Shown: positions 1 through 64,000 of the stretch, piece after piece
Layout of the letters: each line of letters begins with the position of its first letter
How positions within the stretch are numbered: the stretch's first letter is position 1
Source of the DNA: Plantactinospora endophytica
GTDB taxonomy: Bacteria; Actinomycetota; Actinomycetes; Mycobacteriales; Micromonosporaceae
DNA length: 64,000 nt
Reading direction: 5' to 3'
Assembly (NCBI RefSeq): GCF_016862915.1
Contig: NZ_BONW01000037.1
Location: 1-64,000, forward strand
Program-made: the position numbers and the translations under genes
Notes under the pieces: generated by a model
What the model saw: only the letters and a program-made list of their open reading frames with translations
What the model was told of the DNA's origin: nothing
The model's database searches: none

Positions 1-109
1 ATCCGGCGAACACCGCGAACAGGAACGGCAACCGCCGGCTCATCCGGTGAACACCGCGAACAGGAACGGCAACCGCCGGCTCATCCGGCGACCAGCGCGA
101 ACAGAAACG
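1..109. repeat. 41-bp tandem repeat downstream of iolC
   Basis: Two nearly identical 41-bp units (1-41 and 42-82, one mismatch seen) and a diverged partial third (83-109) run up to the stop codon of the leftward kinase gene. The unit starts atccggcgaacaccgcgaac. Frames in it are open but no protein family is recognisable. It is cut by the window edge, so the array may be longer. Confidence 0.85.
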
Positions 110-122
110 TCACCCGGCGACG

Positions 123-1085
123 CTAGCCGACCGGATGCCGGGGGTCGGCGGCGGCCAGTAGTTCGTCGACCTCGGCGCTGGTCGGCATCGCGGCGGAGCA
201 GGCGAGCCGGGACGCCACGATCGCACCGGCCGCGTTGGCGAACCGGACGATCCGGGCCAGCGGCCAGCCGGCGAGCAGCCCGTGGCAGAGGGCACCGCCG
301 AACGCGTCCCCGGCACCGAGCCCGTTCACCACCTCGATCCGGAGCGGCGGTATCTCGACCAGCTCGTCCGCGGTCCGGGCGAGTACGCCCGCCGGCCCCT
401 GCTTCACCACCGCCAGCCGTACGCCCCGGGCCAGCAGCGCCTCCGCCGCCGCGTGCGGTTCACGCTCGCCGACGGCGGTGGCGCACTCGTCGAGGTTGCC
501 GACCGCGACCGTGGCGTACCGGAGCGCCGACTCGTACGCCGACCGGGCGTCCTCACGGGACGGCCAGAACTCCGGTCGGTAGTCGAGGTCGAAGACGGTG
601 TTCCCGACCCGTCCCCGGGCACCGAGGGCGGCGAAGTGGGCATCCCGGCTGGGCAGTTCGCAGAGCCCGGTGCCGGTGAACCAGAAGACCCCGGCGGCCC
701 GGATCGCGGCCAGGTCGAGTTCGTCGGGGCGGATCTCCAGATCGGGTGCCTTGGGATAGCGGTAGAAGTAGATCGGGAAGTCGTCGGGCGGGAAGATCTC
801 GCAGAAGGTGACCGGGGTGGGCAGGCCGGCGACCGGGCTCACCCAGCGGTCGTCCACACCGAAGTCCCGCAGCGCCCGGTGCACGTACTCGCCGAACGGG
901 TCGGCGCCGGTGCGGGTGATCATGGCGACCCGCCGGCCGTGTCGGGCCGCTGCCACGGCGACGTTGGTGGCGCTGCCGCCGAGGAACCTTCCGAACGTCT
1001 CGACCTCGGGCAGCCGGGCGCGGGTCTGGAGTGGATAGAGGTCCACCCCCACCCGGCCCATGCTCAGCACCTCGAACGAGGTCAC
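123..1085 (-). CDS. iolC: 5-dehydro-2-deoxygluconokinase, PfkB family
   Basis: A ribokinase/PfkB-fold sugar kinase. The start matches IolC closely (MGRVGVDLYP near residue 9, GGSATNVAVAAARHG near 37), and the C-terminal PfkB signature NGLGAGDAFGGAL carries the catalytic Asp. IolC phosphorylates 5-dehydro-2-deoxygluconate in myo-inositol breakdown. An upstream TTG at 1121 would add 12 residues without homology. I chose GTG 1085 because a promoter (TTGACC, 18 bp, TTACAT) ends 6 bp before it, which predicts a leaderless mRNA. No other iol gene follows within the window; the rest of the pathway may lie to the left. Family call is firm; the exact substrate follows the family. Confidence 0.88.
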   Translation of the reverse strand: MTSFEVLSMGRVGVDLYPLQTRARLPEVETFGRFLGGSATNVAVAAARHGRRVAMITRTGADPFGEYVHRALRDFGVDDRWVSPVAGLPTPVTFCEIFPPDDFPIYFYRYPKAPDLEIRPDELDLAAIRAAGVFWFTGTGLCELPSRDAHFAALGARGRVGNTVFDLDYRPEFWPSREDARSAYESALRYATVAVGNLDECATAVGEREPHAAAEALLARGVRLAVVKQGPAGVLARTADELVEIPPLRIEVVNGLGAGDAFGGALCHGLLAGWPLARIVRFANAAGAIVASRLACSAAMPTSAEVDELLAAADPRHPVG

Positions 1086-1121
1086 CGAATCATGTAACCC
1101 CCGGTCGTCCCGAACGGTCAA
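1086..1121 (-). promoter_or_regulatory. promoter of iolC, leaderless layout
   Basis: On the minus strand TTGACC (1121-1116) is followed after 18 bp by TTACAT (1097-1092) and after 6 more bases by GTG at 1085. This is the spacing expected when transcription begins on the start codon. Confidence 0.65.
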
Positions 1122-1220
1122 TATCTGCGGTACGCCGGAACGGATGTCGGGCGTGGCGAGCGGCCGGACACCGCGCCGCGATGCCGGAGCACCGGGGCGC
1201 GGTCCAGGGTCGCCGGGCCG

Positions 1221-1967
1221 TCAGCGGTCGATCAGGACGAAGACGCCCCAGCCGAGGTACTCGCGCTGGTATCTGACGTGCTGGACCGGAGCCGTGTCGA
1301 GTTCGGCACGCAGTTCGGCGGACAACTCGTCGTCGGGGTTGTCGTCGAGCCAGCGCCGCAGGTTGAGCCACTGCGCCGCGACGTACCGGTCCCAACTGTC
1401 CTGGTCGGCGAGAACCATCTCCACCACGTCGGTGCCGAGCGCGGCGAATCGTTCGAGTGTCTCCGGCAGTGACCGGAAATCGTCCCGTGCGGTCGCGTGG
1501 CACGCCTCGATCGTGGTCTGGTCGGCCGGCTCGCGCCGCCAGTAGGGTTCGCCGACCAGCATCGTCCCGCCGGGTCGCAGGCTGCGCCGGAGCAGGTCGA
1601 TCGTGCCGGGCACGCCGTCGCCGATCCAGGTGGCGCCGACGCAGGCCGCGACGTCGACCGGGGTGTCGGCGACGTAGCCGGACGCGTCGGCGTGCACGAA
1701 CTCGACCCGGTCGGCGACGCCCAACTCAGCGGCCCGGGCCCGGGCGCCGTCGAGGAACACCGTGCTGATGTCGACTCCGGTACCGGTCACCTGGTGGTCC
1801 CGGGCCCAGGTGCAGAGCATCTCACCCGATCCGCAGGCGAGGTCGAGCATCCGGGTGCCGGGCGACAGTCGCAACGCCTCGCCGAGGGTGGCGAGCTTGC
1901 GCTCGTCGAACGGGTTGTGGATGCGGTGGCCGCTCTCCCGGATGGTGAAGCTACGTGGTAGGTCCAT
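1221..1967 (-). CDS. class I SAM-dependent methyltransferase
   Basis: 248 residues with a Rossmann methyltransferase core. Motif I is LDLACGSGEML (about residues 41-51), the acidic end of strand 2 is GTGVDIS, a later strand reads VDVAACVGATWIGDG, and the post-core helix and strand are LRRSLRPGGTMLVGEPYW. The C-terminal third is rich in Trp, Asp and Arg and probably forms the substrate lid. The ATG at 1967 has an AAGGA-type site about 10 bases upstream. It lies leftward of the oxoproline operon and before iolC, with nothing tying it to either. The methyl acceptor cannot be told from sequence. Confidence 0.85.
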   Translation of the reverse strand: MDLPRSFTIRESGHRIHNPFDERKLATLGEALRLSPGTRMLDLACGSGEMLCTWARDHQVTGTGVDISTVFLDGARARAAELGVADRVEFVHADASGYVADTPVDVAACVGATWIGDGVPGTIDLLRRSLRPGGTMLVGEPYWRREPADQTTIEACHATARDDFRSLPETLERFAALGTDVVEMVLADQDSWDRYVAAQWLNLRRWLDDNPDDELSAELRAELDTAPVQHVRYQREYLGWGVFVLIDR

Positions 1968-2164
1968 TTCTGCTGGTCCTTACGTGCGAGGAGGTGACGG
2001 GGGTCGGCGAGGTCGTCCCGGTCTGGTCGGTCGGGACGGGCAGGACCGTCATCAAATGCACCTCTTCGTACGTCGGGATCGGCACGGGTGCGGCAGACGC
2101 TAGGCCGCCCGCCGCACGCCGTCCAGCGGTTTTCGACTCAGCGTCCGGCGGTCGTCGACCTCGC

Positions 2165-2250
2165 GTCGGCAAAGATGACCGCCCCCACGTTGGCGAAGAT
2201 GACCGACCCCGCGTCGGCAAAAATGACCGCCCTCGCGTTGGCGGAGATCG
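2165..2250. repeat. 24-bp tandem repeat between methyltransferase and VOC genes
   Basis: Three full units of 24 bp (2165-2188, 2189-2212, 2213-2236) and a partial fourth share a gt(c/t)ggcaaagatgaccg-like core. The array ends just before the stop codon (2257) of the VOC gene. It is an uninterrupted direct repeat with no spacers. Confidence 0.85.
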
Positions 2251-2256
2251 TCGAGT

Positions 2257-2688
2257 TCACTTGGCGAAGATCTGGGACTCGTCCCGGAACGCCTTGAACT
2301 CCAGGGCGTTGCCGGCCGGGTCGCGGAAGAACATCGTCCACTGCTCCCCCGGCTCGCCCGCGAACCGCAGGTACGGCTCGATCACGAACTCGCCGCCGCC
2401 GGCCCGGATCCGGTCGGCCAGCACGTGGAACTCCTCGATCGACAGGATCAGCCCGAAGTGCGGCACCGGTACGTCGTGCCCGTCCACCGGGTTCCGGCCC
2501 GCGTCGGCCTGCCGCGCCGCCGGTACGACGTGCGTCACCATCTGGTGGCCGTAGAAGTTCCAGTCGACCCAGGCGTCCGCCGACCGCCCCTCGGCGAGCC
2601 CGAGTACTCCGCCGTAGAAGGCGCGGGCCCGCGCCAGGTCGTCGACCGGAATCGCCAGATGGAAGCCGGGACGGGTGGCCACGGTCAT
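2257..2688 (-). CDS. VOC/glyoxalase-like protein
   Basis: A single-unit vicinal-oxygen-chelate protein of 143 residues. It opens with [20 protein letters not shown], typical of the first beta-alpha module, and ends with [17 protein letters not shown], the usual closing metal-ligand strand with its Glu. Such proteins are dioxygenases, lyases or resistance proteins, and nothing here selects one. The start is ATG 2688, preceded by GGAGAGGAG; an upstream in-frame ATG at 2742 lacks support. It is co-directional with the oxoproline operon 90 bp upstream and could be its last gene, but a functional link is not shown. Confidence 0.85.
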
Positions 2689-2778
2689 CGTCTGCTCCTC
2701 TCCGCCGGGCGCACCCACCCGGCCTCTGTGCCATCCAAGCATGATCTTGTGCGCCGGGCCCGGTCGGACGAGCGCCGC

Positions 2779-3684
2779 TCATGATCCGGGAGACAGCACC
2801 TGGCTGCGCAGCGGGCGGGGCTCGACGACCTGGAACCTGATCGGCTTTCCCGGGGCGGCCTGGGCGACCAGCGGCAGGTCGGCGGGGTGCAGCACGCCGA
2901 TCACCGGATAACCGCCCATGGTCGGATGGTCGGCCAGGAAGATCACCGGTGTTCCGGCGGCCGGCACCTGCACCGCACCGAGTACCACGCCCTCGCTGCG
3001 CAGTTCTCCGCCGATCCGCCGGGGCAGCGCCGGCCCCTCCAGGCGTACGCCGATCCGGTTGCTCAGGGTGGAGACCCGGTAGCTCTCCCGGTCGAGGATG
3101 CGTACCGCGTCGTCGGTGAACCAGTCGGCCCGGGGACCGAGCAGCACCCGCAGGGTCACCTCCTCGGCCAGTGTGCCGGTCGGGGCGACGTCGACCGGGG
3201 CGGGCGGCCCGAGCACCTCGCCCAGCGGCAGTCGGTCACCGACGGCGAGCGGTGCCGGGCCGAGCCCGGAGAGCAGGTCGGTGGAGCGGCTGCCGAGTAC
3301 CGCCGGAACCGCGATGCCGCCGGAGAAGGCAAGGTAGCTGCGCAGTCCTCGCCGGGCGGTGGCCACGTCGACCCGCGCGCCGGCCGGTACCGAGACCGGC
3401 GCCGACCAGCTCGCCGGCCGGCCGTCCACGGTGACCGGGGCCCAGGCGCCGGTAACCGCGACGGTGCCGGCCCGGCCGAGCCGGACCGACACGCCGGTGA
3501 CGGTGGTCTCGATCGTCGCCGCCCCGGGCGGGTTGCCGACCAGCCGGTTCGCCAGCCGGTGCGCCGGCAGGTCGAGCGCGCCGGAGCGAGGCACTCCGAG
3601 ATGCGCGTGCCCGGGCCGGCCGAGGTCCTGCACGGTGCTGAGCACGCCGGACCGGAGCACCTCGACGCAGCGTTCCCCGGTCAT
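2779..3684 (-). CDS. pxpC: 5-oxoprolinase subunit C (biotin-dependent carboxyltransferase-like, KipA type)
   Basis: 301 residues matching the AHS2/KipA family: VLRSGVLSTVQDLGRPGHAHLGVPRSGALD near the N-terminus is typical (seen in pieces around residues 9-38), with ANRLVGNPPGAATIE after it and the C-terminal FLADHPTMGGYPVIG. PxpC works with PxpA and PxpB in ATP-dependent cleavage of 5-oxo-L-proline to L-glutamate. Its start overlaps the stop of pxpB by 4 bp (ATGA type), so the two are probably translationally coupled. It is the last of the recognisable pathway genes in a leftward run that starts at pxpA. Confidence 0.92.
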   Translation of the reverse strand: MTGERCVEVLRSGVLSTVQDLGRPGHAHLGVPRSGALDLPAHRLANRLVGNPPGAATIETTVTGVSVRLGRAGTVAVTGAWAPVTVDGRPASWSAPVSVPAGARVDVATARRGLRSYLAFSGGIAVPAVLGSRSTDLLSGLGPAPLAVGDRLPLGEVLGPPAPVDVAPTGTLAEEVTLRVLLGPRADWFTDDAVRILDRESYRVSTLSNRIGVRLEGPALPRRIGGELRSEGVVLGAVQVPAAGTPVIFLADHPTMGGYPVIGVLHPADLPLVAQAAPGKPIRFQVVEPRPLRSQVLSPGS

Positions 3685-4460
3685 CCGGCGACATCCCGGC
3701 GGTCGACATCCCGAACGTCGACATCCTGGCGGTCGGCGTCCCGACGGCCGACATCCCGAACGTCGGCGTCCCGGCGGTCGACATCCCGGACGTCGACATT
3801 CTCGGCGTCGAGGTTGGCGTCGACGTTCCGGAACCGGACCCGGGTGCCCGGGGTGAGCAGGGCGACCGGGTCCCGGTCCGGGTCGAAGAGCACCAGGTCG
3901 GTGCTGCCGAGCAGTTGCCAGCCGCCGGGCGAGTCCCGGGGGTAGATTCCGGCGTAGCCGCCGGCCAGCGCGACCGAGCCGGCCGGCACCCGGGTCCGGG
4001 GCACGGCCCGCCGGGGCAGGTGGTAGCGCTCCGGCAGCCCGGTCAGGTAGCCGAAGCCGGGGGCGAAGCCGCAGAACGCGACCCGGTACTCGGGTGCGCC
4101 GTGTATCCGCCCGACCTCCTCCTCGGCGACGTCCCAGAGCCGGGCCACCTCGGCCAGGTCGGCGCCGTCGTACCGGACCGGCACCTCGACCAGCGGACCG
4201 TCCGGCGGCCGGGCCGCACCCGGCTGCCAGCCGGCGAGCCGACCGGCGAGTTCCGCCGGATCGTCCAGGCCGTCGACCAGCACGGTGAGTTCACCGGGTA
4301 CGACCTCCTCGACGCCGACCAGTTCGCCCCGGTCCCGCCAGCCGTGCAGTTGTGCCACCAGCGCGGCGGTGTGCGCCGGCTCGGTCACCTCGACCAGCAG
4401 CGCACGCAGCCCCACCGGAATGATCCGCACCGTCGCACACTCCCCGTCGTACCCGCTCAC
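3681..4460 (-). CDS. pxpB: 5-oxoprolinase subunit B (KipI/AHS1 type) with repetitive C-terminal tail
   Basis: About 210 residues match the AHS1/KipI family, including the signature FCGFAPGFGYLTGLP (about 131-145), then PAGSVALAGGYAGIYPRDSPGGW and LLGSTDL (each seen within about residues 160-195). The product is the B subunit of bacterial 5-oxoprolinase. The family normally stops soon after the TPGTRVRF strand. Here about 45 more residues follow, built from charged five-residue units such as DVRDV and DRRDA and encoded by 15-bp DNA repeats. The tail runs to the overlap with pxpC. Whether it is functional or a tolerated repeat expansion is unknown. Confidence 0.92.
   Translation of the reverse strand: MSGYDGECATVRIIPVGLRALLVEVTEPAHTAALVAQLHGWRDRGELVGVEEVVPGELTVLVDGLDDPAELAGRLAGWQPGAARPPDGPLVEVPVRYDGADLAEVARLWDVAEEEVGRIHGAPEYRVAFCGFAPGFGYLTGLPERYHLPRRAVPRTRVPAGSVALAGGYAGIYPRDSPGGWQLLGSTDLVLFDPDRDPVALLTPGTRVRFRNVDANLDAENVDVRDVDRRDADVRDVGRRDADRQDVDVRDVDRRDVAG
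3690..3809. repeat. 15-bp tandem repeat encoding the PxpB tail
   Basis: Eight 15-bp units run from 3690 to 3809, alternating forms of gacatcccgaacgtc and ggcgtcccggcggtc. Because 15 is a multiple of three, copy number can change without breaking the frame. The last copies abut the pxpB stop and pxpC start. Confidence 0.9.
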
Positions 4461-4476
4461 AGCCCGAGGTATCCGC

Positions 4477-5178
4477 TCACAGCCCGAGGTACGAGCGGCG
4501 TACCTCGTCGGAGGCGGCCAGTTCGTCGGCCGGTCCGGACATCACCACCTCGCCGGTCTGCAGCACGTACGCCCGGTCGGCCAGCTCCAGCGCGGCCCGC
4601 AGGTTCTGCTCGACCAGCAGCATGGTGGTGCCGGCGCGGCGGATCTCGGCCAGCACCTCGAAGATCATCTTGGTGAACTTCGGTGAGATGCCGAGCGAGG
4701 GCTCGTCGAGCATCAGCAGTTTCGGCCGGCTCATCAGCGCCCGGCCGAGCGCCACCATCTGCTGCTCCCCGCCGGAGAGCGTGCCGGCGCGCTGGCCGGA
4801 GCGCTCGGCGAGGATCGGGAAGAGGTCGTAGACCCGGGTCAGGTCCGCCTCCCGTTCGGCAGCGGTGCGATGGTAGCCGCCGAGCAGCAGGTTCTGCACC
4901 ACGGTCTGGTGGCCGAACAGTCGCCGCCCCTCCGGCACCAGCACCGCGCCCCGGCGCGCGATCCGGTACGCCGGCAGCCCGCTCACGTCCTCGTCGAGGA
5001 AGGTCACCGCACCGCGTACCGGCCGGTGCAGGCCGGAGACCGCCGCCAGCAGAGTGCTCTTGCCGGCACCGTTCGCGCCGACCAGCGCCACCAGCTCGCC
5101 GGCCTCGACCCGCAGGTCGACACCGCGCAGCGCGACGACTCCGGCGTAGTCCACGTGGAGATCCCGCACGGTCAGCAT
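4477..5178 (-). CDS. livF: HAAT-family ABC transporter ATPase, LivF type
   Basis: 233 residues with Walker A GANGAGKST near residue 33, the signature LSGGEQQM near 133 and Walker B LLMLDEPSLG near 154, all complete. The short form and order mark the LivF member of a branched-chain amino-acid type importer. It directly follows livG (start 5178, livG stop 5179) and precedes pxpB by 16 bp, so importer and 5-oxoprolinase are one transcription unit. The transported compound is therefore more likely 5-oxoproline or a small peptide than a branched-chain amino acid; this is inference from context. Confidence 0.88.
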   Translation of the reverse strand: MLTVRDLHVDYAGVVALRGVDLRVEAGELVALVGANGAGKSTLLAAVSGLHRPVRGAVTFLDEDVSGLPAYRIARRGAVLVPEGRRLFGHQTVVQNLLLGGYHRTAAEREADLTRVYDLFPILAERSGQRAGTLSGGEQQMVALGRALMSRPKLLMLDEPSLGISPKFTKMIFEVLAEIRRAGTTMLLVEQNLRAALELADRAYVLQTGEVVMSGPADELAASDEVRRSYLGL

Positions 5179-5901
5179 CTACAGCGCCTTCCCCAGGTAC
5201 GCCTCGACCACCGTCGGGTCGTGCGCGACCTGCTCCGGCGTACCCTCGCTGATCTTCTGCCCGTAGTGCAGCACCACCACCCGGTGGCAGAGCGGCATGA
5301 TGACCTCCATTACGTGTTCCACCATCAGGATGGTGACGCCGCCCCGGTTGATGGTGCGGACGATCTCCACCGCCTCCCGGGCCTCGGTCGGGGTCAGCCC
5401 GGAGAGCACCTCGTCGAGCAGCAGCAGCTTCGGTTCGGTGGCCAGCGCCCGCCCCATCTCCAGGCGCTTCTTCCATGCGGCGGTGAGCGACGCGGCCGGC
5501 GAGTCGAGCACCGGGCCGAGCCCGGCCAGCTCGGCGACCTCGTCGGCCCGTCGCCGGGCGTCCCGCAACCGACTGTGCCGGCCGAACGCCGCCGTGGTGA
5601 GGTTCTCCCGCACGGTCATCGAGCCGAACACCCGCATGAGCTGGAAGGTGCGGCCGACGCCGGCCCGGGCCGCCCGGTGCGGCGCCCAGCCGGTGACGTC
5701 CCGGCCGTCGAACTCCAGCCGGCCCGAGGTGGGTCGCTGCGCGCCGGCCACCATCGAGAAGAGGGTGCTCTTGCCGGCGCCGTTCGGCCCGATCAGCCCG
5801 ACGATCGCCCCCGGTTCCACCTCGAAGCTGACGTCCCGGTTGGCCCAGAGGCCGCCGAACCGGCAGGAGAGGTTGTCGATCCTCAGCAGTGCCCCGGTCA
5901 T
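5179..5901 (-). CDS. livG: HAAT-family ABC transporter ATPase, LivG type
   Basis: Walker A is [12 protein letters not shown] and Walker B is LLLLDEVLSGL. The signature segment reads LTAAWKKRLEMGRAL instead of LSGGQ. A divergent signature of this kind occurs in one branch of LivG proteins (from memory), so activity is not in doubt on this ground alone. I start at ATG 5901, preceded by GAGGTGGAG; an in-frame codon 42 bp upstream has no such site. The gene abuts livF with no spacing. Product: the second ATPase of the importer, on the cytoplasmic face. Confidence 0.87.
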   Translation of the reverse strand: MTGALLRIDNLSCRFGGLWANRDVSFEVEPGAIVGLIGPNGAGKSTLFSMVAGAQRPTSGRLEFDGRDVTGWAPHRAARAGVGRTFQLMRVFGSMTVRENLTTAAFGRHSRLRDARRRADEVAELAGLGPVLDSPAASLTAAWKKRLEMGRALATEPKLLLLDEVLSGLTPTEAREAVEIVRTINRGGVTILMVEHVMEVIMPLCHRVVVLHYGQKISEGTPEQVAHDPTVVEAYLGKAL

Positions 5902-5968
5902 CGCTCCACCTCGTCGGACCTCTCGACGCCGTGACCCGGCCACCCGCCGTTGTTCCCGTTCCGCCTGG

Positions 5969-7054
5969 TCACGGCTTCACCTCAGCAGATCCGGCCGGCT
6001 CCGGAGCGGCTTTCCCGCCGCGTCCACCGCCCAGCCGGCGGGCGACCGGTGCCCAGAGCCGCTGCCCGATGGCGAGCAGGCCGCCCGGCTCGGTGATCGA
6101 GACGAGCACGATCAGCGCGCCGTAGAGCAGCAGGTCGACCGACCGCCCGCTGCCGGAGAACTCCTGCCGGGTGACGTCCTGGACGAAGACCAGCACCCAG
6201 GCGCCGAGCAGCGGCCCCCAGAACCGGCCGACCCCGCCGAGTACCGCCATCAGGGTGAACGACACCGACAGGTCCAGGCCGAGTCCGGAGGGTGGGTCGA
6301 CGAAGAGCACGTACATCACGTAGTAGCCGCCGGCCAGTGCGGTGACCGCGCCGGAGAGCGCCGCCGCCGCGAGCTTGTACCGGTGCACGTCGATCCCGAC
6401 CGCCGCAGCCGCCTCCTGGTCGTCCCGGATGGCCCGTACGTAGTTGCCGGCCCGGCCGCGCAGGAAGAGCCAGACCGCCAGCGCGGCGAGGCAGAAGAAA
6501 CCGAGCGCCACGTAGTAGTACGGCCGCTTGTCCAGCAGCGAGAACTGGAGGTTGGCCAGCGACTGCTCGACCACCGGCAGTTCCCAGCCGTTCGCCTGGC
6601 CGAGTCCGGGCAGGTTGGTGACCAGGATGAAGACGATCTCGGCGACCGCGATGGTGGCGATCGAGTAGTAGTGGTGCCGCAGCCGGAAGCAGGGCCAGCC
6701 GACGGCGGCGGCCAGCAGCGCGGCCAGCGGCAGCGACAGCGCGATGGCCAGCCACGGCGACCAGCCCTGCCGGACCAGCGCCGCGGTGGTGTAGGCGCCG
6801 GTGCCGAAGTACAGCGCGTGTCCGAAGGAGACCTGTCCGGCGTAGCCGCCGAGCAGGTTCCAGCCGGTGGCCGCGATGCCGAAGGTCAGCGCCAGGATGC
6901 CGATGTTGTGTGCCGCCGAGTCCGCGAAGACCAGCGGGTACGCCGCCAGCGCCGCCAGGATCAGCGCGGCGGTACCCCAGGACGGCAGCCGTCGACCCGT
7001 CGGGCCGGACAGCCGGGCCGGTGACGGCCGGCGCAGTACGGTCGGGGCGCTCAT
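5969..7054 (-). CDS. livM: HAAT-family ABC transporter permease, LivM type
   Basis: 361 residues, about ten hydrophobic segments. The motifs are those of LivM: FGIAATGWNLLGGYAGQVSF (about residues 79-98), and RAIRDDQEAAAAVGIDVHRYK in the cytoplasmic loop that docks the ATPase. The N-terminal 30 residues are basic and probably cytoplasmic. A GAGGTGGG site precedes the ATG. The charged C-terminus ends in AEVKP. It lies 22 bp after livH and pairs with it in the membrane channel. Confidence 0.9.
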   Translation of the reverse strand: MSAPTVLRRPSPARLSGPTGRRLPSWGTAALILAALAAYPLVFADSAAHNIGILALTFGIAATGWNLLGGYAGQVSFGHALYFGTGAYTTAALVRQGWSPWLAIALSLPLAALLAAAVGWPCFRLRHHYYSIATIAVAEIVFILVTNLPGLGQANGWELPVVEQSLANLQFSLLDKRPYYYVALGFFCLAALAVWLFLRGRAGNYVRAIRDDQEAAAAVGIDVHRYKLAAAALSGAVTALAGGYYVMYVLFVDPPSGLGLDLSVSFTLMAVLGGVGRFWGPLLGAWVLVFVQDVTRQEFSGSGRSVDLLLYGALIVLVSITEPGGLLAIGQRLWAPVARRLGGGRGGKAAPEPAGSAEVKP

Positions 7055-7076
7055 CGTCCCACCTCGATAGCTCTGC

Positions 7077-7937
7077 TCATCGCGTCCCCAGCAGTCCCTG
7101 TGGCCGCACCAGGACGACCACCAGATAGAGGGCCAGTGCGGCGGCCAGGGTGTAGCTCGGGGCGTACAGGCCGACGACGCCCTGGGCGACGCCGACCAGC
7201 AGACCGGCCAGGGCCGCCCCGGTGATGCTGCCGAAGCCGCCGAAGGCGACCACCACGAAGGCCATCAGCACGAAGCTCACCCCGGCGGTCGGCGACGCGG
7301 AGTAGGAGTTCATCAGCAGTGCTCCGGCGACGCCGGTGGCCAGTCCGGCGATCACCCAGCAGAGCGCGTACATCTTCCGGGGGTCGATGCCCATCAGCGA
7401 GGCCGCCGCCGGGTCCTCCCCGGCGGCCCGCACCGCACCGCCGAGCCGGGTCCGGTTCATGAAGTACGCCACCGCGCCGGTGGCGAGCAGCGCGCCGACG
7501 GCCATGATGACCTGCGGTCCGCCGATCACCACCGGGCCGATCTCCCAGCGCAGCCCGGCGGCCCAGGGTCGGGGCACGGTCCGGGTGTTCGGCGTCCAGA
7601 GGAACTGGGCCAGCCCGCGCAGGAACACCTGCAACCCGAAGGTGACGATCACCTGGGCCAGCGGTGACTTGCCGAGTACCCGGCCGACCGCGCCGAAGTA
7701 CATCAGCGCGCCGGTGAGTGCGATCGACACCCCGGCGAGCGGGATGGAGAGCAGCGGGTCGAGGCCGAGCAACGACCAGGCGAAGAACGAGGTGTACATG
7801 CCGAGCATGACCATCTCGCCGTGCGCGAAGTTGACCACGTCCATCACGCCGTAGATGAGGGTCAGCCCGACCGCGACCAGCGCGAAGACCGCGCCGATCA
7901 GCAGTCCGTTGACCACCGACTGGAGCAGGTCGGTCAT
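7077..7937 (-). CDS. livH: HAAT-family ABC transporter permease, LivH type
   Basis: 286 residues with eight predicted membrane spans. LivH features are clear: SVVNGLLIGAVFALVAVGLT at the start, YGVMDVVNFAHGEMVMLG (about 29-46), RAAGEDPAAASLMGIDPRK in the EAA-like loop and the glycine-rich GAALAGLLVGVAQG near the end. A GGGAGGTC site lies upstream of the ATG. The binding-protein gene ends 37 bp before it. Confidence 0.9.
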   Translation of the reverse strand: MTDLLQSVVNGLLIGAVFALVAVGLTLIYGVMDVVNFAHGEMVMLGMYTSFFAWSLLGLDPLLSIPLAGVSIALTGALMYFGAVGRVLGKSPLAQVIVTFGLQVFLRGLAQFLWTPNTRTVPRPWAAGLRWEIGPVVIGGPQVIMAVGALLATGAVAYFMNRTRLGGAVRAAGEDPAAASLMGIDPRKMYALCWVIAGLATGVAGALLMNSYSASPTAGVSFVLMAFVVVAFGGFGSITGAALAGLLVGVAQGVVGLYAPSYTLAAALALYLVVVLVRPQGLLGTR

Positions 7938-7974
7938 GGTGCCGACCTCCCGGGGTGTCCGTCGCCGCGCCGGC

Positions 7975-9240
7975 TCACTGCTGCGCCTTGTTCATCGGCC
8001 AGATCGGCTGCACGGAGGAGAGTTCGGCCGGGAAGACCACCCGGTACTTCCCCTCGATCATCTGCTCGACCACGCCGGCCGCGCCCGTGTTCTGGCCCTT
8101 GTCGTCGAACTTGATCCCGGTCCAAGGCATGATCGTCTTCTCCCCGGGGATGTCGAGGGCGCGCAGCGCGTCCCGGATCTTCGCCGGCTCGACCGACTTC
8201 GCGGTGTCGATCGCCTGCGCCAGCGCGAGTACGGCGGTGAAGGCCCGGGCCGAGTTCTCGGTCATCGGGGCGCCGTACCGCTGCTGGAACAGGTCCGCCA
8301 CGGTCTTGGCCGCCGGCCGCTTCTCGGCGATCTCGCCGGACCAGGCCGCCCGGGTGGAGGCGCCGTTGGCGAGCGGGCCGAGCCCGGTGGCGAACGCCGG
8401 GTCGGCGAACCCGGTCCCGTAGGCGAGCAGGGCCGGCGGGTGGTACTTCAACTGGTCCAGCGTCTTCATCAGCTTGATCGCCGCGTCGGTGTACGCGAGC
8501 ACGAAGAGTACGTCGGGGTTCTTGCCCCGCACCTGTGCCACCTGCGAGCCGAGGTCGGCGGCGGTCGGGTCGAACGCGACGTTCACCGTGACCGGCAGGC
8601 CGGCCTCGGCGGCGACCTTCTCGGTCACCCCGGCACCGTCGTTGCCGAACTGGTCGTTGCTGTGGAAGATGCCGACCGTACGGATCTGGTCGCCGCCGGC
8701 CTGCCGGGCCTTCAGGTAGTCGAACATCGACCGGGCGAACGTCTCGTCGGTCGGCCCGGTCCGGAAGAACCACTTCAGGCCCCGCTCGGTGAGCGCCACC
8801 GACGAGGACGCCTCGTTGACGAACGGTACGCCGAGCCGCTCGGCGCGCTGGCTGGCCGTCAACGTCACCCCGGACTGGTACGAGCCGACCACGGCGGCGA
8901 CCTTCTCGCCGGTGACCAGCCGGTCGACCTCGCCCGCGCCGACCTCGGGCTTGCCCTGGGTGTCGCCGGTGATCAGCTTGATCGGTGCGCCGCCCAGTCC
9001 GGGCAGCCCCTTGCCCGGCCCGAGTGGCAGGTCGAGTCCGGGATGGTCGTTGTTGACGATGTCCACCGCCAGTTCGGCACCGTGCAGCACGTCGGTGCCC
9101 TGGGTGGCGTTCGGCCCGCTGAGCGGCCACAGTCCGGCGAGCTTGACCTCGTCGGTCGTACCGGCGCCGTCGGATCCTCCGCAGCCGGCGAGCCCGGCGG
9201 CGAGGACGAGAGCGGCCGTGATGCTGGTGAGCTTGCGCAT
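7975..9240 (-). CDS. HAAT-family substrate-binding lipoprotein, LivK type
   Basis: 421 residues. The N-terminus MRKLTSITAALVLAAGLAGC is a lipoprotein signal with the lipidated Cys at 20, so the protein is anchored outside the membrane. The body is a type I periplasmic-binding fold: IKLITGDTQGKPEVGAGEVD (about 94-113), AAVVGSYQSGVTL, RTVGIFHSNDQFG and VLFVLAYTDAAIKLMK are standard LivK strands. Pocket residues cannot be assigned to a ligand from sequence. Gene context points to 5-oxoproline or pyroglutamyl peptides. A repeat-filled gap of 267 bp separates it from the secreted peptidase-like gene upstream. Confidence 0.88.
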   Translation of the reverse strand: MRKLTSITAALVLAAGLAGCGGSDGAGTTDEVKLAGLWPLSGPNATQGTDVLHGAELAVDIVNNDHPGLDLPLGPGKGLPGLGGAPIKLITGDTQGKPEVGAGEVDRLVTGEKVAAVVGSYQSGVTLTASQRAERLGVPFVNEASSSVALTERGLKWFFRTGPTDETFARSMFDYLKARQAGGDQIRTVGIFHSNDQFGNDGAGVTEKVAAEAGLPVTVNVAFDPTAADLGSQVAQVRGKNPDVLFVLAYTDAAIKLMKTLDQLKYHPPALLAYGTGFADPAFATGLGPLANGASTRAAWSGEIAEKRPAAKTVADLFQQRYGAPMTENSARAFTAVLALAQAIDTAKSVEPAKIRDALRALDIPGEKTIMPWTGIKFDDKGQNTGAAGVVEQMIEGKYRVVFPAELSSVQPIWPMNKAQQ

Positions 9241-9320
9241 GGTCAGCCCTTTCTACGGCGGAAGAGGATGGCGAAGGACCCGGCGGCGCGGACGCGGCGG
9301 CGGACGGGCGCTTCGGAACG

Positions 9321-9435
9321 GGTGGGCCGGCCGGACCCGGGGTTGACGGGTGGGCCGGCCAGGGCCCGGGGCTAACAGGTGGGCCGGCCAGGCCCGGGGT
9401 TGACGAGTGGACCGGCCAGCACCGGGGGTTGCCGG
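9321..9435. repeat. 28-29-bp tandem repeat upstream of the binding-protein gene
   Basis: Four units (9321-9348, 9349-9377, 9378-9406, 9407-9435) share ggtgggccggcca followed by cccggggttgac. They fill most of the 267-bp gap between the peptidase-like gene and the binding-protein gene. The sequence is extremely GC-rich and could slow polymerase or form hairpins; no gene is seen in it. Confidence 0.85.
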
Positions 9436-9507
9436 CACCCCGGGCCCGCCGGCCGCTCGGGTGGCGGCCGACCCGGGGGTTGCCGGTCCCCCGGGTCGGC
9501 CGGGGAC

Positions 9508-10866
9508 TCAGGAGACGGCCGCGCCGGCCGCCTTCACCAGGGCGACGGTCTGCTCGATCGTCTGCGCGCGGTCGGCGGCGAACGGCGGGTCGATGACGTC
9601 CAGCGGGTTCTGCGGGTAGACCAGCGAGGAGATGTGCAGGTGTCCGCCGGGTACGTCGGTCGCACCGAGGGCCAGCCGGAGCCGGTTCGACCGGTACATG
9701 CTCTCGTTGGAGAGGTAGTTGCCGCCGCCGCCGGCCTGCGCCTGGGCGTCCGGGGAGGGGCCGTTGTCGTGGCAGGAGACCTTGGTCGGGTCCGGCCGGG
9801 TGTTGCCGGTCCACTCGCAGAGCCGCGGGTTGAGCGCGGTCGGCCAGGGCGTCGTCCCGGCGGCGACCATCTGCTGGTACGGCAACGTGGTCTCGATGAA
9901 CTCGGGATTGGTCGCCGGCTGCGGCCAGTTGGTCACCGGCGGGACGAGTTCGGCGGTGCCCTCGTTGTTGTTGTCCGGGCTGCCGCCGCGCCAGGCGCCG
10001 GCCCACTGCTCGATCGCCATCCGGGCCCGCCCGCCCTGGCTGATCGTCATGATCAGGTCGGCGCGCTCCCGGCTGTTCCGGGTCAGGTGCGGGCCGAACG
10101 CGTCCTCGACGTAGCCGAGGTCGAAGCCGCTCCAGGTCACCGGCAGCGAGACCGCCTGGATCTGCACCAGCTTGTCGCCGACCCGGTACTCCTGCCCGTC
10201 CAGTTGAAGGGCGGACGCGCCGGACGGGTTCGACCGGCGGATCTCCCCGTTGAGCTGGTACGGGTCGAAGCCGCTGACCAGCACCCGGGTCACCGAGCGG
10301 CTGGTGGAGAAGTCGGTCGAGGAGATGCCCCGGGAGGCGTACTCGTAGGTCTTCAGCAGGGCTGCCCGGACGCTGTCGGTGACCCGGAACCGGGGCGTCC
10401 ACTGGCGCAGGTCACGGGTGCCGGTCAGCCGCGACCAGTAGAGCGGGCGGTCGTCGTACCGTTCGATGCTGCCCATCCAGCGCTTGCCCTGGGCCCGCTC
10501 GACGGCCGTACGCCACAGCTCGGCGCCACGGGACTGGAGCAGCTTGTCGGCCTCCTTGACCGACCGTACGCCGCACAGCTCGGCGGTGAGCCGGGTGACG
10601 AACGGGGTGAAGCCGCCGACCTCGATCAGCGTGCTCGGCACCTGCACCCCGCCGGGCTGGGCGGGGGTGTCGATCCGGGTCTCCTCGTAGGTGGACGGGA
10701 GGGTGCGGTCGTAGCACTCCCCCGCCGGTCCGGACTGCCCGGCCGGCTGCGCTCCGGCGGTGCCCGGCATCAGCAGCAGGGCTGCGCCGATGCCGGTGGC
10801 GGTGAGCAGCTTCAGCCGGCCGCGTACACTCTCGGTCAACTTCTGCACATCCAAGGTGATCTTCAC
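9508..10866 (-). CDS. secreted pyroglutamyl-peptidase-I-like protein (peptidase C15 fold), Cys-to-Ser variant
   Basis: About 452 residues. A signal peptide (LKLLTATGIGAALLLMPGTAGA) precedes a 140-residue N-terminal region I do not recognise. The C-terminal 260 residues follow the C15 order: VLVSGFDPYQLNGE with NPSG, LPVTW, ISQGGRARMAIEQWA with the family Glu (about residue 286), PDNNNEG, TTLPYQQMV, GGNYLSNESMYR, and GGHLHISSL with the family His (about 411). In cytosolic PCP-I the segment reads YxCN and holds the nucleophilic Cys; here it is YLSN, Ser at about 386. It would release N-terminal pyroglutamate outside the cell, if active. Start uncertain: GTG 10866, or TTG 10854 with a better AAGGTGA site. 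Confidence 0.82.
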   Translation of the reverse strand: MKITLDVQKLTESVRGRLKLLTATGIGAALLLMPGTAGAQPAGQSGPAGECYDRTLPSTYEETRIDTPAQPGGVQVPSTLIEVGGFTPFVTRLTAELCGVRSVKEADKLLQSRGAELWRTAVERAQGKRWMGSIERYDDRPLYWSRLTGTRDLRQWTPRFRVTDSVRAALLKTYEYASRGISSTDFSTSRSVTRVLVSGFDPYQLNGEIRRSNPSGASALQLDGQEYRVGDKLVQIQAVSLPVTWSGFDLGYVEDAFGPHLTRNSRERADLIMTISQGGRARMAIEQWAGAWRGGSPDNNNEGTAELVPPVTNWPQPATNPEFIETTLPYQQMVAAGTTPWPTALNPRLCEWTGNTRPDPTKVSCHDNGPSPDAQAQAGGGGNYLSNESMYRSNRLRLALGATDVPGGHLHISSLVYPQNPLDVIDPPFAADRAQTIEQTVALVKAAGAAVS

Positions 10867-10991
10867 CTTTCCTCGATAGCCGCGCCGGTTCCGCGTTTCC
10901 AGGGCCAACCGGGGAACGGAGCCGGCGCTTGCGTGGGGGTTTGCGGCGGGCCGCCCGTGGCATCGGGCGGCTGCCGGACAGGTGCGGGAGC

Positions 10992-11033
10992 CGGTGACCG
11001 TCGGTCGGGTGGCAGCCCGGCCGACGGTCACCG
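10992..11033. terminator. strong hairpin between pxpA and the peptidase-like gene
   Basis: Perfect 13-bp arms CGGTGACCGTCGG (10992-11004) and CCGACGGTCACCG (11021-11033) extend inward through a T-G step to CGGG/CCCG around a six-base loop. No T-tract follows on the minus strand. It could partly terminate or process the transcript after pxpA, leaving higher pxpA levels than the downstream genes. Confidence 0.55.
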
Positions 11034-11070
11034 ATCCAGCGGTCGTGCTGCTGGGTGGTGCCGGGACAGC

Positions 11071-11832
11071 TCAGACGAACGAGGCGAGGCTGATGCCGGC
11101 CTCCTGCAACGCGGTGCGGACCTGGCGGGCCAGGTCGACCGCGCCGGGGGTGTCGCCGTGCACGCAGATCGACCGGGCCCGGACCGCCACCGGGGCGCCG
11201 TCGACGGCCGCCACCTGTCCGGTGGTGGCCATCTTCACGCAGCGCCGGGCGACCGCCTCCGGATCGGTGACCAGTGCACCGGGGCTGCCCCGCTTCGCCA
11301 GGCTGCCGTCGGCCTGGTAACCCCGGTCGGCGAACGCCTCCCGAACGGTCTTCAGGCCCACCTCGGCCGCTTGCCGGAGCAGTTGCGAGCCGGGCAGCCC
11401 GAGGATCGGCAGGCTCGGGTCGTACGCGGAGACCGCCGTGACCACGGCGGCGGCCTGCGCCTGGTCGGTGACGGTGCGGTTGTAGAGCGCGCCGTGCGGT
11501 TTGACGTACCGCACCCGGCCGCCCTCGCTGCGGGCGATCCCGTCCAGCGCGGCGAGTTGGTAGAGCACGTCGTCGGAGAGCCGGTCGGGCTCCATGTCGA
11601 TGGCCCGCCGACCGAAGCCGGCCAGGTCCCGGTAGCCGACGTGGGCACCGATGGAGACGTCCCGGCTGATCGCCTCGGCGCAGACCCGGCGCATGATGGT
11701 CGGGTCACCACCGTGGAACCCGCAGGCGACGTTCGCGCTGGTCACGACGGAGAGCAGGGCCATGTCGTCGCCAAGCTGCCAGACCCCGAAACCTTCGCCG
11801 AGATCACTGTTCAGATCGAGGATGACCGACAT
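11071..11832 (-). CDS. pxpA: 5-oxoprolinase subunit A (LamB/YcsF family)
   Basis: 253 residues beginning ILDLNSDLGEGFG, the hallmark of the LamB/YcsF family. SANVACGFHGGDP (about 32-44), VGAHVGYRDLAGFGRR-like residues (about 61-76), VKPHGALYN and the C-terminal ICVHGDTPGA follow, with the conserved His and Asp residues of this TIM-barrel-like hydrolase. PxpA with PxpB and PxpC opens the lactam ring of 5-oxoproline using ATP. ATG 11832 sits behind AGGAGGTGCG; an upstream in-frame codon at 11898 would add residues lacking homology. It is the promoter-proximal gene of the leftward operon, separated by 130 bp from the divergent regulator. Confidence 0.93.
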   Translation of the reverse strand: MSVILDLNSDLGEGFGVWQLGDDMALLSVVTSANVACGFHGGDPTIMRRVCAEAISRDVSIGAHVGYRDLAGFGRRAIDMEPDRLSDDVLYQLAALDGIARSEGGRVRYVKPHGALYNRTVTDQAQAAAVVTAVSAYDPSLPILGLPGSQLLRQAAEVGLKTVREAFADRGYQADGSLAKRGSPGALVTDPEAVARRCVKMATTGQVAAVDGAPVAVRARSICVHGDTPGAVDLARQVRTALQEAGISLASFV

Positions 11833-11880
11833 CGCACCTCCTGTGGCTGTGGTGAACGCCGTGGGTTCAGGTTGGCAGAC

Positions 11881-11911
11881 TGTTGAACAATCCGTCAATG
11901 GTCATGTTGAC
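11881..11911. promoter_or_regulatory. palindromic operator candidates between pxpA and the GntR gene
   Basis: Two inverted repeats lie in the divergent gap: TGTTGAACA (11881-11889) and GTCAA, 8 bp, TTGAC (11894-11911). FadR-type GntR proteins often bind short palindromes in their own divergent promoters. No convincing -10/-35 pair was found on either strand. Confidence 0.45.
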
Positions 11912-11962
11912 TTGTAACCTCGTCGTAGCATGGACCCTTCTCTCGATTGTGGGCCCGACGGC

Positions 11963-12688
11963 ATGAAGGACAATGACCCCGTGACGTGGCTGGCGAAGCT
12001 GCAGGACGACCGTTCGTTGATCAGTCGGGCGAGCACCGCGCAGCGGGTGGCGGAGATACTTCGGGCCCGGATCACCGAGGGTGCGCTGCTGCCGGGTACC
12101 CGGCTCTCCGAGGAGATGATCGGCGCGGCGCTCGGCGTCTCCCGCAACACCCTCCGGGAGTCGTTCCGGCTGCTGATGCACGAGCGACTCGTGGTGCACG
12201 AACTCAACCGGGGCGTCTTCGTCCGGGTGCTCGACGTACAGGACGTCGTCGACATCTACCGGCTCCGCCGGGTGCTGGAGTGCGCGGCCGTCCGCAACGC
12301 GGGAAACAGTCCGGCCGGGGCGACGGAGGCGATCGAGGCCGCGCTGGTCGAGGGCGAGCAGGCCGCCGCACAGCAGCGGTGGTTCGACGTGGGTACCGCC
12401 AACATGCAGTTCCACCAGGCCATCGCGGGCCTGACCGGCAGCCCTCGGATCGAGGAGATCATGCGGCAGGCGCTGGCCGAGATCCGGCTCGCCTTCCACG
12501 TGATGGCCGCACCGCAGACCTTCCACCAGCCGTACCTGGACCGGCACCGCGAGCTGCTGGAGCTGATCCGGAGCGGCGAGGTCGAGCGGGCGCACACGGT
12601 ACTCGACGACTACCTGCGGACTGCGGAGCGGCAACTCGTCGACGCGTACGCCGAGCGGGTGCCGGAGGGCGCGGCCGTACCCCGTTGA
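11963..12688 (+). CDS. GntR-family regulator, FadR/FCD subfamily
   Basis: About 241 residues. The winged helix is AQRVAEILRARITEGALLPG with LSEEMIGAALGVSRNTLRES (recognition helix about residues 48-60). The all-alpha FCD ligand domain follows, with its usual Asp/Arg/His residues (DIYRLRRVLE, FHQAIAGLTG, RHRELLELIRSGE). It is divergent from pxpA and so probably controls the oxoproline operon, with 5-oxoproline or a related acid as a candidate effector. Possible starts are ATG 11930, ATG 11963 and GTG 11981; the last has AAGGA 10 bases upstream. Family call is certain, target inferred. Confidence 0.9.
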   Translation: MKDNDPVTWLAKLQDDRSLISRASTAQRVAEILRARITEGALLPGTRLSEEMIGAALGVSRNTLRESFRLLMHERLVVHELNRGVFVRVLDVQDVVDIYRLRRVLECAAVRNAGNSPAGATEAIEAALVEGEQAAAQQRWFDVGTANMQFHQAIAGLTGSPRIEEIMRQALAEIRLAFHVMAAPQTFHQPYLDRHRELLELIRSGEVERAHTVLDDYLRTAERQLVDAYAERVPEGAAVPR

Positions 12689-12692
12689 CCCG

Positions 12693-12709
12693 GTCCGGAC
12701 AGCCCGGAC
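12693..12709. terminator. short convergent hairpin
   Basis: GTCCGG (12693-12698) and CCGGAC (12704-12709) form a small stem in the 28-bp gap between the convergent GntR and propeller genes. It is GC-only, with no T-tract, so weak as evidence. Confidence 0.35.
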
Positions 12710-12716
12710 GGGGCGG

Positions 12717-13913
12717 TCAGACGGTGCGCAGCGCGTACACCCCGGCGTCGGTGCCGGCCGCCGCGCCGCCACCCAGGGCGGACCAGCCGGTGCCGTCCCA
12801 GCCGGCGACGTGGTTCGCCACCACCCCGCCGGCCCGGAGGAAGAACCCGCCGGCGACCAGCCGACCACTGTGGACGGCGACGGCCAGCACGATGTCCTCG
12901 GTACCCCCGCCGAGGGCGGACCAGCCCGTCCCGTCCCAGCGGGCGACGTAGTTCGCCGCCGACCCGCCGGCCCCGGTGAACGTGCCGCCGACGACCAGCG
13001 CCGCGCCGAAAACGGTGAGCGCCCGGCCCTCGGCGTTCAGTCCGGCACCGAGAGCAGCCCACCCGCTGCCGGTCCACTCGGCGACGTAGTTCGCGGCGAC
13101 GCCACCGGCCTGGGTGAAGCCGCCGGTGGCCACCAGCGCGCCGTCGAAGACCGCCAACGCCAGCACGTCGCCGTTGAAGCCGGTGCCCAGGGTCGTCCAG
13201 GCACCGCCGGTCCACCGGGCGATCCCGTTGGCCGCCGTACCGCCGGCCTGGCCGAACCCGCCGCCGACGATCAGGGCGCCGTCGTGCACGGCCAGGTCCC
13301 AGACCGACGGTACGTCCACGCCGGTGCCGTTCGGCCCGGTCAGCGGCCACCACTCGGTGCCGTCCCACCGGGCGACGTGGTTCACGGTCACGCCGCCGGC
13401 CCGGAGGAACTGCCCGCCGACGATCAGGTCGCCGTCGAACACCGTCAGGGCGTCGACGTAGTCGAGGGCGGTGGTCATCACGCCGGTACCGGACGAGCCG
13501 GTCAGTGGTGACCAGGCGGTGCCGTCCCAGCGGGCGATGCCGTTCACCCGGATCCCGCCGGCGGTGAGGAAACTACCCCCGGCGATCAGGTCGCCGTCGT
13601 AGACGGCCAGTGCGGTGACCGAGCCGTCCGGTCCGGCGCTCGACGCGGCGCCGAGCCTCGACCAGGCGGTGCCGTTCCAGGCAGCGAGGCGGTCGACGGC
13701 GGTACCGCCGGCCCGGGTGAAGGTCCCGCCCGCGTAGAGGCCGGGGGCGGCGGCCATCCGGGCGTCGTCGGGGCCGGCGACGCGCTCCGGGCCGTGCGCC
13801 GACCGCTCGGCGGCGAAACCCGGCCGGTGCGGCGCGACGCTCCACAGGCAGATCGCCGCCAGCGCGAGCACGGCCAGCCCACGCCCCGGGGTGGACCTGC
13901 CGAATACGGACAT
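12717..13913 (-). CDS. secreted seven-repeat beta-propeller-like protein
   Basis: 398 residues. A signal peptide (RGLAVLALAAICLWSVAPH) is followed by seven copies of a 45-60-residue repeat with the consensus GGxFxxAGGxxxNxxAxWxGxxWxxLG. Repeat cores begin near residues 61, 112, 166, 220, 266, 311 and 356. Seven copies fit a complete seven-bladed propeller. Related repeat proteins are often described as galactose-oxidase-like or kelch-like, but no copper ligands or other catalytic residues are evident, so a binding or surface role is more likely. The gene is alone, convergent with the GntR gene, and its upstream region holds an unusual AT-rich block. Confidence 0.75.
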   Translation of the reverse strand: MSVFGRSTPGRGLAVLALAAICLWSVAPHRPGFAAERSAHGPERVAGPDDARMAAAPGLYAGGTFTRAGGTAVDRLAAWNGTAWSRLGAASSAGPDGSVTALAVYDGDLIAGGSFLTAGGIRVNGIARWDGTAWSPLTGSSGTGVMTTALDYVDALTVFDGDLIVGGQFLRAGGVTVNHVARWDGTEWWPLTGPNGTGVDVPSVWDLAVHDGALIVGGGFGQAGGTAANGIARWTGGAWTTLGTGFNGDVLALAVFDGALVATGGFTQAGGVAANYVAEWTGSGWAALGAGLNAEGRALTVFGAALVVGGTFTGAGGSAANYVARWDGTGWSALGGGTEDIVLAVAVHSGRLVAGGFFLRAGGVVANHVAGWDGTGWSALGGGAAAGTDAGVYALRTV

Positions 13914-13970
13914 GCGCCTGCTCCCTCCGCCGGCTGCTCCGCCCGACTCGGGCCGGATCCCGCCAAAGGA

Positions 13971-13992
13971 AATATATCAGCATCAATATATA
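13971..13992. promoter_or_regulatory. AT-rich island with paired AATATAT boxes
   Basis: AATATAT occurs at 13971-13977 and 13985-13991 in otherwise roughly 70 percent GC surroundings. It lies about 60 bp upstream of the propeller gene on the minus strand, where TATATT could act as a -10 box, and 165 bp upstream of the rightward membrane-protein gene. It may also be a regulator site. Confidence 0.45.
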
Positions 13993-14154
13993 GCCCTCGA
14001 CCGGCAACCCCGCTCGCCATACCCGCAGTGCCGTGGCGGACGACGCGACACACCGTGACCAGGTTTTCCGGCGAGGCCGCGCGGGAACGGAGGCCGGCGG
14101 GGAGGAACTCCCGATGTGGGGGCGACAGCACCTGACAGGTGGAGGGAGATTCCG

Positions 14155-14871
14155 ATGGGGCGTCAAACAGTTGCGGAGCGTGAGCAAGAGTCCACGCGGC
14201 CGGCGTCACCGGCCCGGCGCTGGGTCCGGGACCACGCGCTGGCGCTGGCGATGTTCGGCGGCTTCCTGCTCTTCCTCGTCCTACAGAGCGTCTTCGGCTG
14301 GCAGACGCGCAACGAGGAACTGACCCAGGCGGGGGCGGCAGCCGAGGGGTATCTCGGCTATCTCGGCACCGGGCACTTCGCCGAGGCGGTCTTCGAGAAC
14401 TGGGAGTCGGAGTTCCTCCAGATGGGCGCGTACGTGCTGCTCACCGCGTACCTGGTACAGCGGGGATCGTCGGAGTCCAAGCCCGATCCGGACACCGACC
14501 GTCCGGACGACCACGCCGAGCGGGCCACCCCCGACTCCCCCTGGCCGGTCCGGGTCGGTGGCCTGGTCCTGGTGCTCTACCGCAACAGCCTCTCCATCGC
14601 ACTGCTGCTGCTGTTCGGCGCCTCGTTCGTACTGCACCTGCTCGGCGGCACCGCCGAGTACAACGAGCAGCAGGCGCTGGAGAACGGCGCCGCCCCGGTC
14701 AGCGCCTGGCACTTCCTCGGCACCAGCGACTTCTGGTTCCAGTCCATGCAGAACTGGCAGAGCGAGTTCCTCGCCGTCGGCACGCTCATCGTGCTCAGCG
14801 TCGTACTCCGCCAGCACGGCTCACCGGAGTCGAAGCCGGTCACCACCCCGAACCGGGAGACCGGGAGCTGA
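14155..14871 (+). CDS. small membrane protein with duplicated layout (DUF6766-like)
   Basis: 238 residues with four hydrophobic spans (about 27-45, 95-108, 150-170 and 210-225). The sequence looks duplicated: each half has a span, a segment GTGHFAEAVFENWESEFLQMG or GTSDFWFQSMQNWQSEFLAVG (each seen in pieces), a second span, then a charged loop with SESKP or SPESKP. The shared NWxSEFLxxG motif is the most conserved part. I believe this is the family annotated DUF6766; no function is known to me. ATG 14155 is preceded by GGAGGGAG. It is convergent with the phosphoesterase gene. Confidence 0.75.
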   Translation: MGRQTVAEREQESTRPASPARRWVRDHALALAMFGGFLLFLVLQSVFGWQTRNEELTQAGAAAEGYLGYLGTGHFAEAVFENWESEFLQMGAYVLLTAYLVQRGSSESKPDPDTDRPDDHAERATPDSPWPVRVGGLVLVLYRNSLSIALLLLFGASFVLHLLGGTAEYNEQQALENGAAPVSAWHFLGTSDFWFQSMQNWQSEFLAVGTLIVLSVVLRQHGSPESKPVTTPNRETGS

Positions 14872-14892
14872 ACCGGCGTACCGGGTGGCGGG

Positions 14893-16083
14893 TCAGGCCG
14901 GACGCAGGGTCAGCAGGGTGATCTCGCTCGGCGCGAAGATCCGCAACGGCGGTCCCCAGAACCCGGTACCGCGACTGGTGTAGAGCTGGGTCCCCTCGCC
15001 GTGCCGGGTCAGTCCGTGCACGGTCGGCTGGTCGAGCCGGACCAGGTAGTTGAACGGCCAGATCTGTCCGCCGTGGGTGTGGCCGGACAGTTGCAGGTCG
15101 ACCCGGTGCGCGACGGCGGCACCCACCTGCTTCGGCTGGTGGGCGAGGAGCACCACCGGCAGCTCCGGATCGGCCCCGGCCAGCGCGGCGGCGTGGTCGG
15201 GCCGGTGCCCGGGTCGCCCGGACGATCCGGCGGTGGCGTCGTCGACTCCGGCCACCACGAGCCGGTCGCCGTTCCGCTCGACCACCAGGTGCCGGTTGTG
15301 CAGCGGCTCCCAGCCGAGGTCCCGCATGTGGTCGAGCCAGCCCTGCGCCTCGCCGAAGTACTCGTGGTTCCCGGTCACGTACGTCCGGGCCAGCCGGGCC
15401 CGCACCTGCCCGAGCGGCGCGGCCTGGGTACGCCGCTGCGCGACGGTGCCGTCGGCGATGTCACCGGTGTGGCAGACGAGGTCGGCGTCGAGGTCGTTGA
15501 CGGCCGCGACGACCCGTGCCGACCAGCCGGCCCGGTCGATCGGCCCGTAGTGGGTGTCGGTCAGCAGGACGATCCGGAGGCCGTCCAGCCCCGGGCCGAG
15601 CCGACGGATCGGCACCTCCACCCGCCTGATCCGGGGCAGCCGCATCGCCTCGACGTACCCCCAGGCCAGCAGCACCACCGCGACGGCCGCGACCGCCACG
15701 GCGGCGATCCGGGAGCGGGCCGGATCGGCGACGCCGCCGACCGCGAGCCCGGCCCGCAGCAGGTTGCCGAGCGAGGCCCAGACGAAGAGCACCCAGACCA
15801 CGCCGAGCAGGGTGTCGCCGGTCCGGGCGGCCCAGTCCTGCCGCCGGCCGTGCCCGAGGTACATCAGCACCGGGAACGCGGCGAGGGCCACGACGAAGAC
15901 CCCGGTGCCGGCGGCGACCACCGGGGCCGGCCAGTGCGTGCCGGCGACCAGCATCGTCCACCAGGGCACACCGAACAGCAGCGCCAGGATGGCGGTCAGG
16001 GTCAGACCGAACAGCAGGGGCCGGAGGAACCGGCGGGCCGGTGGTGCGACGGGTACCGCGGTTGCCGCTTCGCTGGCTGACAC
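14893..16083 (-). CDS. membrane-anchored metallophosphoesterase (YkuE/YaeI type)
   Basis: 396 residues. The first 140 hold about four membrane spans, and the rest is a calcineurin-like phosphoesterase with all metal motifs: LLTDTHYGPID (D-x-H), CHTGDIADG (GDxxD-like), GNHEYF (GNHE), LLAHQPK and SGHTHGGQIWP (GHTH). Proteins of this layout act at the membrane on phosphoesters such as lipid-linked sugars or UDP-lipids; the substrate here is not determined. The gene stands alone, followed by a 640-bp non-coding stretch upstream. Confidence 0.9.
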   Translation of the reverse strand: MSASEAATAVPVAPPARRFLRPLLFGLTLTAILALLFGVPWWTMLVAGTHWPAPVVAAGTGVFVVALAAFPVLMYLGHGRRQDWAARTGDTLLGVVWVLFVWASLGNLLRAGLAVGGVADPARSRIAAVAVAAVAVVLLAWGYVEAMRLPRIRRVEVPIRRLGPGLDGLRIVLLTDTHYGPIDRAGWSARVVAAVNDLDADLVCHTGDIADGTVAQRRTQAAPLGQVRARLARTYVTGNHEYFGEAQGWLDHMRDLGWEPLHNRHLVVERNGDRLVVAGVDDATAGSSGRPGHRPDHAAALAGADPELPVVLLAHQPKQVGAAVAHRVDLQLSGHTHGGQIWPFNYLVRLDQPTVHGLTRHGEGTQLYTSRGTGFWGPPLRIFAPSEITLLTLRPA

Positions 16084-16482
16084 GGCGGGGACTCCTCGGC
16101 TTCGGTCGGCTGGTCCTCCGGGCCTGGGCGGAGATCCGCCGCCCCGGGTGTGTGCAGCATGACACGGGCCGTGCCGGATCGACCACGTTGCTGAGCGAGG
16201 GCTCAGGCAAGCCCGTTCCCGAGGCCGACCTGGAACCGCCGGCCGACGCCGCCCGGCCCGGGAGCGCCGTGGCCCGCCTGCCGCCGCACGACGATTGGAC
16301 GACCATTCGGTGACACTTCCCCGGTGGCCCGGAGCCGCCGATCAGGCCCATTACCCACCCGTCCCGTCCCCTTGTCGACGGGCGGTCCACCGGCAAAGAC
16401 ACAGTGTCGGTCGTCGTTGGCTTCGGACATCTGCGGGTGTCCTTCCCGGGCCGTCCGGGGCGACGAGCGGCCCGGCCGCCCC
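16084..16482. other. non-coding upstream region, no gene seen
   Basis: About 400 bp between the phosphoesterase start and the first operator of the sugar importer. Open frames present are short, without ribosome-binding sites or recognisable products. It must contain the phosphoesterase promoter, but no clear -10/-35 pair stood out. Confidence 0.5.
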
Positions 16483-16494
16483 TAAACCGGTTCA
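16483..16494. promoter_or_regulatory. distal LacI-type operator of the sugar importer
   Basis: TAAACCGGTTCA, centred on the palindrome AACCGGTT. The same 12-mer recurs as its exact reverse complement at 16576-16587. LacI-family sites typically have a central CG step inside such a palindrome. Confidence 0.6.
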
Positions 16495-16575
16495 CGGGCA
16501 GCGCCGGAAGCCGCGACGGACCGGGGTTTCCCGCTCGAATGGCTGGTGGCGGAAGTACACACCGGACGTTCTACC

Positions 16576-16587
16576 TGAACCGGTTTA
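16576..16587. promoter_or_regulatory. proximal LacI-type operator of the sugar importer
   Basis: TGAACCGGTTTA is the exact mirror of the distal site 93 bp away. It lies 42 bp upstream of the -35 box, so a regulator here may work with the distal copy by looping. No LacI-family gene is in the window. Confidence 0.6.
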
Positions 16588-16628
16588 CCCACTTAACAGT
16601 TCAGTTCCGGCAAGGCGTTGTCACTTCG

Positions 16629-16657
16629 TTGACACGGCTGTAACCCGCGTGTACGTT
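16629..16657 (+). promoter_or_regulatory. sigma-70-like promoter of the sugar importer
   Basis: TTGACA (16629-16634), a 17-bp spacer and TACGTT (16652-16657). This is the best promoter match in the window. It leaves a leader of about 90 bases before the ATG at 16752. Confidence 0.75.
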
Positions 16658-16751
16658 CCCTGCAAGTCGCGCCGCCTATCCCACCCTCCCCGAGGCGCGC
16701 CACCACGGATCGTGCAACGCCAATGTGGACACCGAAAGGTGGGACGCGCAT

Positions 16752-18038
16752 ATGAGAAAGTACGGAATCGTCGGTGCCGCCCTCGCACTCGTGCTGGCGG
16801 TGTCGGGCTGCGGCGGAGGCGACGACGAGGGCGGCACCGGTGGCGCCGTCACCGGCGAGATCACGGTGCTGACCCAGCGCACCGACATCGTCGACACGGT
16901 CTTCCAGGACTACAAGAAGAAGTTCGAGGCGAAGTACCCCGGCACCACTGTCAAGTTCGAGGCGATCACGGACTACGAGGGCGAGGTCCGGATCCGGATG
17001 AACACCAAGGAGTACGGCGACGTGCTCCTCATCCCCAACTCGGTCACCACCGACCTGCTGCCGACCTTCTTCGAACCGCTCGGCACGGTCTCCGAACTGG
17101 AGAAGAAATACCGCTTCGTCCGCACCGAGCAGCGCCTCGACGACAACGTCTACGGCCTCGCCATCACCGGCAACGCGCAGGGCTTCGTCTACAACAAGAA
17201 GGTGTGGCGGCAGGCGGGCGTCACCGCACCACCGAAGACGCCGGAGGAGTTCCTCGGCGCGCTGGCCGCGATCGGAGACAGAACCGACGCGATCCCGCTC
17301 TACACCAACTACAAGGACAAGTGGCCGCTCGGCCAGTGGGAGGGCAACCGCGGCGGGATCAGCGGCGACCCGGACGCGGCGATCAAACTGGCCAGGGAGG
17401 ACGCGCCCTGGGCGCCCGGCCGGGAGCACCACGTCATGGACTCGCTGCTCTTCGACGCCGTACAGCGTGGGCTGACCGAGCCGGACCCGACGACCACCAA
17501 CTGGGAGCAGTCCAAGGGCATGCTCGGCACCGGCAAGGTCGCCACGATGATGCTCGGCTCCTGGTCGATCGTGCAGATGCAGGCTGCCGCTCCAGACAAG
17601 GCCGACATCGGGTACCTGCCGTTCCCGACCCAGACCGACGGCACGTTCCACACTGTCGTCAGCGGCGACTACAAGAACGGCATCAACGTCAACTCGAAGA
17701 ACAAGGCCACCGCGCGGGCCTGGATCGACTGGTTCACCGACGAGTCGAACTACGCGATCGACCAGGGCGGGGTCTCCCCGGTGATCAGCCAGGCGATGCC
17801 GGGCACCCTGGCCGACCTGACCGCCGCCGGCACCGAGTTCATCGAGTTGAACCCGGCGCCGAAGGGCGAGGAGGGGCTGGCCGAGAAGATCGGCAACGCC
17901 GCCGAGATCGCGCTCTACGACGGCACGTACCGGCAGCGGATCGTGGACGCCGCCCGGGGTGCGAAGCAGGAGACCAGGGACCAGATTTTCGCCGACCTGA
18001 ACAAGAGGTGGGCGGAGACCAGGTCGAAGGTCGGATAG
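16752..18038 (+). CDS. sugar ABC transporter substrate-binding lipoprotein (family 1)
   Basis: 428 residues. The N-terminus is a lipoprotein signal ending LVLAVSGCGG, Cys about 20. The body is a MalE/UgpB-like family 1 binding protein: GEITVLTQRTDIVD, FEAKYPGTTVKFEAI, NAQGFVYNKKVWRQAGV and DGTFHTVVSGDYKNGINVN (about 305-323) are recognisable. It would capture a sugar or oligosaccharide outside the cell and hand it to the two permeases downstream. ATG 16752 follows AAAGGTGGGA; an in-frame ATG 27 bp upstream is less likely. The ligand is not identifiable; the operon carries no glycosidase to hint at it. Confidence 0.9.
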   Translation: MRKYGIVGAALALVLAVSGCGGGDDEGGTGGAVTGEITVLTQRTDIVDTVFQDYKKKFEAKYPGTTVKFEAITDYEGEVRIRMNTKEYGDVLLIPNSVTTDLLPTFFEPLGTVSELEKKYRFVRTEQRLDDNVYGLAITGNAQGFVYNKKVWRQAGVTAPPKTPEEFLGALAAIGDRTDAIPLYTNYKDKWPLGQWEGNRGGISGDPDAAIKLAREDAPWAPGREHHVMDSLLFDAVQRGLTEPDPTTTNWEQSKGMLGTGKVATMMLGSWSIVQMQAAAPDKADIGYLPFPTQTDGTFHTVVSGDYKNGINVNSKNKATARAWIDWFTDESNYAIDQGGVSPVISQAMPGTLADLTAAGTEFIELNPAPKGEEGLAEKIGNAAEIALYDGTYRQRIVDAARGAKQETRDQIFADLNKRWAETRSKVG

Positions 18039-18098
18039 CCCGGCGGCCGGCAGGACGACCCGTACGGACCGGCTCGACCCGGAAGGTCAGTGCGCCAG

Positions 18099-19067
18099 AT
18101 GGCAACTCCGACGAGTACCGCGAGCCGAAAGTCTTCCGGGTCGACCGGTACGACCCTTCGGCAGCGCCTCGGACCCACCGGCCCGCGCCGGCCGGTGACC
18201 CGCCGCCGGGGCACGCTCACGCCGTACCTCTTCCTGCTGGTGCCGGTGGCGCTGCTGGCGGTCTTCACCTACGTCCCGGTGCTCAACATGTTCGGCTACA
18301 GCGTCACCTCGTGGAACGGCCTGAGCCCGAGCAAGGAGTTCGTCGGCGCCGACAACTACCTGGAGATCGTGACCCGTCCCGAACTCTTCGAGGTACTCCG
18401 GGTCAGCCTCTACTACATCGGCGCGTCGGTCGTGCAGATCGCCCTGGCGCTCTACTTCGCCACGGTGCTGAGCTTCAACGTCAGGTTCCGGAACCTCTTC
18501 AAGGGAATCATCTTCTTCCCGTACCTGATCAACGGCGTCGCGATCGCGATGGTCTTCCTCTACTTCTTCCAGCCCGGCGGCACCCTCGACTCCGCCCTGC
18601 GGGTGATCGGGCTCGGCGAGGCGTCCCAGCAGTGGCTCGGCGACCCGGACATCATCAACTACTCGCTGGCCGGTACGTCGATCTGGCGCTATCTGGGGCT
18701 CAACTTCGTGCTCTTCCTCGGTGCCATCCAGTCGATTCCGGCCCAGCTCTACGAGGCGGCGGAGCTGGACGGGGCGAACCGGTGGAACCAGTTCCGCCAT
18801 CTCATCCTGCCCGGCATCCGGCCGATCGTCGGGCTCTCGTTCGTCCTGGCGATCTCCGGATCGCTCGCGGTCTTCGAGATCCCGTACGTCATGACCGGCG
18901 GCGCGAACGGCAGCGAGACCTTCGTGATCCAGACCGTCGACATGGCGTTCAAGTACTACAAGGTCGGGCTGGCTTCGGCGATGGCCGTCGTACTGCTCCT
19001 GATCATCCTGCTGATCACCTGGATCCAGCGCCGAGTCGTACCCGACGAGAAGGTGAACCTGTCATGA
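18099..19067 (+). CDS. sugar ABC transporter permease, MalF/UgpA type
   Basis: 322 residues with six membrane spans after a basic 40-residue N-terminus. The first span is LTPYLFLLVPVALLAVFTYV. The ATPase-docking loop is ELDGANRWNQFRHLILPGI, the EAA motif of CUT1 permeases. GTG 18090 is an alternative start 9 bp earlier, closer to GGAAGG. It lies 60 bp after the binding protein and overlaps the next permease by 4 bp. Confidence 0.9.
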   Translation: MATPTSTASRKSSGSTGTTLRQRLGPTGPRRPVTRRRGTLTPYLFLLVPVALLAVFTYVPVLNMFGYSVTSWNGLSPSKEFVGADNYLEIVTRPELFEVLRVSLYYIGASVVQIALALYFATVLSFNVRFRNLFKGIIFFPYLINGVAIAMVFLYFFQPGGTLDSALRVIGLGEASQQWLGDPDIINYSLAGTSIWRYLGLNFVLFLGAIQSIPAQLYEAAELDGANRWNQFRHLILPGIRPIVGLSFVLAISGSLAVFEIPYVMTGGANGSETFVIQTVDMAFKYYKVGLASAMAVVLLLIILLITWIQRRVVPDEKVNLS

Positions 19068-19894
19068 GCCTGACCGCCCGGGTCGCCGTGGTCCTCAAGT
19101 ACGCCTCGCTCGTCGGCGCCTCCCTGGTGGTGCTGCTGCCGCTGCTGGTGCTGCTGATGGGTTCGCTGAAGACGAACGACGAGTTCGTCAACGGCGCCCC
19201 GTTCGAGCCGCCGGGGAACTGGTTCAACCTCGACAACTACGTGACCGCCTTCACCCAGGGCGGGATGCTGCGGGCCTTCCTCAACACGTCGGTCATCCTG
19301 GCCGTCTCGCTGGTCGGCACCGTGCTGATCGGCTCGATGGCGGCGTACGCCCTGGACCGGTTCGAGTTCCGGCTCCGCCGGACCATCGTCCTGCTGTTCC
19401 TGCTCGCCACCCTGGTGCCCGGGGTGACCACCCAGGTGGCCACCTTCCAGGTGGTGGAGAACCTCGGCCTGTTCAACACGAGATGGTCGGCGATCGTGCT
19501 CTTCCTCGGCACCGACATCATCTCGATCTACATCTTCCAGCAGTTCCTCCGGGGAGTTCCCCGCGAGCTGGACGAGTCCGCCGCGATCGAGGGCGCCAAC
19601 CACCTGACCATCTACTTCCGGATCATCCTGCCCCTGTTGAAGCCGGCGATCGCGACCGTCGTGATCATCAAGGGCATCACCATGTACAACGAGTTCTACA
19701 TCCCGTTCCTCTACATGCCGGACCGCGACCTCGGCGTCATCTCCACCTCGCTGTTCCGCTTCAAGGGACCGTTCGGGGCACAGTGGGAGGTCATCTCGGC
19801 CGGCGTCATCCTGGTCATCGTTCCGACGCTGATCGTCTTCCTGCTGCTCCAGCGCTTCATCTACAACGGATTCACCAGCGGCGCGACCAAGTGA
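19064..19894 (+). CDS. sugar ABC transporter permease, MalG/UgpE type
   Basis: 276 residues with six spans. ELDESAAIEGANHLTIYFRI is the EAA loop; YALDRFEFRLRRT and FQQFLRGVPRE are typical of MalG-type proteins. Its ATG overlaps the stop of the first permease (ATGA), so translation is coupled. The open frame extends far upstream on the same strand, but only this 3' part is coding. No ATPase gene follows; actinobacterial CUT1 systems often share one (MsiK-type) encoded elsewhere. Confidence 0.92.
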   Translation: MSLTARVAVVLKYASLVGASLVVLLPLLVLLMGSLKTNDEFVNGAPFEPPGNWFNLDNYVTAFTQGGMLRAFLNTSVILAVSLVGTVLIGSMAAYALDRFEFRLRRTIVLLFLLATLVPGVTTQVATFQVVENLGLFNTRWSAIVLFLGTDIISIYIFQQFLRGVPRELDESAAIEGANHLTIYFRIILPLLKPAIATVVIIKGITMYNEFYIPFLYMPDRDLGVISTSLFRFKGPFGAQWEVISAGVILVIVPTLIVFLLLQRFIYNGFTSGATK

Positions 19895-20040
19895 ACCCGC
19901 CGTCGAGCGCCGGGCTGGCCTGACCGGTCCGGCACCGCCGCATCTGGTCGCGGTGCCTATCCGGTACCCGGCCCGGTGGGCTTGATCGCCTCGCTACCCT
20001 GGGGCTCGCCTCTCCCCCCACCAGTCCTGCTGGAGCCCAC

Positions 20041-22035
20041 GTGCGACGCGCCCTCGACGATCCGGCCGGACCTCCCGACCAGCCGGACGGCTCCCCGACC
20101 GACCGGGAGCAGCCGGACGTCGACCCGGAGCGGCCGGAGCCGGACCCGGAGCAGCCTGCCGCCGCCCGGGAGCAGCCGGAGCCGGACTCCGACCGGGACC
20201 GGGGCACCCCGAGCAGGGTGCGTCGGGTCGTCGTCGCGGTCCGGCCGCTGCTCTTCGCCGCCGCCGTCGGGATCGTCGTACTGGTGACCGAGGCGCTGGC
20301 CCAGGCCGCCGGGTTCAACCCGTACTCCGGCCGGGTCCAGTACGGGCTGCGGGCCGCCCCGATCGTCGTCGCCGCCCTGGCGGTCTGGGCCGTGTGGTGG
20401 GCCCGGCGCCGGGGACGGTCCTGGGACGCCGACCTGCTGCCGGCGCTGTTCGGCGGGCTCGGCGCGCTGACCGTCGTGGTCGGCCTGCACGGCACCCCGT
20501 ACGACCTGCACGCCCTCGACGGCGACCAGATGTTCCGGGCCGAGGCGATCACCCGGTTCGCCGACTCGTGGTGGGGCGGCGACTACTTCTACCGTGACCT
20601 GCCCGCCTACTACGCACCGGCGTACTTCTGGGTACTGGGTCGGGTCGCCGACCTGGCCGGGCTGCCGCCGTGGTGGATGCTCAAGTACGGCACCATCGCG
20701 ATCTCGTTCCTCACACCGCTCGTGTCGTACCTGCTCTGGCGCCGGGTGGTGACCGCCCGGGTCGCCGCGCTCATCTCGGCGAGCCCGCTGATCGTCCCCA
20801 ACCTCACCGAGACGTACTCCTGGCTCGTCCTGGTCGCCCTGGTGCCGTGGTGGCTACAGGTCGGGCCCGGACTGACCCGGCCGGGCCTGCGGCGCTGGTC
20901 CCCGCTGCTGCTGGGCGCGATCGGCGCGGTGCTGTTCACCGTCTACTACTACTTCTTCTTCGTCCTGCCGATCGTCCTGCTGCTGCACGTCGCCTGGTCC
21001 CGCCGGCAGGGCCGGGTCGACTGGCGGCGGGAGGTGGGCCGGCCGATCGGCATCCTCGGGATCGCCGCGCTCGGCTCGTCGCCGTACTGGGCGCCGCTGG
21101 CCTGGAACTTCCTCACCGCGCCGCACTTCGAGTCGCTGAACAACCGGTGGATCACGCTGAACTCGGGCAGGCTGGCCCTGCCGATGCTCGAACCGTCGGT
21201 GCTCGGCGTGCTGTGCCTGGTCGGCCTCGTCTTCCTGGTGCTGACCGTGCGGGAGGCGCTGTCCCGGGCCCTGCTCACCGTGCTCGTCGCGCTGTACGTC
21301 TGGCACGTCGTCGGCTTCCTGTTCCTGCTCGCCGGTACGCCGCTGATGTCGTTCCGGATGCGCGAACTGGTGCCGACGGTGCTGCTGGCCGCCGCCGCGA
21401 TGGCAATGGTCCGGGCGACCCGGTACGCCGCCGGCAGGTTCTCCGCCGAGCACGTCCGGCGGGTCGCCGCGACCCTCGGCGTACTGCTGGCGATCTTCGC
21501 CGGTGACCGCTTCGTCAACCTGGTACTGGCCGACATCGGCAACGCGCACAACCGGGCCCTGCCGAACGGCGAGTTGCCGCCGTTCCACGAGCCCGACGCG
21601 AAGGTGTGGGGGGCGCCGCCGGCCAAGCTGAGCGCGTTCATCGACGGCCGGTACCGGGGTACCGGGCATCCGGTGGTGCTGACCGGGCACTCCGACCTGA
21701 TGGCGCTGAACCCGTACTACGGGTTCGTGCAGTGGAACGCCAACTACAGCCATCCGACCGCCCAGTTCAACCGGCGGATCACGTTCCTGGGGGAGTTGGC
21801 CCGGTCGGGCTCCCCGGCCGAGTTCGCCGGTCGGCTCCGGGACAACCCGTACGACCGGGTCGACGTGGTGGTGCTGCACGTCGTCGAGGACCGGCTGGTC
21901 TTCAGGTTCCACGCCGACGCCTTCCCGTTCGGCACCGCCCGCCGGGAGATCAGTTTCCCGCGCGGCCTGGTGACGCCGGAGCACTTCGAGGTGACCACGG
22001 TCAACGACACGCTCGTCGCGGTACTGCGGTCCTAG
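20041..22035 (+). CDS. AftA-like galactan arabinofuranosyltransferase, GT-C fold
   Basis: 664 residues. A 65-residue cytoplasmic tail rich in Asp, Glu, Pro and Arg leads into about eleven membrane spans and a C-terminal extracytoplasmic domain from about residue 510. The first external loop has LDGDQMFRAEAITRF (about 159-173), matching the acidic catalytic loop of AftA, which primes arabinan on galactan from decaprenyl-phosphoryl arabinose. The C-terminal region (YYGFVQWNANYSHPTAQFN) also resembles AftA. Start GTG 20041 follows GGAG. Whether this host makes arabinogalactan is not shown by the window; it could modify another arabinan-type glycan. Confidence 0.75.
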   Translation: MRRALDDPAGPPDQPDGSPTDREQPDVDPERPEPDPEQPAAAREQPEPDSDRDRGTPSRVRRVVVAVRPLLFAAAVGIVVLVTEALAQAAGFNPYSGRVQYGLRAAPIVVAALAVWAVWWARRRGRSWDADLLPALFGGLGALTVVVGLHGTPYDLHALDGDQMFRAEAITRFADSWWGGDYFYRDLPAYYAPAYFWVLGRVADLAGLPPWWMLKYGTIAISFLTPLVSYLLWRRVVTARVAALISASPLIVPNLTETYSWLVLVALVPWWLQVGPGLTRPGLRRWSPLLLGAIGAVLFTVYYYFFFVLPIVLLLHVAWSRRQGRVDWRREVGRPIGILGIAALGSSPYWAPLAWNFLTAPHFESLNNRWITLNSGRLALPMLEPSVLGVLCLVGLVFLVLTVREALSRALLTVLVALYVWHVVGFLFLLAGTPLMSFRMRELVPTVLLAAAAMAMVRATRYAAGRFSAEHVRRVAATLGVLLAIFAGDRFVNLVLADIGNAHNRALPNGELPPFHEPDAKVWGAPPAKLSAFIDGRYRGTGHPVVLTGHSDLMALNPYYGFVQWNANYSHPTAQFNRRITFLGELARSGSPAEFAGRLRDNPYDRVDVVVLHVVEDRLVFRFHADAFPFGTARREISFPRGLVTPEHFEVTTVNDTLVAVLRS

Positions 22036-22064
22036 CTCGGGGCGGCCGGCGGTATCGTCGTCCG

Positions 22065-23090
22065 GTGCGTGCAGACGGCGTCGGCCGGAGCCCGGTCGGC
22101 CGGTACCGGAGCTCCGCGCGGAACGACTTCCCGGACCGGCCCGGCCCGACCGACCGGGACAGCCCAACCGATCGGGACAGGTCAGGCGATCGGGACGACT
22201 CGACCGGTCGGCCCCGCCGGGGCGGCTCGGTGCGGGCGGGGCGGCCACCGGGGACGGGACGGACACTGCGGGTCACCACCCGCAACGCCAGCTTCCAGCA
22301 GTGGTCGGCCCTGCTGACCAACCGTGGCAAGCGGCAGCGGGCCGGCGAGTTCCTGGTGCAGGGCGTCCGGCCGATAACCGTGGCGATGGAGCGGGGCTGG
22401 CCGGTGCACGCCCTGCTGCACCCGGACGGCGTACCGCTGTCCCGGTGGGCCCGGGACCTGCTCGACCGGGCCGGCGGGACCCGGGTCGCGGTCGCGCCCG
22501 ACCTGCTGCACGAACTGGGCGGCAAGGACGACGACCTGCCCGAGCTGGTCGCCGTGGCGGGTCTGCCGCCGGACCGGCTGGACCGGATCCCGGTCGGGCC
22601 GGACGCGCTCGTGGTGGTCTTCGACCGGCCGACGGCACCGGGCAACATCGGCACGCTCGTCCGCTCCGCCGACGCCTTCGGTGCCGCCGGGCTGGTGGTG
22701 GTCGGGCACGCCGCCGACCCGTACGACCCGAGGGCGGTCCGGGCCAGCACCGGTTCGCTCTTCGCCGTACCGGTGGTCCGGGCCGGGTCGCACCGCGACG
22801 TGCTCGACTGGGTGGCGGCACTGCGCGGGCAGGGGCTGCCGGTGCAGGTCCTCGGCACCGACGAGGACGGCGAGGTGGAGATCGCCGAGCATGACCTCAC
22901 CGGCCCGACCGTGCTGCTGGTCGGCAACGAGACCGCCGGGCTCAGCGCCGCGTGGCGGCAGTCCTGCGACCGGATGCTGCGGATTCCGATCGCCGGCTCG
23001 GCGAGTTCGCTCAACGCCGCCACCGCCGGCACGGTCGCCCTCTACGAGGCGGCCCGGCAACGCCGCGCCCGACCGGGATCGCCCGGCTGA
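22065..23090 (+). CDS. TrmH/SpoU-family RNA 2'-O-methyltransferase
   Basis: 341 residues from GTG 22065. The last 260 residues are a SPOUT methyltransferase: an N-terminal substrate-binding part (TTRNASFQQWSALLTNRGKR), motif 1 PGNIGTLVRSADAFG, motif 2 LLVGNETAGLS and motif 3 IPIAGSASSLNAATAG, which knots around SAM. The target would be a ribose 2'-OH in rRNA or tRNA. The first 65 residues are Arg/Asp/Gly-rich with repeated DRD units and no homology; GTG 22230 is an alternative start that omits most of it. TATCGT ends 6 bp before GTG 22065, which favours it as a leaderless start. Confidence 0.88.
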   Translation: MRADGVGRSPVGRYRSSARNDFPDRPGPTDRDSPTDRDRSGDRDDSTGRPRRGGSVRAGRPPGTGRTLRVTTRNASFQQWSALLTNRGKRQRAGEFLVQGVRPITVAMERGWPVHALLHPDGVPLSRWARDLLDRAGGTRVAVAPDLLHELGGKDDDLPELVAVAGLPPDRLDRIPVGPDALVVVFDRPTAPGNIGTLVRSADAFGAAGLVVVGHAADPYDPRAVRASTGSLFAVPVVRAGSHRDVLDWVAALRGQGLPVQVLGTDEDGEVEIAEHDLTGPTVLLVGNETAGLSAAWRQSCDRMLRIPIAGSASSLNAATAGTVALYEAARQRRARPGSPG

Positions 23091-23218
23091 CCTCCCGCTC
23101 TCCCCCGTTCACCAGAGCGGTGGCCGACCGGGCGACCCCGCCGCCAGGTGCCGACACCTGCGGTCGGTCGGAAGACTCGCAGGTCAGTGCCGGCACCGGC
23201 GGTCGGTGCTGACACCGG

Positions 23219-25336
23219 TCAGTGCGGCACCGTGGCCGGTACGGGCTCGACCGGCGTCGGGGCCGGGGGTGCGGTCCGGGCCAGCCGGCCCGGCCACCAG
23301 GTGGCGGACCCGACCGAAAGCGCCAGCGCCGGAATCAGCAGGCTGCGCACCAGGAACGTGTCGATGAGTACGCCGACCGCGACGATCACCCCGGTCTGCA
23401 CCGACGGCACCAGCGGCATCACACTCAGCGCGGCGAAGGTGGTCGCCAGCACCACCCCGGCGCTGGTGATCACTCCTCCGGTGACCGTGAGGGCGTGCAG
23501 CACGCCCTGCCGGTGCCCCCGCACGGCGACCTCCTCCCGGGCCCGGGTCATCAGGAAGATGGTGTAGTCCACGCCCAGGGCGACCAGGAACAGGAACGTC
23601 TGCAACGGCAGCGCCACCCACAGCCTCGGATGGCCCAACGCGTCGAGGATCAGGCCGGCGGCGCCCAGCGCGGCGAGGTACGACAGCACCACGCTCGCCA
23701 TCAGCAGCAGCGGCGCGACCAGGGCCCGGAGCAGCAGTACCAGCACCAGGAAGACGACGATCAGGATCAGTGGCATCACCACCCGGTCGTCCCGGGCGGT
23801 GACCCGGTCGGTGTCCAACTGGTACGCCGTCTCGCCGCCCACCAACGGGTCGGCGCCGGGTACCGCCCGCAGCGCGGTACGCAGTCGGTCCACGCTCTCC
23901 TTGGCCGCTCCGGTGCTCGGGTCGTCGGCGAGTACCGCCGGAATCCGGACCCAGCGGCCGTCGGCGGAACGCTCCGGCGGGCCGACCTCGGCGACCCCGT
24001 CGACGCCCCGGGCCGCCTGGACCACCTGCTCGGCGCTGCCCGCAGCGGCCACGATCTCCGCCGGGGCGAGCGTGCCGGCCGGCCAGTGCGCCTCGACCAT
24101 CCGCTGACCGGTGACCGAGCCGACCTCCCGGGTGAAGAACTCGTCGCCGGGCAGGCCGATGCTGAGGTTACCGATCCCGAGCACCAGCACGCCGAGCGCG
24201 ACCGTACTGCCGATCCAGGTGGTGCCGGGCCGCCGGCCGACGAACCGGGCCACCCGGGCCCAGCCGGGGTGGTCTGCGGCGACGTCGTGTCCGACCCGGT
24301 CGACGGTGTGCCTCGGCACGAACGGCCAGAAGACCCAGCGCCCGAAGAGCACCAGCACCGCCGGCAGCAGGGTGGCCATCGCGACCAGGGTGGCGGCGAT
24401 GCCGACCGCGCCGACCGGGCCGAGTCCCCGGGTCGACGGCAGGTCGGCGGCGAGCAGGCAGAGCAGGCCGGCGCCGACGGTGGCGGCCGAGGCGCACATC
24501 GCCGGGAACGAGCGGCGCAACGCCAGCGCCATCGCCTCGTGCCGGTCCTCGTGGCGGCGCAACTCCTCCCGGTAGCGGGCGACGATCAGCAGCGCGTAGT
24601 CCACCCCGACGCCGAGCACGAGTACGGTCAGGATGTTCTGGCTCTGGAAGTCGACGGTGAGTCCGCCGTACTCGGCGAGCAGGTAGACCACCGCGCTGGC
24701 CACCTGACTGGCCACTCCGGCGGTCAGCAGCGGGATCAACCAGAGCACCGGGCTGCGATAGGTGATCAGCAACAGCAGCGCCACCGCGCCGATCGTGGCG
24801 AACAGCAGCGTGACGTCCATCCCGCCGAACGCGTCGAAGAGATCCTCCTCCGCTCCGGCCGACCCGGTCAGCGCGGTACGCAGCCCCGCCGGAACCCCGT
24901 CGGCCAGCCGGTCCCGGATCTCGCCGACCGCCGCCGACTGTGCCTCGTCGGTGCCGGCGAGCGGAAAGGAGAGCAGCAGTGCCCGGCCGTCGTCGCTGGG
25001 CAGTTCGGGCGGGACGATGCCGTCGACCGCGTACCGGGCGAACGCCGTCCGGTCGGCCGCGACCTTGCTCCGGTCGGCGTCGGTGAGCCCGGCCTCGCGG
25101 GCGTAGACGGCGACCGCGACCAGCGCGTCCGGCTCGGGGAAGGCCGCCTCGGCCCGTTCGGCGGCCCGGCTCGCCTCCGCCGAGACGGGCAGGGCGCCGA
25201 GACTGTCGTTGTCCTGCACCTCGGTGAGCTTCAGCGCGAGCGGGCCGACCAGCCCGGCGACGACCACCCAGAGGGCGAGGGTCGCGAACTTGGCGCGCCG
25301 GCCGGTGATCACACCGGCCAATCGATGCCTGGACAT
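23219..25336 (-). CDS. MMPL-family RND-type membrane exporter
   Basis: 705 residues. Twelve spans come as two sets of six, each preceded by one span and a large external domain, as in MmpL and HAE-type RND proteins. LGVGVDYALLIVARYREELRR (seen in part, about 237-257) and the second-half GVDYTIFLMTRAREEV are the standard GxDY motifs whose Asp-Tyr pairs carry protons. MMPL proteins move lipids, siderophores or drugs; the cargo is unknown here. ATG 25336 has GGGAGGAAC before it. It is divergent from the two-component system next door, which may control it. Confidence 0.9.
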   Translation of the reverse strand: MSRHRLAGVITGRRAKFATLALWVVVAGLVGPLALKLTEVQDNDSLGALPVSAEASRAAERAEAAFPEPDALVAVAVYAREAGLTDADRSKVAADRTAFARYAVDGIVPPELPSDDGRALLLSFPLAGTDEAQSAAVGEIRDRLADGVPAGLRTALTGSAGAEEDLFDAFGGMDVTLLFATIGAVALLLLITYRSPVLWLIPLLTAGVASQVASAVVYLLAEYGGLTVDFQSQNILTVLVLGVGVDYALLIVARYREELRRHEDRHEAMALALRRSFPAMCASAATVGAGLLCLLAADLPSTRGLGPVGAVGIAATLVAMATLLPAVLVLFGRWVFWPFVPRHTVDRVGHDVAADHPGWARVARFVGRRPGTTWIGSTVALGVLVLGIGNLSIGLPGDEFFTREVGSVTGQRMVEAHWPAGTLAPAEIVAAAGSAEQVVQAARGVDGVAEVGPPERSADGRWVRIPAVLADDPSTGAAKESVDRLRTALRAVPGADPLVGGETAYQLDTDRVTARDDRVVMPLILIVVFLVLVLLLRALVAPLLLMASVVLSYLAALGAAGLILDALGHPRLWVALPLQTFLFLVALGVDYTIFLMTRAREEVAVRGHRQGVLHALTVTGGVITSAGVVLATTFAALSVMPLVPSVQTGVIVAVGVLIDTFLVRSLLIPALALSVGSATWWPGRLARTAPPAPTPVEPVPATVPH

Positions 25337-25528
25337 GGCATGTTCCTCCCGGAACCTGGTAGGGCTGCTTGGCAACCGGTCGGCGGTGCGGCGGGCGCGG
25401 CGACCACGACGGCGGAAGGCGCCACTGCCCCACCCGTCCTCGGTCCGCCCCGTCCGGTCCGGACCGGTCATGCCATCGATCCAACGGGCTGGCGCGGCCA
25501 CCGGCAGGGGTGGCACGACCCGAAGGAT

Positions 25529-25546
25529 GGTGGTCGTAGCACCACC
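25529..25546. promoter_or_regulatory. inverted repeat between exporter and kinase genes
   Basis: GGTGGT, 6 bp, ACCACC (25529-25546) in the 236-bp divergent region. It is a candidate binding site for the response regulator encoded at 26835-27479 but is short. Confidence 0.3.
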
Positions 25547-25572
25547 GATCACCGCCGGGCCGGTCCGCCAGA

Positions 25573-26883
25573 ATGGGGCGCATGGACCACCCGATCGCCA
25601 CCCGGCTGCCACCGTGGCTCCGACGCCGGCTCACCCAGGGCGGCCAGGCACTGCTGCTGGCCGTACTCTCGGTGAGCGCCAACATCGTCCTGCTGGTGCT
25701 CTCGGTGCTCTCGCTGGCCTTCACCGTGCTGGGGGCGGGGCTGTTCGCCTTTCCGGCGGTGACCGCCGCCGTACGCGAACTCGCCAACCACAACCGCCGG
25801 GTCGCCGGGGCGTGGACCGGCCGGGAGATCCCGGTCCCGTACCGGCCGGAGCCAGCGCAGCCGACCGTGTGGCGCCGGTACCGGTGGGTGGTGACCGACC
25901 CGGCCACCTGGCGGGACCTGCTCTGGCTGCTGCTGTCGATACCGGTCGGCCTGGTGCTCGGGCTGCTTCCGCTCGTCCTGCTGGTCTACGGCCTGGAAGG
26001 GCTGCTCGGGGTGCCGGTGCTGCTCTGGGCCCTCGACGTCTGGTACGGCTACGGCGCGATCTGGCCGGCCGACACCCTCGGCAAGGCCCTGCTGGCGCTG
26101 CCGCAGGGGGCGCTGATCCTGTTCTTCGGCGGCGTGACCGGCGAGCTGCTGCACCGGATGCACGGCGGGTTCACCCGGGGACTGCTGGCGCCGACGCCCA
26201 GCGCGGCGCTGCACCAGCGGGTCCGGCAGCTCACCGAGACCCGCTCGCAGACGGTGGACGCGCAGGCCGCCGAGCTGCGCCGGATCGAGCGGGACCTGCA
26301 CGACGGCGCCCAGGCCCGGCTGGTGGCGCTGAGCATGAGCATCGGGCTCGCCGAGGAGCTGATGAGCCGGGATCCGGAGGCGGCCCAGCGGCTGATGGCC
26401 GAGGCCAGGGAGGCCAGCGGGCAGGCCCTCGGCGAACTGCGGGACCTGGTCCGGGGCATCCATCCGCCGGTACTCGCCGAACGCGGGCTGGCGGGAGCGC
26501 TCGCCGCGCTCGCGCTGAAGCTGCCGCTGCCGGTCGAGGTCGACGCCGAGCTGCCCGGCCGGCCGCTGGCCCCGGTCGAGTCGGCGGTCTACTTCGTGGC
26601 GGCCGAACTGCTGGCCAACGTCGCCAAGCACAGCGCCGCGCGCAGCGCGTGGCTACGGCTGCGCTACGGCGACGGCCGGCTGGTGCTGGTGGTCGGTGAC
26701 GACGGCGTCGGCGGGGCCGACCCGGCGGGCGGTACCGGCCTGCGGGGGATCGAACGACGGCTCGCCGCCTTTGATGGCACGATGTTCGTGGCCAGCCCGC
26801 CCGGCGGGCCCACGACCGTGACCATGGAGCTGCCTTGCGAGTTGTCATCGCCGAAGACCTCGCCCTCCTCCGGGACGGGTTGA
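25573..26883 (+). CDS. sensor histidine kinase, NarX/DesK-like (HisKA_3)
   Basis: 436 residues. The N-terminal 200 residues form a four-span sensor domain like those of actinobacterial kinases with a putative-sensor module (LAFTVLGAGLFAFPAV, WRDLLWLLLSIPVGLVLG). The dimerisation helix carries ERDLHDGAQARLVALSMSIG with phospho-acceptor His about 243. The ATPase part has VAAELLANVAKHS (N box) and VGDDGVGGADPAGGTGLRGI (G box). The C-terminal tail overlaps the response-regulator gene by 49 bp. A second possible start is ATG 25582. Confidence 0.92.
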   Translation: MGRMDHPIATRLPPWLRRRLTQGGQALLLAVLSVSANIVLLVLSVLSLAFTVLGAGLFAFPAVTAAVRELANHNRRVAGAWTGREIPVPYRPEPAQPTVWRRYRWVVTDPATWRDLLWLLLSIPVGLVLGLLPLVLLVYGLEGLLGVPVLLWALDVWYGYGAIWPADTLGKALLALPQGALILFFGGVTGELLHRMHGGFTRGLLAPTPSAALHQRVRQLTETRSQTVDAQAAELRRIERDLHDGAQARLVALSMSIGLAEELMSRDPEAAQRLMAEAREASGQALGELRDLVRGIHPPVLAERGLAGALAALALKLPLPVEVDAELPGRPLAPVESAVYFVAAELLANVAKHSAARSAWLRLRYGDGRLVLVVGDDGVGGADPAGGTGLRGIERRLAAFDGTMFVASPPGGPTTVTMELPCELSSPKTSPSSGTG

Positions 26884-27479
26884 CCCGGCTGCTCCACGCG
26901 TTCGACTTCGAGGTGGTGGCGGCGGTCGACAACGGGCCGGCGCTGCTGCCGGCACTGCTCGACAAGCGTCCCGACGTGGCGGTGGTCGACGTACGCCTGC
27001 CACCCACCTTCACCGACGAGGGGTTGCAGGCGGCGATCGAGGCCCGGACCCGGATTCCGGGCCTGCCGGTCCTGGTGCTGTCCCAGCACGTCGAGCAGCT
27101 CTACGCCCGCGAGTTGCTGGCCGACCGGACCGGTGCGATCGGCTACCTGCTCAAGGACCGGGTCTCCAACGTCGGCCAGTTCGTCGACGCGGTCCGACGG
27201 GTGGCGGCCGGCGGCACGGTGATGGACCCGGAGGTGATCGCCGAACTGCTGGCGAACCGCTCCGGTGCCGAGCCGCTGCACGCGCTCACCGCCCGGGAGC
27301 GGGAGGTGCTCGGCCTGATGGCGGAGGGGCGGTCCAACGCCGCGATCGCGGGCCGGCTCTTCGTCACCGAGAAGGCGGTCAGCAAGCACATCAACAGCAT
27401 CTTCAGCAAGCTCGGCATGCCGCCGTCGGAGGACGACAACCGGCGGGTGCTGGCCGTGTTGACGTACCTGAACGCCTGA
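26835..27479 (+). CDS. NarL/FixJ-family response regulator
   Basis: 214 residues starting at TTG 26835 inside the kinase gene, so translation is coupled. The receiver domain has the acidic pair E7-D8, phospho-acceptor D52 (VAVVDVRLP) and the Lys in GYLLKDRV. The LuxR-type helix-turn-helix is LTAREREVLGLMAEGRSN and onwards, about residues 148-200. It is the partner of the kinase before it. Likely targets are its own promoter region and the divergent MMPL gene. Confidence 0.92.
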   Translation: MRVVIAEDLALLRDGLTRLLHAFDFEVVAAVDNGPALLPALLDKRPDVAVVDVRLPPTFTDEGLQAAIEARTRIPGLPVLVLSQHVEQLYARELLADRTGAIGYLLKDRVSNVGQFVDAVRRVAAGGTVMDPEVIAELLANRSGAEPLHALTAREREVLGLMAEGRSNAAIAGRLFVTEKAVSKHINSIFSKLGMPPSEDDNRRVLAVLTYLNA

Positions 27480-27522
27480 GGTTGTCGGCGGCGGCCGGGC
27501 CGGCGCGGCGGTACGCGATCAT

Positions 27523-27538
27523 CCATTGTGACCAATGG
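27523..27538. promoter_or_regulatory. palindrome upstream of the P450 gene
   Basis: CCATTG-TGAC-CAATGG is a perfect 6-bp inverted repeat 145 bp upstream of the P450 start and just after the response-regulator gene. A TACTAT box lies about 30 bp downstream. No regulator gene is adjacent. Confidence 0.45.
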
Positions 27539-27682
27539 AATTGATCAGTGTAGTTCGCTACTATCCGCCATCAGTGCCCTACCCGGCGCCGATGGTCCGA
27601 TCGCACCGGTCACCACGGGTCAAGCCGATCGTCACCAACCGTCGCGCCGATGTCCACGCCCCGCTCGACGGAGGGATCCGAC

Positions 27683-28888
27683 ATGACGGACAGCCGGCAG
27701 GTGACCGCCCGCCCGTACCCGTTCGCCGCCCCCGACCGGCTCAACCTGGACCCGCACTACGCACGGCTGCGCCGGGACGAACCACTGATCCGGGTACGGC
27801 TGCCGTTCGGCGAGGAAGCCTGGCTCGCCACCCGCTACGCCGACGTCCGGGTCGTACTCGGCGACGCGCGGTTCAGCCGAGCCGCCGGAGTCGGACGTGA
27901 CCAGCCCCGGACCATGCCCCGACAGCCGGACCTGGGCATGCTCGCGATGGACCCGCCCGACCACACCCGGCTGCGCCGACTGGTGGCGAAGGCGTTCACC
28001 GCCCGCCGGGTCGAGCAGCTCCGCAGCCGGGCCCAGGAGATCGCCGACGGGCTGGTCGACGAGATGATCGAAGCCGGTCCCCCGGCCGACCTGGTCGAGC
28101 GGTTCGCCACCCCGCTGCCGATCCAGGTCATCTGCGAGCTGCTCGGCGTACCGTTCGCCGACCGGGACAACTTCCACACCTGGTCGGAGGCGATCGTCTC
28201 GACCACCTCGCTGAGCCCGGAGCAGATCCAGGAGTACATGCAGAGCCTCTGGGGCTACATCGGCGAGCTGGTGGCGATCCGCCGCGTCGAGCCGATCGAC
28301 GACCTGCTCGGTGCGATGGTGCGGGCCCGGGACGAGAACGAGGACCGGCTCACCGAGCAGGAACTCGTCCAACTCGCCGCCGGCCTGCTCGCGGCCGGGC
28401 ACGAGACGACCGTGACCCAGATCCCGAACTTCGTCTACGTGCTGCTGGACAACCCGGCGGAGTTGGCCCGGCTGCGGGCCGATCCCGCACTCGTGCCGAG
28501 CGCCGTCGAGGAACTGTTGCGCTTCGTACCGCTCGGGGCCGCCTCGGCCTTCCCCCGGTACGCGACCGAGGACATCGAGCTGGGCGGCGTACTGGTCCGG
28601 GCCGGTGAGCCGGTACTGCCGGCGGTCGGTTCGGCCAACCGGGATGGCACGGTCTTCGCCGACCCGGACCGGCTCGACCTGGGTCGGGAGGCCAATCCGC
28701 ACGTCGGCTTCGGTCACGGGGTGCACCACTGCCTCGGCGCGCAGCTCGCCCGGATGGAGTTGCAGGTGGCGATCGGCACCCTGGTCAACCGGCTGCCCGG
28801 GCTGCGGCTGGCGGTACCGGAGCCGGAGGTGCCCTGGAAGAGCGGACTGCTGGTACGCGGCCCGCTCGCGCTGCCGGTGGCCTGGTGA
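27683..28888 (+). CDS. cytochrome P450, soluble bacterial class
   Basis: 401 residues. The I-helix oxygen motif is AGHETT (about 234-239), the K-helix E-x-x-R is in VEELLRFVP, and the haem-thiolate loop is FGHGVHHCLGAQLARME with the Cys ligand near 347. The size and sequence style resemble the CYP105/CYP107-like actinobacterial enzymes used in xenobiotic or secondary metabolism. ATG 27683 is preceded by GGAGGGATC. A ferredoxin gene overlaps its stop by 4 bp. No biosynthetic cluster surrounds it, so the substrate is unknown. Confidence 0.95.
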   Translation: MTDSRQVTARPYPFAAPDRLNLDPHYARLRRDEPLIRVRLPFGEEAWLATRYADVRVVLGDARFSRAAGVGRDQPRTMPRQPDLGMLAMDPPDHTRLRRLVAKAFTARRVEQLRSRAQEIADGLVDEMIEAGPPADLVERFATPLPIQVICELLGVPFADRDNFHTWSEAIVSTTSLSPEQIQEYMQSLWGYIGELVAIRRVEPIDDLLGAMVRARDENEDRLTEQELVQLAAGLLAAGHETTVTQIPNFVYVLLDNPAELARLRADPALVPSAVEELLRFVPLGAASAFPRYATEDIELGGVLVRAGEPVLPAVGSANRDGTVFADPDRLDLGREANPHVGFGHGVHHCLGAQLARMELQVAIGTLVNRLPGLRLAVPEPEVPWKSGLLVRGPLALPVAW

Positions 28889-29112
28889 GCGCCGCCTGGC
28901 GGGTCAGCGTCGACCCGCACCGCTGCATCGGCTCGGGCATCTGCGCCGGTACCGCGCCGGAGCACTTCCGACTCGTCGACGGGTTGTCCATCCCGCTGGC
29001 CGACACCGTCGCCCCGGCCGACCCGGTCGTCGACGCGGCCGAGTCCTGCCCGGTCGAGGCGATCCTGGTGCGGGACGCGAGCGACGAACGGGTGATCGCA
29101 CCGGAGTCGTGA
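28885..29112 (+). CDS. [3Fe-4S] ferredoxin
   Basis: 75 residues. The ligand pattern is CIGSGIC followed by a distant CP (ESCPVEA), three Cys, as in the small [3Fe-4S] ferredoxins that feed electrons to P450s. The GTG start overlaps the P450 stop (GTGA), so the pair is translated together and probably works together. A ferredoxin reductase is not present in the window. Confidence 0.92.
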   Translation: MSAAWRVSVDPHRCIGSGICAGTAPEHFRLVDGLSIPLADTVAPADPVVDAAESCPVEAILVRDASDERVIAPES

Positions 29113-29144
29113 CACCCGGCTGGCTGCCGGCTGGACGCACCGAA

Positions 29145-29176
29145 CCCCCGGTCAGACCAAACGTCCCGACCGGGGG
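29145..29176. terminator. convergent terminator hairpin after the ferredoxin gene
   Basis: CCCCCGGTC (29145-29153) pairs with GACCGGGGG (29168-29176) across a 14-base loop. It lies between the convergent ferredoxin and hydrolase genes and could serve both strands. Confidence 0.55.
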
Positions 29177-29236
29177 CCGGTCAGATCAGCGCCTCGACCG
29201 GGGGCCGGTCAGATCAGCGCCTCGACCGGGGTCCGG
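29167..29236. repeat. 28-bp tandem repeat over the hydrolase stop codon
   Basis: Units 29167-29194 and 29195-29222 are identical, and a third partial unit follows from 29223. Each carries tcagatcagcgcctcgacc, which encodes the hydrolase C-terminus VEALI-stop on the minus strand, so one extra copy of the gene end sits beyond the stop. Confidence 0.9.
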
Positions 29237-30060
29237 ATGAAGTCGAGCAGCGCCTGGTTGACCTCGTCGGCGTGGGTCCACGGGATGCCGTGCGGTGCAC
29301 CCTTCAGGGTGACCAGTTGACTGTTGGGCATCGCCGCGTGCATCCGCTGCCCCGTCACCGGGTACGGCAGCACCCGGTCCTGGTCGCCCTGGATAATCAG
29401 TGCCGGTACGTCGATCCGGGGCAGGTCCGGTCGGAAGTCGGTGAGCCAGGCGGGGATGCTGGCCAGGGTGCCGATCGGCGACGCGTTCACCGCGACGCTC
29501 CAGTTCATCCGGACCACCTCGTCGCTGACCCGCTTGCCGAGGTTCTCGTCGAGGTTGTAGAAGTCGTGCAGGAACGACGTCTGGTATTTGGCCCGGTCCG
29601 CGATCACGCTCTGCATGAAGCCGTCGAAGAGGCTCTGGTCGACGCCCTCCGGGTTGTCCTCCGTCTTGAGCAGGAACGGCGGGATGGGCGAGATGAAGAC
29701 CGCCCGGTTCACCCGCGCGGAGCCGTAGTTGGAGATGTACCTGGTCACCTCGCCGGTCCCCATCGAGTGGCCGACCAGGATGGCGTCGGTGAGGTCCAAC
29801 TCGTTCATCAGGATGCTGAGATCGGCGGCGAAGGTGTCGTAGTCGTAGCCGATCGCCGGTTGACTCGACGTGCCGAATCCGCGCCGGTCGTAGGAAATTG
29901 TCCGATAGCCGGCGTTGAGCAGTGGATTGATCTGTTTCTCCCAGGCCGAGGCACTGAGCGGGAAGCCGTGGATGAGCACCACGGGCTGTCCGGCGCCATG
30001 GTCCTCGTAGTGCAGGTCAATTGGCGCGGAGTTCTCCACGCCGACAGTCAGATAGGGCAC
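29209..30060 (-). CDS. alpha/beta hydrolase, non-haem chloroperoxidase-like
   Basis: 283 residues. The fold markers are VVLIHGFPLSASAWE (oxyanion hole), YDRRGFGTSSQP, the nucleophile elbow VGHSMGTGEV with Ser about 100, the acid loop IIQGDQDRVLPY and the His in GAPHGIPWTH. The order and the RRGFG motif match the cofactor-free haloperoxidase/arylesterase group. True physiological activity in this group is usually ester or lactone hydrolysis. The C-terminal codons lie in a 28-bp tandem repeat. No SD stronger than GGGGAG is seen before the ATG. Confidence 0.88.
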   Translation of the reverse strand: MPYLTVGVENSAPIDLHYEDHGAGQPVVLIHGFPLSASAWEKQINPLLNAGYRTISYDRRGFGTSSQPAIGYDYDTFAADLSILMNELDLTDAILVGHSMGTGEVTRYISNYGSARVNRAVFISPIPPFLLKTEDNPEGVDQSLFDGFMQSVIADRAKYQTSFLHDFYNLDENLGKRVSDEVVRMNWSVAVNASPIGTLASIPAWLTDFRPDLPRIDVPALIIQGDQDRVLPYPVTGQRMHAAMPNSQLVTLKGAPHGIPWTHADEVNQALLDFIRTPVEALI

Positions 30061-30348
30061 CCGACTCTCCCCTTCCCCGTGTTCACCCGCCGGCAGTACG
30101 CCGCGTCGATCGGCGGCGCGGTCGCGTCGACCCGGCGCCGCGATGCGACGACACAGCTACCTCGGCGAAAATTGCACTAATTGTCGAATCTGCCGGCCTC
30201 GGTCAGCCTATCCACCCGGCCCGGACCACAGCGGCGGGATGGCGATTTTCGCCCGCCCCGCCGCCCGGACACGGCTGACGACCGCCTCGCGGGCCCACGG
30301 CCGATAACCGCTGGTGCGCCCGGCGGGACCGGCCTAGGGTTGCCCGCG

Positions 30349-31116
30349 ATGACGCTTGCACACGATGTCGACGGTGACGGCCCCGCCGTCCTGCTACTGC
30401 ACTCCTCGGTCTGCGACCGCCGGATGTGGGACCCCCAGTGGCCCGCCCTACGCGACGCCGGCTATCAGGTGATCCGGTGCGACTTCCGGGGCTTCGGCCA
30501 GACCCCGGTGCCGGACCGCCCCTGGTCCGAGGCGCAGGACGTACGCGACCTGCTGGACGAGCTGCGGATCGACCGGGTGGCGCTGGTCGCCGCCTCGTTC
30601 GGCGGTCGGGTGGGGCTGGAGGTGGCTGCCCGGTGGCCGGACCGGGTGAGCGCGCTGACGCTGCTCTGCGCCGGCATGCCGGGCCACCTGCCCGGGCCGG
30701 AGCTACGGGCCTTCGGCCAGCGCGAGGACGAACTGCTGGAGGCCGGTGACGTGGCGGGGGCCGTCGACCTCAACCTGCAGACCTGGCTGGGGCCCGAGGC
30801 CGACGGCGCGACCCGGGATCGGGTACGCGAGATGCAGCGGCACGCCTTCGACGTCCAACTGGCGGCCACCGAGGACGTACCGCGCCTCGATCTCGGCGAG
30901 CCCGACCTCGGTGAGATCACCGCACCCTGCCTCGCCGTCTCCGGCCGGCACGACCTGCCGGACTTCCGACAGATCGCCGCCCGGCTGCCGGATCTGCTGC
31001 CCGACGCCCGACACCTGGAACTGCCCTGGGCCGGCCACCTCCCCAGCCTGGAACGCCCCGCCGAGGTCACCGCGTTGATCCTCGACTTCCTCCGCGAGAC
31101 CCTGCCGGGCCGCTGA
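30349..31116 (+). CDS. alpha/beta hydrolase, 3-oxoadipate enol-lactonase-like
   Basis: 255 residues. AVLLLHSSVCDRRMWDPQW gives the oxyanion region (short HG replaced by HS), then CDFRGFGQTP, LVAASFGGRVGLE with Ser about 86, the acid loop AVSGRHDLPDF and the terminal His in WAGHLPSLE. The length and motifs resemble PcaD-like hydrolases, but no aromatic-degradation genes are near. TAGGGT lies 8 bp before the ATG and there is no SD, so a leaderless transcript is likely. It is divergent from the chloroperoxidase-like gene. Confidence 0.85.
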   Translation: MTLAHDVDGDGPAVLLLHSSVCDRRMWDPQWPALRDAGYQVIRCDFRGFGQTPVPDRPWSEAQDVRDLLDELRIDRVALVAASFGGRVGLEVAARWPDRVSALTLLCAGMPGHLPGPELRAFGQREDELLEAGDVAGAVDLNLQTWLGPEADGATRDRVREMQRHAFDVQLAATEDVPRLDLGEPDLGEITAPCLAVSGRHDLPDFRQIAARLPDLLPDARHLELPWAGHLPSLERPAEVTALILDFLRETLPGR

Positions 31117-31584
31117 GCCGGACGACACGCACGAGTCCTTTCCGGCACGACTCCGCGTACCGACCACAAAGCAGGGTGTAGCAGGCGGTGGCATTGCGGT
31201 GGCATCCGGTTTAGCGGGTGCGCCATTGCGCACGACCGTGGCCGATCGGGTCGATTACCGCAACGCTTCTTTCGGCGTGCCTTAAGGACGATGACGCTCG
31301 TTTTCCGCACTGTTAGCGTGACCTCGCCCCGATGCCCGCGCGAGTCGGCGGACAGACCGGGCACCGCACACGAACGTCGGTATTTGGTTCCGTACACAAC
31401 GGTCCGTCCACATACCTCGGCACCCTCGTCACGTCCGCCACACCCCGACGGGAGCACCTTTCCCGGCACTGCGCCTTCCAGATGACGGTGCGGAGAAAGG
31501 ATCGCAGATGCGGTTGCCACCCGCCGGCCGGCGCGCATTCCCCGACCCCGTGGTGCCCACCTTTTCCAGGAAGGATTGAACGGC
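31117..31584. other. 468-bp intergenic region, no gene seen
   Basis: Lies between the hydrolase stop and the oxidase start, same strand. It is less GC-rich than its surroundings in 31140-31330. A weak promoter-like pair TGACGC, 16 bp, TAGCGT ends near 31319. Its frames contain no recognisable protein. Confidence 0.5.
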
Positions 31585-33039
31585 ATGAGTACGCGTTCGA
31601 CACCAGGCGCACTTTCCCGCCGTGGCGCACTCAAGGCGCTGGTCGGCGGCGGGCTCGTCGTCGGCTTCTCCGCTGCCGCCGGTGGCTGGGTCACGGCGGC
31701 ACAGGCGGCCACCCTGCCCGACTTCGCCCTGCTTCCGCCGCTCGACGGCACACTGCACCTGGACGAGGCGACCCGCACGGAGTACGGGCAGGACTTCGGC
31801 CAGATCGTCTTCGAGCAGCCGCTGGCCGTGCTGAAGCCCGGATCCGCGCGCGACATCTGCCGCGTCATCCGGTTCGCCCGCCAGAACCGCATCCGCGTCG
31901 TCGGACGCGGCAAGAGCCACACTACCTACGGCCAGGCGCAGACGCCGGCAGGCGTACTGATCGACATGAGTACGCTGGCGACGATCCACTCCATCGCACC
32001 GGACCGCGTCACCGTGGACGCGGGAATCCGCTGGCACGACCTGCTCAAGGCGACCCTGGAGCAGGGACTGATGCCGCCCGTGCTGACGGACTACATCGGG
32101 CAGACGGTCGGCGGCACGCTCTCGGTCGGCGGCGTCGGCGCCATGACCTACCGGAACGGCGCGCAGGTCGACCACGTGCTCCAACTGACCGTGATCACCG
32201 GTACGGGTCAGCAGGTGCAGTGCTCCCCCCGGCAGAACCGCGACCTGTTCGAGGCGGTACTCGCCGGACAGGGCCAGGTGGCGATGATCACGCAGGCGGT
32301 ACTGCGGCTCGTGCCGGCCCCCGGCGCCGTGCGGCACTACAACCTGTTCTTCCCCGACCTGGCCACCATGATGGGCGACGTCGACCGCCTGATGACCGAC
32401 GAGCGGTTCGACCAGATCGAGGCATGGGCGCGTCCGCAGCCCGACGGCACCTGGGGGTACCAGCTCGAGGCGGTCGCCTTCCACACCCCCGCCGGCCCGC
32501 CCGACGACGCCGCGCTGCTCGCCGGTCTCCGGCATCTGCCGGCGGCCACCCGGATCACCGACCGGACCTTCTGGGAGTGGTCCAGCCGGGTGGCGCTCAA
32601 CCTCCCCAAGCAACCGCACCCGTGGATCGACCTGATCGTGCCGGGCTCGGCGATCACCTCGTTCGTCGGCGACGCGCTCGCGACGATCGAGTCGTTCGCA
32701 CCGGACGACCGCTACATGATCCTGCTGGTCCCGGCGAAGACGGCGAACTTCACCCGCCCGCTGTTCCGCACGCCGCGCGAGGAGCGCGCCTTCATCTTCG
32801 ACATCATGCGGTTCTCGCCGTACGACCCGAACGTGCTCGAACAGATCCTGGACTACAACCGTGAGTTGTACGACAAGAACCGTGCCCTCGGCGGATTCCA
32901 CTATCCGATCAGCGCGCTGCGGCTGACCGCCGACGACTGGCAGCGGCACTACGGCCCGTACTGGCGGACCCTGCTGGCCGCCAAGCGCCGCTACGACCCG
33001 GACAACGTGCTGGCCGGCGGGCCGGACGTACTCGGCTAG
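31585..33039 (+). CDS. Tat-exported FAD-linked oxidase, cytokinin-dehydrogenase-like
   Basis: 484 residues. The start carries a twin-arginine signal (LSRRGALKALVGGG) with a hydrophobic core and an Ala-rich cleavage region, so a folded flavoprotein is exported. The FAD_binding_4 (VAO) domain has RVVGRGKSHTTYGQAQ (about 106-121); the His in SH aligns with the one that binds FAD covalently in cytokinin dehydrogenases. GGTLSVGGVGAMTYRNGAQ continues the PP loop. The C-terminal half has the cytokinin-binding-domain style, ending YDPDNVLAGG. Substrate unproven; a VAO-type amine or alcohol oxidase is also possible. AGGAAGGA precedes ATG 31585. Confidence 0.83.
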   Translation: MSTRSTPGALSRRGALKALVGGGLVVGFSAAAGGWVTAAQAATLPDFALLPPLDGTLHLDEATRTEYGQDFGQIVFEQPLAVLKPGSARDICRVIRFARQNRIRVVGRGKSHTTYGQAQTPAGVLIDMSTLATIHSIAPDRVTVDAGIRWHDLLKATLEQGLMPPVLTDYIGQTVGGTLSVGGVGAMTYRNGAQVDHVLQLTVITGTGQQVQCSPRQNRDLFEAVLAGQGQVAMITQAVLRLVPAPGAVRHYNLFFPDLATMMGDVDRLMTDERFDQIEAWARPQPDGTWGYQLEAVAFHTPAGPPDDAALLAGLRHLPAATRITDRTFWEWSSRVALNLPKQPHPWIDLIVPGSAITSFVGDALATIESFAPDDRYMILLVPAKTANFTRPLFRTPREERAFIFDIMRFSPYDPNVLEQILDYNRELYDKNRALGGFHYPISALRLTADDWQRHYGPYWRTLLAAKRRYDPDNVLAGGPDVLG

Positions 33040-33105
33040 CCGCCGGCGGTAACCGGGCGGTTGCCCGGGTGCCTGAGGTTGCCGAAATTGCCGAGGTTGC
33101 CGGCT

Positions 33106-33155
33106 CAGGGTCTGTCCCGCCCCAACACCGGGAGTGCGGTGTGGGACGGACCCTG
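33106..33155. terminator. large hairpin between oxidase and methyltransferase genes
   Basis: CAGGGTCTGTCCC (33106-33118) pairs with GGGACGGACCCTG (33143-33155) with one T-G step. The loop holds an inner stem CACCG-6-CGGTG. Just upstream is a 9-bp triple repeat (33075-33101). No T-tract follows, and the next promoter box starts 8 bp beyond it. Confidence 0.55.
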
Positions 33156-33176
33156 AACCGGCTAGGGTCGTCGACC

Positions 33177-33812
33177 ATGACTGTGCAGGGTTGGCTGGCG
33201 GACACCCGGACCTCGTACGACACCGTCGCGGAGCGCTATGCCGACATGTTCCGGCACGCGCTCGACGACGCGCCGTACGACCGGGCGATCCTGACCCTCT
33301 TCGCCGACCTGGTCCGGCGTACCGGGGACGGTCCGGTGGCGGATGTCGGCTGCGGCACCGGCCGGATCACCGCGTACCTGACCGGGCTTGGCCTGGACGT
33401 GTTCGGCATCGACCTCTCCCCCGGCATGATCGACATCGCTCGGCGCGACCACCCCGCCCTGCGCTTCGAGGTCCGCTCGATGACCGACCTCGACCTGCCC
33501 GACGCCGCGCTCGCCGGCCTGCTCGCCTGGTGGTCCCTGATCCACGTCCCCGACGAGGCGATCCCGGCGGTCCTCGCCCAGTTCCGCCGGGTGTTGCGCC
33601 CCGGCGCCCCGCTGCTGCTCGGCTTCTTCGCCGGCGACGAGAGTCGGCTGCGGACCGAGGGCTACGGCGGCCATCCGATGCGGGTGTACGTCCACCGCCG
33701 CCCGCCGGAGCGGGTGGCGGCCTGGTTGCACGACGCCGGCTTCACGGTCGAGGCCCGGATGGTGCTCGACACGGAGAAGCCCTCCACCGGAGCGATCCTC
33801 ATCGCCCGTTGA
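33177..33812 (+). CDS. class I SAM-dependent methyltransferase
   Basis: 211 residues. Motif I is VADVGCGTGRITAYL (about 53-67), followed by VFGIDLSPGMIDIAR and FRRVLRPGAPLLLGFFAG. The N-terminal SYDTVAERYADMF is the usual opening of the ubiquinone/menaquinone-type small methyltransferases. The acceptor is unknown. TAGGGT ends 8 bp before the ATG without an SD, suggesting a leaderless mRNA. A relic of a second methyltransferase follows immediately. Confidence 0.9.
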   Translation: MTVQGWLADTRTSYDTVAERYADMFRHALDDAPYDRAILTLFADLVRRTGDGPVADVGCGTGRITAYLTGLGLDVFGIDLSPGMIDIARRDHPALRFEVRSMTDLDLPDAALAGLLAWWSLIHVPDEAIPAVLAQFRRVLRPGAPLLLGFFAGDESRLRTEGYGGHPMRVYVHRRPPERVAAWLHDAGFTVEARMVLDTEKPSTGAILIAR

Positions 33813-33840
33813 GGACGCATCCGGGGCCGGCCGGTCGGCC

Positions 33841-34026
33841 GCCACTCCCCACAACCACGTCGACCTCGTCGTCGGTGCCCTGGCGCCGACCCGTCTTCCC
33901 GACCTCGGGCCGGTGTTCACTGAGTTCGCCCGCGTCCTCCGCCCCGGTGGCCAACTCGTGATCTCCGACGCCCACCAGGAACGGGTGGCGTTGGGTTCTT
34001 CCGCGCATGGCAGGGTGTCGCGGTGA
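33841..34026 (+). pseudogene. relic of a second methyltransferase (C-terminal core only)
   Basis: In the frame starting at 33841 the translation reads HNHVDLVVGALAPTRL, then VFTEFARVLRPGGQLVISDA, then a short tail to a TGA at 34024. This is the strand-4 to strand-5 part of a class I methyltransferase (xDLVVxxLAxxHLxDL ... EfaRVLRPGGxLvisDxH). Motif I and the N-terminus are missing; the preceding frame is the 3' end of the intact methyltransferase gene in another phase. It looks like the remains of a gene truncated at its 5' side. Its stop overlaps the next gene's GTG. Confidence 0.7.
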
Positions 34027-34826
34027 CCTCGACCCTTCCGCCGGCCGAGACGGCCTACCTCGCAGGAGTGTTGGCGCGGCTGCGCGCCGTACTCGGAGAC
34101 ACGCTGCTCGGCGTCTATCCCACCGGCTCGCTCGCGCTCGACGGCTACACGCCGGGCCGCAGCGACGTCGACCTGATCGCCGTGGTCGAGCAGGCGGATT
34201 TGGCGGTACTGGAGACCGTCGCGGCCGAGCTGTCCCACGACGTACTGCCCTGCCCCGCCACCGGTCTGGAGTTCGTCCTCTACGAACGGTCGACGCTCGC
34301 CGTGGCCGGTACCGGGGCCGGCTTCGTCCTGAACCTGAACACCGGACGGGAACTGCCACCGAAGGTCGAGTTCGGAGCCGGCGACGACGAGGCCGTGTTC
34401 TGGTACCCGATCGACCGGTCGATCAGCAGCCAGCAGGGCCACGCGCTGCTCGGTCCGCCCCCGGGCACACTGCTCGGACCGGTGCCGTTCGCGACACTCC
34501 TGCCGGTGGTCGTCGAGTCGGTCGAGGCACGCCTGCACGCCGACCTCGACCTCGGCGACAACGCGGTGCTCAACGCCTGCCGCTCGCTGCGGTACGCCAC
34601 CCACCGCCGGTGGTACCCGAAGCGCCAGGCCGCGCAGTGGGCGGCCGGCGTCGCGCCGAAGTTCGGCCCGTTGATCGACGCGGCGCTGCGCAGCTACGCC
34701 CGTGGTCGGGCGGCCGGGGCCACGGTCGACGGCGCGGAGGTACGCGCCTTCCTCGCCTTCGTCCTCGGCCGGCTCGACCGGGACCGCCGACCGGCGGCGA
34801 GCGCGGGCCGACCGGGGGGACGGTAG
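34023..34826 (+). CDS. aminoglycoside nucleotidyltransferase-like protein (ANT(3'')/(9) type)
   Basis: 267 residues. The nucleotidyltransferase signature is GVYPTGSLALDGYTPGRSDV followed by DLIAV, i.e. GS-x(11)-DxD, at about residues 35-58. A C-terminal helical domain (NACRSLRYATHRRWYPKRQA) matches the AadA/Spc family layout (ANT plus DUF4111). Such proteins adenylylate streptomycin or spectinomycin, but many chromosomal relatives have untested substrates. The GTG start overlaps the stop of the methyltransferase relic (GTGA), as if once translationally coupled to it. The tail is basic and glycine-rich. Confidence 0.82.
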   Translation: MTSTLPPAETAYLAGVLARLRAVLGDTLLGVYPTGSLALDGYTPGRSDVDLIAVVEQADLAVLETVAAELSHDVLPCPATGLEFVLYERSTLAVAGTGAGFVLNLNTGRELPPKVEFGAGDDEAVFWYPIDRSISSQQGHALLGPPPGTLLGPVPFATLLPVVVESVEARLHADLDLGDNAVLNACRSLRYATHRRWYPKRQAAQWAAGVAPKFGPLIDAALRSYARGRAAGATVDGAEVRAFLAFVLGRLDRDRRPAASAGRPGGR

Positions 34827-34866
34827 ACCACCGCTGACCGTGCTGCCGGCCGGTCGGCGGGCCGGC

Positions 34867-36747
34867 CTATCCGGCCGGCGCCGACCGGATCGCGAGCGCG
34901 GCCTGGACGAGCGCCGCGTGGGTCAGGGTCTGCGGGTAGTTGCCGAGATGGGCGCCGGTCACCGGGTCCATCTGCTCCGCATAGAGGCCGAGCGGACTCG
35001 CCCGGTCGAGGAGTGCCTCGAACAGTTCGACCGCCTCGGCCCGCCGCCCGGTCTGCGCGAGGGCCTGGGCGAGCCAGAACGAGCAGGGCAGGAAGGCCGC
35101 CTCCGTGCCCGGCAAACCGTCGTGTCCGGGTGGGTAGCGGTAGAGCAGCGGGCCGCCCGCGCCGAGGTCGCCGCGGATCGCCTCGATGGTGCCGTCGACC
35201 AGGGGCGAGCCGGTCTCCTCGATGCCGATCAGCGGCAGCACCAGCAGGGCCGCGTCGAGTTCCGACGAGCCGTAGCTGCGGACGTAGCTCGGCCGTTCGG
35301 GGTCGACGCCGTGCACCCGGACGTCGGCCGCGATCGCCTGCCAGGCGTCCCGCCACCGTTGCCGTTGCCGGGCCGGCAACCGATGGGTCTCGGCTATCCG
35401 CAGCGCCCGGTCCAGGGCGAGCCAGCCCATCAGCTTGGAGTGCACCTGCTGGCTGGGCGTACGCAGCTCCCAGATGCCGGCATCCGGTTCCCGCCAGCGC
35501 CGGGACACCACGTCGGCGAAGCCGCGTACCGTCCGCCAGGTCTCGCCGTCGAGGCGGTGTCCGGCCTGCGCGTACACCCAGGCGGCGTCGACGACCCAGC
35601 CGTAGCCGTCGAGCTGGTGCTGGTGGGCGGCACCGTTGCCGGTCCGTACCGGGGTGCTGCCGGCGTAGCCGGGCCAGCCGCCGAGCCGGCGCTCCGGTGG
35701 CACCCGCAGACCGTCGAGGGTGAACAGTGCGGCCAGCCGGGGCCGCTGCAACCGGCTCGCCCGCAACAGCCAGGCGAGGAAGCCACGGGCCTGGTCGGGC
35801 TTGCCGACCCCGAGGAACGCCGCCACGCCGATGCTGGCGTCGCGGGGCCAGACGTACCGGTAGTCCCAGTTCCGTACCCCGCCGGGCCACTCCGGCAGCG
35901 AGGTGGTCGGCGCCGCCACCGGGGCGTGCGACGGCGAGTGCGTCAGCAGCCGCAGGGTCAGCAGGCTCCGCGCCACGGCGTCCCGGAACGGCAGGTCGGG
36001 GTCGACCTCGGCGATCCAGGCCCGCCAGTGGGCCTCGTCGGCGCGCAGCAGTGCCCAGGCGGCGTCCGGCGCGACCGCGACCAGTGGTTCCCGGTGGGCC
36101 ACGGCCAGCACGAAGGTGACCGGTCGGCCAGGCAGCACGCTCACCGGTATCCGCCGTCCCGGTTCGACGGTCGGCCCCGGGGCGCAGTGCAGCGACACCG
36201 CGAGCGCGCCCCACTCGCAGACGAGCAGCGGTCGGCGGCGCCGGATCCGGGGCGGTCGGTGGCCGGTCCCGAGCCGGGGGTCGAACTCGACGACGGCCGC
36301 GACCGGGCCGCCCTCGGCCGACAGGCGCCGGACGAGCAGGGTCGCCGGCAGCAGCCGGCCGGCGACCTCGGCGACCATTCCCTCGGTGAGGGTGAGCCGT
36401 TGGCCGCCGATCGCCCAGGTCGTCCGCAGGGTGGCGGTGTGCCGCCGGTACCGCCGTTCGACCAGCGGGGCCGGTCGAGCCGGACCGATCCGGTACGTGC
36501 CCGCCTCCGGCCCGCCGACGAGCCGGCCGAACAGGGGCTCACCGTCGAACCGGGGTACGCACATCCAGTCGATCGCGCCGGCACTGGAGACCAGGGCGGC
36601 GGTACGGGTGTCGCCGAGCAGCCCGTAGTCCGCGATCGGCGGCAGGCTGGCCCCGGACCCGCCCGGCTGCCCACCGGCCGTCGCCCCGGAACCGCCTGAC
36701 CCCGAACCGGCCGTCGCACCGGGACCGTCGGCCGGTACGTCGGTCAT
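34867..36747 (-). CDS. GH15-family glucoamylase/trehalase-like glycosidase
   Basis: 626 residues. After a 35-residue Gly/Ser-rich lead come PPIADYGLLGDTRTAALVS and DWMCVPRFD, the usual N-terminal beta-sandwich start. The (alpha/alpha)6 barrel holds NWDYRYVWPRDASIG, GIWELR with the acid Glu, SKLMGWLALDRAL and the base Glu in GTEAAFLPCSFWLAQAL. All landmark residues are present, so it is probably active on alpha-glucosides such as trehalose or maltodextrins. No signal peptide is seen, so cytoplasmic. The membrane-protein gene ends 58 bp upstream on the same strand. Confidence 0.92.
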   Translation of the reverse strand: MTDVPADGPGATAGSGSGGSGATAGGQPGGSGASLPPIADYGLLGDTRTAALVSSAGAIDWMCVPRFDGEPLFGRLVGGPEAGTYRIGPARPAPLVERRYRRHTATLRTTWAIGGQRLTLTEGMVAEVAGRLLPATLLVRRLSAEGGPVAAVVEFDPRLGTGHRPPRIRRRRPLLVCEWGALAVSLHCAPGPTVEPGRRIPVSVLPGRPVTFVLAVAHREPLVAVAPDAAWALLRADEAHWRAWIAEVDPDLPFRDAVARSLLTLRLLTHSPSHAPVAAPTTSLPEWPGGVRNWDYRYVWPRDASIGVAAFLGVGKPDQARGFLAWLLRASRLQRPRLAALFTLDGLRVPPERRLGGWPGYAGSTPVRTGNGAAHQHQLDGYGWVVDAAWVYAQAGHRLDGETWRTVRGFADVVSRRWREPDAGIWELRTPSQQVHSKLMGWLALDRALRIAETHRLPARQRQRWRDAWQAIAADVRVHGVDPERPSYVRSYGSSELDAALLVLPLIGIEETGSPLVDGTIEAIRGDLGAGGPLLYRYPPGHDGLPGTEAAFLPCSFWLAQALAQTGRRAEAVELFEALLDRASPLGLYAEQMDPVTGAHLGNYPQTLTHAALVQAALAIRSAPAG

Positions 36748-36805
36748 CGCGGCTCCCCGCGCCAGCCGGCCGGTTGTCCGTCGGCCCGACCGGCGGCGGA
36801 CCGGC

Positions 36806-37282
36806 TCACCGGGCCTGCAGGAGCAGTCCGAGGACGGCCCCGTAGAGGACGTGTATGGCGGCGGTGACCACTGGAGTCTGCACGCCGTAGTTGAGGGCCA
36901 GCAGGCCCGGCGGCTCCAGTACGGCCGTGCTGGCCGGCCCGGCCCGCGCCGACGCCATCCGGGGATGTACGCCCGGCAGCAGCGGCAGCAGCACCGTCAG
37001 CGCGATACCGACGTGCACCACGCCGAGCAGTGCGCCGATCCACCAGGTCGCGCGGTCCAGCAGGGCGAACACGGCGGCGTAGCCGAGCGCGAAGCCCTGA
37101 CCGGCGAGCAGGTGGATGACGAACCCGACCACCCGGGCCCGGTCCGGGTCCTCGGTGACCAGGGTGCCGAGGATCAGCGGCAGGTCGACCCGGGTGAGCC
37201 CGACGAGCTGCGCGGTGATCATCGCCGCCGTGAGCGCGGCGGTCGCCACCACACCGAACAGCGCCCATCCCGCCCAGTCCAT
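36806..37282 (-). CDS. small integral membrane protein, unrecognised
   Basis: 158 residues with four hydrophobic spans (about 5-23, 54-70, 78-104 and 131-155), giving a compact four-helix membrane protein. Between spans 3 and 4 is a loop with HPRMASARAGP. I do not recognise the family; nothing suggests catalytic residues. It precedes the GH15 gene on the same strand. A tiny frame with a strong ribosome-binding site ends one base before its ATG and may couple its translation. Confidence 0.7.
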   Translation of the reverse strand: MDWAGWALFGVVATAALTAAMITAQLVGLTRVDLPLILGTLVTEDPDRARVVGFVIHLLAGQGFALGYAAVFALLDRATWWIGALLGVVHVGIALTVLLPLLPGVHPRMASARAGPASTAVLEPPGLLALNYGVQTPVVTAAIHVLYGAVLGLLLQAR

Positions 37283-37283
37283 C

Positions 37284-37355
37284 TCACCCGGGGTGGCCGA
37301 GCGCGAGGACCTGTCGGCCCGGCCCGCTCGCCAGGACGTTTACCGGATCGACCAT
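37284..37355 (-). CDS. possible 23-residue leader peptide
   Basis: ATG 37355 is preceded by AGGAGGTAGGCCG, one of the best ribosome-binding sites in the window. It opens a frame of 23 codons (MVDPVNVLASGPGRQV and on) that stops one base before the ATG of the membrane-protein gene. The next gene has no good site of its own. It may be a leader that delivers ribosomes, or a degraded gene start. No attenuator hairpin was seen. Confidence 0.4.
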   Translation of the reverse strand: MVDPVNVLASGPGRQVLALGHPG

Positions 37356-37560
37356 CGGCCTACCTCCTGGCTTCCGCAGCGTCACGGCGTGCCGGGGCGT
37401 CCTGCGGCTCGGCGCGAGTTCCACCCTGATCGCCGCCGCGCCGGCCGCCGCCGCGCCGACGTTCGTACGGATATACCGTATACGCCGCAGTAGTCGGAAA
37501 ACGGGCGGCTCGCCGAGCCGATGTCCTCGGAGACGCCACATCACTGAGCCTTTTCCATCC

Positions 37561-38212
37561 TCAGTAGACCGGGTTCTCGATGTGATGCAGAACCAGGATG
37601 GCCTTCACCATCGAGGTCGTCCGGCAAGGACTACAGCGCAACTTGACCAGGATCGTCCAGGTCTTGAGGATGGCGACCGCGCGTTCACCGCGAGCGCGGA
37701 CACGGGCGTGGGACCTGTTCACGGCCTCCTGTCGGCGTGACAGCTTGGGCCGGTAGCGGTGTCGTTTGAACGGGGTGCGGATGGTGCCGCCGGCGCCCTG
37801 GTACGCCTTGTCGGCGAAGGTCATCACGTTCGCGCTGGTCAGCGCGTCGATGATGTCGTGGGTTCGGGCGGCGGTCAGGTCGTGCGCCGAGCCGGGCAGA
37901 GCCTGCGACGCCCACACGAGGCGGCCGGCCGGGTCTGCGATGACCTGGACGTTCATGCCGTGCCAGCGGTGTTTGCCGGAGCAGTACGGCTTCTGGTCGG
38001 CGACGCGGTCGATCGGCTAGGCGGGTGAGGGTGTCGCCGTTGCGCAAGTGGGCCAGGGCGAGCAGTGCTTACCGGCCGGGGTCGAGGCGCCGCCGGCGGG
38101 ATCGTCGCTGGTGGCGATGGGTCCGAATCAGATCGGCGAGGTGGTTCAGCGATCGGGTGGACAGCGGGATCGTGGCGGGGTAAGACAGCAACGAGGCTCC
38201 CGGTAGGGGCAT
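37561..38212 (-). pseudogene. IS5-family transposase, disabled by stop and internal deletion
   Basis: From ATG 38212 the frame reads MPLPGASLLSYPATIPLSTR and then LADLIRTHRHQRR, stopping at TAA (codon 48). It continues in the same frame as ALLALAHLRNGDTLTRLA and then jumps directly to DRVADQKPYCSGKHRWHG in another frame, skipping the residues that normally lie between. That implies an internal deletion. The intact 3' part (from about 37990) has the DDE-type core MNVQVIADPAGR, HDLTAARTHDIIDAL and ADKAYQGAGG and the basic tail KLSRRQEAVNRSHARVR. It cannot encode a working transposase. Confidence 0.85.
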
Positions 38213-38248
38213 CTTTTTGGGTCGATTGCTTGTCTTACCGGGAGCCTC
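38193..38248 (-). promoter_or_regulatory. stem-loop enclosing the transposase start codon
   Basis: Perfect 13-bp arms (GAGGCTCCCGGTA at 38193-38205, TACCGGGAGCCTC at 38236-38248) enclose a 30-base loop with the AAAAAGATG start region. In mRNA the downstream arm covers codons 3-7. This could limit translation of the transposase. Confidence 0.55.
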
Positions 38249-38398
38249 ACCCCACCGGGCTCCCGGCCTCCCCGACGCTGCTGACCTGCATTATCGGGTT
38301 AAAGATGGCTCACTGATCGAGAAGGCCGTGCGCATCAAGTAGATGGTCGGTGCGCGCCCTTACCATCGGAGGATCCCTGACCTGAAGGAGATCCAGCG

Positions 38399-38917
38399 AT
38401 GCCGAGCCGCGTCAATCGAGAGACCGTCGACCTGTCGTCCTATCCCGACCTGGTGGTGGTCTATCTGGGTATGCGCGTCAACCGGCTCTACGGCCTGCGC
38501 ACCCTGATGGCCCGCGGCCCGCGGATCGGCCGGTCGGACGACAGGCCGGAGGGGCTGCTCGCGCACGAGCCGCTCCTCTGGTCGTTGTTCCCCATGCACC
38601 TCGGCATCCGCCAGTACTGGCGGGACCTACCCACGCTACTGGCCTGGGCCCGCTCCGAGCCGCACCGCCTGTGGTGGCGCGACTTCCTGCGCGACAGCGG
38701 CGGCACCGGCTTCTGGCACGAGACCTACCTGCTGCGCGGCGGCATGGAGGCGGTCTACGACGACATCCCGCAGCGCCGCGGCTTCGCATCCTTCGCCCCG
38801 GTCCACCCGGCCCGTGGCGCGATGTTCGGCTCGGCCGCGCGGCTCGGCCGCCCGGAGGACGACATCGCCCCGGTCGTCACCGAGGACGACCTCTACACCC
38901 CCGGGACCGGGCACTAG
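38399..38917 (+). CDS. DUF4188 monooxygenase-like protein
   Basis: 172 residues. The family pattern is clear: DLVVVYLGMRVNRLYGLRTL (about 20-39), EGLLAHEPLLWSLFPMHLGI, RQYWRDLPTLLAWARSEPH, WWRDFLRDSGGTGFWHETYL and a late FAPVHPARGAMFG. DUF4188 has a ferredoxin-like dimeric alpha/beta-barrel look and is often annotated as monooxygenase; no cofactor is evident and the reaction is unknown. AAGGAGATCCAGCG before the ATG is a strong SD. It is the only intact gene between two decayed IS5 copies, so it may have moved with them. Confidence 0.85.
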   Translation: MPSRVNRETVDLSSYPDLVVVYLGMRVNRLYGLRTLMARGPRIGRSDDRPEGLLAHEPLLWSLFPMHLGIRQYWRDLPTLLAWARSEPHRLWWRDFLRDSGGTGFWHETYLLRGGMEAVYDDIPQRRGFASFAPVHPARGAMFGSAARLGRPEDDIAPVVTEDDLYTPGTGH

Positions 38918-38930
38918 GTTCCGTCTCTTA

Positions 38931-39158
38931 GATCAAGGCCCCCTTCAAACGGCGCCGGTTCCGGTCGAACCTGTCACGCCGGCAGAAGGCCGTCAACCGC
39001 GCCCACGCGAAGATCCGCGACCGCGGCGAACGCGCGATCGCCATTCTCAAGACCTGGAAATCCTGGCCCAGCTGCGCTGCTGCCCACGCCGGGCAACCAC
39101 GATCGTGCAGGCCATCCTCGTTCTGCACCACGTTGAAGCCAACCGCTACGCAAGATGA
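38931..39158 (+). pseudogene. IS5-family transposase C-terminal fragment with frameshift
   Basis: Translation gives KAPFKRRRFRSNLSRRQKAV, NRAHAKIRDRGERAIAILKT and then, in another frame, ILAQLRCCPRRATTIVQAIL with VLHHVEANRYAR before the stop. The frame break is at aagacctggaaatcctggcc (about 39050-39069), consistent with loss of one base. It parallels the copy 1 tail (KLSRRQEAVNRSHARVRARG ... VLHHIENPVY) but differs enough to be a separate, older or distinct element. Confidence 0.85.
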
Positions 39159-39171
39159 AAACCGCTCACTG
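38931..39171 (+). mobile_element. decayed IS5-family element, copy 2 (3' fragment)
   Basis: Holds only the last third of a transposase, read rightward, and an outer end GAAAACCGCTCACTG (39157-39171) that resembles the outer end of copy 1. The inner end is lost. Together with copy 1 it brackets the DUF4188 gene with both transposase 3' ends facing outward. Confidence 0.7.
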
Positions 39172-39291
39172 TTGCATTCCCGTGGATCTTCGCCGTCCTT
39201 TTCTGACATTGTTCGTTCGGCATCAGAAGATCATGCCGCGATCATAACGAAATCCTCGGCATTCCCACCTGGACTGAGGCGCAGGGTCCGC

Positions 39292-39447
39292 ATGGTCGGC
39301 TATCTGGAGGACTTCTTCGAGGGACGGGTGCACACCGAACCCGGCCGAGTGACCGCGCTGGACCGGATCTGGCACGCCGTCAACGCGGTAGCGTTGCCGC
39401 GCGACCAGTCGCGAGACCTGATTCTGAGGATGGTGAAGGACCTGTGA
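39292..39447 (+). pseudogene. 5'-truncated DUF5753-type regulator
   Basis: The 52 codons ending at 39447 (GYLEDFFEGRVHTEPGRV, then ALDRIWHAVNAVALPRDQSR) match the extreme C-terminus of the Scr1-like XRE/DUF5753 regulators that pair with DUF397 proteins. The helix-turn-helix and most of the effector domain are missing; IS copy 2 ends about 120 bp upstream, so transposition or later deletion probably removed them. The stop overlaps the GTG of the DUF397 gene, the normal arrangement. Confidence 0.7.
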
Positions 39448-39632
39448 CGACCGACAGCGCCCGCTGGCGCACGTCGCGCCGCAGCAACCAGTCCGGCGGC
39501 AACTGCGTCGAGGTCGCCGACAACCTACCCGACCGGGTACTCGTCAGGGACAGCAAGGACCGCCCGGGACCGGTCCTGACCTTCGCACCCGCAGCGTGGC
39601 GGAACTTCGTCCGCGATGCCGTCACACGCTGA
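39444..39632 (+). CDS. DUF397 protein
   Basis: 62 residues with the whole DUF397 pattern: WRTSRRSNQSGGNCVEVAD (about 8-26), VLVRDSKDRPGPVL and the closing FAPAAWRNFV. DUF397 proteins are small actinobacterial partners of XRE/DUF5753 regulators in developmental or antibiotic control (established for Streptomyces relatives). Here the regulator is truncated, so this gene is probably an orphan that may no longer be expressed. GTG start overlaps the upstream stop. Confidence 0.9.
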   Translation: MTTDSARWRTSRRSNQSGGNCVEVADNLPDRVLVRDSKDRPGPVLTFAPAAWRNFVRDAVTR

Positions 39633-40261
39633 CCTCGTGCCCCGTGGTCGAAGGTTGGCCGGGTAAACCGTTGGTCTCGGTCACCACCGGGGGTTGCCGA
39701 CCTCCTGACAACGGACCGGGCGCGAGGTGGTGTCGGGGCGGGGTAACCGCCTGGGGGACTGTCGACCTGCCCCGCTTGTGCGCCCACGGTCCCGGGCCGT
39801 CCGGGCCCCGACCAGCGCCGCCGGCGGCAGACCCGAGCCGCATGGAGCACCGTGCGCCGTCCCAGCCCTCCGTGCCCCGTCTGTGCACCCAGCTCGACAG
39901 CCCGCGCACCGGACTACTACTGCCCAGGGCGGCCGTCCGGGGCAGCCGCCGAGGGGCAGCCGCCAAGGGGCAGCCACCGGATGTCGCGGTCGAGGGCGGC
40001 CGTCGGGGCCGCTCATCCCGGTCAGGCGGGCCGTCCGCTCAAAGGTGCCGGTGGCCCACCGGCACAGCGCCGGTAACGGTCACCCGGGCGGCGGGCATCT
40101 TCAGAATGACCGCGACACTGCCGGCGCCGTTCCAGTTGCCAGTCCGGCGCGACAGTGCCGGAGCCACCGCCGGGCAGGTGGGACGCAGCCGGCCCGGCCC
40201 CGAATCCATCCGGTCGCCCCAGTGCGGTGACGAGATGGCCGAGACCGGGCCGGCGACGGTA
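39633..40261. other. 629-bp non-coding region with short repeats
   Basis: No gene is seen between the DUF397 stop and the convergent permease stop. Long open frames cross it on both strands, but these are typical of GC-rich DNA and encode no recognisable protein. It contains a 14-bp triple repeat and a ccgggggttgccg motif also found near 9421. Confidence 0.55.
39939..39980. repeat. 14-bp triple tandem repeat
   Basis: Three units ggggcagccgccga, ggggcagccgccaa and ggggcagccaccgg run head to tail in the non-coding stretch between the DUF397 and permease genes. Confidence 0.8.
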
Positions 40262-41524
40262 CTACCGGGAGGCGCCCGCGCGCCGCTTGGTCCAGACGTC
40301 GAAGGCGACCGCCGCGAGCAGCACGGCGCCCTTGACCAGCATCACCCGCTCGCTCGGCGCGCCCATCAGCGACATGCCGTTGTTGATCACGCCCATGATC
40401 AGGCCGCCGGTGATCGCCCCGACCACCTTGCCGACACCGCCCTGCACGGCCGCCCCGCCGATGAACGCCGCCGCGATGGCGTCGAGTTCGAAGGCGTTGC
40501 CGGCGGTCGGTCCGGCCTGGTTGAGCCGGCCGGCGAAGATGATCCCGGCGAGCGCGGAGAGCACGCCCATGTTGACGAAGATCCAGAAGATCACCGACTT
40601 GACCTTGACGCCGCTCAGCGTCGCGGCCTGGAGGTTGCCGCCGACCGCGTAGATCTGCCGGCCGAAGACGGCCCGGTTGGTCAGCAGCGAGTACGCCAGG
40701 ATCAGCCCGGCGAGCAGGATCAGCACCCAGGGCAGGTTCTTGAACCGGGCCAACTGCACGATCACCGTCATCACCACGACGCCGGCCAGGGCGAGCTTGA
40801 GCACGAACAGCGGCAGCGGTTCGACGCTCTGCTGGTAGCCGAGCCGGGCCGCCCGGCCGCGCCACTGGACGAGTACGATGCCGGCCACGGCGGCGATCCC
40901 GACCAGCAGACTGAACAGGTCGGCCCCGCCCAGCGGGCCGAGCCCGATGTTGCCCAGGTAGCCCTCGGTGAAGCCGGTGGCGAGGGTACGCACCGGGTCC
41001 GGGAACGGGCCGATGCCCTGGTTGCCGAGGACGGTCAGGGTGAGCGCCCGGAACAGCAGCATGCCGGCCAGCGTCACGATGAACGCCGGGATGCCGAAGT
41101 AGGCGATCCAGAAGCCCTGCCAGGCCCCGATCAGCCCGCCGACGACGAGCGTGATCAGCAGGGCGAGTGGCCAGGGTACGTCGTGCTCGACCATCAGCAC
41201 GGCGGCGATCGCGCCGGTCACCGCCACCACCGAGCCGGCGGAGAGGTCGATGTGCCCGGCGATGATGATCAGGATCATCCCGATCGCCAGGATCAGCACG
41301 TACGAGTTCTGCACGACGATGTTGGAGATGTTCTGCGGCTGGAGCAGCGCCCCCTCGGTCAGCACCGAGAAGAGCAGCACGATCAGCGCGAAGGCGACGT
41401 AGATGCCGCTCTGCCGCAGGTTCACCGACAACCGTCGGCCGGAGCCGCCGGCCGGGGTGGGCGGTTCACCGAGACCGGGTCCGCTCACCGCCACGTCGGC
41501 GTTGGTGGGTGCGGTGGCGCTCAT
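40262..41524 (-). CDS. mmsB: CUT2 sugar ABC transporter permease (XylH/MmsB type)
   Basis: 420 residues, ten or more spans. The CUT2 motifs are ILAIGMILIIIAGHIDLSAG (about 74-93) and GSVVAVTGAIAAVLM, then GIPAFIVTLAGMLLFRALTL and the late NQAGPTAGNAFELDAIAAAF. The long form with an insert between spans matches the MmsB/XylH branch that serves several monosaccharides. AGGAG lies before the ATG. It follows the ATPase gene by 6 bp in a leftward operon. Confidence 0.9.
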   Translation of the reverse strand: MSATAPTNADVAVSGPGLGEPPTPAGGSGRRLSVNLRQSGIYVAFALIVLLFSVLTEGALLQPQNISNIVVQNSYVLILAIGMILIIIAGHIDLSAGSVVAVTGAIAAVLMVEHDVPWPLALLITLVVGGLIGAWQGFWIAYFGIPAFIVTLAGMLLFRALTLTVLGNQGIGPFPDPVRTLATGFTEGYLGNIGLGPLGGADLFSLLVGIAAVAGIVLVQWRGRAARLGYQQSVEPLPLFVLKLALAGVVVMTVIVQLARFKNLPWVLILLAGLILAYSLLTNRAVFGRQIYAVGGNLQAATLSGVKVKSVIFWIFVNMGVLSALAGIIFAGRLNQAGPTAGNAFELDAIAAAFIGGAAVQGGVGKVVGAITGGLIMGVINNGMSLMGAPSERVMLVKGAVLLAAVAFDVWTKRRAGASR

Positions 41525-41530
41525 CGAGGT

Positions 41531-43150
41531 CTACTCCTGTCCATTCGTCTGGTCGCCCGGTCGGCCGGGTACGTCCGCGACGCCCGGGTCGTCCGTGCCG
41601 GTCCGGGCGTCACCGTGGTCGGTCTGGCCCTTGGTCATGAACCGCATCAGGTGTTCCTGGGTCGCCTCGGCCCGGGGCACCTCGGCGGTGACCCGCCCGG
41701 CGGAGAGGGTGTAGATGCGGTCGCAGAGGCCGAGCAGTTCCGGCAGTTCCGAGGAGATGACCAGGACGGCCTTACCCTCGTCGGCGAGCCGGTTGATGAT
41801 CGAGTAGATCTCGTACTTGGCGCCGACGTCGATGCCCCGGGTCGGCTCGTCCAGGATCAGCACCTCGGGATTGGTGAAGATCCACTTCGACAGCACGACC
41901 TTCTGCTGGTTGCCGCCGCTGAGCTTGCCGGTCACGCTCAACACGCTCGGCGCCTTGATGTTCATGCTGGCCCGGTATTCGTCGGCGACCTGGTACTCCC
42001 GGTGGTCGTCGACCCAGCCGCGCCGGGCCAGCCGGGTCAGACCGGCGGCCGAGATGTTCCGCTTGATGTCCTCGATCAGGTTCAGGCCGTACCGCTTGCG
42101 GTCCTCGGTCGCGTACGCGATGCCGTGCCGGATCGCGTCCCGCACCGACCGTACGGTGATCTCCTGGCCGTCCTTGACCAGCCGCCCGGAGATGTTCGTC
42201 CCGTACGAGCGCCCGAAGACGCTCATCGCCAGCTCGGTACGGCCGGCGCCCATCAGCCCGGCCAGCCCGACGATCTCGCCGCGCCGCAGCGTGAGGTTGG
42301 CGTTCGACACCACCACCCGGCCGTGCTGGGTGGGGCTGTGCACCGTCCAGTCCTCGATCCGCAGCACCTCCGAACCGATCTTCGGCTCGCGCGGCGGGAA
42401 CCGGTGGTCGAGGTCCCGGCCGACCATCCCGGAGATGATCCGGTCCTCGGTCACCTCGTCGGTGCCGAGGTCCAGCGTCTCGATGGTCCGGCCGTCCCGC
42501 AGGATGGTGATCCGGTCGGCGATCGAGGCGATCTCGTTCAGCTTGTGCGAGATGATCACGCAGGTGATGCCCTCGTCGCGCAACCCGCGCAGCAGGTCGA
42601 GCAGGTGTGCCGAGTCCCGGTCGTTGAGCGCGGCGGTGGGCTCGTCGAGGATCAGCAGCCGGACCCGCTTCGACAGCGCCTTGGCGATCTCGACGAGCTG
42701 CTGCTTGCCGACGCCGATGTCGCTGACCTGGGTCACTGGGTTCTCGTGCAGCCCGACCCGGGCGAGCAGTTCGCCGGCCTCGTGGTTGGTCCGGTTCCAG
42801 TCGATCAGTCGCCCACGGCCGGCCCGCTCGTTGCCGAGGAAGATGTTCTCGGCGATGGAGAGCTGCGGGCAGAGCGCCAACTCCTGGTGGATGATGACGA
42901 TCCCGCGCCGCTCACTGTCCCGGATGTCGGAGAACTCGCAGGTCTCGCCGTCGAAGGAGATCTCCCCGGAGTAGGAGCCGTGCGGGTAGACCCCGGACAG
43001 CACCTTCATCAGGGTCGACTTTCCGGCGCCGTTCTCGCCGCAGATCGCGTGGATCTCACCCCGGCGCACCGAGAGGCTGACCTCCTGAAGCGCGCGTACC
43101 CCGGGAAAGGTCTTGGTGATGTCCCGCATCCGCAGAATGTCGTCGGTCAT
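41531..43150 (-). CDS. mmsA: CUT2 sugar ABC transporter ATPase, twin cassette (MmsA/XylG type)
   Basis: 539 residues with two ABC domains. The first has [16 protein letters not shown] (about 36-51), [15 protein letters not shown] and [11 protein letters not shown]. The second has the family's altered P-loop [16 protein letters not shown], then [16 protein letters not shown] and [14 protein letters not shown]. Such proteins energise import of pentoses or galactose-type sugars. The C-terminal 40 residues are Asp/Gly-rich. It lies 110 bp after the binding-protein gene and 6 bp before the permease gene. Confidence 0.93.
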
Positions 43151-43260
43151 ACCAACGGATCGCCTCCAGCGTTGGTGGGTGGGCCGGACGCCGCCGGCCG
43201 GGCCGGCGCGGCGCGGCGGTCGCGTCGGGATCGACCCGGGCGACCGCCGCGACGGTACGA

Positions 43261-44388
43261 CTACTGGATCTGCTCCGGCTTGTAGTATCCCGTGTCGATG
43301 AGCTGCGCCTTGTAGTTGGCCTTGTTGACGATCACCGGGTCGAGCAGGAAGGACGGCACGACCTTGTTGCCGTTCTCGTAGTCCTTCTCGTTGTTGACCT
43401 CGGGCTTGCTGCCCTTCAGCACCGCGTCGGCCATCTTGATCGCCACCTCGGCGAGCTGCCGGGTGTCCTTGTAGATGGTCGAGTACTGCTCACCCGCGAT
43501 GATGGACTTCACCGAGGCGACCTCGGCGTCCTGCCCCGTCACGATCGGGTACGGCTGGCCGGTGGTGCCGTAGCCGTTGCTCTTCAGCGCCGACAGGATG
43601 CCGATCGAGAGCCCGTCGTACGGCGACAGCACGCCGTCGACCTTCACCCCGCTGCTGTACGTCTTGGTCAGCAGGTCCTCCATCCGACGCTGCGCGGTGC
43701 CGGCGTCCCAGCGCAGGATGGCGACGGTCCTGAAGTCCTTCTGCCCGCTCTTCACCACCAGGGTGCCCTTGTCGATGTACGGCTGGAGCACCGACATCGC
43801 GCCGTTGAAGAAGAACGTGGCGTTGTTGTCGTCTGGCGAGCCGGCGAAGAGCTCGACGTTGAACGGGCCCTTGGCGGTGCCGTCCGAACCGTCCTCGTTC
43901 TTCAGTTTCAACCCGACCAGCAGCGAGGTCGCCTGCTGCACACCGACCTTGAAGTTGTCGAAGGTGGCGTAGTAGTCGACGTTCGGGCTGTTCCGGATGA
44001 GCCGGTCGTACGCGATCACCGGGATCTTGTTGTCCGCGGCGTTCTGCAACTGGGTGGTGATGGCGGTGCCGTCGATCGAGGCGATGATCAGCACCTTGGC
44101 GCCCTTGGTGATCTGGTTCTCGATCTGGTTCACCTGTGCCGGGATGTCGTTCTCGGCGTACTGGAGGTCGACGGCGTAGCCGAGCTTCTCCAGGCCCGCC
44201 TTGACGTTGTTGCCGTCGTGGATCCACCGCTCGGAAGACTTCGTCGGCATGGTGACCCCGACGAGCGCCCCGGCGTTGTCGCCGGAGCCGCCCTCCTGGT
44301 CCACTGTCTTGGTGCTCGATCCGCACGCGGTGAGCGCGACGGCAAGGGTGGCCGCACTGGCCACCACCGAGAGCCGGGCGAACTTCAT
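43261..44388 (-). CDS. chvE: monosaccharide-binding lipoprotein (ChvE type)
   Basis: 375 residues. The lipoprotein signal is [20 protein letters not shown] then AC, Cys about 22. The ChvE/XylF-like body has [17 protein letters not shown] (about 43-59), [36 protein letters not shown] and [18 protein letters not shown], with the Trp and Arg residues that stack on a pyranose. It would bind L-arabinose given its neighbour araA, but ChvE relatives bind several sugars. ATG 44388 lies 6 bases after GGAGG. Confidence 0.9.
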
Positions 44389-44531
44389 GTGGTCCTCCAA
44401 TTCCTGGTACGGCGTCCGGGTCTCCGGTCCGCCGCCGGCCCGGGTCGACGGGTCCGGCCGGCGGGCCGGCGAGGTGGCGACGGCGGATCCGGCCGGGCTG
44501 ACCGCCCCGGTCCGGGCCCCGCCGGTACGGG

Positions 44532-46049
44532 TCAGCCCCGGCCGGGCAGACCCTGGGCGAGTCGGTGGTATGCCTGGTTCCAGCGCAGTCGGTCCCGGAA
44601 GTCGACGGTGGTGGTCCGCTCGTCGATCAGCACGAGTTCGGTGTGCAGCATGTCGGCGAAGTCACGCAGGGTCGCCGACCCTACCGCCTGGGTGAGCACA
44701 GTGTGGTGCGGCCCTCCGGCGGTGAGCCACGACTCGGCGGAGGTGCTCAGCGACGGCGCCGGCTTCCACACCGCGCGGGCCACCGGCAGCCTCGGCATCG
44801 GCTCGTCCGGCGGTACCACCTCGATCTCGTTGGCCACCAGCCGGAACCGGTCGCCGAGGTCGGCCAGGCCGATCACCACGGCCGGCCCGGAGGTGGCGTC
44901 GAAGACCAGCCGGACCGGATCCTCCCGGTCGCCGATGCCGAGCGGGTGGATCTCGCAGGACGGGCGCCCGCCCGCGATGCTCGGGCAGACCTCCAGCATG
45001 TGTGCACCGAGGATCTTCGGCTCGCCCGGCCCGAAGTGGTAGGTGTAGTCCTCCATGAACGAGGTGCCCCGGGGCAGCCCGGCGCCCATCGCCTTGACGG
45101 CGGCGAGCAGCGTCGACGTCTTCCAGTCCCCCTCGCCGCCGAAGCCGTAGCCGTCGGCCATCAGCCGCTGCACCGCCAGCCCGGGAAGCTGGCGCAGCCC
45201 GCCGAGATCCTGGAAGTTGGTGGTGAACGCCCCGAACCCGCCCTCGGTGAGGAACTGTCGCAGGCCGGCCTCGATCCGGGCCGCGTACCGCAGCGAGTCG
45301 TGCCGGTCGCCGTCCTTGCCGAGTTCCGGCGCGAGCCGGTACGTGTCGGCGTACTCGCCGACCAGGCGGTCGATCTCCTGGTCGGCGACCCGGTCCACCA
45401 CCTCGACCAGGTCGTTGACCCCGTAGGTGTTCACCGATACGCCGAACCGCAGCTCCGCCTCGACCTTGTCGCCCTCGGTGACGGCGACGTCGCGCATGTT
45501 GTCGCCGAACCGGGCCAGCCGGAGGGTGCGCAGGTGCGCGTACCCGAGCGCGGCGCGGGCCCACTCGTCGATCCGGGCCACCACGGTCGGGTCGGAGGCG
45601 TGTCCGGCGACGGTCTTGCGGGCCAGCCCGAGCCGGGTCTGGATGAAGCCGAACTCCCGGTCGCCGTGCGCGGCCTGGTTGAGGTTCATGAAGTCCATGT
45701 CGATGGACTCCCAGGGCAGCGCCTCGTTGAGCTGGGTGTGCAGGTGCAGCAGTGGCTTGCGCAGCGCGTCCAGGCCACTGATCCACATCTTGGCCGGCGA
45801 GAAGGTGTGCATCCAGGCGATCACACCGAGGCAGCCGGGGTCGGCGTTCGCCTCCAGCAGGATCGCCCGGATCGCCGACGCCTCGGTGAGTACGGGCTTC
45901 CAGACGATGTCCGCGACGATCTGACCGGAGTCGGTGAGGGTACGCAGGATCTGCTGCGACTGGGAGGCGACCTGGTCGAGGGTCTCCGGACCGTACAGGT
46001 GCTGGCTGCCGGTGAGGAACCAGATCTGCGGATGCGTGGCCGGCGGCAT
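44532..46049 (-). CDS. araA: L-arabinose isomerase
   Basis: 505 residues matching AraA throughout: [20 protein letters not shown] at the start (in pieces), [16 protein letters not shown] (about 86-101), [35 protein letters not shown] with a metal/catalytic Glu, [10 protein letters not shown] with the second Glu, and the late HHTVLTQ. It converts L-arabinose to L-ribulose in the cytoplasm. The start is ATG 46049 after GGAGAGGTGG. It heads a leftward unit with the CUT2 importer. araB and araD are not in the window. Confidence 0.95.
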
Positions 46050-46124
46050 GTCCACCTCTCCTACTGGGGGCATGGCTCCTGCCAGCCCCGAATGAGTGCG
46101 GTCGCGATCACGTCGCGAGCCGAG

Positions 46125-46138
46125 TGTTACCGCTAACA
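46125..46138. promoter_or_regulatory. LacI-type operator upstream of araA
   Basis: TGTTA-CCGC-TAACA is a perfect inverted repeat of the type bound by LacI-family sugar regulators, 76 bp upstream of the araA start. A related half-site pair (GTAACG ... GTAACG) lies at 46160-46180. Confidence 0.65.
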
Positions 46139-46291
46139 TTGGAGCAGTCAAACCGTACACCGTAACGCTTCAGTAACGGGAGAGGCAGGAATCCGCAGGT
46201 CCGCGCCGGGGCGTCGAGCGGTCGATCCAGAACGTCGAGCGGTCGCCCGGGCCGGTCGACGAGCCGGGCCGGTCGATCGGGCCGGTGTCGA

Positions 46292-47167
46292 CTACGCCAG
46301 GAAGTCCAGGAGTTGGCGGAGGGTCTCCTCGGGAGCCTCCTCGGCGATGAAGTGCCCCACCGGCACCGGTTCACCCCGGACGTCGTGGCACCACTCCTGC
46401 CAGATGGCGAGCGGGTCGTCGTAGAGCGCGGCGACCGATCCGCGCAGGCTCCAGAGGACCAGGGTGGGACATTCGATCCGCCGGTTACCGCGATCCGCCT
46501 CGTCCCGCTCGTAGTCCAGCGTCGCCGCCGCCCGGTACTCCTCACAGATCGCGTGCACGGTGCCGGGGTCGCGGAACTTCCTGACGTACTCCGCGCGTAC
46601 CTGGTCGGGGATGGCGTCCTTCACCTCCGGCCAGGTGTCGAGCATGAAGTCGACCAGGACCTCCGGTGCCGCGCCGACGAACCGTTCGGGCACCGGTTCC
46701 GGGGCGGCCAGGAAGGACCAGACCCAGTACGACAGGCTGAACTTCATCTCCGCCATCCGGTACGCGTCGCCGGTCGGCACCACGTCCAGCACCGCGAGCC
46801 GCTGCACCGCCTCCGGCGCGTCCAGCGCCAACCGGTACGCACACCGCGCGCCCCGGTCGTGCCCGACCAGCCGGAACCGGTCGTACCCCAGGCTCCGCAT
46901 CACCTCGACCTGGTCCCGGGCCGTGGCCCGCATGCTGTACGGCTCGTGGTCGGGTGTGCTGGGCGGCTTGCCGCTGTCGCCGTACCCGCGCAGGTCGGTG
47001 GCGACCACGGTGTAGTGCTCGGCGAGCCCGGGCGCCACCCGATGCCACATCAGGTGCGTCTCCGGGATGCCGTGCAGAAGCAGCACCGGCGGCCCGCTGC
47101 CACCGCGAACCCCGTGGATCCGGGTACCGGACGTCGGGACGTCGAACTCCTCGAACCCGTCGAACAC
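46292..47167 (-). CDS. alpha/beta hydrolase, haloacetate-dehalogenase or epoxide-hydrolase-like
   Basis: 291 residues. LLLHGIPETHLMWHRVAPGL gives the oxyanion region and the nucleophile elbow is VGHDRGARCAYRLALD, Asp in place of Ser as in dehalogenases and epoxide hydrolases, followed by the Arg typical of fluoroacetate dehalogenase. The cap (WVWSFLAAPEPVPERF) and the C-terminal VPVGHFIAEEAPEE (His) fit the same group. The substrate cannot be decided. GTG 47167 follows GGAGGTGTG; the longer in-frame start at 47278 lacks homology and a site. The gene stands between araA and a divergent-looking repeat region. Confidence 0.85.
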   Translation of the reverse strand: MFDGFEEFDVPTSGTRIHGVRGGSGPPVLLLHGIPETHLMWHRVAPGLAEHYTVVATDLRGYGDSGKPPSTPDHEPYSMRATARDQVEVMRSLGYDRFRLVGHDRGARCAYRLALDAPEAVQRLAVLDVVPTGDAYRMAEMKFSLSYWVWSFLAAPEPVPERFVGAAPEVLVDFMLDTWPEVKDAIPDQVRAEYVRKFRDPGTVHAICEEYRAAATLDYERDEADRGNRRIECPTLVLWSLRGSVAALYDDPLAIWQEWCHDVRGEPVPVGHFIAEEAPEETLRQLLDFLA

Positions 47168-47370
47168 GCCAGCACACCTCCGCAGGCCGCGCGGGGCCAG
47201 TGCAGCGACGGCCGCCCGCTGCGGTCGCCGACGACCACGGCCGGCATTCCCGCTGCGCCCCGGTTGGAACCCGAGCACTCTCCGAGGGGCGCCCGCGCTG
47301 CTGGCGCCCGACGCCTCGGGGTGGTCGGTCTGGACACGCCCGGGGTGGTCAGCCCGGGGGCACGCCCAGG

Positions 47371-47420
47371 GGTGGTCAGTCCGGGGGTGCCGGGGTGGTC
47401 AGTCCGGGGGTGCCGGGGTG
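47371..47420. repeat. 23-bp tandem repeat at the DUF523 stop
   Basis: Two exact units of ggtggtcagtccgggggtgc plus cgg (47371-47393, 47394-47416) with diverged copies to the left from about 47340. The DUF523 stop codon at 47399-47401 lies inside the second unit. Confidence 0.85.
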
Positions 47421-47941
47421 GACGGGAAGGGCGCCGAGGGGTCGTACTCGTGGTGGGCCACGACCTGGAAACCGTTGCGGAGCAGCAGCGCCGCCGTCAC
47501 GCCCTGACCGCCGACCCGGTTGCGCCGGAACGTCCCGTCGCTGATCTGCCGGCAGCCGCAGGACGGGCTGTAGTCTTGGAGCACCGCTCCGGCCGCCCCG
47601 CTGTCGCGGGCGATCCGCAGGGTCCGCCGAGCACCGGCCAGGTACGCCTCGGTCACGTCCTCGCCCCGGTAGGTCAGCACCCGGGCACGGCCGTCCAGGA
47701 CGTCGAAGCCGTCCCCACCGACGATCTCGGCGCGGTCGCGCGGCGTGCCGAGCCCACCCATCACCTCCGGACAGACCAGCCGGACCCGGGCGTCGGCGCC
47801 GGGCGCGACCTCCTCCTTCGCCGCGCCACCGTCGTACGCGCAGCGGGTGCCGGCGAGGCAGGCGCTCATCAGGAACAGTGGTGCGTCCCCCGGGCCGGAG
47901 GTGGCCAGGGTGTCTGCGTCGTCGCCCGTTCCGGTGTCCAT
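47399..47941 (-). CDS. DUF523 family protein
   Basis: 180 residues. MSACLAGTRCAYDGG (about 25-39), LVCPEVMGGLGTPRDRAEIV, a VTEAYLAGA segment and LQDYSPSCGCRQISDGTF are the DUF523 hallmarks; the conserved Cys residues (ACLAG, CPE, SCG) suggest metal or cluster binding. The first 20 residues are acidic and variable. ATG 47941 follows GGAGGATCG. The function of the family is not established; some relatives are fused to DUF1722. Its 3' end is embedded in a 23-bp repeat. Confidence 0.88.
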   Translation of the reverse strand: MDTGTGDDADTLATSGPGDAPLFLMSACLAGTRCAYDGGAAKEEVAPGADARVRLVCPEVMGGLGTPRDRAEIVGGDGFDVLDGRARVLTYRGEDVTEAYLAGARRTLRIARDSGAAGAVLQDYSPSCGCRQISDGTFRRNRVGGQGVTAALLLRNGFQVVAHHEYDPSAPFPSTPAPPD

Positions 47942-48343
47942 ATCCGATCCTCCGTGGTCGGCTCGACCAGCGCTGTACGGACATCGCGATCCCCGAGCCA
48001 GTGTAGGCGCCGAACCGTGTCCAACCGCCCACCTCGGTCGGACACCGACCCGGAGTGGACAGCGGGTCGACGGGCGCACAAACGGGGCGGCTCGAACTCC
48101 AGGGTGCCGCCGTCCGCGTGTACTCCCGGGGGCGGTTGCGTCGAGCGGTCGGTCGGTCCACGGGCGGAGCGGCGGGCAGCCGCGTCAACAGGTACGGCCG
48201 GGAGAGTCCGGCCGGACGCCGCGAGCCCGATTGACCGGGGCGGCGCCGGGTATCGCGAGATGGAGAGCCGCCAGGCAGCACGACCGCCCGGCGCGACGAA
48301 CCGCCGTACGCGCAGCCGACAACCGACGCGAGGAGACGCGGAG
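47942..48343. other. 402-bp divergent region, no gene seen
   Basis: Lies between the starts of the DUF523 gene (leftward) and the copper-storage-like gene (rightward) and must contain both promoters. TTGACC occurs at 48229-48234 but no -10 box is at a good distance. GC-rich throughout. Confidence 0.45.
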
Positions 48344-48754
48344 ATGACCGCCGCCACCCGGCCCATGCTGGCCACGTACCCCGGAGAAATCAACATCGAC
48401 CGGGACCTGCTGGCCAGATCGATCGACGCGCTGCTCGCCTGCGCCCAGGCCTGCACCTCCTGCGCGGACGCCTGCCTGAGCGAGGCGGACGTCGCCCAAC
48501 TCGTCAAGTGCATCCGGACCGACCTGGACTGCGCCGACGTCTGCTCCACCACCGCCCGGGTGCTCTCCCGGCACACCGGGTACGACGCCAATCTCACCCG
48601 CAGCCTGCTGGAGGCGTGCGCCACCGCCTGCCGCTCCTGCGCCGACGAGTGCGAGCGGCACGCCCGGATGCACGAGCACTGCCGGATCTGCGCGGAGGCG
48701 TGTCGGGTCGCCGAACGGGCGTCCCGGGAACTGCTGTCGGCGATCGGCCGCTGA
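48344..48754 (+). CDS. cysteine-rich four-helix copper-storage-like protein (Csp/DUF326)
   Basis: 136 residues with 14 Cys, arranged as CAQACTSCADAC, CIRTDLDCADVC, CATACRSCADEC and CRICAEAC with His-rich spacing (ERHARMHEHC). In Csp1/Csp3 proteins such Cys rows line the inside of a four-helix bundle and store many Cu(I) ions. No signal peptide is seen, so this is a cytosolic, Csp3-like form. GGAGACGCGGAG lies before the ATG. Neighbours give no copper transporter or regulator. Confidence 0.88.
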   Translation: MTAATRPMLATYPGEINIDRDLLARSIDALLACAQACTSCADACLSEADVAQLVKCIRTDLDCADVCSTTARVLSRHTGYDANLTRSLLEACATACRSCADECERHARMHEHCRICAEACRVAERASRELLSAIGR

Positions 48755-48834
48755 CCCCGCTCCCGCACCGGCCCGACCGGTACCGCCCGACGCCCCGGCG
48801 CCCCGACATCGACGCGGCGGCCTAGTCTGGGGCG

Positions 48835-49416
48835 GTGACACGGATCCTGCTCGTACCGGGACGCGGTCAGCCGAAGCCGGAGCACTGGATGCGGCGCTGG
48901 GCCGACGCGCACCCCGAGTACCGGTGGGCGCCCTATCCGCCCGGTCCACCCTTCACGCTGCCCGAGCGGGTCGCCGCGCTGCACGAGGCCGTAACCGACG
49001 CGCCGGAACCAGCGGTACTCGTGGCGCACAGCGCCGGCTGCCTCACCGTCGCGGCCTGGGCGGCCCGGCACACCGGCCCGGTCCGGGCGGCCCTGCTCGT
49101 CACGCCGCCGTACCTGGACCCGAACCGGGCGCCCGACCCGGATCGTCCGCCGGACGACAACGTCTACGGCCCGGTGCCGTCGGGCCGGCTACCGTTTCGG
49201 TCGATCATGGTGGCCAGCCGTACCGATCCTTACACGACGTTCGCACAGTTCGAGGGGTACGCCGAGGACTGGGGCGCGGAGCTGTTCGACGCGGGCGATG
49301 CCGGACACGTCGAGACCGCGAGCGGACACGGGCCGTGGCCAGCCGGGGAACGGCTGCTCAGCCGGCTGTTGGCGGAACCGGACCGGCCGACCGGCAGCCC
49401 GGACACTGTCCACTGA
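48835..49416 (+). CDS. RBBP9/YdeN-like alpha/beta hydrolase
   Basis: 193 residues. RILLVPGRGQPKPEHWMRRW at the start, the elbow VLVAHSAGCLTVAAWAA with Ser about 63, a short fold without lid, and the late DAGHVETASGHGPWP with His match the RBBP9/YdeN serine-hydrolase family. The physiological substrate of the family is poorly known. GTG 48835 lies 6 bases after TAGTCT and lacks an SD, which suggests a leaderless mRNA. Confidence 0.88.
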   Translation: MTRILLVPGRGQPKPEHWMRRWADAHPEYRWAPYPPGPPFTLPERVAALHEAVTDAPEPAVLVAHSAGCLTVAAWAARHTGPVRAALLVTPPYLDPNRAPDPDRPPDDNVYGPVPSGRLPFRSIMVASRTDPYTTFAQFEGYAEDWGAELFDAGDAGHVETASGHGPWPAGERLLSRLLAEPDRPTGSPDTVH

Positions 49417-49574
49417 GCCCACTTCGTCGTCCCGACACCCTGTGTCAGTACTCAGGTACTATCACCGGACGACTGCGGCGGGCACACCACGACCACCGGG
49501 CCTCTGGAGGGGCTTCGGGTGCATTGGTTTCGCCTCGCTAGGATCCGCACAGAGCGAAGCGGAAGTGGGTTGGG

Positions 49575-51134
49575 ATGCAGCCAGTGGGTCCGTACCAGTT
49601 CATCGAGGCGGTCAGCCTGTGCCAGGTCGGCAGTGTCTGGTCCGCCATCGACGGGCAGGGCAACTCGTACACGGTGGCCGTGCTCGACGCCGCCGTCGCG
49701 GGTGACCAGCGCTGGCGGGAGGCGTTCGTCGGCACCGCGCACGCGCTGGCCCAGCCCGGTGCGGCCGGCCCCCGGTACGTGCACGCCGAGTTCGCCGCCC
49801 CCGCTCCCTGGGTCGCCTACGCCGCCAGCGAGACCGACGGCGGCGAACGGCTCTTCACCGCGTTGGGTATGGAGTGCCGGCCCGCCCAGGAGCAGCTTGG
49901 TGACGACGACTCGCCGACCATGAAGACCACGGTCAGCGCGCCGACCACCGCTGCGGCGACGGCGAACGGCTCTCCGGTGCCGGACGACGAGGAGCTGGCC
50001 AGTCCCACGACGCGACTGACTCCGAGCGTGCCGCCGCCCAACCCGTGGCAGGCCGGTCCCCCACAGTCGACACCACCGGTCATCCCCGGCCCGACCTCGG
50101 CGCCACCCCACCAGACCTCGGCGCCACCGCACCAAACGTCGGCGCCGCCGCACCAGACCTCGGCGCCGCCGCACCAGGTCTCGGTGCCGCCGCACCAGAG
50201 TTCCGGCCCGCCCTACCAGGTCTCCGTGCCGCCGGACCAGGGTTCGGCTCCGCCCTACCAGAACTCGGCTCCGCCGTACCAGATCTCCGGGCCGCCGGAC
50301 TCGATCTCGGGGCCGCCGCAGCCACTGCCGGAGATGCCCCGGCCGTACTCGGCCGAGCCGTCGACGGAGAGCTCCTCGTACGACCCGCTCTACTCGCCGG
50401 TGCGGCACATCGTGCCCTCGGAACCGGAGCCACGGCGCAACTGGGTCTGGATCCTCGTCGCCGTGGTCGTCGTACTGGTCCTCGGCGGTGGCGGGACCGT
50501 GCTCGCCGTGAGCCTCTCCGGTGAAGGCGGCGGCGGAGAGGACCCGCCGGCCGAGACCAAGCCGACCGCGAGCAGCCTGCCACCGCCGCCGCAGACCAAC
50601 CCGCCGCTGCAACCGGGTCTGGAGCCGCCCACCCCGGGCGCCTGGCCGACCAAGTGGCCGACGTTCACCGAGCGGGACAAGGTGCGTACCCTGCCGGGGC
50701 TGGAGGGGCTGACGTTCACCGTCAAGGTCCCGGCGAGCTGGCAGTGCGTACTCTCCGGCCGGGCGCAGGGCTTCACCAAGTACAACTGCGGTGTGCCGCC
50801 GGGCAGCGACAAGCCGGAGTTCGGCGGGGAGCTGGTCGTGCGGGACTGCGCGCAGCCCTGCGACGAGGCGCAGCAGGTCGCGATGCGGCAGGCCGAGGAG
50901 GCCTGGGGCAAGCGGTGGATCCGCAGTGGCCAGAACTCCGCGTTCCTGGAGACGAACACCCTCCAGGAGAACGGCGAGGCGCGGCACGGACTGGTCGTGG
51001 TCGCGTACTTCCAGAGCGGGACCGGCGAGGCCACCGTCGACCGCCAGTTGGTGCTCCGGATGACCGCCCCGGTCGACGGTGCACAGGAGCTGCGCCGGGT
51101 GGCGACCTACCTGCGCGAGACGCTGATCTTCTAG
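49575..51134 (+). CDS. single-span membrane protein with kinase-N-lobe-like head, Pro-rich linker and extracytoplasmic domain
   Basis: 519 residues. Residues 1-90 (GPYQFIEAVSLCQVGSVWSA, then YTVAVLDAAVAGDQRWREAF and APWVAYAA) resemble the N-lobe start of Hanks-type kinases, but the Gly-rich loop is lost, the VAxK Lys is not present and no catalytic lobe follows. Residues 155-265 are a Pro/Gln/Ser-rich stalk of SAPPHQT-like heptads. One membrane span (WVWILVAVVVVLVLGGGG) is near 288-306. The external domain has four Cys, as WQCVL, KYNCG and RDCAQPCDE. No enzymatic motif is seen; a sensory or scaffolding role is only a guess. Its stop overlaps that of the opposing glycosyltransferase gene by 4 bp. 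Confidence 0.75.
   Translation: MQPVGPYQFIEAVSLCQVGSVWSAIDGQGNSYTVAVLDAAVAGDQRWREAFVGTAHALAQPGAAGPRYVHAEFAAPAPWVAYAASETDGGERLFTALGMECRPAQEQLGDDDSPTMKTTVSAPTTAAATANGSPVPDDEELASPTTRLTPSVPPPNPWQAGPPQSTPPVIPGPTSAPPHQTSAPPHQTSAPPHQTSAPPHQVSVPPHQSSGPPYQVSVPPDQGSAPPYQNSAPPYQISGPPDSISGPPQPLPEMPRPYSAEPSTESSSYDPLYSPVRHIVPSEPEPRRNWVWILVAVVVVLVLGGGGTVLAVSLSGEGGGGEDPPAETKPTASSLPPPPQTNPPLQPGLEPPTPGAWPTKWPTFTERDKVRTLPGLEGLTFTVKVPASWQCVLSGRAQGFTKYNCGVPPGSDKPEFGGELVVRDCAQPCDEAQQVAMRQAEEAWGKRWIRSGQNSAFLETNTLQENGEARHGLVVVAYFQSGTGEATVDRQLVLRMTAPVDGAQELRRVATYLRETLIF
50094..50316. repeat. 21-bp tandem repeat encoding the SAPPHQT stalk
   Basis: About ten 21-bp units, the first five nearly identical (tcggcgccaccgcaccagac form) and the later ones diverged to VSVPPHQ, SSGPPYQ and NSAPPYQ. 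Unit length is a multiple of three, so the frame survives copy-number change. Confidence 0.9.
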
Positions 51135-52363
51135 GCGGTCTGCTCGGCGATCCAGCGACGTACCCGGGTCGAGAACGCGTGGTGGGAGAAGCCGGCCGCG
51201 TGCGTCGGCAGCCGGCTCCGGTCCAGCTCGTCGAGGCGCCGGACCAGCGGCAGGTAGTCGGCGGCGGTCAGCGAGTCGACGAGCAGGCCGGTCTCGCCGT
51301 CCACGACGGTCTCCCGCAGCCCGCCCCGGCGCAGCCCCAGCACCGGCGTGCCGCAGGCCTGCGCCTCCACCGGGATGATGCCGAAGTCCTCGTGTACCGG
51401 GAAGAGCAGCGCCTTCGCCCCCCAGTAGAGCTGGCGCAGCCGCTCCCGGTCGGGCTGGATCTCGAAGCGTACCGATACTCCCGCCCGGGCGGCGGCGCGC
51501 CGGAGGTTCGCCTCCTCGGGCCCCGACCCGGCGACCACCAGCGGAAACCGGGCCGCCTCGGCGATCGCGATGATCAGGTCGAAGTTCTTGTACGGAATCC
51601 ACCGCCCGACGCCGAGCAGGTAGTCCCGGGACTGCTGGCGCTCCGGCTCCGGCGCGGCGGAGAAGAAGTCGGTGTCCACGGGCGGGTTGACCACCACCGC
51701 GTCCCGCCGCCAGTACCGGCGGATCCGGTCCCGCACCTCCCGGGAGTTCGCCGCATAGCTGTGTACGTGCCGACTCAGCCGCAGGTCGACGGCTTGCAGC
51801 AGCCGCCTCGGCGGTGCCAGCAAGGGGTTGGCGCCCCGGCCGTCGAAGGACGGGCTCCAGAGGTACCGGGCCGGGGAGTGGACGTAGCTGAGATACCTGG
51901 TCCGGTCCGGCGCGCCCAGCCGTACGGTGTGTGCGAAGGCGTGGCTGGAGGAGACGACGACGTCGAACCGCTGCCGGCTCAGCGTACGCCAGACCAGCGG
52001 CATCACCGGCAACGCCACCGCCTTGGTACGCCGCAGCGGCGTCCTGGCCAGCCACGACTCCCGAAGGTCCGGATCCGGGACCCCCGCGTCCTTCCACAGC
52101 ACGAACCGTTCGGCGTGCGGCAGTTCCGCCGCGATCCGCCGGAACACGTTCTCCGACCCGCCGGTCGCGCCGAACCACTCGTGTACCACCGCCACCGACC
52201 GCTCGGCGAGATGGTCCAGCGAGGCTGGCCGATCGGCGGAACGGTCCAGCGACGCCGGCCGGTCGGCGGGATGGTCGAGCTGCGCCGGCCGGTCGACGGA
52301 GGCGAGGGAGGCGTCCGGCGGGACGGATCCCGACTCCTGGTTCCGAAGCTCTTCGGCTCTCAT
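51131..52363 (-). CDS. GT4-family glycosyltransferase (EPS locus)
   Basis: 410 residues with the GT-B fold. The donor-side motif HEDFGIIPVEAQACGTPVLG (about 331-350) carries the E-x7-E pair of GT4 enzymes, preceded by LLGVGRWIPYKNFDLIIAIA. The acceptor domain opens with VAVVHEWFGATGGSENVF, as in mannosyl/rhamnosyl-type transferases. The first 55 residues are a variable tail built from a ten-residue repeat (DRPASLDRSA-like). Its ATG overlaps the flippase stop by 4 bp. The sugar added is unknown. Confidence 0.88.
   Translation of the reverse strand: MRAEELRNQESGSVPPDASLASVDRPAQLDHPADRPASLDRSADRPASLDHLAERSVAVVHEWFGATGGSENVFRRIAAELPHAERFVLWKDAGVPDPDLRESWLARTPLRRTKAVALPVMPLVWRTLSRQRFDVVVSSSHAFAHTVRLGAPDRTRYLSYVHSPARYLWSPSFDGRGANPLLAPPRRLLQAVDLRLSRHVHSYAANSREVRDRIRRYWRRDAVVVNPPVDTDFFSAAPEPERQQSRDYLLGVGRWIPYKNFDLIIAIAEAARFPLVVAGSGPEEANLRRAAARAGVSVRFEIQPDRERLRQLYWGAKALLFPVHEDFGIIPVEAQACGTPVLGLRRGGLRETVVDGETGLLVDSLTAADYLPLVRRLDELDRSRLPTHAAGFSHHAFSTRVRRWIAEQTA
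52211..52300. repeat. 30-bp tandem repeat in glycosyltransferase N-terminus
   Basis: Three 30-bp units (52211-52240, 52241-52270, 52271-52300) encode on the minus strand ten-residue blocks like DHPADRPASL and DRSADRPASL. Confidence 0.9.
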
Positions 52364-53919
52364 GCTGATGCTCCATCCGAGGGGGTCCGGTCACCGTCAC
52401 GGCCCGGTCCGGTGCTGTCCCGCGCGGTCAGTGCTCGCGCCCGCGCCCAGATGCTCGCCAGGAACGTCCGGCGCAGCGCGGGCACCAGCGCGGCGTAGCC
52501 GACCCAGACCAGCAGGATGCCGACGCAGGAGCCGACCAGCCTCGGCAGCCCCGGGCCGGCAAGCAGGTAGCCGAGCGCACCGGCCGCGACCGTTCCGGGC
52601 AGCAGCGCGCCGAGCAACCTCAGGCTGTAGCCGAGCACCCCGAGCAGGCGGGCCGAGACGAGGAACATCAACAGCCCGCCCACCGAGGCCGCCGCACCGA
52701 GGGTGAACGCTCCCCAGTGCCGGTACAGCAGCAGGTTCAGCCCGGCGGCGACGGCGTACGAGACCGCCATCACGATCGCTACGTGGAAGTTCCGGCCCTG
52801 CGCGTTGAGTACCTTCACCAGGGTGTAGCCGACCACCTGGGCCCAGATGCCGAGAGCGAAACCCAGCAGCAGGGTGGCGGAGATCCGGACCGCCTGGTCG
52901 TCGAACTCGCCCCGGGCGTACAGCACGGTGACGATGCCGGTGCTGTTGAGGCAGAGGATCAGCGAGAGCGGCACCGTCACGAACAGCACCGGGGGCAGCA
53001 GCCGCCGTAGGCCGCCGGCCACCTCCGCCGGATCCATCCTGGCGAACGACGCCAGCCCGGCCAGCCCCAGCGGGGCGGCGAGCAGGGCCATGCAGGAGTC
53101 GACGACGAACCGCGCGTACTCGGTCGCCGCGACCACCTCGACGCCGAGCAGCGAGCCGACCGCGCGTTCGACCCCGATCGAGCCCTGTAGGAGAACCGGG
53201 ATCAGCAGCAACGGCCGCAGCCGGCGCCAGAACATCCCCAGGGCCAGCCGGCGGGCCGCGCCGTCCGGCAGCGACGGTCCCGGATCGTCCACCGGGCCGA
53301 GGTAGCCCCGACGCCGGATCCAGTAGACCGCGAAGACCCAGAGCAGCACGTACGGCACCGTGAAGCCCCAGGCCAGGATCTCGACGTTGCCGGTCAGGTA
53401 GGCCAGTACCGTCGCGCCGATCAGGCCGAGGCTCTGCACCGAGGGCCGGATGTTGATCAGGCGTACGTCGTCGTGTGCCAGCCCGACCAGCGTGTAGAGG
53501 CCGTACTGGACGTAGCACGGCACCGACAGTGCGGCGATCCCGAGCATCGTCGAGGCGAGTTCGGCGGTCTCCGGGTCCAGTCCCGGCGCCAGCAGGTCGA
53601 CCCAGGCCGTCCGGCCGACCAGCAGCGCCACGGTGAGCAGCAGCGAGAAGGCGGCGAGCAGTGACCGTACGGCCCGGTAGAGCACCAGGGCCATGCCCGG
53701 CTGCTCGGCGCGGTACCGCACGTACAGCGGCAGGAAGCCGGCCGACAGCGCGTCGGCGGTGAAGAAGTTGACCGGGATCAGTGTGCCGGTCAGCGCGACC
53801 CGGTTGGCCGCCACCGCCCGACCGGCACCGAAGAGCGCCGCGAGCAGGACCTCGCGGAGCAGCCCGAGCACCTTGCCGGTCACCCCGCCGAGGACCAGCC
53901 GGAAGAAGATCCTGGTCAC
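52360..53919 (-). CDS. MurJ/MVF-family lipid-linked glycan flippase (Wzx role)
   Basis: 519 residues with about 13 membrane spans. GKVLGLLREVLLAALFGAG and NFFTADALSAGFLPLYVRYR near the start are the typical MurJ opening, with RISATLLLGFALGIWAQV later. In this setting, between glycosyltransferase genes and near a Wzy-type polymerase, it probably flips the EPS repeat unit instead of lipid II. The GTG start overlaps the previous gene's stop by 4 bp, and its own stop overlaps the next ATG by 4 bp. Confidence 0.87.
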   Translation of the reverse strand: MTRIFFRLVLGGVTGKVLGLLREVLLAALFGAGRAVAANRVALTGTLIPVNFFTADALSAGFLPLYVRYRAEQPGMALVLYRAVRSLLAAFSLLLTVALLVGRTAWVDLLAPGLDPETAELASTMLGIAALSVPCYVQYGLYTLVGLAHDDVRLINIRPSVQSLGLIGATVLAYLTGNVEILAWGFTVPYVLLWVFAVYWIRRRGYLGPVDDPGPSLPDGAARRLALGMFWRRLRPLLLIPVLLQGSIGVERAVGSLLGVEVVAATEYARFVVDSCMALLAAPLGLAGLASFARMDPAEVAGGLRRLLPPVLFVTVPLSLILCLNSTGIVTVLYARGEFDDQAVRISATLLLGFALGIWAQVVGYTLVKVLNAQGRNFHVAIVMAVSYAVAAGLNLLLYRHWGAFTLGAAASVGGLLMFLVSARLLGVLGYSLRLLGALLPGTVAAGALGYLLAGPGLPRLVGSCVGILLVWVGYAALVPALRRTFLASIWARARALTARDSTGPGRDGDRTPSDGASA

Positions 53920-55109
53920 GGCGTTCCGTACCGGCCTCGGAGGTCGTCGAAGAGCGCGAGGTAGCTCCGGGCACAGTGTGCCAGGGTCAGTTCGTCGGGC
54001 AGCAGGCTCGACCGCGTTCCGGCTGTCGGCGTGACGTGCTGGAGGGCGTCGGCGACCGCGTCGGGATCGTCGGTGTCGACCGGGCGCAGCGCGGCGTCGA
54101 GCCCTGCCGGCCCGGCGATGCCGCGGGACACGACGCAGGGCAGCCCGCTGGCCAGTGCCTCCAGGATCGCCAGCGGCAGCCCGACTTCTAGGTGTGCCGT
54201 GGTGAGCAGTGCGGCGTCGGCGCCCGCGTAGTACCGCCCGACCTCGTCCGGCCGGACCTGACCGACGAACGTGACCAGGTCGGCCAGCCGGAGGTCGCGT
54301 ACCAGGTGACGCAGCCGGCCCTCGTCGGGCCCGCCGCCGACCAGCAGGAACCGGAACCGGTCGCCGTGCCCCCGGTCCCGCAGCACCGCCGCCGCCCGCA
54401 GCACCCGGTCCAGTCGCTTCTGCGCGTGCAGCCGGCCGACGCAGCCGACCACCGTCGTCCGCTCGTCGACGCCCCAGGCCGCCCGGAGTTCCCGCCGCGC
54501 CTCGCGGTCGGCGGCCTGGTCCGCCGGACGTACCCCGTTGGGAATGTGCCGGACCCGGTCCGCCGGCACGGACCAGCACTGCGGCCATGCGCCCAGCGAG
54601 GTGACCACCCGGCCGCCGACCGCGACGATCCGGTCGAAGTCCCGGTACCGGGCCAGGTCCCGGAGCAGCCAGCCCGCGTTCTTCGGCGCGGTGGCCAGCA
54701 GCCGGGGGCGACCGGACCGCAGTTTCGAGGCGATCTCCATCGTCGAGGTGCCGTGCGCCTGGAGCACGAACGGCGTACCCGGGTGCCGCTTCCGCTCCCG
54801 GGCCACCGCGTACGCCCCGGCACTGACCGACAGCACCACCCCGGGCGGCTCCGCCAGCGTGGCCCAGTAGTCCCGGGACCCGCGCCACCAGGCGGTCGAG
54901 TAACGACCGGGTCGGGTACCGGCCAACGGCACCACCTCGACGCCGTCGGCCGTGAACGGCCCGTCGCGGCCCGGAACGGCGGTGGTGACGACCCGGACCT
55001 GTGGGACGTGCCGGGCAAGTTCGGTGGCGAGGCTCCAGGAGAGGATCTCCATCCCGCCGATGTGGTGGTGCGGGGTGGCCCGGGAGAAGACGAGTACCGA
55101 CCCGGTCAT
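53916..55109 (-). CDS. GT4-family glycosyltransferase (EPS locus)
   Basis: 397 residues. VLVFSRATPHHHIGGMEILS at the start gives the acceptor domain, and GCVGRLHAQKRLDRVLRAAA, FLLVGGGPDEGRLRHLV and TTAHLEVGLPLAILEALASG the donor domain. The first acidic position of the E-x7-E motif is Glu in LEVG, the second in LEAL. ATG 55109 overlaps the stop of the preceding glycosyltransferase by 4 bp. It lacks membrane spans and works on the cytoplasmic face on a lipid-linked acceptor. Confidence 0.88.
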   Translation of the reverse strand: MTGSVLVFSRATPHHHIGGMEILSWSLATELARHVPQVRVVTTAVPGRDGPFTADGVEVVPLAGTRPGRYSTAWWRGSRDYWATLAEPPGVVLSVSAGAYAVARERKRHPGTPFVLQAHGTSTMEIASKLRSGRPRLLATAPKNAGWLLRDLARYRDFDRIVAVGGRVVTSLGAWPQCWSVPADRVRHIPNGVRPADQAADREARRELRAAWGVDERTTVVGCVGRLHAQKRLDRVLRAAAVLRDRGHGDRFRFLLVGGGPDEGRLRHLVRDLRLADLVTFVGQVRPDEVGRYYAGADAALLTTAHLEVGLPLAILEALASGLPCVVSRGIAGPAGLDAALRPVDTDDPDAVADALQHVTPTAGTRSSLLPDELTLAHCARSYLALFDDLRGRYGTP

Positions 55110-56380
55110 CGCAGGCTCCGGTACAGCGACTCCAGCTTCTCGGTCTGCCGACGCAGGTTGTACCGCTCGACGACCGTCTGCCGGCCCGCCTCGCCGAACC
55201 GTTGGCAGAGCTGCGGATCGCGGAGCAGCACGGTCAGCCGGTCGGCCAGCGCGGCGACGTCCCGTTCGGCCACCAGGAAGCCGTTCTCGCCGTCGGTCAC
55301 CGCCTCCGCTATCCCGCCGTGCGTGGTCCCGACCACCGGCCGCCCGGTCGCCGCCGCCTCCAGCAGTACCGTCGGCAGTCCTTCCTGGTCGCCGGAGGCC
55401 GCGGTGACGCTCGGCTGGCACAGCAGCCGGGACCGGCGCAGCCAGTCGAGCGTCTCGGTGTGCGTCCGGGCACCCAGGAACCGGACCGCCGCCGACACGT
55501 CGAGTTCCCGGGCGAGTCCGTCGAGCGGCTCCCGCAGCGGTCCGTCGCCGACGATCACCAGCTCGGCCCCGGGTACCGCCCGGCGTACCACCGCGAACGC
55601 CCGCAGCAGGTCGGCGGTGCCCTTCTTCTCCACCAGCCGGGCGATGTGCAGGATCCGGGGTGTCTCGACGGGATCGGCGGGCGGAATCAGGTCCACGTCG
55701 ACTCCGGTGGGGAGGACGACCAGCCGGTCGGCCGGATAGCCCCAGTCCAGCGCCTTGCGCCGGATGTGTTCGGAGACGCAGACGAAGCTGGCCCCCGTGT
55801 CGAAGAGTTCGCCGCGCCAGGCGACGTAGTTCACCCAGGACGGTTTGCGGGAGGCCAGCAGCCGGGACTTGGTGACGGTCACGTCGAACCCGTGCAGGGT
55901 GGTGACCAGCGGGACGCCGAGGGCTCTGGCCACCGGTGCGGCGTAGACGCCCTCCACCCCGAAGTGCGCGTGCAGCAGTGCGGTGCCCCGCTCCGCCAGC
56001 AGCCGGCGCAGCCGGTCCGACCGCCGGGTCAGCGTGTACCTCAGCACCGCCGCCCGGCCGAAGTCGGCGACGCTGACCGAGTCGGGCGCCGACCGGGCCC
56101 GGCCGGAGAAGGCCGGAACGCCGGCCGGGTCGGATGCCCCAACGCCGGCCGGGTCGGAGGCTGCCGGAACGCCGGTCGGGTCGGCCGGTGGCGCGGCGCC
56201 AGTCGGGGCGGCGCCCGGTGCACCGTCAGCCGCGTCGGTGCGCGGCAGGCTCGGGACCGGATCCCTCGCCACGAACAGTGGCCGGAAGTTCCGCATCGCC
56301 AGTGCCTGGCTCGTGATGAACGTCTCCGACGGCCGGAACTGCTGGTGCCGGACGACGCCCACGGTCGGGGGAACTGACAT
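55106..56380 (-). CDS. GT4-family glycosyltransferase with repeat insertion (EPS locus)
   Basis: 424 residues. GVVRHQQFRPSETFITSQAL at the start and LHAHFGVEGVYAAPVARALG (about 127-146) are typical of EPS GT4 enzymes of the AmsK/ExpC type. The donor side has ILHIARLVEKKGTADLLRAF, LVIVGDGPLREPL and the E-x7-E region QEGLPTVLLEAAATGRPVVG. Between them lies an Ala/Pro/Gly-rich insertion (about 50-95) of DPAGVPA-type repeats. The first 155 bp overlap the 3' end of the polymerase gene in another frame, an unusually large overlap. ATG 56380 is the best start by alignment but has no clear SD. Confidence 0.87.
   Translation of the reverse strand: MSVPPTVGVVRHQQFRPSETFITSQALAMRNFRPLFVARDPVPSLPRTDAADGAPGAAPTGAAPPADPTGVPAASDPAGVGASDPAGVPAFSGRARSAPDSVSVADFGRAAVLRYTLTRRSDRLRRLLAERGTALLHAHFGVEGVYAAPVARALGVPLVTTLHGFDVTVTKSRLLASRKPSWVNYVAWRGELFDTGASFVCVSEHIRRKALDWGYPADRLVVLPTGVDVDLIPPADPVETPRILHIARLVEKKGTADLLRAFAVVRRAVPGAELVIVGDGPLREPLDGLARELDVSAAVRFLGARTHTETLDWLRRSRLLCQPSVTAASGDQEGLPTVLLEAAATGRPVVGTTHGGIAEAVTDGENGFLVAERDVAALADRLTVLLRDPQLCQRFGEAGRQTVVERYNLRRQTEKLESLYRSLR
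56107..56195. repeat. 21-24-bp imperfect repeat encoding DPAGVPA units
   Basis: Three copies of a (gccgga)acgccggccgggtcgg-like unit encode DPAGVPAF, DPAGVGAS and DPTGVPAAS inside the glycosyltransferase gene on the minus strand. Confidence 0.75.
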
Positions 56381-57950
56381 TGTCCTCGGACTCCTCGGAC
56401 TCCTCGGCGGCGGATGCCTGCTGACCGACCGGCGCCTCCGCGCCGCCGGATCCCTCCCGGACGGCGGGCGCCTCCTCCTCGACCAGCGCCTTCTCTCCGA
56501 CCAGCACCTTCTCCTCGACCGTTGCTTCCTCGGCTGCTTCCTCGGCGCCGGGGCGTTCTTCGGCAACGGGACGAGCCTCGGCAACGGGGCGGTCCTCGGC
56601 GACGGACCGAGGTTCGGCGCCCGGGCGGTCCTCGGCGACGGGGCGGACGAGGTAGGCGAGCAGCAGTGCGACGATCGGGATCAGGTGGATGTCGCCGAAG
56701 ATGTCGGTGTTCTCGCCCAACCCCTGGATCATGATCCAGGCGATCGCCGTACCGACGCAGACCGCGTACACCTGCCCGGTCGGCCCGGCGGTCTGGAAGC
56801 GCCGGGCGACCAGTCGGAACGCGGCGACGAAGAACGCGACGGTGAGCACCAGCCCGGCGATCCCGGTCACCGCCCAGGCGCCGAGCAGGATGTTGTGCGG
56901 CGGGAAGACCCGCCAGATCTCGTGCTCGTCGGCGTACGCCGCGAAGCCGATGTTCCAGCCGCCGTAGCCCAGGCCGAGCAGTGGACTGTCCCGGAACGCC
57001 TCCGCGCCGAACTGCCAGATCGCGGCCCGCCCGACGAACGCCTCCAGCAGGGCGTCGAGGAAGCTCCGGTTGACGGCGAGCAGCAGCGCCACGGCTGCGG
57101 CCAGCGGCACGGTGCCGATCAGCAGGTACCGCCGGACCGCCGGGGTGGCGTACCGGCGCAGCCGGTGGAAGGCGTACGCGGCGGCGGGCAGTACGACCAC
57201 CAGCACGGTGGCCGACTTCGAGCCGGTGAACAGCACCGCGACCAGTGCCGCCACCCCGACCAGCCGGACCCGGCGGACACCGGTGACGGCCGCCAGGGCG
57301 AACGCGGCGAGGCCGTTGACCCCGAGGAACATCGCCGCGACGTTCGCGTTGATGAAGAAGCCGCCGGCCTTCGCCGGGTCCAGCACGTTGTTCGGGTTGT
57401 CGCCGTAGAGTGCCGCGACGGTGTTATGGCCGGCGAAGTAGCCGCCGATCGAGTGCAGGTACGCGTCCTCCAGCCCGGGCAGCACCCGGAAGGCGACGAC
57501 CAGGGCGGCCTCCAGCAGCACCCACGGCCAGTACCACAGTTGCAGCTTCCGCAGGGCGTCCGCGCCGTCGCGGGCCACCGCCGACATCAGCACCAGGGTG
57601 ACGACGAACTGGACGAACAGGGTGATGAACTGCAATCCGGCGCGCGGCTCGGGCGACCAGGCCAGGGCCAGCAGCCGGAGCGCCAGCAGGAGCAGCAGGA
57701 TCCGGACCAGACCGAGCCGGAGCAGCCCCCGGGCCAGCCCGCCCCGGGCGGCGAGCAGCACCAGCGGGGCGGCCAGCAGGGCGACGAAGGTGCCCAGTGC
57801 GATGTCGACGTTGCCGCCGGGCAGCAGGTAGAGCTGGGGCAGCGCGAGGACGAGGAGTACGGCGGCCAGCACCGTGAGCCGGGTCGGGTCGGCGGCGGCG
57901 GTGCCGAACCCGTCGACCAGGCGCCGGGCGGCGGGCAGTCGGCTAGGCAC
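56226..57950 (-). CDS. O-antigen-ligase-type polymerase (Wzy role)
   Basis: 574 residues. About twelve spans occupy the first 410 residues, with the large external loop containing YFAGHNTVAALYGDNP and a second PLLGLGYGGWNIGF followed by VFPPHNILLGAWAVTGIAG, the Wzy_C/O-antigen ligase signature with its conserved Arg and His. It would polymerise repeat units outside the membrane. The last 170 residues are a cytoplasmic, Glu/Ala-rich tail of VAEDRP/VAEARP repeats and run 155 bp into the next gene. GTG 57950 overlaps the previous stop by 8 bp. Confidence 0.85.
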   Translation of the reverse strand: MPSRLPAARRLVDGFGTAAADPTRLTVLAAVLLVLALPQLYLLPGGNVDIALGTFVALLAAPLVLLAARGGLARGLLRLGLVRILLLLLALRLLALAWSPEPRAGLQFITLFVQFVVTLVLMSAVARDGADALRKLQLWYWPWVLLEAALVVAFRVLPGLEDAYLHSIGGYFAGHNTVAALYGDNPNNVLDPAKAGGFFINANVAAMFLGVNGLAAFALAAVTGVRRVRLVGVAALVAVLFTGSKSATVLVVVLPAAAYAFHRLRRYATPAVRRYLLIGTVPLAAAVALLLAVNRSFLDALLEAFVGRAAIWQFGAEAFRDSPLLGLGYGGWNIGFAAYADEHEIWRVFPPHNILLGAWAVTGIAGLVLTVAFFVAAFRLVARRFQTAGPTGQVYAVCVGTAIAWIMIQGLGENTDIFGDIHLIPIVALLLAYLVRPVAEDRPGAEPRSVAEDRPVAEARPVAEERPGAEEAAEEATVEEKVLVGEKALVEEEAPAVREGSGGAEAPVGQQASAAEESEESEDNVSSPDRGRRPAPAVPAVGDVHHEPGTGDAELPATVRGEGSGPEPAAHRRG

Positions 57951-59184
57951 GGGACGGCCCCGGCGCCGATGCCGGACGGGGCCCGCCCGCTCCGGTGACG
58001 ATGCCCCGCAGCAGCTCGCCACGGGCCCGCCAGCCGAAGTCGCGGGCGTACTCGACGCGGGCGGCGATCTCCTGGTCCGTGCCGGGTTCGACGGCGCGCA
58101 GCACCCGGGCGACGAAATCGTCGACGGAGTCCGCGACGCCGATCGCGGCGGTACCCCGGGCCGCCCGGACCACGTCCGGAACGGCGGTGCTCACCACGGT
58201 CAGCCCGGCCGACAGGTACTCGTAGCACTTCAGCGGGCTGACCCCGGTGGTGTACGGGTTGAGCGCGTACGGCACCAGGCCCACCGTGGCGGTGCCGGTC
58301 ACCTCGGCCAACTCCTCGATGCCGAGTACCCCCAGGTAGCGCGCGCCGAGTCCGACCAACTCGGCCAGTTCCGTGGCGAAGCCGCCACCGCCGGCCGCGA
58401 CCGGACCGGCCAGCAGCAGTTCGCCCCGGCCGCGCAGTCCCTCGGCCAGGGCGCGGAGCAGCGGGTAGTCCAGTTTGTGCGGTGACAGGTTGCCGGCGAA
58501 GAGTGCCGCCGGACGACGCTGCGCCGCCGGACGGCCGGCCGCGGCGAAGAGGTCGACGTCGGCGACGTTCGGCAGGGTGTGGACGTCCGGGAAGCCGACC
58601 TCCCGCAGGTGTGCGGCCACCACCTCGCTGGTCGCGATCGCGCACCGCACCCGACCGGCCAACCGGCGTTCTCCGGCGTCGACGGCGACCGCGTCGACTC
58701 CGGGGAAGGCACCCAGCAGGTCGACGCAGTGGTAGACGGTGAAGTCGGCGTACCGCTCCAGCCCGTAGGTGACCGGGGTGAACGTCCAGAGGCCCCGGGG
58801 ACGGGGCGAGGTCCGCCACCGGGCGACGGCCCGCTCCAGCAGCATCCGGTTGACCGGTCGGGTGGGACGGCGGTGCACCGGAACGATCAGCGGCGAGACG
58901 ACCGTCGCCCGCTCCGGCACGGGCCGGCCGGCCGTGCCGGTCCGGCCCTGGACGGAGTTGCGGACCCGGCGGACGATCCGGGTGAGGTCCCGGGCGTCGA
59001 ACCGGACCCGGCGCAGGCCGAGCGACTCGACGAAGTGTGTCTCGAAGTCCCGCGCGAACTCCCGCACCACGTAGTGCTGGTTCGTCGCGATCGGCGCACT
59101 CCACTCGGCGGTGCCCAGCACCAGCATCGTCGGTCGGGGCGCTCCGGCCCCGGGGGCGGCACCGCCCGGTGGTGTCGTCGTCAC
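57943..59184 (-). CDS. glycosyltransferase family 1/4-like protein (EPS locus)
   Basis: 413 residues. The N-terminal domain reads MLVLGTAEWSAPIATNQHYV and REFARDFETHFVESLGLRR, a style shared with TuaH-like and related glycosyltransferases. VYHCVDLLGAFPGVD and AIATSEVVAAHLREVGFPDV (tested acceptor side) and ALFAGNLSPHKLDYPLLRAL with LVPYALNPYTTGVSPLKCYE, then YLSAGLTVVST, mark the donor side. GTG 59184 follows GGAAGAGA; no good in-frame upstream start. It is the first gene of the leftward glycosyltransferase-polymerase-flippase run. Confidence 0.86.
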   Translation of the reverse strand: MTTTPPGGAAPGAGAPRPTMLVLGTAEWSAPIATNQHYVVREFARDFETHFVESLGLRRVRFDARDLTRIVRRVRNSVQGRTGTAGRPVPERATVVSPLIVPVHRRPTRPVNRMLLERAVARWRTSPRPRGLWTFTPVTYGLERYADFTVYHCVDLLGAFPGVDAVAVDAGERRLAGRVRCAIATSEVVAAHLREVGFPDVHTLPNVADVDLFAAAGRPAAQRRPAALFAGNLSPHKLDYPLLRALAEGLRGRGELLLAGPVAAGGGGFATELAELVGLGARYLGVLGIEELAEVTGTATVGLVPYALNPYTTGVSPLKCYEYLSAGLTVVSTAVPDVVRAARGTAAIGVADSVDDFVARVLRAVEPGTDQEIAARVEYARDFGWRARGELLRGIVTGAGGPRPASAPGPSRA

Positions 59185-59486
59185 CTGTCTCTTCCGGCCC
59201 TGTCGGGCAGCGTGCACCGGACGCTGCCGAGGAAAGACTCGACCGACCGTGCGGGGGCCGAGCACGCGACGGCGGGAACCGCCCGCATCGAACCGACACC
59301 GATCGACCGTAGGGGAAGTCATTCTGTCAATGACCGCGCGCTGTCGCACCAGGGCACCCTAGGGGAGCGGCGGGACGCGGCGGCAGCCGGCCTCACCGGT
59401 ACCCCGCTTTATCCAGTTTCGGTCGCGCCCGCCGGTCCTCCGGCTGCGACCCGTAGCCGTCGGCGATCCGGCCGGCCGCCAAACGT
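59185..59486. other. divergent region between the EPS run and the DUF1800 gene
   Basis: About 300 bp upstream of the leftward glycosyltransferase run. It must hold that operon's promoter, but no convincing boxes were found on the minus strand. No gene is seen. Confidence 0.45.
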
Positions 59487-59516
59487 TTGCCGCTGCCACC
59501 GCTTCTCGCCTATGTT
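59487..59516 (+). promoter_or_regulatory. promoter of the DUF1800-DUF1501 pair, leaderless layout
   Basis: TTGCCG (59487-59492), an 18-bp spacer, TATGTT (59511-59516), then 6 bases to ATG 59523. The spacing equals that of the iolC promoter. No SD is present before the ATG, which supports leaderless translation. Confidence 0.6.
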
Positions 59517-59522
59517 GCCATC

Positions 59523-60791
59523 ATGACCGGCGACGTCGCGCTGCTCCTGCGCCGGGCCGGCTTCGGTCCGACCGCGGTCGAGCTCAGCGCGGCACGCCAG
59601 TCGGGTTACCCGGAGACGCTCGCCGGGCTGCTCGCTCCACTGGGGCCGGACGTCGGCGCGACCAGCTCCCCCGTGCCGACCCTCGGCCCCGACCCGCACG
59701 CCAACCTGCCGAATCCGACCCGGGCCCAGCACATCGCGGCCGACGTCAAGCGGAAGGCGCAGACCGAGCTGCTCCAGCGGTGGTGGCTGGACCGGATGGC
59801 CGTGGCGAGCCACCAGGCGGTCGAGAAGCTGGTGTTCTTCTGGCACGGGCACTGGGCCACCTCGATCGACAAGGTACGCAGCGGGCAGTTCGTGCTGGCC
59901 CAGCACCGGACGCTGCGCAACGCCCGGGACATCGTGGACCTCGCCCACCGGATGATCGTCGACCAGGCACTGATCTACTGGCTGGACGGGCAGTTCAACA
60001 AGAAGGACGCGCCCAACGAGAATCTCGCCCGGGAACTCTTCGAGCTGTTCCTGCTCGGGATCGGCCAGTACACCGAGCGGGACGTCCGGGAGGCGGGCCG
60101 GGCGCTCACCGGCTGGCTGACCGTACTGGAGGAGGAGGTGCCGTACTTCGACCGGAAGCGGCACGATCCGGGTCGCAAGACCATCCTCGGCCAGACGGCG
60201 AAGTTCGACGCGCACAGCCTGGTCAACCTGCTGCTCACCCGTCCGGAATGCCCCCGGTTCATCGCCACCCGGATGTGGTTCCGGTACGCCTCGCACAGCG
60301 AACCCCTGCCGGACCGGCTCCGGGAGAAGATGGTCGAGGCGTTCCCCGCACCGATGGCGATGCTGCGGGTGCTCTTCGAGGACGAAGCCTTCGCCGGTAC
60401 CGCACACACCCTGGTCAAGCAGCCGGTGGAGTGGCTGGTCGGGGCGATGCGGCAGCTCGGCCTGCGGATCAGCGGACTGCCGGTGGAGACCGCCATGGAG
60501 ATCGTGCACGGCATGCGGGCGCTCGGGCAGCTTCCGTTCGCGCCGCCGAGCGTCGGCGGGTGGCCGGCCGGCACCGCCTGGTTGACCTCGGCCGCCGCCC
60601 AGGTCCGGCTAGACCTGGCCGGCAGGCTGGTCGCGCTGCACCGGCCGGAGCGGCTGACCCCGGAACAGGTCGCCGACATGCTCTGCCTGGACGGCTGGAC
60701 CGACCGGACCTACCAGGTGCTCCGCGAGGTGAAGGATGCCCGCCAGTTGCTGGTCCTCGGCCTGGCGAGCCCGGAATACCTGGTGACCTGA
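59523..60791 (+). CDS. DUF1800 protein
   Basis: 422 residues. LLRRAGFGPTAVELSAARQ at the start, WWLDRMAVASHQAVEKLVFF, WHGHWATSIDKVRS, DNAxNENLARELFELF-like NENLARELFELFLLGIGQYT and EAGRALTGW are all DUF1800 signatures; the late FAPPSVGGWPAGTAWL matches its C-terminus. No signal peptide is seen. DUF1800 and DUF1501 genes are commonly paired, and the role of the pair is not established. The stop is one base before the DUF1501 ATG. Confidence 0.92.
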   Translation: MTGDVALLLRRAGFGPTAVELSAARQSGYPETLAGLLAPLGPDVGATSSPVPTLGPDPHANLPNPTRAQHIAADVKRKAQTELLQRWWLDRMAVASHQAVEKLVFFWHGHWATSIDKVRSGQFVLAQHRTLRNARDIVDLAHRMIVDQALIYWLDGQFNKKDAPNENLARELFELFLLGIGQYTERDVREAGRALTGWLTVLEEEVPYFDRKRHDPGRKTILGQTAKFDAHSLVNLLLTRPECPRFIATRMWFRYASHSEPLPDRLREKMVEAFPAPMAMLRVLFEDEAFAGTAHTLVKQPVEWLVGAMRQLGLRISGLPVETAMEIVHGMRALGQLPFAPPSVGGWPAGTAWLTSAAAQVRLDLAGRLVALHRPERLTPEQVADMLCLDGWTDRTYQVLREVKDARQLLVLGLASPEYLVT

Positions 60792-60792
60792 G

Positions 60793-62034
60793 ATGGACGC
60801 GCTGACCCGACGCCGTTTCCTGGTCGCCTCCGGCGTTGTCGGTGGCGGTGCGCTGGCGACCACCGGGGCCGCGCTGGGCCTCGCCGAACTGCTCGACAAG
60901 TCGTCCAGGGCCGCCCCGCCGGACCCGGGCGGGAAACTGGTGCTGGTCACCCTGTACGGCGGCAACGACGGCCTGAACACCGTCATCCCGTACGCGGACC
61001 GCCGCTACCACGGGTTGCGGCCCGAGTTGGCGTACCCGGCCGAGCAGGTGTTGCACCTCGACGACGCGCTGGGGCTCAACCCGAAGCTGCGTGGGCTGAA
61101 GCGACTGTGGGACGCGAAGCGCCTCGCCGTGGTCCTCGGGGTCGGCTACCCGAAGCCGGACCGCAGCCACTTCCGGTCGATGGACATCTGGCAGACCGCG
61201 TCGCCGGGCGTACCCATCTACAGCGGCTGGGTGGGCCGCTGGCTGGACGGCACCAATGCGACCCCGGAGACGGCGGTGAGCTTCGAGCCGGTACTGCCGC
61301 CGTTGCTCGCCGGTGAGACCCGGTCCGGTGCCTGCGTCAGTCTCGGCGGCCTCAGGCTGCCGCCCGGGATCGACGACGGGCTGGTCGGGGCGCTGGGCGT
61401 CGCGCAGCCGGGCGAGCCGGCGATGCAGGCCCGGGCCGCCGCCTCCTACGCCGACCTGCTCCGGGTGGACCATCTCGTCCGGCACTCCCAGGAGACTGCC
61501 CGCGCGGAGAGCGGGCCGAGCGGTCCGGCGACCGGCACCGGCGGGTCGAGCGCGCTCGCGGCACAGCTCGCCCTGGTTGCCCGCTGTGTCGAGGCGAACG
61601 TGCCGACCCGGGTCTACTCGGTCAGCCTGGGCGGGTTCGACACCCACGCCAGCCTGATCGTCGGGCACGAGCTGCTGCTAACCCAGCTCGACGAGGCGTT
61701 GACCGGCTTCGTGGAGCGGATGGCGCGGACCGAGGCGGGCCGGCAGGTCACGGTGGTGGTCTACAGCGAGTTCGGCCGGCGGGTACGGGGCAACGCCTCC
61801 GACGGCACCGACCACGGCACCGCCGGTCCGGTCCTGGTGCTCGGCGGCCAGGTGACCGGCGGCCTCTACGGCGAGCAGCCCAGCCTGTCCGACCTGGACG
61901 ACGGCGATCTCAAGGCGACTGTCGACTTCCGGCAGGTCTACGGCACCGTCCTCGGTGCGGTACTCGGTGCCGACCCGGCCCGCTATCTCGACGGCTTCCA
62001 GGTGACCCCGTTGCCGTTCCTGCCCGCCGGCTGA
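60793..62034 (+). CDS. DUF1501 protein, Tat-exported
   Basis: 413 residues. The start has a twin-arginine motif (LTRRRFLVASGVVGGG) and hydrophobic core, so the protein is exported folded. The body has LVLVTLYGGNDGLNTVIPYA (about 48-67), RRYHGLRPELAYP, ILDGTN-like positions and the late VVVYSEFGRRVRGNASDGTD followed by HGTAGPVLVLGG, all DUF1501 features. DUF1501 is related to the sulfatase/alkaline-phosphatase fold by its SEFGR...DHG metal-site strand; catalysis is unproven. Cotranscribed with DUF1800 inside an EPS locus, it may act on surface polysaccharide; that is inference. Confidence 0.92.
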   Translation: MDALTRRRFLVASGVVGGGALATTGAALGLAELLDKSSRAAPPDPGGKLVLVTLYGGNDGLNTVIPYADRRYHGLRPELAYPAEQVLHLDDALGLNPKLRGLKRLWDAKRLAVVLGVGYPKPDRSHFRSMDIWQTASPGVPIYSGWVGRWLDGTNATPETAVSFEPVLPPLLAGETRSGACVSLGGLRLPPGIDDGLVGALGVAQPGEPAMQARAAASYADLLRVDHLVRHSQETARAESGPSGPATGTGGSSALAAQLALVARCVEANVPTRVYSVSLGGFDTHASLIVGHELLLTQLDEALTGFVERMARTEAGRQVTVVVYSEFGRRVRGNASDGTDHGTAGPVLVLGGQVTGGLYGEQPSLSDLDDGDLKATVDFRQVYGTVLGAVLGADPARYLDGFQVTPLPFLPAG

Positions 62035-62056
62035 CCGCTCGCTGCCGGGCCGATGC

Positions 62057-63625
62057 TCAGCGCCCGCCGCCCCGGAACACCTCGATGACGGTCCGCAGCA
62101 GCACCTTGAGGTCGAGCCAGAGCGTCCAGTTCTCGATGTAGTAGTTGTCGAACCGGGCCCGGTCGGAGATCGGGGTGTCGCCGCGCAACCCGCTGACCTG
62201 GGCGAGCCCGGTCAGCCCGACCGGTACCCGGTGCCGCATCGCGTAGTCGGGGTGCTCGGCGGAGAACTTCTCGACGAAGTACGGCCGCTCGGGGCGGGGG
62301 CCGACCACCGTCATGTCGCCGCGCAGGATGTTCCAGAGTTGGGGCAGCTCGTCCAGGGAGGTGCGGCGCATGAACCGGCCGACCGGGCCGACCCGCCGGT
62401 CGTCCGCGATCGACCAGTGCGTCCGGGACTCGACCTCGTCGGCCGGCTGCATCGTCCGGAACTTGATGACGTCGAACGGCTTGCCGTAGCGCCCGATCCG
62501 CTCCTGACGGAAGAAGATCCCCCGGCCGCCCTCCAGCCAGGTGGCCAGGGCACAGAGCAGCAGCACCGGGCTGAGTACGACCAGGGCCACCACGCAGAAG
62601 ACGATGTCGGAGGCGCGCTTGACCACCCAGCGCAGGCCGGAGAGGCTGGTGTGCCGGATCTGCACCACCGGGATCGCGCCGATGTGGTCGGGCAGGCCGC
62701 CGGGCGAACGGGACCCCCAGAGCCGGGGCACGCTCCAGATGTCGCAGCTCGCGTACTCCGGGCGGGCCAGCATCTCCATCAGGCCGGTCTCCGGATAGTC
62801 GGGTTCGGCGACGACGAGCACGTCGCACTCGACCAGGCGGATCCGGTCGGCGAGCTGGTCCAGGGTGCCGATCAGCGGCGGCGAGGTGGGGCTGTGCCGC
62901 TCCTCGGCGTCGACACAGCCGGCGAAGCGCAGGCCGTACTGCGGATAGCGCCGGAGCAGCCGGGCGAGTTCGGCGGCGATCGGGCCGCTGCCGATGATGA
63001 TCGCGTTGTGTTCGACCCAACGCCGTTTGCGGGCGATCAGCACCGCCCGTCGGGTGACCGCGCGGCCGACGATGACCAGCCCGGCGGAGAGCGCCACGCC
63101 GCGCATGAACCCGGTCATGTATTCCACCGAGCCGTGCCGCATCGCCGCGATGATGGCGACGATCGCGGCGGAGGCGAGCAGCCGGCCGCAGAGGCTCGGC
63201 AACTCGTCCAGGATGCTCATGTGCCGGCGGGCCCGGTAGAGCCCGCCGGCCGCGAAGATGGCGACGGTGAGCCCCGCGGTGAACACGGTCCCCCGCCAGT
63301 AGCGGTCACCGGTGACCAGCAGCGGACCGAGCAGTGCGGCGACGTCGACCGGGGCGGTCACCATCCAGGCCCGCAACCTGCGGGTACGCACCGAGGCCCG
63401 GGATCCGGCGTACGGCAGTACCGCCGTCGTGTCGGTGCCGGCCCGGGCCCGCTCCTCGGCGCTGAGCCCGGATCCGGCGCGGGGGCGGGGCACCGCCGGC
63501 AGCGCGGGCCCCGGGTCGACGGCGTCGGCGCCCGGCACCACCGGTACGAGCGGGGCCCGTTCCGACGGACCGGTGTCGGGCAGGCCGACCGTCGGATCGT
63601 GCTGTGCCAACGGCCACGTCGACAT
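62057..63625 (-). CDS. polyprenyl glycosylphosphotransferase priming EPS synthesis (WbaP/WcaJ type)
   Basis: 522 residues. A 60-residue variable N-terminus leads to five spans, a Rossmann-like middle domain (NAIIIGSGPIAAELARLLRR) and the catalytic C-terminus: SDIVFCVVALVVLSPVLLLC, FRQERIGRYGKPFDVIKFRTM, RRTSLDELPQLWNILRGDMT with VVGPRPE, and VPVGLTGLAQVSGLRGDTPI. It moves a sugar phosphate from a nucleotide sugar to undecaprenyl phosphate, the first step of EPS repeat synthesis. It is separated from the other EPS genes by the opposing DUF1800-DUF1501 pair. Confidence 0.93.
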   Translation of the reverse strand: MSTWPLAQHDPTVGLPDTGPSERAPLVPVVPGADAVDPGPALPAVPRPRAGSGLSAEERARAGTDTTAVLPYAGSRASVRTRRLRAWMVTAPVDVAALLGPLLVTGDRYWRGTVFTAGLTVAIFAAGGLYRARRHMSILDELPSLCGRLLASAAIVAIIAAMRHGSVEYMTGFMRGVALSAGLVIVGRAVTRRAVLIARKRRWVEHNAIIIGSGPIAAELARLLRRYPQYGLRFAGCVDAEERHSPTSPPLIGTLDQLADRIRLVECDVLVVAEPDYPETGLMEMLARPEYASCDIWSVPRLWGSRSPGGLPDHIGAIPVVQIRHTSLSGLRWVVKRASDIVFCVVALVVLSPVLLLCALATWLEGGRGIFFRQERIGRYGKPFDVIKFRTMQPADEVESRTHWSIADDRRVGPVGRFMRRTSLDELPQLWNILRGDMTVVGPRPERPYFVEKFSAEHPDYAMRHRVPVGLTGLAQVSGLRGDTPISDRARFDNYYIENWTLWLDLKVLLRTVIEVFRGGGR

Positions 63626-63710
63626 CTGTTTCTCCCCCGTGACGATGACCTCCCCTACGGGACGCCCGGTGCAGGATACGGCCGCGAGCGCCCCGCCTCG
63701 GCGGGGGTGG

Positions 63711-64000
63711 TCACTTCGCTCCCTTGAGGATCTCGGGTACCGCGTCGCGCCGGACGGCGTCGTAGAAGGTCTTCACCTCGTCGGTCTTGGCGAACACGAC
63801 GCTCTCGCTGCCGACGTTGCCGGTCCCCTTGGTGGGGCTGGTGATGAAGGTCAGGTTGCCGCTGCGCAGATGCCGCAGCTCCATGCCCATGTCGAGCATG
63901 GAGAGGGTCTTGTCGACCGAGACCGCGTCGGCGGAGGCCCGGATGAAGGAGTTCAGCTTGGCCGGGTTGGCCAGCGTGCCGCCGGAGGCGGCCTTGTCCA
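63711..64000 (-). CDS. LytR-CpsA-Psr family protein, C-terminal end (partial)
   Basis: Only the last 95 codons are in the window; the gene continues past 64000. The translation has ANPAKLNSFIRASADAVSVD, KTLSMLDMGMELRHLRSGNL and TFITSPTKGTGNVGSESVVF, which match the C-terminus of LCP proteins, with AKTDEVKTFYDAVRRD at the end. LCP enzymes transfer lipid-linked glycans to peptidoglycan or other acceptors outside the membrane, fitting a role in attaching the EPS made by this locus. The catalytic Asp/Arg part is outside the window. Confidence 0.78.
   Translation of the reverse strand, partial: DKAASGGTLANPAKLNSFIRASADAVSVDKTLSMLDMGMELRHLRSGNLTFITSPTKGTGNVGSESVVFAKTDEVKTFYDAVRRDAVPEILKGAK

Follow-up and report, generated by a model that had tools for sequence, protein, structure and literature searches.

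Does the nine-gene run on the minus strand of this window (the whole stretch of DNA analyzed, 64,000 nucleotides of the 9.68-Mb genome of a soil actinobacterium) serve to scavenge 5-oxoproline (pyroglutamate) from outside the cell, and what part would the exported protein encoded in it play? Before 2026, little work had been done on 5-oxoproline as a bacterial nutrient (PMC13274462). Leftward from 11829, the run consists of pxpA, a gene for a C15-fold protein, livK, livH, livM, livG, livF, pxpB, and pxpC. A preliminary description had named these nine genes and a divergent gntR gene, and all of them lie where it had reported them (Table 1).

We give a probability of about 0.6 to the reading that the locus scavenges external 5-oxoproline under a PxpR-type GntR repressor, with LivKHMGF filling the role of the secondary transporter PxpT in other actinobacteria. 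Rising 5-oxoproline would free the box between pxpA and gntR of the repressor and lift repression. The exported C15-fold protein, with Ser386 as the nucleophile, would cut N-terminal pyroglutamate from external peptides or proteins, LivK would bind the free 5-oxoproline, and LivHMGF would bring it into the cell, where PxpABC would use ATP to open the ring and yield glutamate. Such a locus would place a putative exported enzyme, an uptake system, and ring opening under the control of one sensor.

Table 1. Features of the putative 5-oxoproline locus, in window coordinates
Feature	Position	Strand	Basis
GntR/FCD regulator, PxpR-like, divergent	11930..12688	+	Pfam GntR and FCD
PxpR-type operator AGACTGTTGAACAATCC	11877..11893		15/17 vs published site
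pxpA, 5-oxoprolinase subunit A	11071..11829	-	Pfam LamB_YcsF 338 bits; NCBIfam NF003814
Secreted C15-fold protein, Ser386-His411-Glu286 for Cys-His-Glu	9508..10866	-	Sequence comparison
GC-rich hairpin region directly 3' of C15 stop	9422..9507	-	Folding
livK, HAAT-type solute-binding lipoprotein	7975..9240	-	Pfam Peripla_BP_6 178 bits; lipobox LAGC
livH permease	7077..7937	-	Pfam BPD_transp_2
livM permease	5969..7054	-	Pfam BPD_transp_2
livG ATPase	5179..5943	-	Pfam ABC_tran and BCA_ABC_TP_C
livF ATPase	4477..5178	-	Pfam ABC_tran; best NCBIfam model LivF, under its cut-off
pxpB, 5-oxoprolinase subunit B	3681..4460	-	TIGR00370 148 bits, cut-off 145.55
pxpC, 5-oxoprolinase subunit C	2779..3684	-	TIGR00724 272.9 bits, cut-off 230.2

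Gene content of the locus

All three subunits of the 5-oxoprolinase are recognizable, and ATP-dependent ring opening is predicted from them. PxpA, whose ATG start is preceded by AGGAGG, scores 363 bits against NF003814 (cut-off 226), and PxpB and PxpC pass their TIGR models, PxpC reaching only 212 bits against the cut-off of 500 of the stricter NF045499.

The 3' end of pxpB (3689-3811) is a 15-bp repeat array of 8.2 copies encoding a C-terminal acidic/basic tail, which varies among close relatives. Convergent with gntR lies a gene for a repetitive protein (12717-13913), which the same-genus loci L016, L017, and L070-L072 also have next to the cluster.

Regulator and operator

In Corynebacterium glutamicum, the GntR-type regulator PxpR represses pxpTABC, binds 5-oxoproline with a KD of 726 nM, and has the operator AGATTGTTCAACAATCT (PMC13274462). 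The window locus likewise combines PxpABC with a divergent GntR-type regulator, and its operator, identical to the published one at 15 of 17 bases, occupies the same intergenic position (PMC13274462). Thirty runs of simulated sequence with the same dinucleotide makeup, the chance control, gave no site with three or fewer mismatches and 0.13 sites per 64 kb with four. Across the whole host genome, this is the only site within two mismatches of the consensus RGATTGTTSAACAATCY, and the backward-pattern control of that consensus has no site there. Scanning 61 genomes yielded 47 box sites (6 for the backward-pattern control). In half of the 30 annotated box loci, a gntR, pxp, or C15 gene lies within 1.5 kb; the other 15 have none, so some sites are chance matches or belong to other regulators. 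GntR homologues adjoin matching boxes in other pxp clusters. The earlier claim that the locus is run by one regulator is supported by the operator in the intergenic region that pxpA shares with the divergent gntR, and the case for PxpR-type control is strong: the GntR protein appears PxpR-like by its domains, its position divergent from pxp, and the operator match, and 5-oxoproline is its presumed inducer.

Boxes also occur before C15 genes. Within 520 bp upstream and allowing up to four mismatches, 9 of 101 C15 loci have one (L143 was omitted for want of an anchor; its four-mismatch site is 8.5 kb away). The remainder of these loci, 1.80 Mb of sequence, holds 12 boxes, and all but one lie at gntR, pxpA, or livK promoters. 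Seven of the nine loci with a box before C15 are without pxp genes (L018, L035, L036, L061, L073, L122, and L137; gntR is present in L036 and L061), and pxp genes accompany the box in L040 and L117. Genome G055 has two boxes in all, one at the pxp cluster and the other preceding a C15 gene that is not linked to it; G386 and G371 likewise carry boxes, with three to four mismatches, both at the pxp operon and ahead of an unlinked C15 gene. Among the pxp loci of eight other C15-bearing genomes, five of nine have a box. G016 has its box at C15-liv, and neither a box nor a GntR gene was seen at its pxp locus.

Conservation of the neighborhood

The C15-type neighborhoods were fetched from 103 places (54 named loci, 9, and 40), leaving 102 loci, some ending at contig ends, after removal of L049, which duplicates L027. 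The conserved co-occurrence that the preliminary description proposed to look for was found: the full gene set is kept in five of six same-genus genomes, and G117, a distant genome, carries C15, gntR, and the complete pxp set together with liv genes, arranged differently. Near C15, pxpA occurs in 15 of 102 loci (five Plantactinospora, two Pseudokineococcus, Kribbella, five Lentzea, G087, and G117) and livK in 8 of 102. In seven of these eight (five Plantactinospora, G016, and G117), the product is 72-95% identical to the window LivK by BLAST; in the eighth, a Sphaerobacter metagenome bin, the identity is 41%.

What had been called a self-contained operon stands as a gene run with a kept neighborhood; it does not stand as one indivisible unit. 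G006, of the same genus, has the order GntR, box, pxpA, pxpB, pxpC, and a glyoxalase gene, and neither C15 nor liv genes separate pxpA from pxpB; in G016 C15-livKHMGF stands alone with the pxp genes elsewhere in the genome. C15 plus liv thus behaves as a block separable from pxp. A single transcript for the whole run is also in doubt because of the hairpin after the C15 stop, which may split it. The segment 9241-9510 has a fold z-score of -3.2, and a strong hairpin lies at the equivalent place in four of six liv-bearing loci examined; it is a possible attenuator, terminator, or stabilizer. Part of the C15-livK gap (9318-9435) is filled by a 28- to 29-bp tandem repeat of about four copies; relatives have a shorter gap.

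Roughly 80 of the 102 C15 loci (Actinoplanes, Amycolatopsis, Geodermatophilus, and Streptomyces-type) have no pxp gene, liv gene, or nearby box. The C15-type family is therefore not bound to 5-oxoproline everywhere, and, with most relatives outside the PxpR-type regulon, the family as a whole may have several jobs. In an Amycolatopsis locus (L043, 7047-9317), a gamma-glutamyltranspeptidase gene adjoins the C15-type gene; in a Lentzea locus (L054), a gene directly upstream of C15 (7293-8930) codes for a protein of 545 residues that has no Pfam match.

The exported C15-fold protein

The catalytic triad of Peptidase C15 (PCP-I) is Glu-Cys-His (PMC12445089). The window protein has the C15 fold, scoring 18 bits against Pfam PF01470, under the curated cut-off of 22.7 (a relative in G040 scores 24), and it retains Glu and His, with Ser in the place of Cys. 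Its gene has a GTG start after GAGGAAAG and encodes a hydrophobic stretch ending in TAGA. Unlike pyroglutamyl peptidase I (family C15, clan CF), the protein has this export signal, an additional N-terminal helical domain some 135 residues long (about 50-185), and an inserted segment ahead of the nucleophile. Of the earlier label, a secreted C15-fold protein, the fold and the export-type stretch held; canonical PCP-I was ruled out as the family assignment by the Ser, which also means that pyroglutamate release is not deducible from the family name.

Across 46 sequences, Ser, His, and Glu are invariant. By motif, the nucleophile is Ser in 99 of 102 non-duplicate loci, the frameshifted L065 being excluded from the count; L143 has Ser by eye and has lost His, and L146 has Ala for Ser and has lost His. 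These two, from a signal-poor branch, are likely inactive members. A crude signal-peptide test (a 12-residue stretch of mean hydrophobicity at least 1.5, N-terminal to the conserved part) was positive in 88 of 103 rows, an overcount because stop-to-stop frames were used.

In thiol enzymes, replacing Cys with Ser usually lowers activity, so the C15-fold protein could be inactive. It might then not be a peptidase at all but a relative that is inactive or has taken on another role (binding outside the cell, or hydrolyzing another cyclic or blocked amide), with the locus importing and degrading free 5-oxoproline only. Besides the lost Cys, this would fit the majority of C15 relatives lying away from pxp genes and the signal-less branch of L143 and L146, whose triad losses indicate that the fold can persist without the triad. 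However, drift at these positions would be expected if the protein were dead, and the invariance of Ser, His, and Glu in the 46 sequences argues against that, as do plasmid-borne relatives from three phyla, which keep Ser and His in six of six cases (Glu is Asp in one). We regard this alternative as unlikely and a role of the protein as a pyroglutamate-releasing enzyme as plausible.

The importer

LivKHMGF is a full HAAT set (a binding protein, two BPD_transp_2 permeases, and two ATPases) and resembles HAAT importers in its five-part makeup and gene order; unlike the usual HAAT system, its operon context and operator suggest 5-oxoproline as the candidate ligand. C. glutamicum needs PxpT for growth on 5-oxoproline, and this is a single secondary transporter (NRAMP-like, APC superfamily), whereas the window has a five-part ABC importer; the C. 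glutamicum pxp cluster, as described, is also without the C15-fold gene found here (PMC13274462). The C15 gene adjoins a PxpT homologue and pxpABC in Kribbella (where the homologue matches Pfam Nramp), Pseudokineococcus, and G087, and a fifth C15-PxpT locus, L036, ends within the PxpT gene. In a tree of 100 C15-type sequences, these five share one clade with a few loci without PxpT. The sister clade holds G117, Plantactinospora, and unlinked Actinoplanes-type genes, and the Sphaerobacter bin, which carries liv genes of its own, diverges below the two clades. Searching 12 genomes with the Kribbella homologue (E <= 1e-8) gave no match in the window's own genome (G000), none in 8 of 8 C15+liv genomes, and none in 11 of the 12 overall, including G006, G028, and G055, so that absence of PxpT carries little weight. 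The C15-PxpT pairing in the sister clade and the lack of PxpT in the eight C15+liv genomes suggest that LivKHMGF probably carries 5-oxoproline. The importer described earlier is present in full; pyroglutamyl peptides fit less well as its cargo, the PxpT swap pointing to 5-oxoproline as the likely one.

Other pxp clusters vary in this position: G006 has pxpABC and neither PxpT nor a liv importer, G055 has an MFS gene in a comparable place, and G028 has a dipeptide-type ABC importer. The G028 locus (L189, 1-7894) has a PxpR-type box and a GntR gene facing that importer, an acyl-transferase-like (AAT) gene, and pxpA, and possibly imports pyroglutamyl or other peptides.

HAAT systems are mostly amino acid importers, and LivKHMGF might be a mere neighbor under a common promoter, with pyroglutamyl peptides, branched-chain amino acids, or amino acids in general as its cargo. 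The closest solved homologue of LivK, 8wch (E 4e-87), is named "Probable Leu/Ile/Val-binding protein," and the G028 pairing of a dipeptide-type importer and pxpA with a PxpR-type box makes peptide import by such clusters possible. Against this, specific LivK orthologues travel with C15: those of at least 70% identity occur in 7 of 150 family genomes, each also with C15, and, among 394 class genomes, in G117. Weaker homologues (36-39%) occur in nine class genomes, and the lone ones, from one other family, had no pxp gene, C15 gene, or box in four of four loci examined. The C15-PxpT pairing and the distance of the next HAAT binding protein of the host genome (27% identity to LivK) also argue against this alternative, which we consider improbable. 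LivK has Thr or Ser at position 276, aligned to Asp226 of 3ip5, which would hold the amino group; we give this difference little weight.

In Bacillus subtilis, kip genes accompany ycsFGI in the ycsFGI-kip cluster. That cluster and pxpAGBC of Clostridioides difficile join pxpABC with a transporter, as the window does, but theirs is of the PxpT/YcsG type rather than an ABC importer, and no secreted C15-fold gene is described for them, whereas the window has one (PMC13274462). Bordetella DctP6 and DctP7 provide binding-protein-dependent 5-oxoproline uptake, as proposed for LivK, although these receptors belong to TRAP and the window importer to ABC systems (PMC13274462). LivKHMGF is a specific candidate ABC importer for 5-oxoproline.

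5-Oxoproline arises in all cells, and the cluster might serve damage control, clearing what cyclizes spontaneously inside the cell with no external scavenging. Basal pxp expression in C. glutamicum is ascribed to such internally formed 5-oxoproline (PMC13274462), but a secreted protein and an importer under common control would be senseless for internal waste, which makes this very unlikely.

A possible serine branch of the fold

A wider reading, tentative and slightly short of an even chance in our estimate, is that in these proteins the pyroglutamyl-peptidase fold (clan CF) has its first serine branch: a widely distributed, exported Ser-His-Glu family whose members in several actinobacterial lineages are part of the PxpR regulon and supply an ABC importer dedicated to 5-oxoproline, which would be a third type of 5-oxoproline uptake beside PxpT and TRAP. 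The family offers a natural test of whether serine can stand in for cysteine in this fold. Because many extracellular proteins have an N terminus blocked by pyroglutamate, an exported enzyme that removes the block would make a pool of nutrients accessible; if active, it could also serve protein sequencing and peptide work.

Two plasmid loci have C15-fold genes of the Ser type in other surroundings. On plasmid pOXA436 (L243, 3845-5002), the gene, annotated as hypothetical, adjoins an OXA-48-family beta-lactamase gene. On a Tenacibaculum plasmid (L244, 3326-5110), the domain is the C-terminal part of a protein adjoining contractile-system tube and baseplate genes; pyroglutamyl-peptidase domains have been mentioned in contractile systems (PMC3482391).

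What the first reader, a model, noticed from the sequence alone, without database searches (positions are those of the whole stretch)
2779..12688. A self-contained operon for scavenging pyroglutamyl peptides
Seen: pxpA, a secreted C15-fold protein, a full five-gene HAAT importer, pxpB and pxpC in one leftward run, with a divergent FCD-type GntR gene. Known: PxpABC hydrolyses 5-oxoproline to glutamate; PCP-I enzymes release N-terminal pyroglutamate; HAAT systems import amino acids and peptides. Inferred: an extracellular release, import and ring-opening pathway run by one regulator. I know of pxp clusters with kip-type genes, but this combination with a secreted C15 protein looks unusual.
Basis: partly seen in the sequence, partly recalled or inferred. 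Interest (0 to 1): 0.75.

Follow-up and report, generated by a model that had tools for sequence, protein, structure and literature searches.

The report
Pyroglutamate scavenging operon with secreted enzyme
This soil actinobacterium carries a gene set that probably cuts pyroglutamate (a capped form of glutamate) off peptides outside the cell, imports it and opens it to glutamate, and the outside enzyme looks like a known peptidase whose catalytic cysteine has been replaced by serine.

Summary
In detail: pxpA, a secreted C15-fold gene, a five-gene HAAT importer, pxpB and pxpC run leftward, with a divergent FCD-GntR gene. Evidence for a pyroglutamate function: (1) The binding protein's closest solved relative, by a wide margin, is 8wch, a SAR11 protein crystallised with L-pyroglutamate. 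(2) The pxpA/gntR gap holds a 17-bp site matching the proven C. glutamicum PxpR operator at 15 of 17 bases; its 15-bp core (up to 2 mismatches) occurs at one place in the 9.7-Mb genome. (3) An actinomycete of another family carries all ten genes in a different order, with a PxpR-like site before each of three transcription units. (4) The secreted family lies within 10 kb of pxp genes in 32 of 80 loci. A congener without the C15-HAAT cassette keeps a bare gntR|pxpABC operon; Micromonospora pisi has the cassette alone. Main correction: the 'C15 protein' has the PCP-I fold, but the nucleophile Cys is replaced by Ser in 325 of 325 relatives aligned, with Glu and His kept. Most likely it is a serine-type pyroglutamyl peptidase; no activity, binding or expression has been measured, and 48 of 80 loci lack pxp genes nearby.

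The parts
2779..3684 (-). pxpC, 5-oxoprolinase subunit (CT_A_B)
   Evidence: PF02626 E 1.7e-86; TIGR00724 272.9 bits over cut-off 230.2; NF045499 PxpC 212.3 bits, under its cut-off 500
3681..4460 (-). pxpB, 5-oxoprolinase subunit (CT_C_D), with a repetitive C-terminal tail
   Evidence: TIGR00370 148 bits over cut-off 145.55; tandem repeat 3689-3811
4477..5178 (-). HAAT ATPase, LivF type
   Evidence: PF00005, best NCBIfam LivF, under its cut-off
5179..5943 (-). HAAT ATPase, LivG type
   Evidence: PF00005 + PF12399
5969..7054 (-). HAAT permease, LivM type
   Evidence: PF02653
7077..7937 (-). HAAT permease, LivH type
   Evidence: PF02653; 86-99% identical in the seven relatives mapped that have it
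7975..9240 (-). Substrate-binding lipoprotein, probable L-pyroglutamate receptor
   Evidence: PF13458; nearest solved structure 8wch, SAR11_0655 with co-purified L-pyroglutamate
9508..10866 (-). Secreted C15-fold protein with N-terminal helical domain, Ser387-His412-Glu287 (numbering of the 453-residue query), probable serine-type pyroglutamyl peptidase; start between 10866 and 10839
11071..11832 (-). pxpA, 5-oxoprolinase subunit
   Evidence: PF03746 E 7.3e-101, NF003814 363 bits over cut-off 226; start ATG 11832; only match in the genome
11877..11893 (-). PxpR-like operator GGATTGTTCAACAGTCT
   Evidence: 15 of 17 identical to the proven C. glutamicum PxpR site; its 15-bp core with up to 2 mismatches is at one place in 9.68 Mb
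11930..12688 (+). pxpR-like FCD-type GntR regulator, divergent
   Evidence: PF00392 + PF07729; homologues flank the same palindrome in relatives

Best explanation
This is a regulon-level system for using pyroglutamate (5-oxoproline) from outside the cell. The secreted C15-fold protein cuts N-terminal pyroglutamate off extracellular peptides or proteins, probably with a serine nucleophile (Ser387, His412, Glu287) instead of the usual cysteine (inferred). The lipoprotein binds free L-pyroglutamate and the HAAT permeases and ATPases import it (inferred from a solved relative that holds L-pyroglutamate). PxpABC opens the ring to glutamate at the cost of ATP (established for the family). The divergent FCD-GntR protein is a PxpR-type repressor that binds the palindrome at 11877-11893 and lets go when 5-oxoproline accumulates (inferred from the operator match). 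The C15-like gene plus HAAT genes form a cassette lying between pxpA and pxpB of a gntR|pxpABC operon that exists without it in a congener; it supplies both release enzyme and importer.
Against: No activity, binding or expression was measured. Cys-to-Ser at a catalytic nucleophile often kills a cysteine peptidase (general knowledge). The register that puts Ser387 on the catalytic Cys rests on one profile alignment (shallow, Neff 1.7 and 2.3) plus the shared G-x-Y/F-x-[SC]-N motif; the fold tools gave no residue pairs. 48 of 80 C15-like loci have no pxp gene in the held flank. Of 51 C15-like loci without pxp or gntR only 4 have an upstream site of at least 8 bits, and of 36 pxp-linked loci only 5 have one directly before the C15-like gene; the 11 Bacillota loci in that test have none above 5.9 bits. 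M. pisi has a site upstream of its cassette but no PxpR homologue at E<=1e-20. G028 has a C15-like gene without a site. 8wch's ligand was co-purified and I saw no affinity. The 80 loci are the best 80 of at least 592, so they lean to close relatives. In the SBP genome searches only 7 or 4 candidates per genome were scored.
Confidence: 0.75

Rival explanations
1. Import and ring-opening are as above, but the secreted C15-fold protein is not a peptidase: with Cys lost it only binds pyroglutamyl ends, or hydrolyses a different lactam or ester.
For: The defining C15 nucleophile Cys is absent in 325 of 325; Pfam C15 is under its cut-off; 48 of 80 loci are not near pxp genes.
Against: Ser, Glu and His at the triad positions and the Asn after the nucleophile are invariant in 325 of 325, which a mere binder would not be expected to need; PxpR-like sites precede unlinked copies in G055 and M. 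pisi.
Confidence: 0.2
2. A housekeeping 5-oxoproline repair operon (PxpABC) beside an ordinary branched-chain amino acid importer and an unrelated secreted protein.
For: B. subtilis mutants without PxpABC accumulate endogenous 5-OP and grow worse (PMC13274462, introduction read); the importer genes score best against Liv- or urea-type models; the congener G006 has only gntR|pxpABC.
Against: The SBP's nearest solved relative holds L-pyroglutamate; SBP, C15-like and pxp genes recur together, rearranged, in G469 with three operator-like sites.
Confidence: 0.05

Closest known systems
Corynebacterium glutamicum pxpTABC / PxpR (PMC13274462)
   Same: pxpABC, divergent GntR-type gene, nearly the same operator (15/17)
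   Different: Importer there is the secondary carrier PxpT (Nramp-like); no secreted C15-fold gene is mentioned in the parts I read
SAR11_0655 (PDB 8wch), HAAT-type binding protein with L-pyroglutamate
   Different: I saw only the entry title and the alignments; its gene neighbours were not examined
Peptidase family C15, clan CF (pyroglutamyl peptidase I)
   Same: Fold over residues ~188-453; Glu and His positions, Asn after the nucleophile
   Different: Ser in place of Cys; secreted; extra N-terminal helical domain of about 135 residues; under Pfam's cut-off
Bacillus subtilis ycsF-ycsG-ycsI-kip type pxp cluster (ycsI and kip names recalled)
   Same: pxpABC; Fictibacillus loci here have pxp genes, an Nramp-type gene and a C15-like gene, and L033 also a D-glutamate cyclase gene
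   Different: No HAAT importer

Membership tests
PxpABC 5-oxoprolinase | PxpA subunit model over curated cut-off | tested here: met
   NF003814 363.4 bits, cut-off 226
PxpABC 5-oxoprolinase | PxpB subunit model over curated cut-off | tested here: met
   TIGR00370 148 bits, cut-off 145.55
PxpABC 5-oxoprolinase | PxpC subunit | tested here: inconclusive
   Broad model TIGR00724 met (272.9 over 230.2); the narrow PxpC model NF045499 gives 212.3, cut-off 500
PxpABC 5-oxoprolinase | ATP-dependent 5-oxoproline hydrolysis | not testable with these tools
   Needs an assay
HAAT ABC importer | One SBP, two permeases, two ATPases in one cluster | tested here: met
   PF13458, 2x PF02653, 2x PF00005
HAAT ABC importer, pyroglutamate type | Binds L-pyroglutamate | tested here: inconclusive
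   Nearest solved relative has it bound; own ligand not measured
Peptidase family C15 | C15 fold | tested here: met
Peptidase family C15 | Catalytic Cys of the Glu-Cys-His triad | tested here: not met
   Ser at that column in 325 of 325; triad stated in PMC12445089 (passages)
Peptidase family C15 | Pfam PF01470 over cut-off | tested here: not met
   17.5 bits, cut-off 22.7; some relatives carry a precomputed PF01470 label, e.g. P0044
PxpR regulator | GntR-type regulator divergent from pxp genes with the PxpR palindrome between | tested here: met
PxpR regulator | Sequence orthology to cg1143 | not tested
   The C. glutamicum protein was not fetched
PxpR regulator | Binds 5-oxoproline | not testable with these tools
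   Needs ITC

The most novel reading that the evidence does not exclude
The secreted C15-fold family (precomputed label PF27118) is a serine-type pyroglutamyl peptidase: clan CF, described as a one-family cysteine clan, has a large secreted branch that swapped Cys for Ser and works as the extracellular first step of pyroglutamate catabolism, under PxpR-type control in several Actinomycetota and next to pxp genes in some Bacillota too.
Probability: 0.6. Interest if true: 0.78.

Novelty: new variant of a known kind. Interest (0 to 1): 0.66.

Why it matters
It joins a missing outside half to the recently described bacterial 5-oxoproline pathway: a release enzyme and a dedicated importer. It suggests a ligand for a HAAT system that annotation would call branched-chain amino acid transport, and a testable function for a large secreted family (4209 proteins with E<=0.001 among 7997 scored), many of which databases already name pyroglutamyl peptidase although the catalytic cysteine is gone from all those aligned here. 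A family-wide Cys-to-Ser nucleophile change in a natural enzyme family, with a simple fluorogenic assay available, is directly testable.

Tried and rejected
Looked for canonical C15 in the own genome: none at E<=0.001. A first hand alignment put the catalytic Cys at residue 394 (variable, Ser or Ala in most rows), which would have meant a dead enzyme; the profile alignment places it at Ser387, which is invariant, so that reading was dropped. Ser390 as nucleophile was rejected: it is Ile or Val in 132 of 325. PDB sequence searches with the C15-like protein found nothing real. The Actinoplanes-type C15-like loci mapped (L020-L028, L055, L221-L223) showed no pxp genes, and those scored no upstream site of 8 bits or more. 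Paper searches for a serine-type C15 enzyme, for C15 with pxp genes, and for HAAT with 5-oxoproline listed none in the open library; I judged by listings and can say 'not found' only for those searches. The pxpABC discovery paper and the likely paper behind 8wch (DOIs recalled) are not held; a search for 8WCH and one for SAR11_0655 with pyroglutamate found no such paper. The comparison with Atu2422 (Thr276 where an amine-binding Asp is recalled to sit) is only an aside.
Full report
What is there. The window is 64 kb of contig C37 of a 9.68-Mb genome. From 12688 down to 2779 the genes are gntR(+) and, leftward, pxpA, a secreted C15-fold gene, SBP, livH, livM, livG, livF, pxpB, pxpC. pxpA is the only match in the genome, and no canonical C15 peptidase is found there at E<=0.001.

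Conservation and history. In five congeners (G001-G005) the order is the same. In a sixth (G006) the operon is gntR|pxpA-pxpB-pxpC followed by the same glyoxalase gene, with neither C15-like nor HAAT genes there. So C15-like+HAAT behaves as a cassette that sits between pxpA and pxpB. At E<=1e-100 the SBP occurs in 7 of 250 Micromonosporaceae, always beside the C15-like gene; six of the seven are one genus, so these are not seven independent events, and only seven candidates per genome were scored. A class-wide draw (394 genomes, four candidates each scored) gave the own genome and one other, G469, whose SBP shares its first 70 residues with that of Jiangella mangrovi. There all ten genes lie together in another order: pxpB-pxpA, then C15-like and gntR on the other strand, then SBP-livHMGF-pxpC.

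C15-like with pxp in general. Of 80 named loci (the best 80 of at least 592; 42 genus or MAG labels), 32 have a pxp gene in the held flank (29 of them pxpA), under 15 labels including Fictibacillus and Pseudogracilibacillus (Bacillota), Lentzea, Kribbella, Kineococcus, Streptoalloteichus and Blastococcus. Some contigs are short, so absence may be a matter of length. Outside Plantactinospora, pxpA is present in 27 of 78; control genes from the same window in 1, 0, 0, 0 and 0 of 78. On a FastTree of 92 C15-like proteins (36 linked) the linkage needs 12 changes, at least 11 forced by supported branches, against 28.8 for shuffled labels: it is inherited in clades but not in one; some rows have long branches. 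In Kribbella, Pseudokineococcus, Kineococcus vitellinus and Streptoalloteichus an Nramp-type gene lies between C15-like and pxpA, the place of PxpT; in Plantactinospora and G469 HAAT stands instead. 48 of 80 loci show no pxp gene nearby.

Regulator. PMC13274462 (abstract, introduction, regulation and discussion sections read) shows that PxpR of C. glutamicum, a divergent GntR protein, represses pxpTABC through agattgttcaacaatct and binds 5-oxoproline with a KD of 726 nM. The window has ggattgttcaacagtct at 11877-11893, centred about 53 bp before pxpA. Its 15-bp core with up to 2 mismatches is found at this one place in the genome, on both strands; the reversed control pattern gave 0 forward and 1 reverse. 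In G055 (4.5 Mb) the palindrome with up to 1 mismatch occurs at two places: beside gntR at the pxp cluster, 1.4 kb from pxpA (the gene between was not read), and 79-221 bp before a C15-like gene on another contig (reversed control 0). In G469 (7.2 Mb) exact matches to a degenerate form occur at two places, before C15-like and between gntR and SBP, and one of ten 1-mismatch places is before pxpB; the reversed control gave 4 places. Against: of 51 C15-like loci with neither pxp nor gntR near, 4 have an upstream site of 8 bits or more; of 36 with pxp, 5 have one directly before C15-like, the others at best at gntR|pxpA; M. pisi shows no PxpR homologue at E<=1e-20.

Secreted enzyme. The model (pLDDT 87.1) has an N-terminal helical domain and a PCP-I domain. 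The profile alignment with six canonical C15 sequences (two of them near-identical) puts canonical GTFVCN on GNYLSN, so Ser387 takes the place of the nucleophile; Glu287 and His412 correspond to the invariant Glu and His (that these are the catalytic ones is recalled, the Glu-Cys-His triad itself is in PMC12445089, passages). The alignment is shallow and no coordinates were superposed. In 325 proteins (240 database hits and the 85 of 93 locus-derived proteins under 700 residues; not made non-redundant) Ser387, Asn388, Glu389, Glu287, His410, His412, Phe201 and Asn214 are invariant, position 204 is Phe or Tyr, Gln278 is kept in 323, Ser390 in 193; all 93 locus-derived proteins have the Ser, Glu and His. 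A mere binder would not be expected to keep Ser, His and Glu without exception. The role of Phe, Asn and Gln in pyroglutamate recognition is recalled. A crude count finds a hydrophobic N-terminal segment in 234 of 240 hits (0 of 6 canonical sequences, which were cut at the domain, so a weak control). Databases call many members pyroglutamyl peptidase; that name is not an assay. A natural precedent is the serine-type branch of the SERA proteins in Plasmodium (PMC3058004, listing and start of abstract); that its activity is disputed is recalled.

Verdict. Shown here: gene content, conserved cassette, shared operator, pyroglutamate-bound nearest relative, C15 fold, Ser in the aligned family. Inferred: cleavage, import of free pyroglutamate, derepression by 5-oxoproline, co-transcription.

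Noticed in passing
3689-3811: 15-bp tandem repeat at the 3' end of pxpB encodes a repetitive acidic/basic tail (DVRDVDRRDAD...); most congener matches stop before it, G004's runs nearly to the end.
   Followed up: partly
9318-9435: GC-rich repeats of about 29 bp, four copies, fill part of the gap between the C15-like gene and the SBP gene.
   Followed up: no
L220 4897-7329; protein P0100: The C15-like protein is fused to a C-terminal DUF2891 (PF11199) domain of unknown function.
   Followed up: partly
2257-2742: A glyoxalase-fold gene stays downstream of pxpC in all six congeners mapped, also in the one without the cassette; possible extra member of the operon.
   Followed up: no
   Followed up: no
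L024 and L055 (one contig): Actinoplanes sp. TFC3 has two nearly identical C15-like genes about 22 kb apart in opposite orientation.
   Followed up: no
G028:C19:52244: A PxpR-like palindrome lies away from the pxp and C15-like genes fetched from that genome; its neighbours were not read.
   Followed up: no
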